A stretch of 64,000 nt of DNA. Origin: Owenia fusiformis. Taxonomy: Eukaryota > Annelida > Polychaeta > Sabellida > Oweniidae. The stretch covers positions 2,089,318-2,153,317 of the forward strand of contig CAIIXF020000012.1 in assembly GCA_903813345.2 (NCBI GenBank), read 5' to 3'. The position numbers were made by a program, and so were the translations under genes. The notes under the pieces are model-generated. The model was given only the letters and a program-made list of their open reading frames with translations, ran no database searches and was not told the DNA's origin. Shown here in pieces: positions 1 through 64,000 of this stretch. The number at the start of each line of letters is the position of its first letter. The first letter of the stretch is position 1.

Positions 1-324
1 TCAAGTGTGTCCCATTTTGTCCCGCTTTGTATATTTGTTTAATATAGTATTGCATGAAACCTCTAAGCTGATACTGTTGGGGTTTTCTTTAATTCATGAA
101 CACTCGTGAACATGATATAGAGGCCATTCTTGCTTTTGCTTCCCCGTTGTTCAATTAACAAAACAGAAATATTCTAGGGGTTTTGATTCATTATTTTGTG
201 TCCTTGGGAAATACATACTTGTAAGACTAGAGCTACACGCCTCTAGATACATACATACATACATGACCTTCGCCACTTTGCATTTTCGAAAAACATTTTG
301 TCTTTTTAAATGTTCTGTTATTAG

Positions 325-3300
325 TCCCCATTGACGAGATACGACAACCCTGGGTGGCTAATAATTCATACGATGCAGAAGCTAAGGAAGCGTTCCAGTC
401 TTTGATTCACGTAAGAAAGAACGTTGTTAACATAAAGGGGTTATGACCTTATTATCATGTTGCTTTTAGCTCTTAGAATGCAATCACCCATTGTCTATCT
501 GTCCGTCTGTCTGAATTTATTTAGGTGTAAAGATTGTATGCCTCTATTGCTCTTTAAAGGAATATTCCTTGTCAGACCCTTTCTCTCTTGATATGGTAGC
601 TATAATCATATATATAGTTTCCATATTTAGCAAAACATGGGAAAATGTTTTAATATGGTCAATATTGATCATTTAAAAATCTAGTGCTTATTTCCAGTGA
701 GCTGCCATCTTTTAAGATTTCTTGCAGGAAGTGATGTCATCAACTCTCAACTTCTATAACCTTGCCCATAACAGTATAGGAAAGTAGCACAAAATCACTT
801 CTAGACAAGTGATCATTACTTTCTGTGCAAAAATATTTTCAGGGCATGTCAACTTAGAATAAAAGAAGAGATTTTCAGAAGGATTAAATAAGATACAAAG
901 TTGAAAAAGAATATTTAGCTGGTTTTGTAATTCTTAATAGCTCCTCACCTAATGCTATATGCAAAGTTGAGAGTTGATGACATCACTTCCTGTGTGAACT
1001 TTTAAAAGATGGCAGCTTACTGGAATTGAGCATCACATTTCTAAGTGATCAAATTTGACCATATCAAAACATTTTTGCGTGTTTTGCTAAAGATGGCAAG
1101 CATATATATGGTTATAGCTACCATATGAGGAGAGATGTGGTTTGGCAAGGAATATTCCTTTAACAAAACATGTGGGGCAGTGTATTTATATATTACAAGA
1201 TGTCTGTCCATCCGTCTGTCAACACATTGGAGGCTCATATGACAATTCAAATGACGTAGAGATGACGATTCATAAGAATACCACATGTATGGACGTATAG
1301 AGCTGCGCAATAAATGAGGACGGAATAAAAGCATAAGTTATACGTTATACGGGATTCAAACATGAACGTGCTCTAATTGAATTTCGTTGGACAGAATGTC
1401 AGTACAAATGCACCCACCTTCGGTCCGTGCCTTGTGCGGCATTCTGTTCAACGCATGCTGAATTTCACCATATTGAATGGCCTATCATTGTTTATGCCTT
1501 AAACAATAAACATGAAATGAGTTGCAAAATCTCTCTCTTGATATAGTCATATAATTAAGATATAGTCATATAACTAAGATATAGTCATATAATTAAGGAG
1601 AGGGTCATGCAACTCCATTAAAAGTAGTGTGGGTAAACTTCATCGGGTATATTACTTATCAGGAAAATGTTGAATCTTCATTAAAAATACTCAAAGAGTA
1701 ATATGTGGGTAATATGTAATCCTACTGGTGTAGTGTCTAAATATGCCTTCCACAAAAGTTTTTGTACATTAATGGGATCCAATACATTGTAATAATGCAC
1801 AATTGTGGTGCCTTTGGGTATAACCTTGCTTGCATTTTTGGGATCTTGTCCTAAACGGGACTCGTGTTCTTGCTTGAATTGTAAGTGATATTGCCACCGT
1901 CCGGTAGGTGGCACTCCAAGCATTTCTATCAAAGCGCCAATGTATGTATCATCCGGAAAACATAATGGGACTTTACATAGTAAGAAATTAATATCTTGTA
2001 TTACTGATTGGCTGAAGAGTATACCACCGCCTTGGATATAGGTCGGGTAATATATATTCCATTTTACAGGACTCAAAAGTTTTGATTTACCAGCACGAGC
2101 ACTGTGGCACCATGATAAAGTCTTGTGACATTTAGATTGGATGTTTTGTCCAGAAAGTGAACAACTTCTGTGAGGTTTATGAAAACATCATGTGTAATCC
2201 GAAAAACATACTTTGCTTTTGGACAATATAACTGAATCCATTTAAAACCAAAAGCATCTTTTTCTGTCATTTTTCTATAGTCATCGGAAAAGTTTCCAAC
2301 TAAAAGATCTCCGTTCGTCACATTCGATAACGTTTGATTGAGTTTATCACCATATATGAATATGGTACGAATCTGCCAGCTTCCAAACTTTTTTACTGAG
2401 GCGAATGTTTCCCTTATTGCATCCCGCATACGCTTACCTGGAATTAAAAGGTCGAATATTGTAGCCATGTTAAAAAATGCAAAATAGCATTCATAAGCAT
2501 GTTTTATAATTCAACATCATATGGTTTTCGATGTTTTCTTTGAACTTATCTTGGGAGATTTTTGAAGTAATTTTACATGATAAAGTATACAATTAAACCC
2601 ATTGATTTCTTCGCCATCTATTGACAGTCCATTGGACCATAAGGGGCCACCTTTGGACCACTCTAGATATGGTATATACTTACCGGATATATCACTCATA
2701 ACAAGAAACAGGAGTAGATTTTCCTCATCTGGCACGTCACAAATGTCCTCTCTCGGCCATTTTAAGACGTTATGATTATCAAGCATAGTATTGGTCCAAT
2801 TTAAATGATAAAACTCAGGCGGAACATTCGACCATGCGCCACGTGGTTTTAATCTAGGTGCCGTTTGGGTTTTGTCAATGTTAGCGCATTGTAATGAATC
2901 CCAAATTTCGTGTTTTGAGAGTTCAGCGTGCTGTGATGATGCCCCGAAAACTGAGCTTATGAAAGATTTCCCAGGTGAAAATGCTTCTTTTATTAATGTT
3001 CCTCGTTGTCCATTCATTGGATATTTTACTAATTTTCCTCGTTTTATGAGAATGTCCATTGATAACAAACATGCCATTAGAAATCCTACAGCAAAGATAC
3101 ATTGCACGACTTTTTTCATACCAGGTATTTGTTAATAAGATTAGCTGCAAGTAATGAAGTTGTCTCAGTTATTCCAATTTTATGATTTTGCTTGTTCACA
3201 TATGTCGTGTCAATCTTTATGCCTCTTTTGACAAAAACACGTTCGGTATGTTGTGTCAATTATATCTAGTAATAGAGGTATAAGCAATTGAATAAGTCTA

Positions 3301-6300
3301 CTTTTTGTATTGTATTTTTATTTCGCCCAATACTATATAAGCAGCGTTTTCACTTATTTAACATTTTTTAAGTATTAGAAAATCCAATAGAGACTCAATA
3401 GAATTGAAAATAAAATATTGGATACAATAACGAAATAGAGTGATATTGACATGTACTGTAGAAAAATTGTGAATTCCTTCTTGAACACACGAATTGATGT
3501 TTATTTCTCTGTACTTCCCATTTAAAATGAAGTACAGACATTATGGCAAAATGGGCATTCATAATCACCATATATCATTTGATCGAACCATTTCAATATG
3601 GATAGGGTACCGGGCGAGAAACTGTGACAAAAAATCAGATAAGAATAAACCACAAATGTACGCAGTAAAGTAAGTACCATTCTTTGGATATAATCGGAAA
3701 GAAAATATGCGGACTTGTCACCGTTTCACATCCTGTACCGTATCCATATGGTTAAGTTCCGTTAATTTCGTACAGGGTAATAATATACATTTCGTGTATT
3801 ATAAATATGAAAAATGCGCATTCGCAAAATAAATCGTCGTTTATTATGTTTATTTTATCCATCAGTTTTGATGAGTACATAGTATGAGAGTATAATTTAG
3901 TACGACAACATTTATACAATATTTATGTAGTTTTGTAATTTACAATTTTTATCTATATACAGTTATAAGATGTCAGAAAGTTGCATTCTAATATACACGT
4001 GTAAGTAACAATAACATGCTAGGTATTCACCGCATTGGGTTAAGATCATACATTTTTTTGTTACATTAACGTATCCTCTTTCGGTCGCATATTATACATT
4101 TTATAAACACTTTGTGCTATCCTTATAAGACCCTCGCAGTCTAAAATCTGTCCCTCGTCAAAAATAAAGTTCAACTTCTGCTGATTTGTACATGTAGTGT
4201 CAGTCAGACCATATTCTCTCATTATATCCAGAAGAGGGGTTCGTTCCACATTTTAAGGCTCACATTCAAGCAGCATGTGAGATAACGTTTCAATTTCACA
4301 TTTGCACATTTTGCATAGTCGTTCATTGGTTGGGGTATTTTTCCAGCGACCTATATTCACTTGAAGATTTCCTTCACCTGTCATTAACATAACCATCAGC
4401 AGAGAGAATTTGACAAGTCTGGGATATTTTCGGGCCATGATCCACCATGATATTGGTTTCACCTCGATCACTATATTTGAGTATAGGCTGAGTTTTCTAT
4501 ATGTTAATAGTTTAATGTGCCATTCGTTCAGATGGAACTCTTTGAGTGTTTGCGTTACAGTTCTTTTCCAAAGCATTTTACTTGGTATTCTTGCAGTTCT
4601 AATCATTTGCACTACATTTGCATATAGTATATATTTAATGCATGTTTTCATTATGTCACGTAACGGTGATTGCACATTTGTATTATTGTCACATATTTGA
4701 ACTATGCGCATAATGGTTATGCGTCGGTATACGCTCCAAATGGGTAGTGCCAGAAGATTCCATATGAACATTAATTTCATGAAGCTCACCCTGTACCTAA
4801 TGTTGTTCCAGCCTAGCTGAGCAAGAACTGCTGAGTCACTTGTATTGATTGGTAGTCCTTGACATTTTTTGGCAATCGTTTTATGACTAGCCTCTAGTTT
4901 GTTATAGTCACTATCAGACAGAGGGACGATTTCTAAAACATATAGCATTGATGGAATAGCTATTGACCAGTACTGTATATTTTCGAAGTAGTGAGGGGGT
5001 TTGCCGGATTCATAGTACTCGATGTCACTCCAACATAGGCATTAACCGTTCTCCGTCCTTTGGCTATTCTGTCATCAATGAACTGTCCATATGTACCTGA
5101 TGAACAAAGTGGAAGTCCTAGATGTTCCATTTGGGTCACTATCGGTATCTGCGCTCCACCTATCGACAACGTTCCTTCTAGCCCAGTGGACCTTCCTCTA
5201 CTGAAGTATACAGCCTTGCACTTATTTGGGTGGAGTCTGAATCTCCATCTCAGGCTGTACTGGTAAATAATGCTTAGGAGCTTCTGCATGACAGGCATGT
5301 GGTATGCAATGAGTATAGTGTCATCCGCATAAGTTGGAATTGTGGTTTGGATTCCACCAATTGAGCATCCTAGGCCACTGTCACAAATCTCACGGATAAG
5401 CCCATTAGTATATTTCGCATACAGCTCCATGCTGTAAATTCCTCCCTGATGAACTGATTGCTCCACTACGAAGGGTTCAGACTTACAGACTTGCTCCCAC
5501 TTACACGTATCGAACACGTATATCCTTCGTACGCATTTTTAACAGCCTCCAAAGCTTTCCCCGGATACCCTGTTCGTACATCTTGAAGAGTAGCCCATTA
5601 TGATATACCCCATCGAAAGCTTTCTGGATATCTAATCCCACAATTATGACGTCATTGCCTCTTTCGAGTCCAGTAGCGATGGCTTCTCTTGTTATTAATG
5701 ACGTATGAAGACTGGAACATCCTTTTCTATTAACTCCCTGTTAATCATGCTTGGGGCGGTGAATTCCAAGACTCTGGCATTCCTGGTCTCTCTTGGCCAT
5801 AAGACCCTCTAAGAGCTTCATATACGTGCACATGAGTGTGATGCCTCGATGGTGGTCCTTGCAAAGTATGTCCTTATCACCCCCTTTAAAAAGTGGTATC
5901 AACACTCCCGTTTTAAAACTCTGGGGGATGTATTCCGTTAAAACGATGTATTTAAACAATATGGTTAATATACTCATTAGCTTGACTCCTCCATATTTAA
6001 TGTGTTCGGCACTGATATCATCCCATCCTGGGGCTTTGTTACTAGACAGATTATTACAAAGTGACGTCATTTCATGCTCAGTTATTTCATCTTTAAAGGC
6101 AGTATCCTCATTTAATACACTGGAAGAAAGCATTCTATTAACCTCTTGGTCTATATGTACCCTAAACGCCTGATCGAAACACTCATTTTCATTAAATTTC
6201 ACAAGACCAGCAAAATAGTTCCTCCATTCTTCCCTTATGTCGGCTGGATCAGTCAGAACATGCCCCTCATCGCTTCTAATGTAAAGTGGGGTCGGTTTGG

Positions 6301-9300
6301 TTTTCCTTCTTTTGTTCACTATAGACCAGAATAAATTCATAGAAATCTCAGAGGCGGAATCAATCTCTTCTTGCATTTGTATTTGGTACTCGTATTCTGC
6401 ACGCCGAAACTCTCTCTGGAATTCTTTTTTCGCTTGTCTATATTTCCGGCATATCTCATTTTCATTATTCCTTGGTTTTCCTGCATCTTTCCAATCTTTC
6501 CAACTTGATTTATTTTTCTTAACTAGGTCTTTTAAGAGTGTTGACCAGTATGGCTTTAAATACCCTTTGAAACATGTTCGAGGAATAGTTGAAAAAGCAG
6601 CTCTCTTCAGAATCTGAGTTAATTTCTCAAAGAAAATGTCTAAATCTAGCTTTGACAGTCCGTCTTTAACACTGTTGATTTCATTATATAACTCTTCTAG
6701 TTTGGGATCCAAAAGAGTTCTATATGCAGATTTATTCTCCTCCGTTGCTTTATTCCAGGATAACTTACTTGTGATCTTTTCTTTTTCACCTTTTAGGTGT
6801 ACACTCTCATGAACAAGGGATAAATGAACACATATCGGTAGATGGTCTGACGTGTTGATTAGAGATTCCTCCATAATTGCTACTTTCGTGCATTTACTGA
6901 ATAGACTCGCAGATACTATACAGTGGTCTATATATGAATACCCAGTATATTGGCGGTGAAAAGAATACGTAGGACCAGTACATATTGGAGTAAGATCTGC
7001 TACCTTAAGACCTTGTCTAATGCACATGTTATTAAAGGCTATACCATTACAAGATGGCGGATACGCGCCTCTTACATTATGAATATTACCTAAATCTGAA
7101 TTAACATCGCCAATTATTAGAACTTCGCCGTCACTTTGTAACTGAATTACAATTTCCTCTAGAATATCTAACCATTCTCTAAAACTAGCTTTTACACATC
7201 CCTGGTAAGGTAGATAAACACATAGGACATATAGAGTTGTATCAGACAAACGTATTTTAATTCCCATTATACGCTCCATTTTGAAATTAGGCATCTTTTG
7301 CACAAAACTGCACATGGATTTTCTCCACATGATAGCAATACCCCCATTCCCTAGAGTGTACCCTTGATCAAAGGGATCAAGGGACTTACTACAACTCATG
7401 TCACATATGAATTCATTATTTACCTCTAAATGACTTTGCATTGAACTGTTTAACCAATGTTCGCTAATACATATTACATCATTTACATCAGTCAATTGCT
7501 TTAAGGAACGGTTTTGATGAAAATAAGCCATTCGCATTCCATCCACAAATTCTGATATTACTATTCATATCATTCATAATTATTAGACATATTTGTGTGC
7601 AGGTCTCTATAATGCACACGCTCGTATTCCTTGCTTGAGTATATAATATATATATATAAGTCATCATGATCAAGGTCTACATCAAACCTTGGGGCATTAT
7701 TATGGCCCCTACGTTTTACCCACTCCCTGCACTTAATCGGGTTTGGCCATGTTTGATCGAGTTGGGCACGGTGGGCAGATGAGATGGGCACAACTATTTT
7801 ACAGCCTACACTAAAACGTGACACTTTGTTATGTATGACGTAGCACTGCATAATACGTATGTTCATTGATGTGGCATGTGCAATTACCTGACGTTTAATG
7901 TCAGAATCACTTTCACCATCATGTATCTCAATATTTTCGACATAAAGCATGTAACCTTTCTCATGACTGACTCCACTTAGAGATCTTGTGAGTCCCTTTG
8001 GTATTAAGGCTTCCTTAGATGAGGCGTTGTTGGTATTAGAAGGCCGTTTTCTTCGTCGAACAACGTCCGCATATGTTTCATCTGTGGACGATGGTTGGCT
8101 GGCTCCTATAACCTCGATGCATCGAGGCGACGTAGTGTGGGGCTCCTTTGGTTGTTTCTCTATGGGTTTGCTGTTTTGTGTATTGTCTTGTCGGGAAAAT
8201 TCACTAGTTTTCCTTGTACCAGGTTCGCGGGGCTCTGGTGCGGAGAATAAAAACAACAGCTTAATCTTTTATGACATGACTGTGACCCGGTTTTGGCCAA
8301 TCATGCAGCATCAATCATGCAATCATGACAGTGATATACAGATATCCAATTCCACATCATTCAATATTTACGTATCATCTAGTGGGTTGTTTTAGCGCTG
8401 GAATATTGATTTTTAATTAAGATTTTTTAACTTAGAAGCGTATAAAAGTTCTAGTATGAATGAATTAGTATGTATCATTGTTTTAAATGTGACGCACCTA
8501 TTTTAATGTGCCGCCTATTCTAAAGAAAAGTTAATATAATTTCAATTTATTGAACAAATACTTCGCTCTACTGAGGTGAATACCCGTGCATCTTTCACAA
8601 ATGATATTCCACGAAGCCCTGGGGGCTAGTGAAATATCATTATCTTGTGAAAGAGTCACAGGTAGTATTCACCGAAAGTAATGTCTGATGTAATAAGAAA
8701 ACCAAAGTATTCATCGGAATAGACATGTTTATACTGTGAGAGAGCACCAATGCAATGCAATGCGACTGAATATGTTTGAATCACGAAGATGGCCGAAGAT
8801 GCTTCAAAGAAACCAATCAAATTCCTTGAAGCATCTTCAGCCATCTTCGTTAGAGCTAAAATCATCTTCGGCAATCTTCGGTTGCGATACAATCATCTTC
8901 GGCCATCTTCGTTAGTGGTAAAATCATCTTCGGCCATCTTCGTTAGTGGTAAAATCATCTTCGGCAATCATCGGTCGTGAGTCATCTACGTTATATATTT
9001 TATTATTAGATCACAGTTGCCACTGTAAAGAGTGACAGGGCGGATGCATTCCGTGCAGAGATTCCATACAGAATGGCAGAACCACCTTGGAACTTCAACA
9101 GAACAGAGCTGGATGGAACAACGGTAACCTAATAGTATATTACTATACTCTAATTGGTCAAATTGTATATTAATTTTCAAAAACTTCCTAGTAATTTTCA
9201 AAAACTTCCTAGTAATTTTCAAAAACTTCCTAGTAGTCAATTTTGAATAATATATATGAATATAATACAGAGTGATGTTGGTAATAAAATGCAGCACTGT

Positions 9301-12300
9301 TCAATTTTACCTATATATAAAGTAATGCAGTTTTTCATCAGCTTTAATCTTTCTTGTTGCAGAACTGGGGGCAGGTGAAATATCAGGTATTTAGAATTTA
9401 AGTATACAGGCCTGAGGGTGAACCGAAAACGTTCGTATTTTTCATTTTAAGATTCAAGTTTACTTATCTAATAAGACATTTGGTCTTTCACTCTTTGGCT
9501 CTTGGATTTACTAAGTAGATATTTTTAATATAGCAAAATAAAAAATATGAACGTTTTATTGAGTTACCTAATACTCTTAATTATGAATGTTGACGTTCCG
9601 TAATGTATGGACCATGAGTACTGGCTGTAAGGATGAAAAAATGACCGAGGCCCAAAGGCAATTTTTGTTTATTGCTACCTAATGTGTGTTTTATTAATTA
9701 TTTTGAATTCAGTTTGATTTTATAGAAATAGTTGCAAAATAATATATTATATATAAATCGGATATAAACAATTTAATACTTTATCTATTTTCTATAGGGG
9801 TCAGTATTTTCTCTGTTCTTGTACGACACTGTTTACCTGTACTGTCTTGCACTGAACTACACTTCCAGTATGGGAATGGATAACATGTCCGGGAAAATTA
9901 TGATGGACGTCGTTCCAAAGCTACAGTTTGATGGTATGTCATCCATGTGCCCCCAATCCACATACTTATGGTGTCTTAGAATCTGAAGTATTTCAGCAAT
10001 TTTGATTTGTCGAAAATGTTGTTGCCATAGCAACGACAAATGGCGCTACCTTTTCTTGCGGCCCAGCCCACATAGTAAGAGTGAAACCTTCATGTTTACC
10101 ATGGGTATGAAGAAATTTCTCCAAGCTTCTGTAGTTACTATAGATCATTCTGATTTTGGAAAACTAATAAAATCCTGGCTTTAATTTACAGGTATGAGTG
10201 GTCGGGTCATTATGGACGACCAGGCTGAGAGAGAGTCAGACTATTGGGTTTGGCATTTACCACCGCATAAGGATGAATATGAATACTACGCAGAGATCAA
10301 GAATACAAACAAGGAGGGGGAAGAGGTATATTTGATATGATACTGCGACCAATGTAACCCCATTCCAATAAGGGCAAACCACCAATAGAGGAATTTCTAT
10401 ATAGTCAAAAAGATTTAGGAGATTTGCACACAAAACCTTTAATGACTTACTATTCCTTCTTCCTTAATAACATATATATAAATTGGTCGCAGTATCATAT
10501 ATACATTCAGTGAAAAGTTTCTGCAATAATAACTTATACAGTTATGTCATTTAAATCATTTTCCACTACTTTTTCAACATTTCTAAAAAATAAAATATGG
10601 GCCAAATCTCGATTAAGTTTATGACGAATGTCCGCTCTGGAAGTTCAATATTTCTGTATGCTCTTAGAGTACTTTATACTGATATTATGTTTATGGTGGT
10701 CATGATTATCCTTGAAGCCCCTATTACTGTAGTTCCCTAGGAAAGTCGTAGTACCATAGAGTACACAAAGAATGGCGAACTTTTTGAACACACGTTTCTC
10801 TTAAACCAGACACCAAAAATTTCTGTTAGGTCTCTCAATATTGTAATTGTACAAAGGAAATTTTGGTTGATTTTAAAAAAGTATCTTGTTAATGAAATAA
10901 AAGGTTTTTCTTGATTTTTATCTATTTTGGGGGGATTTTGTTTTAATTTTTTGAATACTTTTTAAAATCAACCAAAAATTCCTTTGTATAACTATAATAT
11001 TGAGAGGTCTAAAAACATGTTGTATATGCTATTTTGTTCCAACAAGGTTCGAAAAGACATTTTATTTCATTCTCAAGAATTGGTAGAAAGGAGCAAAAAC
11101 AATTGCACTAAAAAACAAAAAAATGTTAACAATAACAGTTATATAAAATATTTCTAAATAATTTTTGCATTAAATCGTTGTCAATCAGTCAACATTACAG
11201 CAGGAGATCCAAGACGTCATTTCCATTGTTCTCTGCATATTTCGCGTAGTAATCTACGGTGATTAGCCCGCGCGATTTTCGCATGAATGAACGTCATGGT
11301 TGATGCACCCATTTTTACACGACGGTATCTCCCTCGTCTTTTATCGGTTTCCCACAAAATAAACGGTTTTGAAAAGCTTATATCAAGTAGTTTCAGACGG
11401 TCTTTCTCATTCTTTAATTTCATTCAAAGTCTGGTCTCAATAATCAAAATCGCAATTGTGATATTTTTATAGAAAACGCAAAAATGTGTACTGCTTTCAA
11501 GCCTTACGGATAAATCGTTAACGGCGGCCTTCACAAACAATTAGTTCAGCACTATTTAGCTCAAATCTAGACGATTTCAATGGTGTTATTCTTTTTTACC
11601 AACCCTGGGGGAGATGGGTTTCTGCCAATTTTTAGTGCGACCAAGTGTTTTTTAGAGCCATTTATTTCACCATTTAACGTCACATATTCCGGATTGTAGC
11701 GTGACTGAACTTTATTGGACGGATGTACCCATCTTTACACGATGATATCGCGCTCGTCTTTTATCGGTTTCCCACAAGGTAAACAGTTTTGAAAAACGTA
11801 TATCAAGTAGTTTCAGACGGTCTTTCTCATTTTTAAATTATATTCAAGGTCTGGTCTCAATAATCAAAATCGCAATTGTGATATTTTCATAGAAAACGCA
11901 AAAATGTGTACTGTTTTCAAGCCTTACGGATAAATCGTTAACGGCGGCCTTCACAAATAATTAATTCAGCACTATTTAGCTCAAATCTAGACGATTTCAA
12001 TGGTGTTATTCTTTTTTACCAACCCTGGGGGAGATGGGTTTCTGCCAATTTTTAGTGCAAGTGTCTTTTAGCCATTTATTTCATCATTTAACGTCACATA
12101 ATACCAGATTGTCGCGTGACTGAACTTCCTGGGAGATGCACCCATTTTTACATGATATTAGAGCACTCGTCTTTTATCGGTTTCCCACAAAGTAAACTGC
12201 ACTGCAAAGCTTATATTAAGAAATTTCAGAAGGTTATTCTCATTATCTTATCTAATATATACATTATATTGAAGGTAGAGTCTCCGCCATAATTAAAATC

Positions 12301-15300
12301 GCATCTTAGTGCATTTTAGTGCGACCAATTCTAATTTAAGTTCACTTCCATTTCTTTCATTTTACGTGTCGCCGGCAACTTTCATAAAGAAATATGAATG
12401 GATATGCAGCCGTTTTACACGATGTATGATATCTTGCTAACCTTTCAAGCCTTGCGAACACATTGTGACGATCGGATTAAAAAAATTATTGTATATTATT
12501 ATTGTGTTTACATGCCCCTGTTTTATATCCGAACTGTATTTCATGAAATAAGTAGTTTAAGTAAGTTAATTTTATATTTCATTGTTCATTAAATGTCGCG
12601 TGAATAAGAAAAAACGACAGAAACAAAAAGAACACTCAAAAATGTGATTTCTTCTAAAATGGCATGGACTGGTGAAAGTGATGATCAACTTTTTTAGCGT
12701 GTAATGTCCAAATTTTCTTATTTATTTTCGCCAACTATTGAATGTGCGATAAAAGTCATAGAGATGTTCACGGCTTTCGTCAATTAGCTTCAGCGATAAT
12801 TGTTTTAAGATCAAGATTAAGAACTCGGATCCCCACTAGATTGGACTGTATTTTTCACATTAGCCCTTTGTGCAGAATTTCATTCCCGGTTTTCATTAAC
12901 TAATTAAATGGATAAATCAATGATTCCTGTCTTTCAAAACCGATTGGATAAATTGGTAAATAATACATATAATTTGCATATCCATCCATTTGCCAGTACT
13001 ATTCTAATAATGTGACAGTTAAATGAAATAAAAAAAAGATTCTGAAATTATTATGGATCCCTGGGTATAGATCATGTGAATTGACAAATAAAAATCTGTG
13101 TAGAGCGAAAGTAAAAATATTTATTTATCCAATTCAAATATGGCAGCACTGGACATATCTTATTCAATACATATAGGCCTAATTGATAAGGATAGATATA
13201 AAATTGAAACATCATACTGTGACTGTGCACACTTGCCAAGAACTAAAAATATGATTGGAACTTCTTTAAAAAATGTAAACTAGTTATACAAACTTCGATG
13301 GGAGATGTGTTCTCAGAATATACAGTAAAATATATTTTAACCCAAAGCATAATTAAATGTACTATCATATACAGGTAGAGTTCAACATAAAAAATATATA
13401 TATGTTGAGTTTTTTCACATTGATCAACATTTACTTCAAGGTTTATAATAACAGTTTTATTTTGACCATTATGCCTACATTTAATATTTTTCAAATACAG
13501 TAGAACCTGTATATCTGAACACTTGGCTAATCTGAACACCTTCCAATTTGAACACTTTTTTCGGTCCCATTTTTTCCTCCCATTGACTCCCATGTTAAAA
13601 AACCTTGAAAACTGAACACCTCCTAATCTGAACAGTGAACAACCAGATTTGAAAAACTGACCTGTCTAATCTGAACATTTTATCAGGAATCAAAGGTCTG
13701 GACATTTCAATAATAGCCACATATTGAGTCAATGTTATAGTTCTTATTATCTTTACATATGCAATGTAATCAAAGAACCAATATTGTCCTAATTAACTTA
13801 TTTAAGTCTCAATGACATCCCTAATTGTGGAAAACAACAGGAAAGGTGTGAATACGGGAGTTAATTGGTTTATCCTATTAGAAAAGAACTGAATGTTTTA
13901 TGTTTGGATTAAGAGAAAGGTGTGAATCAAGAAGATAATTGCTTTATCCTTATTTTAAATTAACTGGATGTTTTTGATTTGGATTATGAATAACAAGTCT
14001 TAACTGTTTTATATCCCATGTGTCTGTTATGATAGCTAGGATTCAATCAGTAAATGTTTTATAATCACAGAGACAACAGAGACACATTTGCAGACAAGAT
14101 TATAATTGTTTTATCATTATTAAAAATTACCTGGATGTTTTTGATTTTGACTAAGAAGATAATTGCTTTATCCTTATTTTAAATTAACTGGATGTTTTTG
14201 ATTTGGATTATGAACAAGTCTTAACTGTTTTATATCCCATGGGTCTGTTATGACAGCTAGGGTTCAATCAGTAAATGTTTTATAATCTCAAAGACAACAC
14301 AGACACATTTGCAGACAAGATTATATCATGAGAAAGAGAAAAAATTCAACTTCGTAATATCCTATCACTAAAATGCCTCCTAAAAAGGCACATCTGACAT
14401 TCTGAATGCCCTTGATATTTTGAAAGATTATGCATCATCTCGAATGAGCACTCATGAAAAATTCTTTTTAATTAAAGAGGGTATCTACTCAAATATTGCT
14501 AATGCTAAAAGTGCCAAGAAACAAACAACAATGAACAACTTTTTCAAGCTAAAGTAAAGCAGTGCTATGTAACCATAATATGAGATAAGTCATTTAATAA
14601 GCATAAGATTTTGTACAAGACTATCATATACTTATTCCACTGGCGGATTAGGGGGGGGCCCAGGGGCCCGGGCCCCCCCCCCTTGGGTGGGCCCAGAAAA
14701 AAAAAATTGGGCCCAAAAAAATTTTTGGGCCAAACAAGCCCTTCAGGCCCCAAAAAGTGGGCCTTTTTGGTCATTACTGGGCCTTTTAAGGCCTTATTTG
14801 TTAATTTCAGGCCAAATTTTGAAGAAAATGGGCCTCAAAATTTGGGCCCACTTTTGGATTTTAGGGGCCCAAATTTTTTTTCGCGCAAGCGCAGACGTCT
14901 TTTCTCTGACCTGAAATTTGGGCCCCCCCCCTTGTTGGTTCCTGGATCCGCCCCTGTATTCAGTGTATTACAAAGTTTTTGCCAAAATTAAAGAGTTATT
15001 TTTCCCAAAATAATGAAATTGTTCAATATGTAAATAAAACATAGCATATACATGTAGGCTATAGGCTTATTGTAGAATAACCTCAGCAACAACATGTATT
15101 GTTTTCTGACTAAGTATTAAGTGTTCAATATAGTGGACTGAACAATGATAATCCTCCCCCCCCCGACCAACAATAGTCCCATGGGTGTTCGGATTAGACA
15201 GGTTTTACTGTAGTCACATATGCTTGGATATTCCATGTGGGATAACATGAACATTCGATATATCTGATGTATATGGAAATTGTATTTGGGAACTGGATTT

Positions 15301-18300
15301 GGAATAAGCCCAGATGATCTTGGGAAAGCTATCCTCCTTTATTCCCATTGTTCAATGTTTGTTAGTTGGAAGATGACCTCCTGACAGCCAAAGTGTTAAG
15401 ATTTGAGTATTTGGAATCTCTCCTGCTTTATAATCCTGCAAATATACATGTATACATTTGATGTAAAATAAAGCTCAATACTTTGCATGAGAGTGGTTTC
15501 CCTGTTCAAAAGGGTTCAATCTTTTAACATTTTGACCAGGATAAGTACCTACCTTGTTATTGATTAATACTTACTGTAGATTGGGTTAATTTGGCGCTAC
15601 TTAATTTGGCGATTTTGCCATTTTTGGCATATTGGCGGCTATTTAATTTGGCGGATATGCAAAAAAAATTTAATACAATGTTATACTTGCGCGCTGTTAG
15701 CGAATTACTATGTAAATGGGCATGTTCATTTTTTAAAAGTCCTCAAAAGTTGAGGACCACTGGCGATATTCACCACATTTGTACATTTTTGTGAGATCAT
15801 CCTTTACATTTTGCACCCCGATCGATGCTGCTACTATACATCACCTTTTCCCTGAGTATTAATGAGTGACTGACCAGTTCAAAGCCAATTTAGGAGAGAC
15901 ATTTTTTCATATTTTTGGAAAAAACTTAACCGGAAGTGACCTAAATACACTGGACGAAATACCCTAGATAATTCCCGGGATTCATTCTAAATTTTGGCGA
16001 AGATTTATATTGGCGAATTTTTCAATTTCGCCAAATTCGCCAAATTAAAGCGGGCGCCAAATTAACCCAATCTACAGTATTCAAATTGGTACTATTCACT
16101 CAACTGCTTACAAAATTGAGGAAGGTAATTAAGTAAATTGTTAATATTTAATCAGTTGTAAAATGTAAAATGCATATAAGTTTGAATGGTGTGTTCTGAA
16201 TGTCTGATTGACTGGATTTTTGGATGTCATGCCTGCCTACATGTGAATAAATAATGAGACATACAGGTATCAGCTTACTTTTATCATTTTTATCATAGGA
16301 TCTGCATACCCTCCAGTCAAGTTTGTCTAACATATAGGACCAATCAGATGTGCTGCATGAAGCAACATACAATCCATGATAGATTCTTTCCCATTGGTTT
16401 GTTCTATCTTAACTTTGCTGCAATAAATGATAATAAAAACAAATACAATATTTGATCAATGTCAATCATAAATTACACAAGTTTCACACTTAATCCAACA
16501 AAAGGAAATCTATGATTTCTTTGACATTGAAAACATTGTTTCCAATCCATTTTTAATTATTAACCATAGGTCAGATCTACAGAAATATTACTTCATTATA
16601 ACAAGGCACAGGACGTGAACGAGATCACACCATCAAATAGGCAGACACTATGAACCAGGAAAACTGTTCTCCTATTATGTTAACAAATTTCAAGAACAAG
16701 AAAACAAGATGGCCGCCCAAAAGTTAATCAGCTCTAGTACTTGATATCCTCTATCATTTGTGTAAATTTGAAGGAAATCCGATGAGCGGTTTTCCTGAAA
16801 TGGCGATGACAAGATTTTTCGAAAAACCTTCAAAATGGCCGCCAGAAAACAAGATGGCCACCCAAAAGTTAATCAGCTCTAGTACTTCATATGCTCTATC
16901 ATCTCTGCGAATTTGGAGAAAATCTGATGAGCAGTTTTCCTTAAACGGCGATGACAAAAAGCGGGACGATCACGATCACGACCACGATCACGACCACGAT
17001 CACGACCACGATCACGACCAGTATGACGACTATATCCCACCGATGGTGTGATAAAAAATATATATTGCGTATCAAATCATTGGCAAAGTACATCTATATT
17101 AACCCTTGAAGCCTTAGGTATGAATTTCACACAAAGTCCCAAGAGGGGGAGGGGTACAAAGGGCATAAGCATATTAAATTAATTACCCTATGTACAATTC
17201 CACTGATTTTTAAGAATATATTTGATGTACCTGTAGCCCCAGCTATTTGAAGACACTACCCAAAACCGACAAAATGTTTCGAAGAAAAAACGAAACTCCA
17301 GGAGCTTTTTGTACATGTACCTCCCTTAGGCCTCCCAGGGTTAAATCTCCAAAATGACAATTCCAACCTTGACAGCAGGTAGAACATATTATGAACCATA
17401 TGAGAAGCTGACTTACACTGATAAGAACTTCCTGTCGTGTGGTTTTGTGAACATTTCAGAGAGATGTCTGTAAGAGCCAGTTGCATAAGAGTTCAAAGCC
17501 AGCTGCTCATATTTGAGGCATCCTCACTCCACATTAGAAGCACATGATCCTACAAAAATGAAACAACTATAATACATTTAGAAAATGAACACATAGGATA
17601 TTAACAATATTGATGGCTTATTAAAAATGGAAGTCAAAGCTGAAGATATTTTCATTTTACTACATACAGTACATGTATCCAAAAGTGATGGAATTAATTT
17701 GATCATAATTTGAGTCATATTAAATATCCTAGATGCGAGTAGAAATAATCTTGATTTACATCATTAGAAATTCACAATTCATTCAAACTGATGTCATATT
17801 TGGAATCTACATGTAAAATTATATCTAAAAATGTGGTTTTGAAAAGAGTTTATCAACTTTGAAAATTTAATTTTCTTTGAAAATGTGACTTCTAGGTCGG
17901 GAGATTCCCCATAGACCCCATGTTGTAAAACCACAAAAAGTGAAATATATTTTCTTGTGTTGGGCAGATAATATTTTCTTTTACTGGACATATTTTAATT
18001 TGTATAACTATCACATACATGAGGATAATATGAAAAGTGAACCACTAAAACTTATCAATATTCAGATTTAAGGGAATTTTGTAATACCCTGCCATGTTAT
18101 TTCCCCCGAATCAGCCCCCTGGTGGCGAAACTGGTAACTACCTACTCGCATCTGAGTAATTGTGAAATATTGAGAATGATATGAAACCTTTAAAAGATAA
18201 AGTTTATAGTTTAATGTTTTTTAGTTTTTCTTACTCCAAACTCAAAATTGCCTTCAATAAGGACAGTGTATGTGACTATAAAATTGATGGTGCTTTTCAC

Positions 18301-21300
18301 AGAGTAACAACCCACAACCAAACAGAACCCAATCATCTTTGTATCATCATCATGAGGGAATATTAAAGTGCTCCACCTTTTGTGTTTGAAGCATGGGGCC
18401 CCAGTAATCTGGTATGTTGAGTAGTACATTGCTCCTCAATACTAGATGTGATCATTACAGCTAGTGCATTCTGGGATTCATCTGGCATGTCCTCAATCTA
18501 TGTTATCTGCACCAATTAGAGAGATAATCCAACTCCTTTCATTCCATTCTACCACCATATTGGGAAGAGTGTGCCAAAGTTGGTCTGGAGAAGAACATAA
18601 TTTTTGATTATAAGGATATTCAAAGTTCATTATATCATGTTACAAGTTTACCACAAAGCCTAAGGTAAGAGGTCATCTCTAATTTACTACTTGTTCTACA
18701 TACATGTATAAAATTTATAAAACCTACAAGAGAGATTTGTGGAATCTTAAATTTCCATATTATGAATGGGGAATGGCATACTAGAGCTAATTCCTAGCAA
18801 TGAGATGAGAAAACATACAAGTTAAAGTGCGGACATTGCATTAGCATCTTACACAAGTAAGTTAATAGATGAATGAGAGGGCATATTTTAGTAAGAAGAT
18901 GGCAAAACCTACAAGTTGGTGTGAGGACATTAGCATCTTACACAACAACATAACAGGTTTAGATGATGAATATGAGGGCATATTTAAGTAAAAAGATGGC
19001 AAAATCTACAAGTTGATGTGAAATTAGCATCTTACACAACAACATAACAGGTTTAGAAGATGAATATAAGGGCTTATTTAAGTAAAAGATGGCAAAAACT
19101 GCAAGTTGATGTGAAGAAATTAGCATCTTACACAACAACATAACAGGTTTAGTAGATGTAAGAGGGCATATTTAAGTAAAATATGGCAAAACCTACAAGT
19201 TGAAGTGAGGACATTAGCATCTTACACAACAACATAACAGGTTTAGATGATGAATATGAGGGCATATTTAAGTAAAAGATGGCAAAACCTACAAGTTGAT
19301 GTGAGGACATTAGCATCTTACACAACAACATAACATGTTTAGGAGATGTAAGAGGGTATATTGAAGTATTAAGATGAGAAAACCTACAAGTTGAAGTGAG
19401 GACATACATGTAAGCATCATACACATAGTGGATTGGTGACAAGGAATATTTGAGTACAAATATATAATATTTTAATGCATATCATATCCAATCATCACAA
19501 AGTGAAGATGGATAAAAGAAGGAATTTCACAGGAATAAAAAAAATTGAAAAAAATATCCAACCTCCACTTAATGGAGATGGATAAGACATATTGAATCCT
19601 ATACTTTCCCTGTAAATAGCATATGCATATTTTGCACATAATATGAAATAAATCATGTTAATCACTAAAATCACTGTCATCATCAGAAGATGAATCATCT
19701 GTGTTAAATAAAATATCATCTTGAAAAAGGAGTCCATTCATTTCATTATTATTTTCACAGTCTGAATTATCTTCATCTTCTAATAGTGATTTATCATTTG
19801 TATCTTTCCTTTATTTTTGTCAAATTTACTGGATTTTTGCAAATACACATTGTCACGGTCACTTATAGCAATCATAAATTTCTACATTACCACTCTCATA
19901 CCCGAACCTGGAATACTATATCACATTGCCACGGCGGTCATACCAAGCCTTGCAATACTATATTACATTGTCACGGCCATGCCAGGCCTTGCAGTACTAT
20001 ATAACATTACCACGATCATGCCAGGCTTTGCAATACACATTGTCACTGTTATAGCAGTCCTAATCGTAAATTTATACATTATCACTCTCATACCTGAACT
20101 TGCAATACTATATTACATTGCCACAGTCATGCCAGGCCTTGCAGAACTATATAACATTGTCATGGTCATGCCAGGCCTTGCAGAACTATATTACATTGTC
20201 ACGGTCATGGCAGGCATTGCAATATAATACAGCATTGTTGCGGTTATACCAAGCTTTCATGATAACATTACCGCGGTCATGGCAGGATCCTTGCGCTACT
20301 TAAAAACACTGAATAACATGGTGACGGTTACGCCAGGCATTAGTCTTGCAACAGATAGGGTCTCGTTATGATAATAGAAAATGATTAGAAGCTAGAACAG
20401 TATCTCAAGTAAAGGTAGAGTCAATATCTACAGCAATTTGAGTCAAAAATTATAAATTGACTTGAGAATATAGAGACAGATTCTAAAACCGTTTACCCTG
20501 GTACAAAATTGCAGTCAGAGAGAATGTATCAAAATTTTGAAGCTTGGAACCAATGAAATAAAGAAATAACCAACCTGTTCAATGTGTTAATGCTGCAATT
20601 CTAAACGATTTGTACCTTCTGATGTCCACAATATGTCGTTAGAAGTCAAGGTGTATTGTAATCGCTCAATTTATTACCCTGAAAATATGTTATTGTAGAT
20701 ATCAAAACATAGTTTTTACCGATTTGGAATCGAAAATATGGCATCCATTTTGAAAAATCTAGGTCAATTAACTGACATGTTTCGTCGATCCTAGGCTCAA
20801 TTAAGCGTTTGTACTTACTCATTATGAGGTCCATGGGTAGTATACAGCATACATATACAACATAGTAAATCTGCATGAGTACCATAATATTCAACCCAAA
20901 AAGGTCTAAATGTTTAAAAGCAAAAAGTTTGTAGTAACGCACGGCGGAACCGGAAACTGACGATCGCTCTTCAATAGTGAAACAAGAAAATCGAAAATAA
21001 TGATCTAGGTTTGAAAGTAATTTTCAGCGAGTTGCACGTATTCTTCACAAAAGGTAAGTCGATAAAAATGTTTCCCATATCGTCTTGTACCATTTAAATA
21101 CCACTTTGAATCTCAGAGCAGGGGGAGATGGTTTTCTGCCAGTTTTTTCGAAAAAGTTTTAATTTCTTAGAAAATCGCTTGAAAAAAATTCGAATTGTTT
21201 CGAAAGCATTTAAGCTGCATTTTCACGAGCTTTGAGTCATATCCACTCTAATGAACTAAGTTCTAGACTTATATAACTCAAAACTGAAAACAGAATTCAA

Positions 21301-24300
21301 TTTTATCAAAAATTCACAAAGTTAGGAACAATTAAAAATGGCTGGGTGATTTGGGGCTCTACCGACGAAATCGAAATATCGGACTTTATGACGTCCCGGC
21401 GGAAGTAGAAATCGGCCTAACCGAAGCACATTTGCGGCTTGGATCTCCTGCTGATTACATAAAATACCATGTTTTTTTACAGAATGTTTTCAATGATTGG
21501 TTTTCTAAAAGAAAAACATTGTTGAATTCAGTTCTCCATATCGATACCTCTCCTTACTGGTATGTTTTAAGTTATACTGATTCACAGATTCAGACCTCAT
21601 ATTGTTAAATTTCAGAGAATACATGTGTTAAGCCCTGCGTTTTGGAGGACTCCTGACGGCCATCCTCCAAAGGACACACCCGACTGCGGATTCTTTACAG
21701 AGGCATGTCAAAAAAATGGACTTACAAGTAAGATTGGCCTCATTGCAACTGGCCCCTATTCGTCTATCTTTTTTAACATTTATTTCAGCATATTTACAAA
21801 AACATGCATATACATACAATTCCTACAAATACATAGAAAATTACTATGATATGCATTTGTGGATAAAAATCTAAATATTGATTTACCTTTGCATTTTTAT
21901 TAACACTATTTATGCTTGTTTATATTATATGCTATTTTTGATTTAAAATTTACATGTTCGTATTTACGGATTTCTTCTGACAAGATTGCATGGCCCTATC
22001 TCAAAGCCTGACTGATCTGATAGAATGGACTTTGTTGAACGGACTAAAAATGCCACATCTTACTTGCAACACAAACTCTTTATGATCGAAAAACTGATTT
22101 GATGTGATCTTATTTGTCTTTCATCTAGCTCATGAAATAGGAATTATCGTCGGGATTCTAGCTACGTTCGTACTTGTTGGTGCAATATCCACTATCTACT
22201 ACCTTTTTAGGTAAGAAGCTTAAACGTCTATGTAGCTGTACCTTACTAATAAAGAGACGTACAGACGTTCAGTAACTGCATTATACTTGATTTGATAGAA
22301 ATCATATTATAAATATCACAGTCAATCTGCAACAGTACAGTATGATACAGTTTTGGAAATGGTACTGTACGGTATCGTGAAATATGGTACCGTAGACTAA
22401 AACGGCACCGTACGGTATCGTGAACACTGTACGACACTATACTCCGACGGTACCGTACGTTACCATACTCTTAATCCACCGTATGGTACCGTGATTTTAG
22501 AGTGCGGATTGGGGGTGTATACTTAGTTCTTTGTCGATGTAAGTTCGATTTGCAATTCCCCTGATAAGCATTCCAAATGCATATTTTTTGAAAAGTACAT
22601 TTGCATAATACACTAGTAAGGTATATAGGGAAATGATTGACAGGGTGTTCCCAAATACATGTTTGCCAATCTAAATCTATGAAATTAGTTATTACGCTTT
22701 TAGCTCAAAATTTCAAAAATTGAGATTCAGTCTAGTATTTTTAATATTTTTTCTTCTTAACTCCCAACAATTAACTGGTAACCTTAATTTTAGAGCAATC
22801 AAGCTCTAATATAAAAAATGAAAAATACATTTGCGTAATAACCTAGTAAGGTTATAGGGAAATGATTGACAGGATGTTCCCAAATATATTTATGCCAATC
22901 TAAATCTATGAAATTTGTAATTGCGCTTTCAGCTCAAAATTACAAAATCGAGAGCCAGTCCTGTAATTTTAATCTCTTTTCTTCACTTCCAATTAATTGG
23001 TAACCTTAATTTTAGAGCAATCGAGCTCTAATTAATATATCTGGTATCCCCAAGTGCGTGTGTAAGTAAATGCATTTCTAAATGTAGTTTTAAAAACACT
23101 TTCAAAATAAAAACGATGCGTTCTGATGAAACATATTTTGCTACCAGACGACGTAAATTAGAAGGCCAACTCGAGTTCCTGTCATGGAAGGTTGACTTTG
23201 ATGAAATCTCGTTTGCCAAGGTGACCCACATGTCGAAGACGATGGCAGGGGCCGGTGGTAAAAGTGCCATTAAGTCAATTGGCGGAAGTACACATACAGC
23301 AGGCGTAGGTTTTTTATTGCATTATGAGTGCATTTGAATACAATAAAATTTAATTAGATAAATTGCTAAGGGCATCTGTCATGACCTTCTTGAATGACAT
23401 AGTCATGGAAAGTTCGAAAGATTTTGTCCCACATAAAGGGAAAAGCATTGCAATTCTGAATTGGTAGTTTTTATCATTGTCAGTAAACATGTTTATAAAT
23501 AAATAATAAATAAAAACAAAATGAATGAATTTATATATATGCAATGTTTACCATGACGTACATATGATAATATTGTGTTCCAGACATCAACGACTGTGTC
23601 GAGCAAGGACGATGAAGGCGTCACTGATACAGAAAAGACCTCAAAGGTTGTAGGTCTCTTTAAAGGGAATCTTGTGTTCATCAAATACATGAATGTTGGC
23701 GGAATGATCCTCGGGAAGAAAGACCACAAGGAGCTTAAATTGGTGAGCAAGGGAGCGACTAGATTATGGTTAAATTCTGAAATATTAGGAATAGTCTTTA
23801 AAGCTTTGAATGAAAATACTCACGAAATGACTTACATAAGCTACTTAAGAAATATAGACCGAAAAGCAGAGGTTATATCGTCGAATACACCCCGCAGGGC
23901 TAGGCACAAACGTTTTCTGTACCCCAAACGACCGAAGGGAGTGAGGGGTTCGAAAGCTTTTGTGCCTAGCCCCAAGGGATGTATTCGACGATATTACCCC
24001 TGCTCTGAGGTCTATATTACGATTCGAACATGAAAACTCACCAAATTGTTTCGAATATTCATCATGGTCCGCCATTACTACGACCCACCGTTATGACGTC
24101 ACACATTACACGTATTAACTGGGTTATTGATCTCGATTATAACCCAGCTGAAGCATTGACTTTGTTTACAGTTTATAGAAGGCGTGAATACAGTCATGTT
24201 CAATAATATACACTCCCCTCTATAAGTTATCAATTGATGACTTCCAGTTGCCAAACTTGGAGGGGAATGTTACCAATTTTCCAAAGCCTCTGATCGTAAG

Positions 24301-27300
24301 TAATTTGATTGACACTCATCGTCTGCAAACATATTGATTAAAAAAGCCCGATGTGATTTCAGATGCGAGAGATGAACCATCATAACGTAAATGCATTCGT
24401 CGGTGTTTGCTTCACGCCAGGAAAGTTTTGTATACTCACTGCCTTCTGTAGCAAACGGAGTCTCCAGGTTAGTAATATGTAGAACAAAATCTGAACATCC
24501 GAACAATTTCCTAATCTGAACACCGCTCAATGTGAACACTTGTTAGGTCCCATCTGCCTTAGACAACCAATGTTGAAAAAACATGTAAATCTGAACAACT
24601 CTCAATATGAACACTTCACAAGTAGTTACATATGTAGGTCCCATTTTTCTATGACCAATGTTGAAAAAACTTGTCTTGTCCCAATAAATGTCAAATGAAG
24701 AAAAATAGAAAGCATCGCAAAGAATAAAGAGCAAAACTTAAATGTACAACCGTCCAAAATGGAAACAAATCCCAAAAATCCCAAATCAAGATCTCATAAT
24801 TCACATGTTATAGTATTTTCATTACTCTTGTTGCGAAACGGTGTTGGGAAAAGCCACGTGACTCTCGATTTTGTGGAATAAACAGTACATTTGAACTCCC
24901 TATAAAGGCAACCGAATGTTTGAATATTAATTTTGTTCCTCAATTACAGTAGTAATAGGAGGGTAGTGTAAGAATACATTTAATATTTATTTTCAGGATG
25001 TCTTATCTAACGATGACATAAAGTTGGATTGGATGTTCAAGAGCTCTTTGATATCGGATTTGGTAGCTGTAAGTATTTCGAAACGTCAGCTTTCAAAACG
25101 TCCTTCTATTAAAGTTATTGGCATGATTCTGTTCCATAGTTTGTATTGTTTTAGCGTTAATTATTATTCTGAAAATACCATTATCTTGTTTAATGACGTG
25201 CTTTAACGTTCATCACAACCTTAGGAAACAAGTCCTAGCATATTGCCATTCCTATATATAAGGTGTAAGATGAGTTGTACCATGTACTGTACTGTACACT
25301 CCTTAATTTCAGGGTATGGATCACATCCACTCCTGCCCCATACTCTCACACGGCAACCTCAAGAGCAGCAACTGCGTTATAGATGGCAGATGGATCCTCA
25401 AGGTCACTGACTTTGGCCTTCATAGGTTCAAGTTAGCCATGCAGCGGAAACACTCTGATGGCGAATATGCGGCATATTATAGTAAGACAAGAACAAGAAT
25501 ATCCAAAACGACGTTGCTAATGCCTCAGTTTCATTTATTTGCTATTCACGGCGACTGAACCGTTTGATTATATTTCTACGGCCATTGGCAATCCTACGGC
25601 CTCCATAGGTATTTCTCGATATCCAGGAACAAATGGTAGAACTACTACTCAATGGAGCAAATGTGACTGAGGCATAAATCAAGCATATTACGCGGGTCTA
25701 GTTCTCAACAAATAAAGCATCGTTTGCACCAGATAAAGACATCTTTTAAATCTTTTCGTTCTCATGTAAACAGTTCCAAACTTGTTTATCTACATTATTA
25801 ATAGTTTGGAGGAATGATGCATTTTCATGTTATTTTTGTATTATGAAACAACATTTGTCGTACCGCAGGATCGAGACATGTTTTATTTCCTATCCTACCA
25901 TATTTTTTAGCTAAACTGTGGACAGCCCCTGAGTTACTTAGGATGCCAATTCCACCGTTGAATGGCACACCCAAAGGCGACATCTATAGTTTTGCCATTA
26001 TTCTACAGGAGGTCATATACAGGGCAGGCCCATACCACAGTGTGGATTTGGCTCCGAAAGGTAATCAACCATTTTGTTTCTTCAGTCAATAAATCAATAA
26101 AAGATCAATTAGTCGATGGGCATATCTCATCAGTAAGAATTTTGTGATTCTTAAATTCATTCATATTGAATGTTACTCTCTAGATCGATTGCTAACCTAA
26201 TATCGCCCCGGGAAAATTCGCCTGTCATACTCCGACAAAAGGATGGAAACCGCTCGCCAGAATTAATCGATGAACTCTCCATTTAAACTTGAACCTCTTT
26301 AGAGTCATATTTACACAGAATAAGGTCCATCTATAAATTCTGCAGTATTTCCTCTTCTTATTCAGAAATCATAGAGCGTGTCACACGTGGAGACAATCCG
26401 CCATACAGACCGGAAGTCAGAGAAGATAAGGATGCCAAACCGGACATGATCGAATTGATGAGAGATTGTTGGCACGAGAACCCATTCTATCGACCCGATT
26501 TCTGTCAGATTAAGAAGAAATTGAGTGGTCAGAATGATGGGAGGTATGCATAGCGAATAATTTAGAGTGATGTGATGTATGCATTGTAAATCATTTAAAA
26601 TGATGGGAGGTATAATTGACACTCACTCAAATTACTTTTCTCAATACCCCAATATATAGAATAAATGAACACTTTCAGGAAGTTCAACATCATGGACAAG
26701 ATGCTTACAAAGATGGAGACATACACTGAAAACTTGGAAGAGTTGATAGAACAGAGAACAACCGAACTGATTGAAGAGAAGAAGAAAACTGACATACTGT
26801 TATACAGGATGTTGCCAGCGTAAGAAGTTGTTTTTGCCAGTACTATGAGCCATTCATTGATAATCAGTGATTGAAAAATATTTCATCGGGCGATTTGTTT
26901 TAATCACATATGTAGCTAATAGTCTAAATGTGCTTTATTTTAAATCGTTGTACAGGGCTATAGCTGACAGTCTCAAGATGGGTCACGTGGTCGAACCGGA
27001 AGTGTATGAGCAAGTGACTGCGTTCTTCTCTGATATCGTTGAGTTCACCTCTTTCACCACTGAGAGCTCTCCCATAGAGATTGTCAACCTATTGAATGAC
27101 CTCTACACTCTTCTTGATAACATCATATCCAGGTGTGACGTCTATAAGGTACACGTACATTCAGCCCCTAGATTGCTCTCCATTCATGTAATTGTATAAA
27201 TGGTATTTAATCCGTGTGGCTAATTTACCAACCTCCGATTATAGGGTTTCAAAATCAAGAAAATATTCTTTCTTTTTACCCCCTGCGATAAGCAGTTAGC

Positions 27301-29079
27301 ATTTCCCCGATTAAGAACTCGCAATCGGATTGGCTGTCGCAACACTGCGACAGAAATCATGATCATTGCGCATAATAAGATCACATGATTCAGTTGAATC
27401 GGGCGCTTCTAAATTGGTTATAGCAGGGGGAAGAAGGATGTACGGATTCTGGACAGCTGCCTAGGAGGATGCTTATTCACCAAATGGTCAAATTTTATCA
27501 TGTTTAGTGGATGTTATGAGGTCGCCAGTCGTTGATAGTTAGACAAATTCGATCTCTTATAGAATTGTGACTTACCACCATATATTTTAAAAACTGCGGA
27601 CTTCAAACTTGTTAATTTTATGGTTGAAACTATCGAAGACTCGTAAATGTTTGTGAGTTGTCTACCAACGAGGAATGGTACTTTATATAGGCCTGTCACA
27701 TGTTGAATGAGATGTAACTATAACTTCCATTATTTCACCTAATACCCAAGACTCGTGGTTTATCCCGAATACTAAATTTCAAGGTGGAGACTATCGGTGA
27801 CTCTTATATGGTGGTGAGTGGTCTACCAACGAGGAATGGTATCCAGCATGTGGCTAACATTGCGGATATGTCATTAGAGATGCTGGCAAGTATAGCAAAC
27901 TTCAGGGTAAGACACATGCCGAGACGCAAACTACAGATGAGGATTGGAATGCACACTGGCACATGCGCGGCAGGTATGGGTTTGCAATTGGTTTGATGAG
28001 AAATAATAAAGGAATGAAAGCATGGGTAGTTACCGGTGTAAAAGGGTAGGAGGTCCTATCAAATTATGGTACTATTTTCCATTGATTTATATGGTGACCT
28101 AAATACAATTCTTTCCCTTATTATCGTATCCACAGTCAGGGCTAATAAGGGCCTTTAAGAAAGGGGACTATAATCCCCATGGGACCATAATTTCTTTTAC
28201 ATCGTGCCTCAACACATTCGTGAGCTTTTTGGGATCCATGTTGAGCTGATAACATCGCTATGCCGCCGCGCAAACTCAAGATATCATATATAATGGCGTA
28301 CGGTTTGTACCCGTGACAAGAAGATTTTGTACTATTCTATATATAGGCCTGTCACATGTTCGTAGATTCTTGTTGAATGAAATTTACAAATGACGTTAGT
28401 GAAATGATGCGTTGACATTGATCAAAAAGCCAAACCCCTTCCAAATCGGATTCTTTGGCCTTGTGACTCTATTGAAATTGAATATATTAAAATAATATGA
28501 TTATCATTAATTAAGGTGTGGTGGGTACGACTATGCCAAGGTACTGCCTGTTTGGAGACTCCATCAATATGGCCTCGAGAATGGAGTCCACCAGTGAGGG
28601 CATGCGAATTCAAATGAGTCCAGAGGCGAATGGCTTACTTTCAAAACATGTGGGTTATTTGGTGAAAGAAAGGGGCGAGGTCGAAATAAAGGTTAGTTCA
28701 TAATTATGCCACAACCATCAGAAGTGGGAACATATTGTTATTGTCTCCAACATTTTGGCGGACGGTGTTTGGCAGCCGGCGTCTGGCGTCTGGCAAGTGG
28801 TGACACTTGGTACGTCAATACCTTGTTCATTATTGTAATAAAACTCAATTTTCCATTTCGTGTTTTAGTTTCTGATATACTGTAGATATAATGTGATGAA
28901 CAGAACGCACCTGGGCAGAGCGCATCTAGGCAGCAGTTTGTGACAAAGCGTGACCCAGAATCTTAGTTATAATTTGCATAATTTTCCAGGGTCGTGGCAA
29001 GATCAACACGTTCTGGTTAGAAGGTAAAAAGGGATTCTACAGGCGTATTCCTAAACCTGGAGAAACAATGGATGAGTGA
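325..29079 (+). CDS. Receptor (membrane) guanylate cyclase, 3' 19 exons of a partial gene
   Basis: Converts GTP to cGMP at the inner face of the plasma membrane after ligand binding outside (natriuretic/egg-peptide receptor family). Exons: 325-410, 9010-9123, 9363-9386, 9798-9933, 10192-10325, 21616-21727, 22129-22210, 23148-23304, 23584-23742, 24363-24467, 24997-25068, 25313-25481, 25911-26060, 26366-26543, 26679-26819, 26956-27148, 27784-27973, 28516-28691, 28990-29079. All junctions are AG..GT and every codon phase carries across, giving 821 codons plus TGA. Domain order is ectodomain, membrane helix, kinase homology, linker, cyclase. The first exon begins with the last two bases of a split codon, so the gene starts upstream of the window. 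No premature stop is seen, so it looks functional. The exact receptor subtype and ligand cannot be told. Confidence 0.93.
556..1165. repeat. Long foldback element
   Basis: Arms of about 195 bases (about 556-752 and 962-1165) are inverted copies with scattered mismatches, for example GGAATATTCCTTG, ATGGTAGCTATAA, TTTAGCAAAACA and GGAAGTGATGTCATCAAC on the left and their complements on the right. The spacer is about 210 bases. It has no coding capacity and lies in a guanylate cyclase intron. A MITE or foldback transposon is likely. Confidence 0.8.
1540..1600. repeat. 22-bp tandem repeat, about three copies
   Basis: The unit ATATAGTCATATAAYTAAG is repeated three times with single-base changes, within the guanylate cyclase intron. 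Confidence 0.8.
1681..3119 (-). pseudogene. GT31 beta-1,3-galactosyltransferase-like gene, one intron, frameshifted
   Basis: A Golgi type II glycosyltransferase of the beta-1,3-galactosyltransferase family, about 395 aa. Exon 1 runs 3119-2684 and starts [20 protein letters not shown], a signal anchor. The intron 2683-2438 has donor GTAAGT and acceptor TTCCAG and joins [12 protein letters not shown] to [11 protein letters not shown] in phase. Downstream come [46 protein letters not shown] and [15 protein letters not shown], in family order. A one-base frameshift near 2079-2083 (after VNQN, before LSPVKW) breaks the frame. The usual DDD metal motif reads THD. It lies inside a guanylate cyclase intron on the other strand. 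The frameshift could be an assembly error, but together with the lost Asp it suggests an inactive copy. Confidence 0.8.
3120..4039. other. Intron stretch without recognised feature
   Basis: AT-rich sequence between the GT31-like gene and the LINE, inside the large guanylate cyclase intron. I see no exon with usable splice sites, no clear repeat and no RNA gene. It would contain the promoter of the GT31-like gene if that is expressed, but no convincing TATA element is visible. Confidence 0.5.
4061..7562 (-). pseudogene. LINE ORF2: endonuclease and reverse transcriptase, multiply frameshifted
   Basis: The endonuclease starts [19 protein letters not shown], then shifts frame near 7497. The main 601-residue run (to 5741) shows [20 protein letters not shown] and TSDHLPI, the catalytic endonuclease motifs, then RT entry motifs [11 protein letters not shown] and HRGITL. 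RT motif A ([14 protein letters not shown]) lies in another frame at about 5620-5540. Motif B (VHQGGIYS) and the catalytic box YADDTILIA lie in the frame 5517-4960. The C-terminal region continues at 4948-4253 and 4249-4061. Order and spacing match one ancestral ORF2 broken by small indels and a stop. Confidence 0.9.
7570..8256 (-). CDS. LINE ORF1 protein, 228 aa
   Basis: An uninterrupted frame upstream of ORF2 in the same element. It is rich in Ser, Thr, Arg and Lys at the N-terminus ([12 protein letters not shown]), as in nucleic-acid-binding ORF1 proteins. It contains no CCHC knuckle that I can see. The C-terminal half ([22 protein letters not shown]) may be an RNA-binding fold, but that is a guess. 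It ends just before the endonuclease start near 7562. Confidence 0.6.
   Translation of the reverse strand: MFLFSAPEPREPGTRKTSEFSRQDNTQNSKPIEKQPKEPHTTSPRCIEVIGASQPSSTDETYADVVRRRKRPSNTNNASSKEALIPKGLTRSLSGVSHEKGYMLYVENIEIHDGESDSDIKRQVIAHATSMNIRIMQCYVIHNKVSRFSVGCKIVVPISSAHRAQLDQTWPNPIKCREWVKRRGHNNAPRFDVDLDHDDLYIYIIYSSKEYERVHYRDLHTNMSNNYE
8575..8673. repeat. Palindromic element, GAGG-class (i)
   Basis: Arms GGTGAATAC..TCTTTCACAA..ATGATATTCCAC and their near-complement flank a short centre GAAGCCCTGGGGGCTAGT. It resembles the other palindromes listed at 39385, 51924 and 55914 in layout, with arms that pair and a G-rich centre. Confidence 0.7.
8787..8985. repeat. Tandem repeat, about 31-bp unit, with a leading hairpin
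   Basis: The unit AATCATCTTCGGCCATCTTC plus GTTAGTGGTAA is repeated about four to five times. The first part (8787-8850) is a hairpin of the GAAGATGGCNGAAGATGCTTC type. It ends only some 25 bases before the acceptor of the exon at 9010. The open + frame through it is an artefact of the repeat. Confidence 0.8.
9172..9236. repeat. 21-bp tandem repeat, three copies
   Basis: AATTTTCAAAAACTTCCTAGT is repeated three times in tandem in the small intron 9124-9362. Confidence 0.85.
10326..10503. mobile_element. Short MITE abutting an exon and supplying its splice donor
   Basis: Terminal inverted repeats of about 23-28 bases: GTATATTTGATATGATACTG plus CGACCAAT at the left, and the complement of GTATATATGATACTGCGACC plus AAT at the right. 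The left end starts exactly at the GT donor of the exon 10192-10325. It has no coding capacity. Confidence 0.65.
10430..11160. repeat. Dispersed repeat with internal hairpin
   Basis: Similar sequence recurs at 34390-34660 (first part, including GACTTACTATTCCTTCTT and GGGCCAAATCTC) and, inverted, at 37130-37805 (second part). Internal arms at about 10831-10885 and 10950-11010 pair (CTCTCAATATTGTAATTGTA and complement). It is probably a non-autonomous transposon. No ORF is seen. Confidence 0.7.
11200..12330. repeat. Tandem array of an about 420-bp unit, 2.5-3 copies
   Basis: Landmarks such as CGTCTTTTATCGGTTTCCCA, CAAGCCTTACGGATAAATCG and ACCAACCCTGGGGGAGATGG recur at spacings of about 420 and 413 bases. 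Copies one and two are nearly identical; copy three is shorter and more diverged. Each begins near a TGCACCCATTTTTACA block. A related GGGGGAGATGG..TTCTGCCA motif occurs at about 21120. No conserved ORF spans a unit. Confidence 0.85.
12331..13490. other. Intron stretch without recognised feature
   Basis: AT-rich sequence of the large guanylate cyclase intron. No exon, RNA gene or clear repeat was recognised. Short ORFs here have no family resemblance. Confidence 0.5.
13931..14325. repeat. Internal tandem duplication in the Tigger-like element
   Basis: Block 13931-14104 is repeated at 14155-14325 with few changes (GAAGATAATTGCTTTATCCT at the start, GCAGACAAGATTATA at the end), offset 224 bases. 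Confidence 0.85.
14407..14554 (+). pseudogene. Transposase C-terminal remnant (Tigger/pogo type)
   Basis: The frame reads [20 protein letters not shown] and later [14 protein letters not shown] before TAA. The QTTxxxFF ending is common to this transposase family. The DNA-binding and DDE catalytic parts are absent. Confidence 0.7.
14636..14957. mobile_element. hAT-like MITE nested in the Tigger element
   Basis: Ends CACTGGCGGAT and, reversed, CAGGGGCGGATCCAGG, the GGCGGATCC type of terminal repeat widespread in hAT elements. Flanks share TATTC, possibly a decayed 8-bp duplication. The interior is extremely rich in GGGCCC separated by A/T runs, so translations rich in Gly and Pro are artefacts. 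Confidence 0.7.
15574..16077. mobile_element. MITE with TA target duplication (Tc1/mariner-like)
   Basis: TIRs begin CTGTAGATTGGGTTAATTTG at the left and are matched inverted at the right (ending CCCAATCTACAG), flanked by TA on both sides. Subterminal TTTGGCG/CGCCAAA repeats extend the hairpin. It is 504 bases with no transposase. Confidence 0.9.
16704..16957. repeat. Tandem pair of an about 148-bp unit
   Basis: CAAGATGGCCRCCCAAAAGT starts both copies (16704 and 16851). GATGAGCRGTTTTCC and CGGCGATGACAA (TGGCGATGACAA in the first) end them. The block is probably part of a dispersed AATGGCCGCC-type repeat. Confidence 0.75.
16964..17022. repeat. 12-bp minisatellite CACGATCACGAC
   Basis: About five head-to-tail copies. 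In one frame it reads as alternating His and Asp; nothing supports it being coding. Confidence 0.9.
17727..18155. mobile_element. MITE with GATGCGAGTAG ends, copy A
   Basis: The left end GATGCGAGTAGAAATAATCT and the right end CTACCTACTCGCATC are inverted. The interior matches the element at 49707-50105 in the opposite orientation (shared AATCTTGATTTAC, TGGACATATTTTAATTTG). No coding capacity. Confidence 0.8.
18805..19440. repeat. Minisatellite, about 95-bp unit, six to seven copies
   Basis: The phrase ACAAGTTGAAGTGAGGACAT recurs at about 18818, 18911, 19008, 19100, 19197, 19291 and 19386. Between these lie TTAGCATCTTACACAACAAC and a GGCATATTTAAGTAAAAGAT block. Open minus frames through it reflect the repeat. 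Confidence 0.9.
19850..20340. repeat. Minisatellite, about 45-bp unit
   Basis: The unit CTTGCAATACTATATTACAT plus TGTCACGGTCATGCCAGGC is repeated about ten times with drift. The long + frames (Ile/Leu-rich) are a by-product of the period being a multiple of three over part of the array. Confidence 0.88.
20341..21615. other. Intron stretch, mostly unassigned
   Basis: No exon of the guanylate cyclase was found here. Around 21113-21150 a GGGGGAGATGG..TTTCTGCCAG block resembles the 420-bp repeat at 11.2-12.3 kb. A good-looking splice donor (AAAAGGTAAGT near 21051) has no visible coding exon behind it. Confidence 0.4.
22129..22210 (+). other. Guanylate cyclase transmembrane exon
   Basis: A short exon encodes [20 protein letters not shown] followed by TIYYLFR, a single hydrophobic helix of about 21 residues with a basic stop-transfer end. 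It sits between the extracellular Cys pair and the kinase-homology domain, as expected for a single-pass receptor. It is joined in phase to 21727 and 23148. Confidence 0.9.
22330..22497. repeat. Degenerate ACGGTACCGTACGGTA repeat
   Basis: A run of short overlapping palindromic words (GGTACCGT, ACGGTATCGTG, CACCGTACGG) in both orientations, giving many self-complementary stretches in the intron after the membrane exon. Confidence 0.75.
22590..23036. repeat. Tandem duplication, about 226-bp unit
   Basis: Blocks 22590-22812 and 22819-23036 align throughout (ACATTTGCATAATACACTAG, GGGAAATGATTGACAGG, GGTAACCTTAATTTTAGAGC). It lies in the guanylate cyclase intron before the kinase-homology exon. 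Confidence 0.88.
23851..24018. repeat. Long palindrome, GAGG-class (ii)
   Basis: Arms of about 65 bases are near-perfect complements (TATATCGTCGAATACACCCC, GCTAGGCACAAACG on the left). The centre CGACCGAAGGGAGTGAGGGG is GA-rich. It lies in the intron 23743-24362. The + frame running through it from the preceding exon is read-through, not protein. Confidence 0.85.
24208..24270. mobile_element. Short ACACTCCCCT inverted-repeat element
   Basis: About 62 bases from ACACTCCCCTCTATAAGTT to AACTTGGAGGGGAATGT. The end motif is the same as at 35394 and 63478, so it is a minimal member of that family. Confidence 0.6.
24478..24690. mobile_element. Tigger-like fragment
   Basis: Repeated TCTGAACAC and GGTCCCAT blocks match the left subterminal region of the element at 13498. 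No second end was found, so this is a truncated copy in the intron after exon 24363-24467. Confidence 0.65.
26679..26819 (+). other. Guanylate cyclase dimerisation linker exon (coiled coil)
   Basis: Encodes the helical linker between the pseudokinase and cyclase domains: a heptad-rich stretch with [20 protein letters not shown], ending in the LLYRMLPA motif that leads into the cyclase. In the family this coiled coil sets the dimer geometry needed for activity. Confidence 0.92.
26956..28691 (+). other. Guanylate cyclase catalytic domain exons (class III cyclase)
   Basis: Three exons. The first carries [20 protein letters not shown] with the two metal-binding Asp positions (SDI, and CD just before VYK). 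The second carries [15 protein letters not shown], with the guanine-specifying Glu, and [12 protein letters not shown]. The third carries [20 protein letters not shown], with the conserved Asn and Arg used in transition-state binding. All catalytic positions are present. The usual Gly of FFSDIVGFT is Glu here. Catalysis needs a dimer, and the domain keeps both half-sites, as expected of a homodimeric enzyme. Confidence 0.94.
27615..27712 (+). pseudogene. Decayed copy of a cyclase catalytic exon
   Basis: Reads VETIEDS, then a stop, then [11 protein letters not shown], clearly derived from [19 protein letters not shown] of the true exon 170 bases downstream. It is followed by TATAGGCCTGTCACATGTT, which matches the next intron near 28340. 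It lacks an open frame and is a rearranged fragment. Confidence 0.8.
28990..29079 (+). other. Guanylate cyclase last coding exon
   Basis: Encodes [20 protein letters not shown], the closing motif of cyclase domains (KGKGxMxTYWLxG type), then a 9-residue tail and TGA. The tail is short compared with C-terminal extensions found in some sperm receptors. Confidence 0.92.
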
Positions 29080-29266
29080 TGCGGTACTGAGAAGGATCTC
29101 TCCCATCGATAAGTCCATATGGCTTTTGGATCGATATAAAGATGGCAGCAGTGGTAGAATCCTATTACAATTTTGATTGACCTGCCATCTTTTATAGCAT
29201 TTAAAAAACATTTATATCTATCAACTATTTGTATCGCCATAGCCTATGGATAAGTCACTACGTTAT

Positions 29267-29301
29267 ATCAAGGACGTCAACCTCAGGTTGACGTCCTTGG
29301 T
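29267..29301. repeat. Perfect hairpin after the guanylate cyclase stop
   Basis: CAAGGACGTCAACCT and its exact complement are separated by 1-2 bases, about 190 bases past the stop codon and so probably in the 3' UTR. It could be a structural RNA element or a relic of a palindromic repeat. Confidence 0.7.
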
Positions 29302-29620
29302 TATATACATGATATGGACAAAATACTTGAATATTTATTGTTGAAATAATTGCAAAAAGTCTAGAATAGTTGTGTTTATGATGCCCTAGTTACTTTGGAT
29401 ACAAAAAATGTAAAATGAATGTTGGTCGTTTCATTTAATTAGTCAACAGTTCTGACTTAATTAACGCTTTGGCTGAACACTTCAATCATGAAAGTTCTAA
29501 ATGATATCATCAGACCTTACATGTGTTATTGGTGTATTTGATAAGTCAAAATTGTGTATCATGGTCCCTAATTATCAGTCATAACATTTTTAAAATGGTG
29601 TACAATATTACTTAAATGAA

Positions 29621-29630
29621 AATAAATAAA
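29621..29630 (+). promoter_or_regulatory. Candidate poly(A) signals of the guanylate cyclase
   Basis: Two overlapping AATAAA hexamers about 540 bases after the stop codon, in AT-rich sequence with no other gene signal nearby. Position fits a 3' UTR, but no transcript evidence is available. Confidence 0.35.
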
Positions 29631-31100
29631 CACTGTTACATTGATAGTATTACTGACATAATTTTGAACATTGTTAATTATTTTTAAATAATTAATTAAA
29701 GCCCTACCCAATAGAAATTGAAGAAAAAATTGGCATGGTCAAAATATTATTGTTGCAGCACATAAATAAAAGGCATTGACACACAAAATGTCACTACCTG
29801 TCATTTGTTACAGATTCATACTGCCAGATGCGAACTGATGACCATTAACTACCGAATGGTAAATACCATCCACTGAAGGCCATCCCCAAAAAATTAGAGA
29901 CTATAATAATATTTCACCGAGTGGTGACATTAAAACATATAGAAATATAATGTATTGTTTGAAAATCATCTACAAACTACATATGATATTGTAATATCAT
30001 ATTGTATGATTCTACATATGATATTGTAAAATAGCATGCTACTTCTTGGTGGAAAAATCTTTCGATTGCAGTCCGTGAAAAAAGGCATGGATGGCAAAGG
30101 AGATGTGATTTGAAGTCCTATGTCTGACCTTAGACTAACATACTCTAATTTCATGTTAGTCTCAGGTCAGACATGGTTCATCCCGGGGTTTGAGAGCATC
30201 TTGCAATTGATTCTCAGGGTTTCACTTGCTCCCTTCACCTTACTTCACTTTGATGATTTAAGAATTAATCAACATTACTTAAAGAAAAAAATGCTAATGA
30301 TACTTTCAGAGCAGACACTGAACACCAATGTGATCCCACAAGGCAAACATCAATTCAATAGCTTCTTTCAATAGAAACCTCATTAAGGAGATGTCAAGGG
30401 GTGCGATATTTGGGGTTTGCATCACTGTGAGCGAAGCCCCAAAAAGGGGGTACGGGGTTCATCCCGGAAATTTTTTAAAATTACTTTGTACTCGTATATG
30501 GTGTATTGAATATAATTTGTTAATGTTTTTTCAACTAACCTTACAAAATTGCCCTTTTCTTTGTGCGATAAGACTTGATTAGTTCTGTGAAGATACACAG
30601 GTGACACACTACGCAGTAACGGGACGGGAAAGTCATTTGCATCCCATGTACTAGTATGTTATTGTCACCTTGGAAGTCAAAGTATGTAATTCGATTGCCC
30701 GAGTTACAATTATTCAACTGATACTCTCAGATTATTTCAATGAATCCCGCATGGGTATAGCCAGGGGGTGCGATAGGTGAGATTCACCATCCCCCCACAC
30801 CCACACCCCAACCCCCACAAAATAAGAAAAAAACGATTTTGTAAAATTTATTTTAAAAACGTTAACAAATTATACTTAGAATGCTTAGAATGGACCATCT
30901 ACAATGTAAATTTTAAAAGAATTCACTTGGGTGAACCTCGAATTGATGCAGATCCACAAAATCGCATCCCTCTCCCTTGACAATTTCTGGTTACACCCCC
31001 GATCCCAGTATGGTTACAGAAGGTTAACATCAAATCAATCAGGTTATTTCAATAGAAGCCTCATTAAGAACCATAAAAGTATCGTTTATTAGTATGTGTG
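29631..31100. other. Intergenic sequence with a small hairpin
   Basis: No gene recognised. Positions 30121-30174 form a hairpin with 20-base arms (TGTCTGACCTTAGACTAACA on the left). The stretches 30391-30660 and 30760-31000 are C/A-rich, and part (GGTGACACACTACG..GTA) resembles the flank of the 61-bp repeat at 31390. Confidence 0.5.
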
Positions 31101-31108
31101 ACACCTTG

Positions 31109-31400
31109 TAGGCACTTTTGATTGGTTCCATGAAGATCTTCATGGGTGACTCCTTGTGAAACAAATATTTAGGCACTTTTGATTGGTTCCATGAAGATCT
31201 TCATGGGTGACTCCTTGTGAAACAAATATTTAGGCGTTTTTGATTGGTTCCATGAAGATCTTCATGGGTGACTCCTTGTGAAACAAATATTTAGGCGCTT
31301 TTGATTGGTTCCATGAAGATCTTCATGGGTGACTCCTTGTGAAACAAATATTTAGGCACTTTTGATTGGTTCCGTTAAGATCTTCATGGGTGACACACCA
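31109..31400. repeat. 61-bp tandem repeat, five copies
   Basis: The unit TAGGCACTTTTGATTGGTTC plus CATGAAGATCTTCATGGGTG plus ACTCCTTGTGAAACAAATATT. Copies start at about 31109, 31170, 31231, 31292 and 31353. Each contains the palindrome ATGAAGATCTTCAT. There are no variable spacers, so it is not a CRISPR array. Confidence 0.93.
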
Positions 31401-32640
31401 CATAGTATCAGGACAGAAAAATCAGTATTTGCATCCAAGGTGTGTAAGATAATCACCATGGGAGTCAAACGTGTATCCCTAAATTCCCTACTCATAATAC
31501 TCTGCAGCTGACCTATATGTAAGCATTTTAACTGATAATACCATTTGCTCATCAGAAAAGGTATATTTAGCGTTCAAAATTCAAGAACAACTCTTGACCT
31601 GGTTAAAGCCAGTATTCAGAAACACGGTCACCTCTTGTTTAAGTTGGCATGTAATACATAGTTTTAACTCAGTACACTTTAATACACTCTACTATACCTT
31701 GCATTGGGTGTTCATGAGCAACCCCTTTGGACTAATGATCATGTTGTTTGTTTTTATTCGTCCGTTATAATGGTTTATCGGATGACGTCAGATGTTAATT
31801 AAGGTACTTTCAAAAATATAGTAAACTATACAATTGGACAAACAGAGTATCTTATGCATTTGTAGGGGTTAGGTATTGTAGAGTGACTTAGTACAAAAAG
31901 GTCAATTGAGAATTCGATTCTGCGCATGAACTCTACTCCAAGGGTGAGGATACTTCAACTTGAGTTGTTCAATGGGATGTGTTTTTCCTAATGAGAGGGC
32001 ATATAACCTATTTTTGTATATTAAGTAGTACGTTAGAATTTCAACTTTTTTCAAAAGTAAGTCTCGTTTAATTTTCAATATTACATTGTGAAAACTACCT
32101 TCAATATTGCTCATGCATGTCACAATAATCGTAGTCAATCGTAGTCCAATTACCCATATATCTCTTGCCTTTGCTCTTATTCCTCAAGACCAAACCCACG
32201 GTCATGAGTGTGGTAAAAGATGGAAAGATGTGATGAGTATCAGAATGGCAAACTGTGCGCCTCTTTTGCGCATTTGCGCTTATATATTCTTCCAAAATGG
32301 CAGATGGGAGACACGTCTTACAATAGTATAAAAAAATACTGGAAATACAAGGTCAGTTTCATTCATTAGACAGTACATGTACGATTATATTGTTGAGAGT
32401 TGGTTGCTTTTAATAGTCGATCTCTTTCTTTCTAATTCTTACTGACTATAAATTCAAAATAAACAGTTCAAAAGATTCGAACCAATATCTCGATCACTTC
32501 TTGTGAGTTTTGGAATTTTTCGTTTGAAAATAAGAGCAAAATTCACGATTCACGTGTTGAAGTGAACAAAATGCAAGGCGGCTGTTTGAATTCGAATTTT
32601 GTATCACGACATGCCCATATATGGGAAAGAATATCGATGT
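31401..32640. other. Intergenic sequence without recognised gene
   Basis: I see only short ORFs without family resemblance and no clear repeats in this stretch. Confidence 0.4.
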
Positions 32641-32649
32641 TGTATTCTG

Positions 32650-33180
32650 GGAGCCAATCCTCCTTGCTCTGTATCTCAATAATTGTGCGGAGAAAGGAGG
32701 AGAAGGAGCGTTTGGTTAGAGCCATCGGACTCGCCAGACAGGGTGACTGGACCAGGTGGGATACCATACTGGACCGATCACTAGGCTGGAGAGATCTTTG
32801 GTTCAGAGCACTGATCTTTTGCCATCTCCCACCAACTTGAGAACTTGGGGAAAAGAGGAAACAGCAAACTGCCCACAATGCCAGGCTGCACACTGCTCTC
32901 TCTCACATATCCTAAAGCATTAGCAGAAGGTCGCTATCGGTGGCGTCATGACAAAGTGCTGGAGGAATTAGCCAAGTGGGTTGATAGGGAATGGCTTGAA
33001 GCCAACCAGCAGAAGGTCTAAACCAACCCTAGATTGATAGAATTCAGAAAGGAAGGCCAGGCTAATCCATCCAAGCGGAAAATTACCTCCGAACTCCCTT
33101 CCACCTTATCTAAAGCATCTGACTGGGATCTCCAAGTTGACATCAGGAGAAAGCTAGTGTTCCCCCAGGATATGTTGTGA
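32650..33180 (+). pseudogene. Retroelement C-terminal fragment
   Basis: The frame ARQGDWTRWDTILDRSLGWR is followed, after a one-base shift, by WGKEETANCPQCQAAHCSLS, then ALAEGRYRWRHDKVLEELAK and a stop. The CPxC..SHIL..GRYRWRHDxVL layout is familiar from the C-terminal end of animal reverse-transcriptase proteins. A small deletion has removed the last Cys of the finger. No RT core is present. It is unrelated in sequence to the LINE at 4-8 kb. Confidence 0.65.
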
Positions 33181-33292
33181 CCACGCAGAGACCAGATATG
33201 GTGCTACTATCGAGAAACAGCAAAACCATCCTTCTGATAAATTACACATTTATTTATACATTATAAATTGATTCTTCCATTGGTTCATATAA

Positions 33293-33304
33293 GGGTATAT
33301 AACG
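33293..33304 (+). promoter_or_regulatory. Candidate TATA box, GGT copy 1
   Basis: GGGTATATAACG lies some 780 bases before the start codon, upstream of a probable non-coding first exon ending at 33551. The same word stands at the equivalent place of copy 2 (44784). Conservation between copies supports it. Confidence 0.45.
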
Positions 33305-33324
33305 TACTCACTCCAGTTTAAGTC

Positions 33325-33551
33325 AAATACTGTAATTATTCACTGTGACTGTTACGTAACAGTGACATTGAGATGGCCCCCAATTACAAGTAGATCCAAC
33401 TTTACAATTTACATGTTGTATAATCATGATTAGAAGCCTTGAACTGGTTTACTTTTGAAACTTGACATACATCCACTGACTAAGGTCAAAACATTCTTAA
33501 CCAAAACAGGAATTGGATATAGAGGAATTTCCCATTACTTGGAACAATGGG
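33325..33551 (+). other. Probable 5' UTR exon, GGT copy 1
   Basis: Ends GGAACAATGGG before a strong donor GTAAGT, and is conserved in copy 2 (to 45016). It would splice to CCTTCAG at 34068, just ahead of the ATG. The start is inferred from the TATA position only. Confidence 0.4.
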
Positions 33552-34074
33552 GTAAGTTTAACTTTGATAATTATTATACCGAATTAGCTTGTATTTTATA
33601 TGTTGATAATCAAAATATCACCAGTAATGTCTGTTTCAAGTGTGTTTGTTTCTAAGACAATATCATATATACAAGTTTATATTTAAAGAGTTATTTAATT
33701 GTGATTTCATCGTGAGTAATAAGTAGTATTAATGATGACATTGTACTTTTATGTTCTCTTATGTGATTATTATAGAGAGAGTCGATGAGGAAATTAAAAA
33801 ATATAGACTAGGCATTGCGCACTGTACATATTCATATCAAAGTAAAGGAATGAATAGTGAAACATGCCAAGGTTGATTGGTTGGCTTTGCTGCGGCCATT
33901 ACCATGCGATGTCAGAGCTAAGTATTTCTCATTGTTTCTTTAAGAAGAAACCTCCCAGCCATAGCGGTGGGCTACCCTCATGTTACCTAGTGCCCAGACT
34001 CCCCTATCCCTGGGTATGACCCCACAACACACTTCCTCCCATTTATCATTCTGTTTTATACCTTCAGTTTATCT

Positions 34075-37000
34075 ATGCGAGCCAAATGGATCTTAAGTGC
34101 AGTCGTAGTGGCTATTGCACTTGTTGCAGTGGTAGTGACGCTGGTTCTGACCCTCAGGACCCCTCCGATACCAGACAAGGTAAAACAAAGTATGAACATA
34201 TTTGTCACCCTGAACGCAGAGAGTTATTGATTGTTTGAAGACGAAACTCCATTTTCAGAAGCAAAGTCAAAATGATGCAAGGTTATTGTTTGGGCTCTTT
34301 TGCCGGGACTTACTTTACATTTCGTTCAGTACACAACTGTAAATAGTACAGTTTCCATATAGCTTTTTTAATATCACTAAATCTCTTTCGTGCAATTTAA
34401 GAGATTTGTATATTAGACCTCTAATGACTTAGCTTACTATTCCTTCTTTTAGATGGCATATTTGAATTCAATGAAATGTTTACTACAATGATAACTTTGA
34501 ATTATACAGTTATATTATTTAAATCATTTTCCATGACTTTCCCAACTTTTCTGAAAAAAAACTGGGCCAAATCTCCAATAATGTGCCTTGCGCGGAGAGT
34601 CTAGACGAAGCTCTCTTTTGAGAAGTAAAGTCGAACGAATGCAAAGGGTACCATTAATGCACTGTTCTAATTCTCCAAAAACTTTGGTTTATTAGTTTAA
34701 CAACCTGTATTTTGATAATTTATCACAATATGTTTATTAATAGGGTCATCATTTGGTATACTATATATATAGTATACCATTCAAGTTTTAGACAGATTAA
34801 ACCTGGGATGAAGAAAATATCATGAAATTAAGTCACTATTAAATACACAGAGTTATGCTGAAAACATATGTAAATATTATCATGTCACTATATCGTGCCA
34901 TTAAAAACTTACATTTTGGAATATGATACTCCGGGGCTATTTCCAATAGCTTTTCCTCCTAGCGTTATGGGACTTCAAACAAAAGTGAAGGTTACCTGCA
35001 AATGATATAAGCTATTCCGTTGCATGGAGTAAGTAATTTTCTTTGATATAATGAAACATATGGGTTAAAAAACTAAATTGTGAAGTATTCTTAGTGTTTT
35101 TATACTTTCGATTACCAACCTGTGATATTACAAACGCAGGGCTCTATTCTTTCCTTCTTCAATAAGAATGAAGAAGTAGGGATGGAAAGAAGGAAAGAAG
35201 GAAGGAACAAATTGGATGGTGTCTGCGTCCGGAGAATGAGCATGTGTATCTCATTGTTTAGGTTGGTCCTCCCGTGTCTTTGGCTTCTCCTGAAACTGCA
35301 TCACTGACCCATTCACCTTCAATATTGGGCAACTACAGGTTTGCAGCCGTAGCCCCAGATGTCATGAAACACTGTTCAACAATAGGAGTGTGAGTTACAC
35401 TCCCCTTCATAAGTTTGGCAACTGGAAGTTCCCTTTATATTGCAAAGTCTGGTCGTGTTTGACGATTTAAAAAGTTTATAAATTTTAACATAAAGGATAG
35501 GTATTGATATGGTGTACTGAATTCAACAATGTTGTTTTCTCTAAAACCAATAATTGAAAACATTCTGTTAAAAACTCTCCGGAACTTCACCGGTCAGAAT
35601 CCAGCGAAGCTTACGGCCGTTGGCTTCACATTTAAGATGGCGGACGGGAAGTGTCGATTTCGATATTTTTTAGTTTTCATCAAATTAAACTACTTTATAG
35701 TTGAAGTAATGCTTTGAAAGGAACTAAACCAGATTTCTATGACATTGACACTCCAGAATATGATTAATTGTTTATATATCGTGCGTAAGCGCCATTGTTC
35801 AACGAAGTTACTGGGATTTTGGTTTCATGACCGTTACCATATCATACATTTCCAGTAACCTTCCTAGTCTATCCCTTATTTAAGCGGTGTGGAAGATATC
35901 GTTGAACTGTGGCGCCCAGACACGATATATGAACAAATTATAATACTCCCGGAGTTTCCATGTCATATAACTCTGATTTAGTTCCACCATCTTAAATGCG
36001 AAGGTGAGCGACATAACCTTCACTTGATACTGACCAGTAAACTTAAGAACACAATTTAGATCCAGACTTAAACATGCTTTGAAATGCTATCCAACGGAAA
36101 ATTCCGGTTGCCAAAATTTAATGAGGGAAGTGCTCAATTGTTTTGATGTTATTGATTTTGATAATTGTTTTAATGAGATGGTATACATGAGACTTAATCC
36201 TATTTCTTTTTGCCATTTATCATGAGTTAGGTTATTGGGGAGTATTTCCTTGTAGGTTGGTTGTGCTTTCCGTTCTTTGTTCTGTATCTATCACGTATAC
36301 GTTTCTTTAAAATTGTGTATATTCCTTCTTATTATTGTGCTTGCATAATAAACTGTTTCAAATGTTTCTCTTTTATATTTATAATAAAGGTTACATGTTG
36401 TAGGAATATAATGGCAGTAAAGGGTGGTAACGCAGTAGATGCTGCCATAGCAACCCTTTTGTGCCAAGGTGTGGTCAACGCTCACAGCATGGGTGTTGGA
36501 GGTATGCTACGGATTCATGTATTTGTGTATGTATATAATTATCATTTCAGGAATAGGTTTTTTAAAAGGGTTTGAAGCTAATTTTTGAGTAAATTCTCTC
36601 CATTGTGTAGTCAATCAAATATTATGATACGACATATTCAATCTATGGCAGAATACCTAGTATCAGGTATTACAATATGGTTATTGCATACTTAAAATCA
36701 AAATGCAATTTTTAATTCCAACTCTTGCGTTAACGTCACGTTATTAAATACTCTATATTCAGAAGGCATTGACTTTTTTCAGGAGGCCATTTCTTCACAA
36801 TATATGACAAGAAGACAGATACAGTAAAAACTATAGATTCACGAGAAATGGCTCCCGTAGCAGCTCATGAAAATATGTTTGTTGACGACAAATTGGCAGC
36901 TAAGTGGGGTATTGATTTAACTCTATTTGGTCATCATAGCATACTCGTTGTAAGCTTTGCATTCTAGTGAATCAAAAGATCATAAAATGTTCAGGGCATT

Positions 37001-40000
37001 CAATGATATATCTATTAATCGCCTCTTTGAAATGTAATGTGAGTGTATATGAAATGTAAAAGTACAGGGTGGGCAATAAAAACGGCAACCTCCTCATATC
37101 TTTGTCATTTTAGGGAACTGAAAGGATTGGCATCGATATGGTGAATTGAATTCAACAATGTTTTTCTCATCAACCAATTATTGAAAACATTCTGTAAAAT
37201 ATACATTCTGTATTATATATATATGTAATTTTGACTGATTGACAACAATTTAATGCGAAAATTATTTATATATACTTTATATAACTGTTTTTGTTAACAT
37301 TTTTTTGTTTTTTAGTGCAATTGTTTTTAGTTCCTTTCTACCAATTCTTGAGAATTGAATAAAATGTCTTTCCGAACCGTGTTGGAACAAAATAGAATAT
37401 TATACAACATTTTTCTAGACCTCTCAATATTATAGTTACACAAAGGAAATTTGGTTTGATTTAACAAAAAGTATTCAAAAATAAGACAAAAACTCCCAAA
37501 ATAGAAATTTCATTAACAAGATACTTTTTTAAAATCAACCAATATTTCCTTTGTACAATTACAATATTGAGAGACCTAAACTGTTTCATTTCATTCCGAA
37601 CATATGATACCAAGAACAAAAGAAGTGTCTGGTGTGTTTTCTAAAACAAAATAGATAAAAAATTATATTTTTTTCAAATTATATTCAAAGTATGACCATT
37701 AAATTGACGATGTGTAAAATTTTCAGACTTTTTTGATGACTGGTTAAGAGAAACGTGTGTTCAAAAAGTTCACCATATCGATACCAATCCTTTAGCACCT
37801 TTGTGCATCATTCATTTTCTTAACAGCGTACTATATGTCATGAGCATCAGACTGATAGCCACAATGTTGCAGCACTTTAAACAGAGTGTACAATATTACC
37901 TCAGGACAATTGGAGACCATAAAGGGGAGAATTTAAGCCCAGCACTCAATGCATTGTAGCCGCTTCATTCCACTCAGGCGTTGTTTCCTAAACTGCGCGG
38001 TCATGCAAAGGTTTGGAAACAAAACCTTCATGGTATGATTCAGCAGACAATGCACTGAGTCCAGGGCTTAGATCCTTAAATCCAAGTTACCTTTCCTGAA
38101 GCGGTGGACGATATCGTTGAACTGTGGTGCCTACGCATGGTATATGACGAATGATCATACTTCATACGCCTGGTATAGTTCAGATATCAAAGCATTACTT
38201 CAACTATAAAGATATCGAAATCGACACTACCGTCCGCCATCTTAGATGCGAAAGTTACGGCCGTTACCTTCGCTTGATACCGACCAATGCCTCTTTGCAT
38301 TTCAGGTCCATTGGCAATAGGTGTCCCAGGTGAGATCAAAGGATACTGGGAAGCTTATAGTAATTTTGGGAGTGGTTCTGTTCCGTGGAAGGAATTGTTT
38401 GAGCCCACCATTAAAATGTGTAAAGAGGGCTTTCCAGTAGGCAAGAGTCTTGCCTCTGCAATCAGACAGTACCGAAATAGACTCCCTAATTATCCATCAA
38501 TCATGTAAGTATTTGGCTTCATTTTATCAAAAGGTTATCTCGATTGTTGCTTACAAATTGCTTGAGGTCAAGTTCAAGGTCATTTATAGAAACTTCGTAA
38601 AGTTAAGTTTTTCTTAAGTTGCACACTATTACATAATTAGCTGGTCCTTGGTTACAACAATAATTGATGAGGAATTATTAATTCACAAAGTTTATGTTTA
38701 TTTCAACCACCCTCCCCACTCCATTTCGATTAAAACATTTATGTATACACATATATAAAGTCAGCATGAACTTATCCGTAAAACGCTTGAACCATGACCA
38801 TAATTTTGAATCCTCAGGGAGATCATATGGAATAAAGAGGAGAATCGATTTCTTGAAGCGGGAGATATTATGAAGAGGGAGAAATTCGCTGAAACACTAG
38901 AGGTTATATCTGAAGACCCTCACTCATTTTATAATGGAACGTTAGCTACTAAGATAGCAGAGGAACTTAAAGATATGGGTAAGGAGGTTAAACTTAAGTG
39001 TATTTTAGAGACAATCCCTTTAAAATAATCGAAAGATCAATTAGAATACATCTCGTTATCATAATATCTTTAATATTACTTATTATTCCATAATAACATG
39101 TTTTCCCCGGGAAAATAACAGGGAATAAAATTGATATTCAAAAAATCCCGTATTGGATCCGGTATCAGCCAAAATTTAGTTTCAGAACTATCAGAAAATT
39201 TCATGAGACTTAATAGTGTGTTATTATGGTATATTATGATCCGTATTAGTATTATAGATTATTTCTATTTTGAAATTTGTCAATAAAAGTTGAAAATCTC
39301 ATTCGATCAATGAGATTGTATCATTAAATGCCATCATCATTGGGTGACGATATTCAAAGCAAGTTTAAGAAAAATACTATGGAATAAATAGGTTATTGAT
39401 GGTAGTGATGGAAAATGAATTTTCCTCGAGAAAATATGATATTGGCCTCGGAAAATATCATATTAACACTCGGACTGTCGCCCTCGGTCAATATGATATT
39501 TTCCTTGGTCAATATCATATTTTCCCTTGAAATAAAATTCATGTCCCATCCCTCCCATTAAATAACCTCTATTTATACACCTCATTTAGATACTGCAATA
39601 TGATTGGCGAGGCGAGGCGGTAGCCATATCCAGCTCCTAATCCAGTATTTGTATATTATTTCCCAGGTGCAATAATAACTGAGGAGGATTTAAAGAATTA
39701 TACCAGTGAAATAAAAGATCCATTAGCAATACACTTGAGCAATGGGAACATGACAGTATATGGAGTGAGGCCGCCATCGAGTGGTGTAGTTCTGCAATAT
39801 ATCATGGGTATCCTAGATGGATATAACTTCAGCTCAGAAAGTTTAAAAGACGATGAAACGTCCACTACAACATACCATCGTATAATAGAAGCTTTTAAAT
39901 TCGCATATGCTAAACGAACAGAATTGGGAGATGAGAATTTTCTACAACCAGGAATTGAAGATGTATGTACACCCCCGTTCATAAGTATGGCAACCTGAAG

Positions 40001-42513
40001 TCCCATTTGATAGGGTTTTACAGCCATGATGATGTTTGTTCCTCCATTCAAAAGGCTGAAAGTTTGATTTCGATGAATTTGTTAAAAGGTCTGGGCCGGT
40101 TGTCCGACATTGTATCGTGATTGAAATAATAGATATAACATATTAACCTTTCAACATAAACATAGCATGATATAGCATAACCAGGCATTAACATGTGGTT
40201 CGAAGGGTGTTTCTGATTACCAAGCTTTTTGAGTGGAGTGTGTGTAGGTATGTTCTTCGTGAAGCAATCAACGATTGCATACTATTTTAGATGAGAATGT
40301 ATGTATCATGCACAATATTGTAGCATATGTACATCATCAGTAATATTGCTTAATTTCATTTTTCAATCTGTGTATTAACATTATGCTTCTTTCTATCGCT
40401 AACACCAGACTGGCAACATTAGTTTAGATAATATTTAGTAGTATACACTGTAGACTACTATGTACTCTGATGATTTTAGCTAATAAAGAATTTAACTTCA
40501 AAAGATTATGCCACAGCTACAAGGCACAAAATATGGGACAACCAGACCCATGATTTGTTGTACTATGGGCCAACATTCTATGACCGTGAGACCAAAGGAA
40601 CTGCCCATCTTTCAGTGTTGGGCCCCGATGGAAGTGCCGTTGCTTGCACCAGCACCATTAACTTCTAGTAAGTCAATATCTGAAATTACTGAATGCAGGG
40701 TTCGAAACTCAGAACTGCTCAACTGCCAATGGCAATCAGTTTTCATCATTGGCAATGTGTTGGGAAAACGAGTTGCCTTTTGGGCAATGGACTGATTGCC
40801 AATATGTTGTGATGCGCCTTTTCATGCTATGATTTGTATACAAATCTGTGTTTTATCGTTTTGGGACTTATATACAGTAATAATATCGTCATTTGTTCAG
40901 TCTCTACAGTATTACACTTAGATATTATTTTTCCCCAAGCGCCAAATGACTCTAACGATTATTTCGAAATGAGAAAATATCATGGTTTAATTTACTTCAG
41001 TTTTGGTTCAATTATGAGGGGTAACAAAACTGGAATCTTATATAACAACGAAATGTACGATTTCGCAACACCAAATACCACCAATGCTTTTGGGATGCCA
41101 GCATCTCCTGCTAACTTTATTAAGCCAGGGAAGCGCCCTCTATCATCCATGGCTCCAACCATTGTCCTGGACGCTGATAGAAATGTGAGATTGATAACTG
41201 GAGGGGCAGGGGGTACAAGGATAACTACAGTGACGTCATACGTAAGTTCTCTACTGCCCCAGAGGCTTGAATGCATTGTAAAATTATTGGTACTTCATGG
41301 GTAGATAAATTTCCAATTAGCCTTGCCCAAGTCGGTCTCTTATACTTATCTTGATTTCTATTATGACCGCCGGTAATAATTCAAGATCAGATAATAAAAA
41401 AAAAAATACCGACTTGGGCAAGGCTAATTTCCAATCTATGTATCATAAATTATTGAAAGTGTCGTATTGAAACACATGTTTTTAGCAAAGGACGCGTGTC
41501 TTTTTCATTTTAGGTAGCTATGAGGAATTTATGGTTTGGCGAGAATATAAAGACTTCCATAGATTATCCCAGGATACACCATCAGCTATTACCTGACTAT
41601 ATAAGACATGATGCATCATTTCCACCGGTAAGTATTATAGTAATGATTATCTATATATTCACCGAAATGATCTCACATGACTGCATATATACTGATTCTC
41701 CAATATAACAGAGCAAATACCTATGATGTGCCGATCTGCCATCGACCATCAGTGCATTCATACTGTGCCTGAAAACTAATTTTAATGAACTATTGGTATA
41801 ATGTTAAAACAAAACCTTGACATCTAACTTTAACACATTTACTCAATGGATAAACTTTTCAATTTCTTTCAATTTTTTTATTAATTTTTATTTTATTTTT
41901 ATTCACTTTCAATGGTCTTACTCTATGAAATGGAAGTTCCAAATATCAAGGTGTTATTTTTTTATCGTATTTCCTTTAAAAAATAAGATGAAGATCTAGC
42001 CGACTTGTAAAACGTAGTTTTCCAACTAAAAAAACTCAATCGAGATTTCTGCGTTAGAAAATAAATATGGACAATTGCGTCTAATGATTGGAAGAGGTCG
42101 CTATGTCAAATAATTAGTCACGGTGTCACGGTGTCAAGTAATTGATATAGGTCGGCGCGAGAAGTAATAAGCAATAAACTACGCCACGGCTTATTCAAAT
42201 AAAATTCACGAAACAAAATAATTAAATACTTTCATCGTGTGTTAATGATCATGTTACAGTCACTTCTGAAAGGGCTTGCAAAAAAGGGGCATACTATACG
42301 AGACAAGTCTGTTGGGGCTGTTATTTTTGGGATCACTGTCTTTGTGTGAAATGTGTGATCATGTTACAGAAACTCCTGAAAGGGCTCGCGGAGAAAGGAC
42401 ATACTATACGAAACAAATCGGTCAGGGCTGTTGTGTCTGGGATCACGCGAGAAGACGGATCCATCTGGGCTAATTGTGACTACAGGAGAGATGGCGTCCC
42501 TGATGGTTACTAA
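34075..42513 (+). CDS. Gamma-glutamyltransferase, tandem copy 1 (599 aa, 11 coding exons)
   Basis: Extracellular enzyme that cleaves or transfers the gamma-glutamyl group of glutathione. Exons: 34075-34179, 35262-35389, 36404-36501, 36783-36908, 38306-38504, 38818-38978, 39667-39962, 40480-40667, 41001-41241, 41514-41627, 42370-42513. These total 1800 bases with all phases consistent. Residues 5-28 are a signal anchor after MRAKW, so it is a type II membrane protein. NAVDAAIA, then RExAP at 131-135 (substrate carboxylate Arg), PPSSGVVL, the nucleophile Thr412 in KGTAHLSV (also the self-cleavage point), NNEMYDF at 449-455, PLSSM at 480-484 and GGAGG at 501-505 are all intact. Length is near the usual 570-600. 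Repeats in introns 2, 4 and 9 are absent from copy 2. Confidence 0.95.
35394..36132. mobile_element. Foldback/MITE with ACACTCCCCT ends in GGT1 intron 2
   Basis: Left ACACTCCCCTTCATAAGTTT pairs with the right end (complement CACTTCCCTCATTAAATTTT, then GGCAACCGGAA). Inner arms also pair (GGTCAG..CATTTAAGATGG). It starts five bases after the exon 2 splice site. It is absent from copy 2 intron 2 except for a short remnant of the left end (46510-46550). Confidence 0.7.
37077..37805. repeat. Dispersed repeat in GGT1 intron 4
   Basis: The inverted relative of 10745-11160: CTCAATATTGTAATTGTAC, AAAATCAACC and TCTCAAGAATTGGTAGAAAG blocks recur. The ends around 37126 and 37780-37795 also pair (GGATTGGYATCGATATGGTG). 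Not found in copy 2 intron 4. Confidence 0.7.
38090..38300. repeat. Fragment of the ACACTCCCCT-type foldback family
   Basis: Shares GATATCGTTGAACTGTGG, GATATCGAAATCGACA and GCGAAAGTTACGGCCGTTAC blocks with 35560-36030. It ends just before the acceptor of GGT1 exon 5. Confidence 0.6.
39385..39575. repeat. Palindromic element, GAGG-class (iii)
   Basis: Outer arms pair (TAGGTTATTGATGG..GATGGAAAATGAAT with its complement near 39535-39571). The interior repeats AATATGATATT in both orientations around CTCGGACTGTCGCCCTCGG. It is located in GGT1 intron 6 and absent from copy 2. Confidence 0.75.
41307..41432. repeat. Foldback element in GGT1 intron 9
   Basis: Arms of 22-25 bases (GGAAATTAGCCTTGCCCAAG plus TCGGT type) enclose about 75 bases, including an A-run. 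Not present at this site in copy 2. Confidence 0.8.
42260..42349 (+). pseudogene. Duplicated, truncated last exon of GGT copy 1
   Basis: Preceded by the same acceptor ATCATGTTACAG as the true last exon 110 bases downstream. Reads SLLKGLAKKGHTIRDKSVGA, then VIFGITVFV and TGA, in the correct phase. If used, it would give a protein lacking the last 18 residues, including the conserved C-terminal GGxPxGY-like end. It could be an alternative terminal exon or dead. Confidence 0.7.
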
Positions 42514-42855
42514 ATGGCGCACAAAATGTATTTCCAATCTCACCAATCTTTCCAAAGAGCGCGAGTTTACCTGTCCTGACCTTTAACGCACAATCGACAT
42601 TCTGATACTCATAGCATCTCTCTCTGTTCATCCAGAAGGATAGAGATGGAGAGGGCATGGATTACCACGATGCACAATCGAAGCCATCCGAGACTTTCCT
42701 AAGGGATACTTCCGCTTGTGAACATCACCAATGATGTATAACGTACATATACTGATGGGAACGAATTTTACTGAGTCCTGTTCGCGAGTACAAGCAAGTT
42801 GACGTCGGGGGAGGGGGTTCGCCTATGTATGAGGAGTGAATAGCATTATAGTGAC

Positions 42856-42861
42856 AATAAA
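42856..42861 (+). promoter_or_regulatory. Candidate poly(A) signal, GGT copy 1
   Basis: AATAAA about 340 bases past the stop, the first one after the gene. Confidence 0.4.
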
Positions 42862-43394
42862 ATGGAACCTTATTCAAAATACGTATTGGACTAGTACTCG
42901 AACAAACGCCAATTCAATATGCTGTATATATTTTTTTATTGACTGTCTGACATACAATAGACTAGACTAGCTGTCTATTTGACTGTGAATATAAAGCACA
43001 ATTAAAGTAGTTGTAAAATACAATTCTAATTACAACATCATCAATATAAGATACAAGATAATTGTACAAATACAACTTGACAGAAATTTAAAAACCGGAA
43101 ATTATGGGCGAGAATGAGAAAAAGAGATAACTCAGACTTACAGTTGAAATCTATGAAAATGTGCGTGACCCCGCAGCTGGGGACCCAAACAAAAATGAGC
43201 TAAAATGAGAGACCTGTACATTAAAGCAATGCACCTACATGAAGGCATTGTTGTTTTGGTTTGTATGTTGTAAGTTTCAAGAAAAAGGTGCAGTGTGAGA
43301 CTTACGATCCTTGATTTTAAAACACCTGGACTGAACAATAGCAAGTTTGGTTTGCCTATCCATGTTTCATACCACTGAGTTTATTAACAGACAT

Positions 43395-43806
43395 TCTAGC
43401 CCCTTGGATCAGCTGTACCGCCGCGCGAACTCACTGTATCACGACGAATGGTAAGTACCCGTGAAAAGCAGAATTTGCACTATTTTGTATAGAGCTGTCA
43501 CAATATGGTCGTAAATTGACATAGACCACCCAAAAATCCTTTGTCTCGTGACTCTTTTAAAAAAAAAATTATTAAAACTATTTTTATTATTATTATACTT
43601 AGGTGTTATATGCCAAGGTTATAGGTAGATATATGCCAAGGTACTGCCTGTTTGGAGACTCCATCAATATGGCCTCGAGAATGGAGTCCACCAGTGAGGG
43701 CATGCGAATACAAATGAGCCCAGAGGCGAATGGCTTACTCTCAAAACATGTGGTTTATTTGGTGAAAGAAAGGGGCGAGGTCGAAATAAAGGTTGGTTCA
43801 TAATTT
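43395..43806 (+). pseudogene. Displaced copy of a guanylate cyclase catalytic exon with intron flank
   Basis: The exon part (about 43633-43792) reads [20 protein letters not shown] and on to GEVEIK, differing from 28542-28691 at about four bases, three of them silent. The 5' flank 43395-43560 (ACCGCCGCGCGAACTC, GTACCCGTGA, GAGCTGTCACA) is a diverged copy of the intron at 28240-28460. The splice acceptor region is disturbed by a small duplication of ATATGCCAAGGT. No other cyclase exon accompanies it. Confidence 0.85.
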
Positions 43807-43810
43807 TCAT

Positions 43811-44600
43811 ATGTGACATATTTTTATAGTCTCCAACTTTTTTGTGCACGGAGATTCATTCACTCATGTCTATTTTCTGAAAGGTTCAACAAAGCTGGGT
43901 CGGATCTATTTCATCTGATGCTTTGAACATTAAACTTATAAATATAATATCATTAGATGTTGAGTTTTTGCTGAGAGTGATATGTAAAAATGTTTTTTAA
44001 ATATCCCGCCAAAACTTTTATATTCTTATTGGCCAAATATCTCAAGAATCGCTTAAGAACAACTTCGAGAGTGAGGCTAAAGTTCAAGTTTTATCTTATA
44101 TTGTCACGTAAGGGAAAATCTCAACATTTCGTAATTAACAGTATTATATACGGTTTATATGTTTATGGCATCGGATTTATTCCATGTTTATTTCCAAAAT
44201 CAATATATGAGTTGGAATTTATTAATCAATTAATAAATTAATGTTTAAAATAAATACCTCATTTTAACCTCACTTTTGGTGTAAAAATCAATTAAATTCG
44301 TTGTAACAAAACTAACTGGTTTCTGGTCTTACACGCATGCGCAATAACCAATTAACACTACATTCATGTGCACACTTCAACGATCATGTTTGGTACCTAA
44401 CCTCATGTGAATATCCTGCCTCCATTTTTGATGTTTTATCCCTCCTGGTCCGGGCACAAAACAGATTTGACAACTGTTCGATTAGTAACCTCATAGAAAC
44501 GTTCGTTTTAGCACCTTACAAATCGATCAACACCGTTTTTTTGTTGTTGACCTTAAATGCCATTTTACATTATAATCTAGAATAGTTCGCCGGACAATTG
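43811..44600. other. Spacer between the GGT copies, no gene seen
   Basis: AT-rich. Only short ORFs without resemblance to known families. Confidence 0.4.
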
Positions 44601-44610
44601 TGGACTTAGT

Positions 44611-44790
44611 TAGTGAAATAAAGTCACTAGCTGACATACTGTTTCAAGTAGGGCTATACACTTGTGACTAAGTTCACCAAGAGAAAGTATAAATTCTCCG
44701 GTGAACTCATGATCTAGACTTTAATGTAAAAATGCCATATAATATAATAAAGTCACTTGCTGATATACTTACTGTTTCAAGTAAGGGTAT
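44611..44790. repeat. Small local duplication ahead of GGT copy 2
   Basis: AATAAAGTCACTAGCTGACA..TACTGTTTCAAGTAGGG is repeated at 44747 with an extra TAC, leading into the candidate TATA box. Confidence 0.7.
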
Positions 44791-44795
44791 ATAAC
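44784..44795 (+). promoter_or_regulatory. Candidate TATA box, GGT copy 2
   Basis: AGGGTATATAAC at the position matching copy 1. The downstream flank to the donor at 45017 is conserved between copies. Confidence 0.45.
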
Positions 44796-45554
44796 TTATC
44801 ACATCCACTCGGGGACAAATATTCATTTTGACACTGAGACGACCCCCGATTGCATGTACATCCAATCTGACAATTTACATGTTGTGTAAAGATTATAAAC
44901 CTTGCGCTGATTTACTTTCGACACTTCACATACATCCACTAAGGTCACAATTATGAATTTTTAACCAAAAACAGGAATAAGACATTGAAGAATTTCATAA
45001 TATCTGGAACAATGGGGTAAGTTTAATTTTGATATTATAATTATGCAGAATAAGCTTGTATTATATGTGCTGATAATCAAAATATCGCCAGAAATGGCTG
45101 TTTAAAGTTTGTTTAAGTTTCTCAACAGATATCATAAAACGAATATACTTTAGGAGATCTTTAATTGTGATTCCATCATGGGTAATAATTAGTATATAAT
45201 AATGACACTACACTTTAAAGTGTTTCTCATGATAGTATAGATAGAGATTCGATGAGAGAATCATGAAATAAAAAATAGTCCAGGCATTATACATATCAAT
45301 TTCATAATAGAATGAATAATTAAAATGCTATGGTTGGTCGGTCGATCGGTCGGTCGGCTTTGGTACGGCCATGTGATGTCACAGTGCTGTTAGGTAAATC
45401 CCATTGTTTCACTAAAGAGCCTCCCAGCCATAGCTACCCACAATGTCAGTTACGCCCAATGTCAGACTCCCTTGTCCTTTAGGCTTTTGTACGACCCCAC
45501 CCCATCCCACACTTTCTTCCAGTCATTATTCTATTTTATTCCTTCAGTCTGTCT

Positions 45555-48500
45555 ATGCGAGCCAAATGGATCTTAAGTGCAGTCGTAGTGGCTATTGCAC
45601 TTGTTGCAGTAGTAGTGACGCTGGTTCTGACCCTCAGGACCCCTCCGATACCTGACAAGGTAAATCAAAACACGAATTGATCGTACCCTGAAAACAGAAG
45701 TTAGTTATAAAATAAAGATGAAGTTCTCTTTTAGGAAACGAAATCGAACTAATACAAGGATGATTGTAAGGTAATAATATTCTTTCTGCAGAAGCTTAAT
45801 TTATACATTGTCCTTTATAATTCGTTCAGTAGGCGTATACTATTATATTGTAAACTAGCCAAAGATCATTATTCAGTTATTCCAAGCTAGACAATGGGGA
45901 ATATTCCAATGTATTCCACTCTAGCCATCTTAGACTATGCTCCTCATTACTACGAGAGTCAGAATCTACATGTGGATGAAACTCCATTTTACATGAAACC
46001 ATCAAATCATTGGAGAGTGCAGTCTATTTGCTATTTGAAACAAACATGACAAAAGGTTCATGAAAAATCCTCAATGTTGCAATATTTTATAATTTCTTGG
46101 ACATGGTGAAATAAAAAAAATCATCAAAATTGAATTGACAATATTATCCCATATACATATACATATAACCACTCCAAAGTATGATGAGACTCCAGAACTG
46201 CAGGATCTTGATGAGCTTGCACTAAACTCAGCTTCCCAATCCTCCAAACGCATCGTCCGGTCATCATCTACTCTCTCCTCGTCTCCTTCAATAAGAATCA
46301 AAGAAATAAGATGGAGATGTCTGGAGCTATGTGTTCGGAGAATGAGCATGCGTACATGTATATTTTATTATTAGGTTGATCCTCCCGTGACAATGGCTCC
46401 TGAAACTACATTCCCAGCACCGACCCATTCACCGACAATATTGGGTAACTACAGGTTTGCAGCCGTAGCACCAGATGCCATGAAATATTGTTCAACAATA
46501 GGAGTGTAAGTATACTCCTCTCCATAAGTTTGGCAGCCGGAAGTCATCTTTTTGGGGTAACTTAAACACTGTTTCTTTGTGCCATTGATCAAGAGTTATT
46601 GGGGATTGTTTCCTTATAGGTTGGTTAGGTTTTTCGATACTTGTTCAATTTTTGCCATATACGTTTCTTTTTGGTTGTGCTTACATAATTTTCAGTTTTT
46701 AAGGTTTCTTCGCACATGTATATGTAAAGCTAATATGTTGTAGGAATATAATGGCAGCAAAAGGTGGTAATGCAGTGGATGCTGCCATAGGAACACTTTT
46801 GTGCCAAGGTGTGGCAAACGCTCACAGCATGGGAGTTGGAGGTATGCTGCAGATTAGGAATTATCTATGTTTAATTCGCCACAATTTAATAAATGTAAAC
46901 ATATTATTATTTCATTGATCTGATTTCTTAAAGGTTTAAGAAGTAAAAAGCCAAAGTTTATGCTTCTATCACTATTTGAGATATCCTGCCAAATATTATG
47001 GTAAATTCCTTCCACTATATATACAGGTACATAAATCAGACATCCAATCAATGGTGAAAAATGACTATATATGGTCATTGTATAAACTTTTAATCGAATT
47101 GCAGCTCTTAATCAACTGTTTCGTTAACATGCTACCTCTATGACAACTGTATGGTGAATTAGGCATTTTCACAATTTTTCAGGAGGCCATTTCTTGCAAG
47201 TCTTAATCAACTCTTACATGCTACCGTTATGAAAACGTCAGAAACGCCACGTTATTAAATACTCTATATTCAGAAGACATTGACTTTTTTCAGGAGGCCA
47301 TTTCTTCACAATATATGACAAGAAGACAGATACAGTAAAAACTATAAATTCACGAGAAATGGCTCCCGCAGCAGCTGATGAAAATATGTTCGTAGATGAT
47401 ATATTTGCAGCTCAGAAGGGTAATTAAATCTATTTGATCATCATCATCACATTTAACTTGCAAGTTTTGCATTCTAGTAAATCAAAAGATCGTAATTTTA
47501 CACGGAAAATATATATTATTTGGATGAGTAAAACAGAATCTGAGTAAATAAAATGAAAAAGCACATTCATATTTTTTTATTACCCTTGACGTACATCCAG
47601 TTGGGAATCATGCTGCCTTTTACTCGATCTTTCTTCAAGACCCTGGATTATCTACTCTAACTACAGTTCTTAGTCCAATAGACAGTCCAGGGTCTTGAAG
47701 CAAGACTATATCTCTTTGTATCCTTTTTGAAACACAGAAATCTGAGAAAAGTCAAAATTGCATTTTATTATCAAAAAAATTAAAATGGCCGCCGGGTAAT
47801 TTACCCAGCATACATCTGTGCATTTCAGGTCCATTGGCTATAGGTGTCCCAGGGGAGATCAAAGGATACTGGGAAGCTTACAGTAATTTTGGGAGTGGTT
47901 CTGTTACGTGGAAGGAACTGTTTGAGCCCACCATTAAAATGTGTAAAGAGGGCTTTCCAGTGGGCAAGAGTCTTGCCTCTGCAATCAGACAGTACCGAAA
48001 TAGACTCCCTAATTATCCATCAATCATGTAAGTGCCTGGCTTTTATTGTGTTCAAATGGTTACTTCGATTGTTGCTCATAAGTTTTCCAAGATCATGTCC
48101 ACATTACTTCAGTATTACCACAGTATTATTATCATCAGGGACATTGATTAAATGGTTTTAAATATTATATTTAGAATTTCTGATCAGTTGTTGTAACCAT
48201 GGATACAATGAAACCATAGTAAAAGAACATTTGACTTTAGGAATTTCTATTTGTGCTTGTAAAATTCAAACCCCAACTCCTCTTCGAATTAATCATTGAT
48301 GTATACATAGATATAAAATTAACAAGGTATAAAATGAAAAACGCTTTAACCATGGCCATAATTTTTAATCTCTAGGGAGATCATGTGGAACAAAGAGGAG
48401 AATCGATTTCTTGAAGCGGGAGATATTATGAAGAGGGAGAAATTCGCTGAAACACTGAGGGAAATCTCAGAAGATCCTCATACATTTTATAATGGAAGTT

Positions 48501-51500
48501 TGGCCACTAAGATAGCAGAAGAGCTGAAAGATATGGGTAAGATTGAATATTTTGGCACCGTTTAATTTTTCACATTAACATTTTGGGTATTTGATTTTTG
48601 TCATTTGGTCAGTCACATCATTTTGTGATAATGATTCCTGGCGAAGATGGGATGTTAGTCACCACTGTTTCTCTGTGAGTCGAATCATAGTTTTGGATAA
48701 TCGGGGTGTTTCCTTATGAAGGGTAGTGGTGCTCTTGGATATTTCTTTATCTTGTTCTGCTTTGTTATTTACTTCTCTGGTCTTTCCCTTTTTGTGTTTC
48801 TGTTACATATTCATTCTCAAAACGAAATCTTTTTTATATAATAATTCAGAATAACATGTAATTAACTCGCACCATCAAAATTCGTTGTTACAAACCATAT
48901 GTTCTTCAAATATGTGAATTTGTATCAAGATGGTTTGTGAATAGTGCCAATAAGCTGTTACGAATTTCTTAAGTTAAGGGTATATAAAGAGACAATTCAT
49001 TTTAAGATGTGAATACATCTCATAAGTGCATAACTTAAGTGCATTTTCTTACTCTTTCACAGGTGCAATAATAACTGAGGAGGATTTAAGGAATTATACC
49101 AGTGAAATAAAAGATCCATTAGCAATACACTTGAGCAATGGGAACATGACAGTCTATGGAGTGAGGCCGCCATCGAGTGGTGTAGTCTTGCAATATATCA
49201 TGGGTATCCTAGATGGATATAACTTCAACTCAGAAAGTTTAAAAGACGATGAAACATCCACTACAACATATCATCGTATAATAGAAGCTTTTAAATTCGC
49301 ATATGCTAAACGAACAGAATTGGGAGATGAGAATTTTCTACAACCAGAAATTGAAGATGTATGTATTACACTCCATAATTTTAGTAACCAGAAGTTCCGA
49401 TTTGAAAGCGTGTTAAAGTCTGATCATGTTTGAATCTTAATTCTTTTCTCCATTGCAAAAGGTTGAAAAGTTTTGACTTCAATGCAGTTTTAAAGGGTCT
49501 TTGTCCACTGTCGGACTTTATATTAGAGTGATCATTGCATAAAACATTGGGGAACTTGCATAGCATCAACGGCTTAAAGATTTAGAGAGATCATTGTTTC
49601 CGAGGAGGCGTGCTCTGAGCCCAAACCACTCAAAATGTAAGTTAGGAAATCAGTCTTAAAATGAGTACATATGACATAGTATTGCTAATATGTATGAAAG
49701 CAATAACGCAGATGCGAGTAGGTAGTTACCAGATTCACCACCGAGTGGCTCGTTCGGGTCAGATAGCATGGCGGGTATAGTAGAAAGTTCCCTTTAACAT
49801 AAATTACATCTATTTGCGTGTATCTAATAGTTATGCAAATTAAAATATGTCCAGTAAAAGAAAATGTTATCTGTCCAATACAAGAAAAGATAATTCACTT
49901 TTTGTGATTTTCTAACATGGGTTCTACGGGGAATCAACCCGAACAAGAAGTCACAGTTTCAAAAAAAATTAAATTTTCAAAGTTGATACACAATTTTCGA
50001 AACCATATTTCTAGATGAACATTTAAATGCAGATTTCAAATATGACATCACTTTGACTGAATTTTGAATATTAATGACGTAAATCAAGATTATTTCTACT
50101 CGCATGTAGTATATTCGTTCATGACTCAAATGCTTACATAGAAATTTCAGAAAATTGTGTTTTTTAACATTTCTTTACGATTTCATTTGAGAGCATACAT
50201 GGACGGAAAACGTGATTACTCTAAATCTCTGAGAAAGTTATTCCAAAATACAGCAACGTTATTTTAGGGTCACCCTGTACATGTACCGCATCAGGTGAAA
50301 TAATGTTCTATTTCATTTTCAATTTCTGTATCAATATTATCACACGATTTCTTTCTATCGCTTACAACAGATTACATCAGTTTTGATAATATGTACTATG
50401 TACTCTTATGATTTTAGCTAATAAAGAATTTAACTTCAAAAGATTATGCCACAGCTACAAGGCACAAAATATGGGACAACCAGACCCATGATTTTTTGTA
50501 CTATGGGCCAACATTCTACGACCGTGAGACCACAGGGACAGCTCATCTTTCAGTGTTGGGCCCCGATGGAAGTGCCGTTGCTTGTACCAGCACCATCAAC
50601 CTCTTGTAAGTCAATCTGAACGTATTGGTTTTAAGGGGGGTAGTGCTGTTGCTTTTACCAGCACCATCAACCTCTTGTAAGTCAATCTGAACGTATTGGT
50701 TTTAAGGGGGGTAGTTCTGTTGCTTTTACCAGCACCATCAACCTCTTGTAAGTCAATCTGAAATTATTAGTTTTAAGTGGGGGGGGGGTAGTGCTGTTGC
50801 TTTTACCAGCACCATTAACCTCTTGTAAGTCAATCTGAAATCACTACCTGAATGGTAGGTAGGGGGTCATATTAAATATGTGCATTGGATCATCGATTAT
50901 TGGGGTATTGGGGTTTGATTCCTTTATGACTTGCCGTGCTATTATTCAATTTCTCTTGCTGTGTTTTATGTACAAAACTGAGTTCGTTTTCGCACTTGTG
51001 CGTCATCTTGGATTTCAAGGTATGATGTGTTCAAAATCAAACTGGGAAACGAGTATGCTTGTGCTTAAGTACAATAAGAATCATCTCAATCTCAATTACA
51101 CTAGACATTGATCTATATCAAGCACAAAGTGAAATTGAAAAATAATATGTGTTCATATACTTCAGTTTTGGTTCAAATATGAGGGGTAACAAAACTGGAA
51201 TCATATATAACGACGAAATGGATGATTTCGCAACTCCAAATACCACCAATGCTTTTGGGATACCAGCATCTCCTGCTAACTTTATTAAGCCTGGAAAGCG
51301 TCCCCTGTCATCAATGGCTCCCACCATTGTCCTGGACGCTGACAGAAATGTGAGGTTAATAACAGGTGCGGCAGGGGGCACAAGGATAACTACAGTGACG
51401 GCATACGTAAGTTATCTACTGTCATCAATGAGGCTTGAATGCATAGCAAAATTATCGATACTTCATGGGAAGATAAATATCCAATCCGTACATTATGGCT

Positions 51501-52817
51501 ACATGCAAATTACTAGTGACGTGTTAGTCTCACTTCAAGACCTTCTTGGACTATTTACTGGACTAACAACTTGCCAGTTGTTGTAGTAGCTCAAGTCGTT
51601 GAAGCAAAACTATATTGTCATTTTGTTTTAGGTAGCTATGAGGAATTTATGGTTTGGCGAGAATATAAAGACTTCTATAGATTATCCCAGGATACACCAT
51701 CAACTTTTACCAGATTATATAAGGCATGATGCATCATTTCCACCGGTAGGTACTGTAGTCCTAGTAAGTTGAGGCCATTCTCTATGAAATGAAAGTTTCG
51801 AAGTATATCATGGTTTTATTTTGATATCGTGTTTCCTTTGAAATAAGATTTGAATATGACTGACTAGTAACGTGGTTTTCCAACTAGGAAACGCGAATCG
51901 AGATTTCTGCGTTAGGATATATAGAGATTATCCTATATGAGGTTCAGGATATTGGGATTATCCCGAGGCAAATATAATATATTTGCCCGAGGGCCGCAGG
52001 TCCCGAGGGAAAATATGTTATATTGGCCAAGGGATAATCCCAATATCCGGAACCGACTATAGGATAATATGTTTATCCCATACCAATCTTTGTCATCTGG
52101 TTCACATTGTTAAATCGTGGAAATATTTTAGAAAATTCATGTCCAGTTTTGTTTTCTTGGCCGTGGGTGGATTTTCCTGTTCTCTCAAATATTCCCATAT
52201 TTATTTTCTCGAATTTTTGATTGATTAAGTGGATGCTCCTTCCCTTTTTAAACCATCAAACAGATTCCGATTGTCTGTGTTTTCTCCATTGTCGTTTACA
52301 GTCATAACGCGAACGTTACAAATTATGAACAAATATGCGAGCGACGATTATGACGTAGCGGGCAGATATACTATATCTGCCCGCTCGGAGCGGGACGTAA
52401 AGCTATATCTGCCCGCTGATGAAAATATAAGTTTTTACAAACTGACTTTATGTACCTGTAACACGTCCAAGTATGGGATAAAGACCATTTCGTCCAATCA
52501 TCGGAAGAGGTAATTTGATCAAATAATTGATAGAGGTCCAGCGTCGAGTAATACAGTTTCGAACTGAGTGTCAGGTAAACTAACGCCACGTTATTTTAAT
52601 TAGATTCACCGAAACGAAATGATTGTAATTACATACTATCTTTGTGTAAATTGTGTTAATGTTCCTTTTACAGAAACTCCTGAAGGGGCTTGCAGAGAAG
52701 GGACACACTATACGAGACCAGTCCGTCGGGGCAGTTGTATCTGGGATCACGCAGGAGGATGGATCCGTCTGGGCTAATTGTGACTACAGAAAAGATGGTG
52801 TCCCTGATGGTTACTAA
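45555..52817 (+). CDS. Gamma-glutamyltransferase, tandem copy 2 (600 aa, 11 coding exons)
   Basis: Exons: 45555-45659, 46375-46505, 46744-46841, 47294-47419, 47829-48027, 48376-48536, 49063-49358, 50418-50605, 51166-51406, 51632-51745, 52674-52817. They total 1803 bases, phases identical to copy 1; exon 2 is one codon longer. The signal anchor after MRAKW is unchanged. The Arg of REMAP, nucleophile Thr413 (TGTAHLSV), NDEMDDF, PLSSM and GAAGG are present, so it should be active. NDEMDDF is closer to the usual family form than the NNEMYDF of copy 1. It lies about 3 kb after copy 1 in the same direction, with its own promoter-like flank. Similar gene content makes dispersed co-expression or dosage effects possible but unproven. 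Confidence 0.95.
47099..47303 (+). repeat. Local duplication with a truncated exon 4 start in GGT2
   Basis: TTTTTCAGGAGGCCATTTCTT at about 47176-47196 copies the acceptor and first 14 bases of true exon 4 (47294), then reads into intron-like sequence. CTCTTAATCAACTG..ACATGCTACC also occurs twice. It makes a decoy acceptor about 110 bases upstream. Confidence 0.75.
47590..47720. repeat. Foldback in GGT2 intron 4
   Basis: TCTTCAAGACCCTGGA pairs with TCCAGGGTCTTGAAGCAAGA. Its relatives CTTCAAGACCTTCTTGGACT and AGTCGTTGAAGCAA occur in intron 9 (51529-51610). Confidence 0.7.
49707..50105. mobile_element. MITE with GATGCGAGTAG ends, copy B (GGT2 intron 7)
   Basis: GATGCGAGTAGGTAGTTACC at the left and TTATTTCTACTCGCAT at the right, inverted. 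It is the reverse-oriented relative of 17727-18155. Confidence 0.8.
50572..50850 (+). repeat. Tandem quadruplication of the GGT2 exon 8 end and splice donor
   Basis: Four units of about 71-77 bases each contain ACCAGCACCATCAACCTCTT followed by GTAAGTCAATCTGAA. Donor sites stand at 50606, 50677, 50748 and 50825. Only the first keeps the frame: skipping it reads TTG TAA at once. Confidence 0.92.
51924..52061. repeat. Palindromic element, GAGG-class (iv)
   Basis: Arms of about 63 bases pair (GATTATCCTATATGAGGTTC, GGATATTGGGATTATCCCGA). The centre is CCCGAGGGCCGCAGGTCCCG. In GGT2 intron 10. Confidence 0.85.
52360..52425. repeat. AGCGGGCAGATATA palindromes
   Basis: GCGGGCAGATATACTATATC plus TGCCCGCT is a perfect hairpin, followed by a second TATATCTGCCCGCT. 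It resembles the AGCGGGCAATA arms of the palindrome at 56466. Confidence 0.8.
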
Positions 52818-52937
52818 ATGGCTTACAAAGATTATTTTAAATCTCACTGCTCACCAATCTGTCCAGTTACATGGCATGCCCTTCAACTCACAACCGATCA
52901 CAGACAAATGAACGTCACACCATACCGGATCCTCGGA

Positions 52938-53184
52938 AATAAATAAATAGTATACATAGTAACAATGGATTCAAAATATGTATCTGATAAAAACACCATT
53001 GGGTGTTGTACTTGGTATATATAAAGGACATTTTATTGAAATATAGATGTCGTATTCATCGAATCCCTTTGTATTGAACTATAACAGAGAAATCTTAGCT
53101 CCGTAAAGCTCACATTGTATGACGGGTAGGCTAGGTAAAAAGTTGATATGTAATTTGTTATGTTATATATATATATTGAATAAA
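52938..53184 (+). promoter_or_regulatory. Candidate poly(A) signals, GGT copy 2
   Basis: AATAAA at 52938 and again at 53179, 120 and 360 bases after the stop. The spacing of the second resembles copy 1. Confidence 0.4.
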
Positions 53185-53389
53185 AGAATTATTTATATAT
53201 CTTGTTGGCTTCATTGTATTTGGAATGATAGCAAAGTTAACAGCTTTTACTTAATATAAGTTTAATAATAGTTTATTATATTGTGTCACGGGTTTACTAA
53301 AAATAGTACAAGTAAAATGCATTTATTAAAAAAAACAGCCGACATCGGCTTACGAGACAACATATACTCAAGCTTCACATCTTTCAAAA

Positions 53390-53545
53390 ATTCCTGAAAT
53401 TATTATACAAATAGTGACTGCCATTGAGGAAAATAGTGCAAAATATTTTTCCTGGGGGAATATTCTGTCCACAGGCACTGATATGTTCCCGAGGCTGCAG
53501 GCCAATGAGCATCTAGAATGGGTTATATAATAATCTAAAATAAGG
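53390..53545. repeat. Half palindrome, GAGG-class (v)
   Basis: CAAATAGTGACTGCCATTGA to the centre CCCGAGGCTGCAGGCC matches the left half of 55914-56102. The right arm is missing apart from an AT-rich end TTATATAATAAT. Confidence 0.75.
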
Positions 53546-53599
53546 AATACCTCTTTCATTGTGGGAGCCCTTCTTTTATAAATACTTCATTAACGCGTG

Positions 53600-55910
53600 T
53601 CCTATGTTTCGTACAGTCCTTTCATTAAATTTATTGACTCATTTGCTACTCATTATTTTAACAGGCACAATAAATTAAAATATCTTGTACTGAAATATCT
53701 GGCCACAAATGTCTGTGAGAGCGAGGTGTTTAGGGCTGTTTCTTTAAAGGTTAGATCATTGTTTGGCATGTTGATATGTTTCTGCACTTATGACTGGTTT
53801 TACGCTTTACAAAATAAAAAGGACCTATGGAACCTGCTTTCAGATATTCTTGCAAGTTGAACGAAATGCGACTTTCTCAGAAATGGGAAAAGAAAAAATT
53901 GCAATTAGATGTCATGGATGATAAGCATAAATAAATGTGTTCATACGAGTATTTACGAAACATATTTCTAAACTACAGATATGACATCATACTAATAGCA
54001 GTTTTAACAAGTCAAACCCATGGGCTCACTGTATGAGCAAAAATGGTTTAAAATATATTTTCGTCGAAAATATTAAGTTAGATTCTACATGATTACTTAA
54101 TCATTACTATCTATAGAACTAATTTAGTAAAACGTGTTCATTTATGCTCATGAATCTTCGTCATGTGAAAGAGTTTTCTAATATGGTCACTTTTGATACA
54201 CCAACGGCACAACGCCTGAGACGTGATGTTCAAAGAAAATCCCAATTTTCCATTTGATATTATCAAAGACATCTCCACGCCTGGAATGTGAGCTTTTGGT
54301 TATTTTGATATCAATGACAGCAAGTCTCAAATCCCATGGGCTACATAAAGAAGTATCGTCTGCTTTCTTATTTAATCACTCCCTAACCAGTTAGAACAGG
54401 AATTGGTGTCTCAGAACGAAACAATGGAAAATTATTATATTTTTGGTAGTGTACAGAGTTTATCTTGTACAAAATCCTTTGGTACGTTACATTAGGATCA
54501 TGGATCACCTAATGTATGTCTATTTAGGGAAGCTATTGTTTAAAACATTACAAGGGAAGTATCCTTTTATCCTGTTTCCTGTTATAGACGTTCTGCAGCT
54601 CCTGTCTTGATTTCAGCAATTCCTATTGACAATCTATTAATGAAATTAAATACATGCATATTCCTATCACATTTAACACACAACTCTTGAAACTTTGTAC
54701 ATAGTTATGTTTGCTCAGTTTCCTCAATGTCTGACGCTTGAGTGTCATCTCGAAAGAGAGTAAAGAAAAACTATGTCTAATTTGGATTCTCGTAAACCGT
54801 TTGTAAACAGACAAGGGTTTGGATGACGATATCTGATGTTTTGCGATTGTGTAAAATACGTGTGATGTCAGATTTTAAGCCCCCTCGACATCTTGATTAA
54901 TCCTTTCCGACAGCTATTAATGTCTTTCTTCTTGATAACCCATCGTTGTGACCTACGATATGTAAAACATGCCGTCTGAGATCTGTAACTTTTATACAAA
55001 TCGAGGACGGAATTTATAATGGTGGGGGAAGGGTGTAACGACTTTGATTGAGAATGGAGTTGGCATAAACGCATCGTTTGTCTGCGTTTATTTTTAGGGG
55101 ATGGTGGCTTTAAAAGCTCACTCACTCTTGAGAAGTACTGAGAAATATAACATTTTTGGTTATCATTTGTTTAGTTTGGGTTGATGGTCTTTGTATGTGT
55201 TATCTTTGGTGCTTCTAAGGTCTTCATAGCCTTGTCATTCTAACAAAAAATGTTGCCCAGTCTCTATGTTGTATTCATTGCACACGTAACTGTTAGGTTC
55301 TTTCATCTGTAGTTGTTTTAGATTTGGGGAATTTTCATGGATCTGACTTCAATGACAGTATTCCCTTTAAATTTAGATGTGTCTCATCAATACCTCATAG
55401 TAATTTATTAATATATAATTGATTCTAACATAAATTTCCCGTTTCAATTCACTTTTAGGTGTTCCTCTTTCCCTTTGTTCTACTGGTGTCAATTTTTCTT
55501 CATCAATATTTAAGACTTGAAAATGGTGTTTGTAGGTTCGATTTGCGCACTTAATTGGTTCATCCAGGAACGACACTGGCCATTTTGTCTACGAACATGT
55601 CACACTGACCTACCTGTTTGCCCCCTAAGTACTACTCTGGCCAAAAGATGGTAACACTAATGTGATGTGACCAGGTACGGACCGGTGTCCACATGGACAG
55701 TCATAGATCGTGTTATTCTCAAAGATACGAATTTATATCAATTATTTTTATAAATAAGTTTATTGCCAATAAAAGTCATTCTGCTATTTACCCGATTAAA
55801 TATAACTAAGTGAGGTTAGACAGGTAACGATTATTCGGTGAACAATTGATCCTTCAGTACCGTCTGACCAAAGTGTTGATTTAGTCAAAGAAAGCACACA
55901 AGTTGTGTGC
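53600..55910. other. Intergenic sequence without recognised gene
   Basis: I found no exon chain, RNA gene or clear repeat in either strand here. Confidence 0.4.
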
Positions 55911-55913
55911 GGA

Positions 55914-56102
55914 GTAATATACAAATAGTGACTGCCATTGAGGGCAATAGTGTAAATTGTTTCCCCGAGGGAATATCCTCTACAATGTACTATTCCCGAA
56001 GCCGCAGGCTGAGTGAATAGTACATTGTAGAGGATATTCCCAAGGGGAAATCATTTACACTATTGCTCGAAATTAGGCAGTCACTATTTGTTTTATTATA
56101 TA
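55914..56102. repeat. Long palindrome, GAGG-class (vi), best-preserved copy
   Basis: Arms of about 80 bases pair along CAAATAGTGACTGCC, CAATAGTGTAAAT, TTTCCCC and GGAATATCCTCTACAATGTA. The centre is TTCCCGAAGCCGCAGGCTGA. Both ends run into AATATA/TATATA. Confidence 0.9.
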
Positions 56103-56446
56103 CCCTATACTGACTCTTGTCCCGTTTCCTCTGCGAAGGCCAAAAAGGCTTAGAAAGCCCCCTCCCCGGGTCCATTGTTAGCATTATAAGCTGTGACGTC
56201 ATCAGATGCTCAACAGAAATGTTTGCCTCTGAGACTCTCACTTGACAAATTCAATCGCGTTTAACACGCGGAATAGATTATCATAACACTTGAAATTACA
56301 CAGACGTATTGAGCTTAGGGAACTTTATACACGTTGCTTATACTGTATCGTTCACGCACGTCTGTCATGGTGAACGGAGTTGATTTGTGTTTGTGCTCAT
56401 CCTCCATTTTTCTGTTTTTCGTCTGCGCAGTGATGATGAGCAGACG

Positions 56447-56635
56447 TTTCCAAGGGTAATAGAGCTTGCAATTGTGACGTCAGCGGGCAATAGTTCAAAT
56501 GTATATTCCCGCTGACGTCACATTTGAGGGAATATAACTTTCCGAGGGAAATAGTAAATCTATTTCGGAACACGTGACTAGGTATTGACCAATCAGGATT
56601 AGTGTTACATATTGGGTATATAATAATACGAACTA
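56447..56635. repeat. Palindromic element, GAGG-class (vii)
   Basis: TGTGACGTCAGCGGGCAATA pairs with TATTCCCGCTGACGTCACA. GGGAATATAACTTTCCGAGG follows. The right flank ends GGGTATATAATAAT. The arm includes TGACGTCA, a CREB-type word, probably by chance. Confidence 0.75.
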
Positions 56636-56639
56636 TTTA

Positions 56640-59600
56640 CATTTGACGCTAACAATAAAAACGAGGAGGTGTAATGTGGCCTTTAAATCCGAAGCTAAGA
56701 AAAGATACTCATTCGCAAGGTGTAAATGTATAGGTTGGAGAGAGGCAATGAGATTTCAAACAAACACACTTCGTCGCCCCCTGGATTAAACGTGTAGGTT
56801 TACAATACGGTGAATCAATCCGAGAGCTTGTTAAACGGATTTGGCGCCTGGGCTCTCAAAATAGCTTATACACCCCTCATTCAAGTCGGCAGTTCAAGTA
56901 AAGATTTGAGAACATCCTTAAAGTGTCATTTGTTTGAATACATCTGCATATGGGTGTACTAACTTTCGAAACACTTCAAATTCAAAAAAAGGATTCATAT
57001 TTCATTCTAATAGGATAGAATAATTATTTATTTAAGGCTTATGATTTATGCATTGCCGTTTTCATGTCGTCTGCATTTGTCTGCTGGATTGCGCGATATG
57101 GTTTGAATCTCTTGCGATTGAAATATTGGGATCGTAAATTAAAATGATCGTTTGTCATTAGAAAAAATAAGAAAACATGCTACATACATTATGAATGGAC
57201 ACGAAGTCGGTTTTCTGGAAATTGACAAGGGGTTGGTGCTGGGGTTAGATGATTGTACTACATTTTACAAAATATGAATTTTTGTCCACAATTTTGCTAA
57301 ACCAAGGCTGGAAGTTTTATATTGAGTTTATTTTCACAACATGTCTACATTTGCGCTCATTTCTGGATAAAAATTCCAATGTTCAGTTCAAGTGATTTTT
57401 ACTGAACACAAAGTAAAAACACTATTAGGATGTCGCCAGATTTAATCAGATTGGTGCTAAAATTTCTCAACTCTTTGAACCTTAATATTCAGTGATAGAT
57501 GCGTCATTTCAACGGTTTTTTATATTTAGGTCTATAACCATGGGCGCCAATGATTTATCGATTTATACACGTTTTCAAGCTTGTTATTTTGTATTTTTCT
57601 CTCAATTTAACCATGCACGAGAGGAAAGATATCCCATAATTCATAGCAAACTCTCTTATCACGTAACCAGGAAATGTTTTACTCACGATTATCGGCCTGT
57701 TCATGAATAACTTCTTCGAGAGATTTTAATCAGATGGCCATAATAGTGAAGTGTTCCTTTTGATCTTGATGTTAAAGCATACTATTGCCTAATAAGGACT
57801 GAAATAATCATAATTATTATCCAAACTTGATTTAAAATTTTGAAGTAAATCTAGCTTCTAACCCGCGCCCAACCAATCATAAATATGCCTTAGATATGGA
57901 CTTAGTATGGCTACATTGCGTGTCCCTCCGTTACCCCGCGCCTATAATGTCTCCTTCTTTATGTCCTCTATCACGTCTCGACATCTTTTCTATTATAGAG
58001 GTGTCCCGGTGACTCTAAATTTCGTGTTAAATCCCCATAAATGTACATCTTTATTTCATTGAAATTCGGTATAGAAGAGTTAAATATCATGAAAGAATAT
58101 GATACACGCTTACTTGAATGTAAAAGGCAATATACAAAGGACAAAACACAGATATACCGTTTAAGATTCACAAGCGTCCCCAAAACTTTCCAAGGAGGGG
58201 AGGTCGACAATATCTAAAATTACAAAAACAAAAGACAGTCTCCATCAGCATAGTTTGAGCTTCAAATCTAGCCTTCTCCATCTCTTTAGACCAGGGGAGA
58301 TTTTAGATAGTAGCTCTTCTGTCTTCTTCATCCGAGTCTCTTCTTCAGGACCAAGAACGAAATCCCCGGGGAAAGTCCCCATGGGGAACGTAACTCTTTT
58401 TTAATTGACGCATACATGTAGCAAGGGGTGTGGTCGCCAACGCACAAGATAACAAGATAATATATCTACACCACTTGTCAACTACATAGCTCCATGAACA
58501 ACGATCATGCAACAACATACTGGGTGAACTTTAGTTGGAAACCTTTGAAAAACCTAACTTTTAGTTCAAGATAACAATCCGTATGCATGATGTGTCTTAA
58601 TATCAAGATTTAAAGAGGTGTTGAAACAAGGCAAGCTCCAATATTTTGGTTCCAGTTATGTAAATTAGGTCTGAGTTCAATATAGTACGGCTTCAACAGA
58701 AGAAAGTTGACTTTACTTCATTTATTAAAGATTGCAAATGTATTGAACTGGATAGGAATAGAAAATTATAACAACCCCTTAATAGTGAAATATAAGAAAG
58801 GCGTATTGCATTTTATTTTTGCTCCAAAAGGGCAAGATGACTGCGTGGCATTGTGGATACTTATTTGCGATGTACACACATCCAATGAAAAATATTCTAT
58901 AAATATATCCCAATTTATTTATACACCAAAACCAATTGTGTACAATAACACGTCACAATAAATGTGGCTTTGGGGTATGTGATAATATTGATGGGGAAGT
59001 AGCGTTTTTCAAAGGAAATAAAGCTGATACATCATAATCTATATTGGTGGAACATCCTTGTTATGTTCCACTTACAAAGATTTTCCACTTGACAATTTTC
59101 TGTTTATTTTTTTACCTTTTCTACAATTAAATTAGTATTTGTTTCATTAGTTGGGTGTTCACCAAAGCTTGAGCTACCAACCATACGTCCGTGAATGCCG
59201 TGTTTCGTATAAAACGTCCTAGATGAAGAAAAGACAACCAGTGTTAACACACATTTCGGCCGTAAAACATAGTAAATCATTTATCATTACTTAATGTAAG
59301 AAAATGATTTATCAAAACTGTAAAAGAATCGGAATACATATCAATTGGCCGAAGAAATATTCTTATTCTTCGTAACAATGAGAACATGTAAAAATACATT
59401 ATTAGGTATCATTAGGTTCTCTTTTACCATTCTAAGTATCAAATTACATTTTTGAGTATTAAATAGAATTTACAATTAAATAATAATAATTAAATTATAT
59501 TTACTATTTATGATACTTTATAACTAATGACCTCGAGCAAGATTCAAGATTTTATTGGGTCTCAAACCAACCATTTGGTTTCTAAGCACCGTTCGTGCGA

Positions 59601-61880
59601 TCGACTACTGCTAGAAAACTTCCAATAGATGCAAAATTGTCATTCTGATACTCATAGCATCTTTCTGTTTCACCTGAAACAATACATCTCAGGGCTGAGA
59701 AGATTTGAGATGTCATGGTTTATTATGATATAAAATTGTATCCATGTGTGTAATGTTGGAAGTATGTACCGTAACAATTAATTGATATACTAAAAATAAA
59801 ATTTGGTAAACACATTATAAGCATTTTTATTTACATTTTATCAAATTACGTTCGTACTTTTTGTATTGAATGCGCGTCAAAACTGGCTACACTTAAATAA
59901 TATTTGTAAGTTTTAGATGTTGTGGCGACAATGAACAGACAAGAAATAATGGATATTTAAAATAACATCACAGCTAATATTTTAAGTGTGGTCATATTAC
60001 ACATGTTACAAGAAACTGCAAAAGCACAGTTAAAATAACATCCGGGCTTTCCGAGAGGTACATACTTTTTTAATAAGATTTTATTTGAATTTAATAAACC
60101 AGAAAACGTACCATTCAATAATTGACGCCGTAGATCCTTGCGTCCTCGACAAACCATTAAGACCAAACATGTCACATTTTTTTATTTGTATTGTTACATC
60201 AGTGATTTGCCTGAATATCCAATATTGCACATTCGCTTTTATAGTATTGCATCCTTTTTGACATAACACTGTGCAAGTTGTCGCAATAGCCGATCATTGT
60301 TGTATATCTATTGTTGTATTACAGACATTTAGACTTCTAGGAGCTTATCGTGCGATATTGTTACATAGTGTTACAATAGCGTTAACATGCTTATAACAAT
60401 GCGGGGTAGATGCAATGATTGACACCTGTCAATCAAGTTAATAGGAAACGCAGTGGTCTGTTTGGAGAACACACCCAGACATACAAGCAAATATAGACTC
60501 TGTATCAGCCAGCTACAATAAATGCTTGATATAACATTTACAAATCAATTAGCCTGTTATACCTGGGATCCTAGGTTATACTAAATCAGCGACTTAAAAG
60601 AGGCGTCCTTCGAGATAAGGTATATAAGGGTACCAGAATCCTAGGTGTAAGTTAGAGACCCAAATAGCATAGGTGTGTGTTAAGGTCTAACGAGGTTAGG
60701 TATACAGTCCCACAAAACGTGAGGCAAATGGTCGTTTATACATTCTGTATCAGAGTCTCACTTCATTTAAAACTTTTGATTGTATTCCAATGGATGGTAC
60801 AGGCTATGGATCATACTATAGACTCTGAATAAGGTATAAGAAATTCAGGCACCTCCGATACCTCCCCCCTCCTTCTCATCCCTTAATTATGCTGCCTTTT
60901 TGAGTTTCATCCAAAGAATAAAATTCTTCAATAAAAGTTATAAAAATTCATATACCCCCATAATCTCACTCACCAATTTATATAATTATGCTGCTTTTTT
61001 GAGTCTCTTATGATAGTAAATAGAAATCAATCAAAAAAGCCACATATTGATTAGACATTGGGTCGTGATATAACCGACCAACCAATACTTACGCCTCTAT
61101 CCATAAGTTTGACGGGAAGTTTGATAACCGAAAGTTTTTATCGGATAGCATATCGAACCCTGTCGTTCTGTTTCTGAATCACAATATTTTGATTGAGTTT
61201 TCATATTTGACCTTAATTATTTGACCCCGGAATTTGACCTTTCACGTGATACTCCATCGTGACCTTGGTTGACCTCTATGTGCCCTGTATCAGTTGCTTT
61301 CCAAGTATCCTATACTTTAATTTTTAATAAGTTATAATGATGTCTGTCCTAGGAGTCTGACAGACGGATTGAGCCAGACAGACATGCATAACTTTCAAGA
61401 AAGAAGTTATACTGTAATGGTAATTTGGCGTGACGGTCTTATCTTTTTGAACTTTTGAACGTTTATGTAAATACGCATGATTAATGCATGATTTATTGTA
61501 ATTAAAACAATTAGTCATATTATGTGTCTCTAGATATCTAATACCTCACATTTGATCTTTGGCAACCATACGCCGGTCGTAGCTTCCCAAAATCGAGACA
61601 AATATGCAGCATGAGATATAGGGATAAGCAGTACGATGTAGATTTTCTGAATCGATTTTGGATCTATGGCCGACGTACGACCGCCGTAGAGCAAATATAG
61701 CCGAGGCTTAAATCATTAATACGTGCAAACTTGATCTTCATCCTAGGTACACTCAACGTCATAAGTTTGCGACTCAATGCTTAAAAATACTGATGATTTT
61801 ATTAGATTACTCTGTTTAAAACTTTTGAAAAACAAAACTATTCCTTTGGCCAGAATTTTTGTATATAATTATGGGTAGAC
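56640..61880. other. Intergenic sequence without recognised gene
   Basis: No coding exon recognised on either strand. At 59640-59672 a short match to the GGT1 3' flank (TTCTGATACTCATAGCATCT) appears. A TATA-like AGGTATATAAGGG stands at about 60619 with no coding exon found beyond it. Confidence 0.4.
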
Positions 61881-62047
61881 TTTGTTTTTATAAATTGTCA
61901 AGATTATCACCTAATCAAATCACAAGGCCTATTTATCCTACATTTGATTGTGACGACAATACTAAGTGACGAAGAGTTCAAAATAAGTTCAACATTCTTT
62001 TATGTGTTACAGTTTTGGGTAACAACCGATGTTATTTGCTTTTGTAA

Positions 62048-62112
62048 ATCACCAATATTATCACCAATATTATCACCGATATTATCACCAATATTATCAC
62101 CAATATTATCAC
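62048..62112. repeat. 12-bp microsatellite TATCACCAATAT
   Basis: About 5.5 copies with one variant. Confidence 0.92.
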
Positions 62113-62390
62113 TTATGTTCAGTTATGCTGAAAACAAATGTAATATTATCGTGTCACCTTATTGTACCATTAAAAAGAAATAAAAGAAATGGGTACATTT
62201 TGGAGTATGATACTCCGACGCCGTTTTTAATACCTTTTTCTCTTAGCGTTGTTGGACTTCAAACAGAAGTTACAGTTACACGCAAATGATATATCCATTG
62301 TATGGAGTAAGTAATTTTCTTTGGTATAGCGAAACATATGAGTAAAAAATTAATTGTGTGGGTTTTTTAGTGTTTCTATGCAAAATAGCA
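62113..62390. repeat. Copy of part of GGT copy 1 intron 1
   Basis: Aligns with 34850-35105: TTATGCTGAAAACA, TTTTGGARTATGATACTCCG, TGGAGTAAGTAATTTTCTTT, GAAACATATG, TTAGTGTTT. It carries no GGT exon, so it is a dispersed repeat or an intron-only duplication. Confidence 0.8.
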
Positions 62391-62629
62391 CGTTCTGTCA
62401 CAGCGGACAAATTTTTCGATACCAGCCTGTGATTCAGGACCATCACGAAATATCATGGCCTTCTTTTTGTTCCTTTCATATTTCTTGCTGAAAAACAGAG
62501 AGAAGTGATGCCTATCAGGATGATTCAGAATGTTGGCTTTGGTTTATTCAGAACGATTTATTTCTGAATATGTTTGAATTTTCCTTATAACGACAAGAAA
62601 TGTTAGAGGCGGAGTCACTGATAGGAACT

Positions 62630-63367
62630 TAAAAAGACCACGTGCAGTATGGCAAGTGATTTTAGAGGGTCATATCTTTCACAATGAGTACTTTCTGGGC
62701 ATAAATACAAGGTTTTTTATTAAAACAATATGTTTTCTTTCAAGTGAAGTACCCATGATAATAAAAATATCAATCGAACAATTCGAAAAATTTTGAATAG
62801 GGACCCCATGTCAACATTTTTTCAAAATATTGAACCTATTTACTCAAAAGAGGATCTCCCTTTTCTGATTTTTATTGCATGAAAAGATAATTCAACAAGG
62901 GGTCTAAAACATCTTGAAAAATATAATTGCATTGAAAGTCTAGTTTTGAGGATATCAATTTTCGATGACCAAAATGATGCTGAAAACAATGGATAGCACG
63001 AGTTTTCCCTATGGGAAAATAACATGGGATATGTGGTTTTTAACTTTAACGCATTTCAATACGCATCCCCTTTTCAGAAATTGTTCATATAGGTTAGAAG
63101 AAACTTTTTATATGTTTAAATTGAGAAAAGCAAGATCCTCTTTTTAGAAAATAAGCCTAACATTTTTTTTTAAATGCCAGGGTGGGGCCCTAATCCATAA
63201 TTTTTCTGAGAGTTGGATTGATATTTTACTATCATGGGGACTTCACTTGAAAGAAAACATATTGTTTCAATAAAAACCATTGTTTTTATGGCCAGAAAGT
63301 ACTCATGGTGAAAGATATGACTGTCTAAAATCACTTGCCATACTGCACGTGGTCCTTTGTGAGGAAA
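62630..63367. mobile_element. Large foldback element
   Basis: Arms of about 280 bases (62630-62910 and 63075-63367) pair: GACCACGTGCAGTATGGCAA, ACAATATGTTTTCTTTCAAG, AAAAGAGGATC. The spacer is about 160 bases and non-coding. Confidence 0.85.
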
Positions 63368-63477
63368 TTTTAAATTGGTAAGGCACTTTGAGGAAGTATC
63401 ATAAAACTTCATTTCTACCGTTTCTGTGAGTATATGATGGGTTCGACAATTTTCATATTTTCATGTAATTATATCAT

Positions 63478-63746
63478 ACACTCCCCTTCATAAGTTTACC
63501 AACCGGAGGTCCTATTTTGAATCACTTATCCAACCCTGTTCATCTTAGCCGATTTAAAAGATATCCTGCGCGTAGAGTCTAGTTATAAAGACGAAGCAGA
63601 GTCGAACGAATGCAAAGGGTATTTAAAAGATTTTATCAAAGTCATACTTTCCAAACTTTTGTTATTAAAGATTTACAAACAGACAGACTTTGATATGCTT
63701 TCCCATGAAAACTTCCGGTTATCAAACTTGTGGAGGGGAGTGTAAT
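63478..63746. mobile_element. MITE with ACACTCCCCT ends
   Basis: ACACTCCCCTTCATAAGTTT at the left; the right end GGAGGGGAGTGT completes the inverted pair via ACTTCCGGTTATCAAACTTG. 269 bases, no ORF. The interior word CGAACGAATGCAAAGGGTA is shared with 34633. Confidence 0.85.
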
Positions 63747-64000
63747 TTGTTATATATTGTTTATGTAAATTGTAAAGATTATCACCTAATCAATTCATAC
63801 GAGACCAGTCACCTAATAATCCTTTTAAATTGTGACGACAATACTATGTTGAATACCCAGGGCATCCTTGCTGCAAGGGTATTGTCAAGTATATATTCAG
63901 TTTAACTTATAACGACCAAAACGATTCAAAAGTCGAGGTAATTTTTGAATCGGCGAGGCCAAACGAAAATGGCCCAAAATAGCCCTTAGGTTTTTTTTAT

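Follow-up and report, generated by a model that had tools for sequence, protein, structure and literature searches.

The palindromes of this 64-kb window (the whole stretch of DNA analysed) are probably the terminal hairpins of several short, non-autonomous, rolling-circle element families of the Helentron/Helitron2 type, with ends that appear to be coded by structure. The initial annotation had counted at least seven long hairpins and listed seven. Five of these, near 8575, 23851, 39385, 51924 and 55914, are long, imperfect hairpins with different arms, and represent five high-copy families, here named F7, F6, F5, F4 and F1, respectively. The other two do not stand as listed: the one at 53390 is a deletion derivative of a further family, F2, whose right arm is gone, and the one at 56447 is the interior of F1, falsely split off, as fetched copies show a single F1 of ~709 bp that takes in both 55914 and 56447 (Table 1).

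Arms align among the copies of one family and differ from family to family. Other copies of the hairpins in the 498-Mb genome match at 97-99% for F1 (40 places scored, window included, of 649 first-look candidates), 97-99% for F4 (40 of 1800), 93-98% for F6 (40 of 1572), 89-92% for F5 (40 of 1199) and 81-86% for F7 (40 of 778), and it is from these identities that we conclude that arms are conserved inside families. The distance from ACAAATAG to TATATAATA in F1 is 705 bp in six of eleven copies, that of the window included; three others measure 694, 706 and 712 bp, and two are lengthened by inserts. F1, F2 and F4 to F7 each occur in several copies with arms of their own, and F2, ~482 bp long in the copies read, has both ends in common with F1. 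Related hairpins beyond the window are F3 (seen three times, at loci L008, L015 and, interrupted, L003), F4' (L069), F9 (twice, L030 and L073), and F8 (L066) and F11 (L077), seen once each. Many of the F5 matches listed end at the same two points, giving a solo hairpin of ~210 bp, and L042-L044 reach further; the solo hairpins could be one-ended copies.

Table 1. Features of the hairpin elements, in window positions.
Feature	Position	Strand	Remarks
F1 element, non-autonomous, ~709 bp	55918..56626	+	From fetched copies, start deduced from empty sites at nested copies of its relative F2; start T[A/G]TACAAATAG, end GGGTATATAATAA
F1 long terminal hairpin	55921..56091	+	GA strand is +
F1 tip	55995..56015	+	CCC-GA-AGCC-GCA-GGCT-GA-GTG
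F1 GCA triloop	56004-56006	+	Tandem G.A: 55998-55999 with 56011-56012
F1 outer tandem G.A	55940..56070	+	GA 55940-55941 with GA 56069-56070; positions read from window letters
F1 middle GA/AA loop	55967-55968 with 56042-56043	+	Loops from fold of F1 copy L021
F1 subterminal repeat	56093..56105	+	TTATTATATACCC, directly beside hairpin
F1 far-end inverted partner of subterminal repeat	56614..56626	+	GGGTATATAATAA
Right part of F1	56447..56620	+	Separate palindrome "56447" of the initial annotation
F4 element, 566 bp	51917..52482	+	Hairpin ~51919-52076, GCA tip
F4 subterminal repeat	52072-52083		TTTATCCCATAC; partner 52471-52482
F6 element, ~360 bp	~23845..24205	+	Hairpin 23851-24018
F6 tip			CCCC-GA-AC-GA-CC-GAA-GG-GA-GT-GA-GGGG in L047-L049; first GA is AA in window copy and L051
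F6 subterminal repeat	24022-24033		ATTCGAACATGA; far-end partner intact in L048
F5 hairpin element	39367..39576	-	GA strand is -; tip C-GACA-G (GNNA)
F7 hairpin, old copy	8548..8680	+	Tip CCC-TGG-GGG
F2 deletion derivative	53404..53533	+	Keeps left arm, core and right end GGTTATATAATAA; lacks right arm and body

A shared centre had been proposed for these hairpins. The centre is indeed their common feature, but as a sequence the core is mostly that of one family: the pattern CCCGAGGSCGCAGGYCSRAGG, with up to two mismatches, occurs 125 times in the genome (reversed control, 0), and the 20 places fetched from the 100 listed comprise 18 of F2 or relatives of F2, with F1 (L012) and F3 (L015) once each. 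Folding reveals a common centre that is structure more than sequence. By fold, the tips are C-GCA-G in F1, F2' and F4, C-GAA-G in F7, F8 and F3 copy L008, and C-GTA-G in F4'; by eye, where the program pairs the bases otherwise, they are T-GCA-G in F2, CC-GAA-GG in F6 and CT-GAA-GG in F11. The middle base of the loop varies within families (GCA in L015 and GAA in L008 for F3; GCA and GTA for F4). The F5 tip is C-GAYA-G, a GNNA loop, in 5 of 6 copies, and the F7 tip is CCC-GAA-GGG in four of five copies fetched elsewhere and CCC-GGA-GGG in L053. Beside the F1 tip, GA-GGG is found in L021-L030 (10/10, which overstates homogeneity, since the F1 copies used for hairpin identity were the top-scoring matches) and GA-AGG in L012. 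The TTG tip of F9 is an exception to the GNA/GNNA rule. According to an excerpt of PMC4686876, GNA and GNNA loops on G-C stems form extraordinarily stable DNA minihairpins, such as GCGAAGC (citing Hirao 1994 and Yoshizawa 1997); the F8 tip contains this very sequence and most other tips here are of the same kind, and the examples given there otherwise come from oligonucleotides and aptamers.

The stems carry tandem G.A mismatches. Among the 2x2 loops on the GA strand of 11 family or subfamily hairpins, a set chosen partly because the motif had already been seen in its members, 12 of 22 are GA/GA, and all of these (12/12) have the context Y-GA-R. This is the context of stable sheared tandem G.A pairs in DNA. 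On the opposite strand of the same hairpins the count is 0 of 21, and in 15 hand-picked control hairpins from other repeats, both strands taken, 1 of 20 (two hairpins of families already covered, L069:529 and L033:775, were omitted, as was L065:6525). A.G makes up 50 of 85 mismatched positions on the GA strand of the 11 hairpins versus 43 of 206 in the controls (both strands), and A.G plus C.T 55 of 85 versus 77 of 206. None of the 15 controls has a C-G-closed GNA or GNNA tip. The motif has gaps: F3 is without GA/GA, F7 has an asymmetric one only, and F5 has one GA/GA loop in the window copy and none in L042.

Because the 11 hairpins had been partly chosen by motif, a motif-blind count followed, in which one rule was applied to 174 kb: the window plus 11 segments of 10 kb each, placed at arbitrary round coordinates. 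Hairpins were taken from an inverted-alignment scan, as a scan by local folding had let too much through. The 23 hairpins found contain 8 GA/GA among 47 2x2 loops (both strands), in 7 hairpins, against an expectation from base composition of 0.0087 x 47 = 0.41, and all eight are Y-GA-R, not every one being independent (window 51919 and L069:1479 are one family). One of the 7 hairpins, at window position 37928, is otherwise unlike this group. Tips of the form C[GNA/GNNA]G occur in 5 of the 23. The motif excess in hairpins is thus real and above chance. Fold energies did not consistently favour the GA strand, under parameters that may give no credit to sheared G.A, and were dropped as uninformative on strand choice.

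Read on the GA strand, an element starts with the long hairpin, followed by a short repeat whose inverted copy forms the far end of the element. Such a repeat, 12-19 nt long and directly 3' of the hairpin, has its inverted far-end partner in nine of ten families. The repeats with a partner are TTATTATATACCC in F1 (13 nt, exact), ATTATTACCACC in F3 (12-13 nt), TTTATCCCATAC in F4 (12 nt), ATTCGAACATGA in F6 (12 nt, in L048) and TTATTATATCACT in F7 (13 nt, and 19 in one copy). F2 has the same pair as F1, TTATTATATACC/GGTATATAATAA, in copies with intact ends, the copy entered in the search having a changed end. F8 and F11 score 13/14 and F9 12/14, the last only just above the 10-11/14 given by sequences without a recognisable partner; the F4' copy, at 11/14, is no better than that background. 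No partner was found for F5 in the flank examined, nor for ATTCGAACATGA at the far end of the F6 copy in the window. On the GA strand, the hairpin is followed 3' by the body in 10/10 families (F1-F9 and F11), as judged for F5 from the longer copies L042-L044 and for F8 and F11 from one copy each. We attach no probability to this uniform polarity, because the families are not independent: F1, F2 and F7 start with TACAAATA and have a subterminal TTATTATAT, and F4, F8 and F11 share TTATCCCA. The frequent end TATATAATA of the initial annotation holds for F1 and F2 and nearly for F7 (GATATAATAA), but not for F3, F4, F6, F8, F9 or F11. Head-to-tail neighbours occur at L023 (F1) and L048 (F6).

Two F2 copies nested in F3 give empty sites by comparison with F3 copy L015, CAATAT^AGTG and GATAT^AGTA, the second diverged from L015 and aligned by eye. 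Nothing is duplicated or lost, so that a target duplication is absent at 2/2 sites. In none of the 16 F1/F2 copies that keep both ends do the two flanks have more than one base in common (one further copy, without an intact right end, was set aside), and a T follows the element on the GA strand in 13/16. Insertion is not regularly between T and T: T^T is found at 5/16 flanks, and T^A at both empty sites. Normal TIRs with a target duplication, which were to be expected of an ordinary MITE (DDE transposon) family, were not found, for neither empty site has a duplication and the repeats are asymmetric. A single MITE family was rejected on these grounds and on the existence of separate families with different arms, in keeping with the initial annotation, which had doubted one diverging family. 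The ends also differ from those of Helitron1 (5'-TC ... CTRR-3', A^T target), reading TTAT.. or TTTATC.. on one side and ..TTTGTAYA or ..CTATATAT on the other.

The GA-strand layout is that of Helitron2 and Helentrons seen from the other strand, as the accounts excerpted from PMC3627910 and PMC4067079 describe it. Helentrons and HINEs (DINE-1-like; excerpt of PMC4067079) have subterminal inverted repeats, a palindrome beyond the 3' repeat and no target duplication. Their ~11-15-nt repeats, the 3' one directly inside the terminal palindrome, have counterparts in nine of ten families here, and this genome contains Helitron_like_N plus PIF1 genes. Unlike the mite HINEs in the same excerpt, with palindromes of 5-10 bp, the present elements have hairpins of ~110-190 nt with tandem G.A steps; their target is not TT, and no tandem repeat was found in the window copies of F1, F4 or F6. 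Helitron2, in the excerpted part of PMC3627910, has asymmetric terminal inverted repeats, of which the 5' one is terminal and the 3' one directly precedes the hairpin, but there the 3' repeat is 20-30 nt from the end and here ~110-190 nt. A Helitron2-like 5' hairpin is likewise absent from the six families checked (F1, F3, F4, F6, F7 and F8), where the repeat has no self-complementary match longer than 5 nt within 80 nt.

A plainer reading of the same likeness is that these are HINE-type elements whose core was inherited from one or a few Helentron ends, the GA/GNA motif being a relic without a structural role. We regard this as unlikely, although the end sequences common to F1, F2 and F7 (TACAAATA, TTATTATAT) and to F4, F8 and F11 (TTATCCCA) speak for it, and uniform polarity would follow by descent. 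The loops follow a structural rule (GCA, GTA, GAA, GAYA) and do not vary like a decaying sequence, families differ in how many GA steps they have and where, and the exact GA/GA loops are Y-GA-R without exception in both the chosen (12/12) and the motif-blind (8/8) hairpins, all of which argues against a relic.

Between F1 and F2, pairing has been kept while arms diverged, a case that is good for this comparison and weak elsewhere. Among 80 pairs compared between F1 and F2, 62 are unchanged, 10 have changed on both sides yet still pair, 2 are kept through G.T and 6 are unpaired in one family; pairs formed in either fold were taken, which leans towards pairing. The 10 double compensating changes compare with 2.6 expected under independence, and between F1 and F2' 10 were observed with 2.3 expected. 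In F7, there are 3 versus ~0.25 expected in two comparisons and 0 to 3 versus 0.7 to 2.1 in more divergent ones, and F3, F4 and F5 show 0-1 per comparison (F4/F4' trimmed by hand). GA steps stand at matching places in F1, F2 and F2'. Compensating mutations have been reported for Helitron2, in the excerpt of PMC3627910.

Under the favoured reading, that of terminal hairpins with structure-coded ends, the Rep/helicase of autonomous Helentrons would recognise the folded single strand. The loop and G.A steps might be the read-out and the arms a scaffold, and arm sequence could then drift as long as pairing and motif were kept. The G.A steps are T.C on the other strand and so could also mark the strand used. 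Reading by shape is suggested by analogy with three systems, each taken as excerpted from the papers cited. The 3' hairpin of Helraiser is a terminator; exchange of its stem with the loop kept left ~90% activity, and a change of loop and closing pair was about equal to deletion of the hairpin (PMC4778049). E. coli REPs, served by TnpA-REP, work in a like manner in that they need a conserved stem mismatch and one strand is processed, but with an IS200/IS605-like transposase, a GTAG motif and short hairpins (PMC8266576). Integron attC sites are sequence-poor, structure-conserved hairpins whose unpaired features choose the bottom strand; unlike the elements here, they serve bacterial site-specific recombination, and no homology is claimed (PMC2727003). 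Polarity is a difficulty for this reading: Helraiser moves the top strand according to an excerpt of PMC5876387, and under the customary naming of ends the GA strand of the present elements is the bottom strand. If the GA strand is the bottom strand in Helitron2 terms, the hairpin may act in the template strand, stopping strand displacement, or polarity may be opposite to convention.

More tentatively, and against our own expectation on balance, a eukaryotic rolling-circle lineage could signal where it ends, and on which strand, through a code of folded DNA that is read by shape, with the coded strand opposite to that of Helraiser. The code would consist of a GNA or GNNA tip plus at least one Y-GA-R tandem sheared G.A step in a long stem. 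To our knowledge, end recognition by Helitron-type transposases is poorly understood, and among the open-access PMC matches listed none presents a GA/GNA hairpin as a transposon end. If shape is what is read, a single enzyme could mobilise many families whose ends are unlike one another; that would account for the spread of non-autonomous families without sequence-matched partners and give a simple, testable code. Such a code would free arm sequence to change and let unrelated-looking families share one machinery; it would also give GNA minihairpins and tandem G.A motifs a context in nature, and such elements could then be sought in other genomes without regard to sequence.

The hairpin might instead act in RNA, a transcribed hairpin with tandem G.A steps protecting or exporting the transcript or evading processing. 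Tandem G.A steps are stable in RNA too, and a constant strand polarity fits a sense transcript. The repeat geometry points to DNA transactions, however, and the exceptional stability of GNA/GNNA loops is described for DNA in the excerpt of PMC4686876, which makes a role in RNA improbable.

In the view of the initial annotation, the arms are rewritten, for example through templated repair or foldback synthesis, while the core stays fixed. Palindrome instability does rewrite individual copies, as is seen in shortened F1/F2 derivatives. These were collected with a pattern whose gap is too short for full-length hairpins, so that its 35 matches are shortened elements; 14 loci were fetched (15 of the 35 matches), picked partly for rearranged-looking letters, and the proportions that follow are therefore no rate. 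The core is inverted in 5/14 (L084, L085, L087, L089 and L090), the GA beside the core is replaced by its complement TC in 2/14 (L086 and L088), the outer arm is an exact complement of the other arm in 1/14 (L097), and 6/14 are plain deletions. The locus L097 (C457:209610-209825), a near-perfect palindrome both of whose sides carry sequence of the F1 left end, lacks the F1 body on the side that was read and looks like a foldback product.

These inverted cores and recopied arms speak for continual rewriting of arms round a fixed core, but the derivatives were hand-picked through a pattern that selects shortened elements. As the main process, copy-by-copy rewriting was rejected: F1, F4, F5, F6 and F7 align along their arms, listed copies within F1, F4, F5 and F6 match at ~89-99%, and recopied arms lose the GA. 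In all three copies with a recopied arm (L086, L088 and L097), the G.A mismatches of that arm have been erased; the upkeep of the motif therefore cannot be due to foldback copying. We thus consider arm rewriting very improbable as an explanation of the families. The persistence of a motif built of mismatches in families that multiply suggests, rather, selection on the motif. Last, and least credible, arms homogenised by intrastrand mismatch repair that overlooked tandem G.A could account for A.G as the main mismatch on one strand (50/85), but this leaves constant polarity and GNA tips unexplained, and the GA steps stand at matching places in F1, F2 and F2' and are lost from recopied arms.

Helitron/Helentron machinery exists in this genome. 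Of 58 Helitron_like_N matches, 41 fall within open frames 1,491-3,377 codons long; 29 of these 41 frames lie on contigs C13 or higher, outside the 12 large contigs. A near-identical pair on C11 and C6 (99.3% over 8.2 kb) encodes Helitron_like_N and a PIF1 helicase (Pfam). Its C-terminus resembles an endonuclease by eye, Pfam listing none at E 0.01 in the C11 piece, and its end seems, by eye, to be a short ordinary hairpin. Pfam places an Exo_endo_phos domain ~3 kb downstream from a different Rep match (L080), with which it may not be continuous. The flanks of three RepHel loci contain no hairpin over the threshold, and four more flanks of 4-5.5 kb no hairpin with the GA motif; the ends may lie further out. 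An autonomous element with a GA hairpin or with shared ends was thus not found at the loci examined, where F11 is the sole GA hairpin and sits beyond the end of one RepHel copy; this is the chief weakness of the favoured reading. This F11 element, at ~6890-7250 of L077 (C11:29205001-29214500), adjoins the autonomous RepHel element and has the tip TTCAC-GA-GT-GA-CT-GAA-GG-GA-AC-GA-GTGAA. Downstream of giant RepHel frames at L058 and L060 (C1:21119500-21127500 and C6:36039300-36047300) are several kb of ~150-bp tandem repeats, which may be satellite arrays carried by large Helentrons.

The window holds other repeats. Two copies of an inverted-repeat element with 54-nt arms (AGGTCTCTCAATATTGTAATTG...) lie at 10826-11012 and 37416-37578; the copy folded has no GA/GA loop, and the element looks like a separate MITE. 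Repeated units like CGAAGATGGCCGAAGATG, in both orientations, adjoin F7 at 8783-8943. The longest inverted repeat of the window, at 554-1163, has 200-nt arms that are 85% complementary and 210 nt apart.
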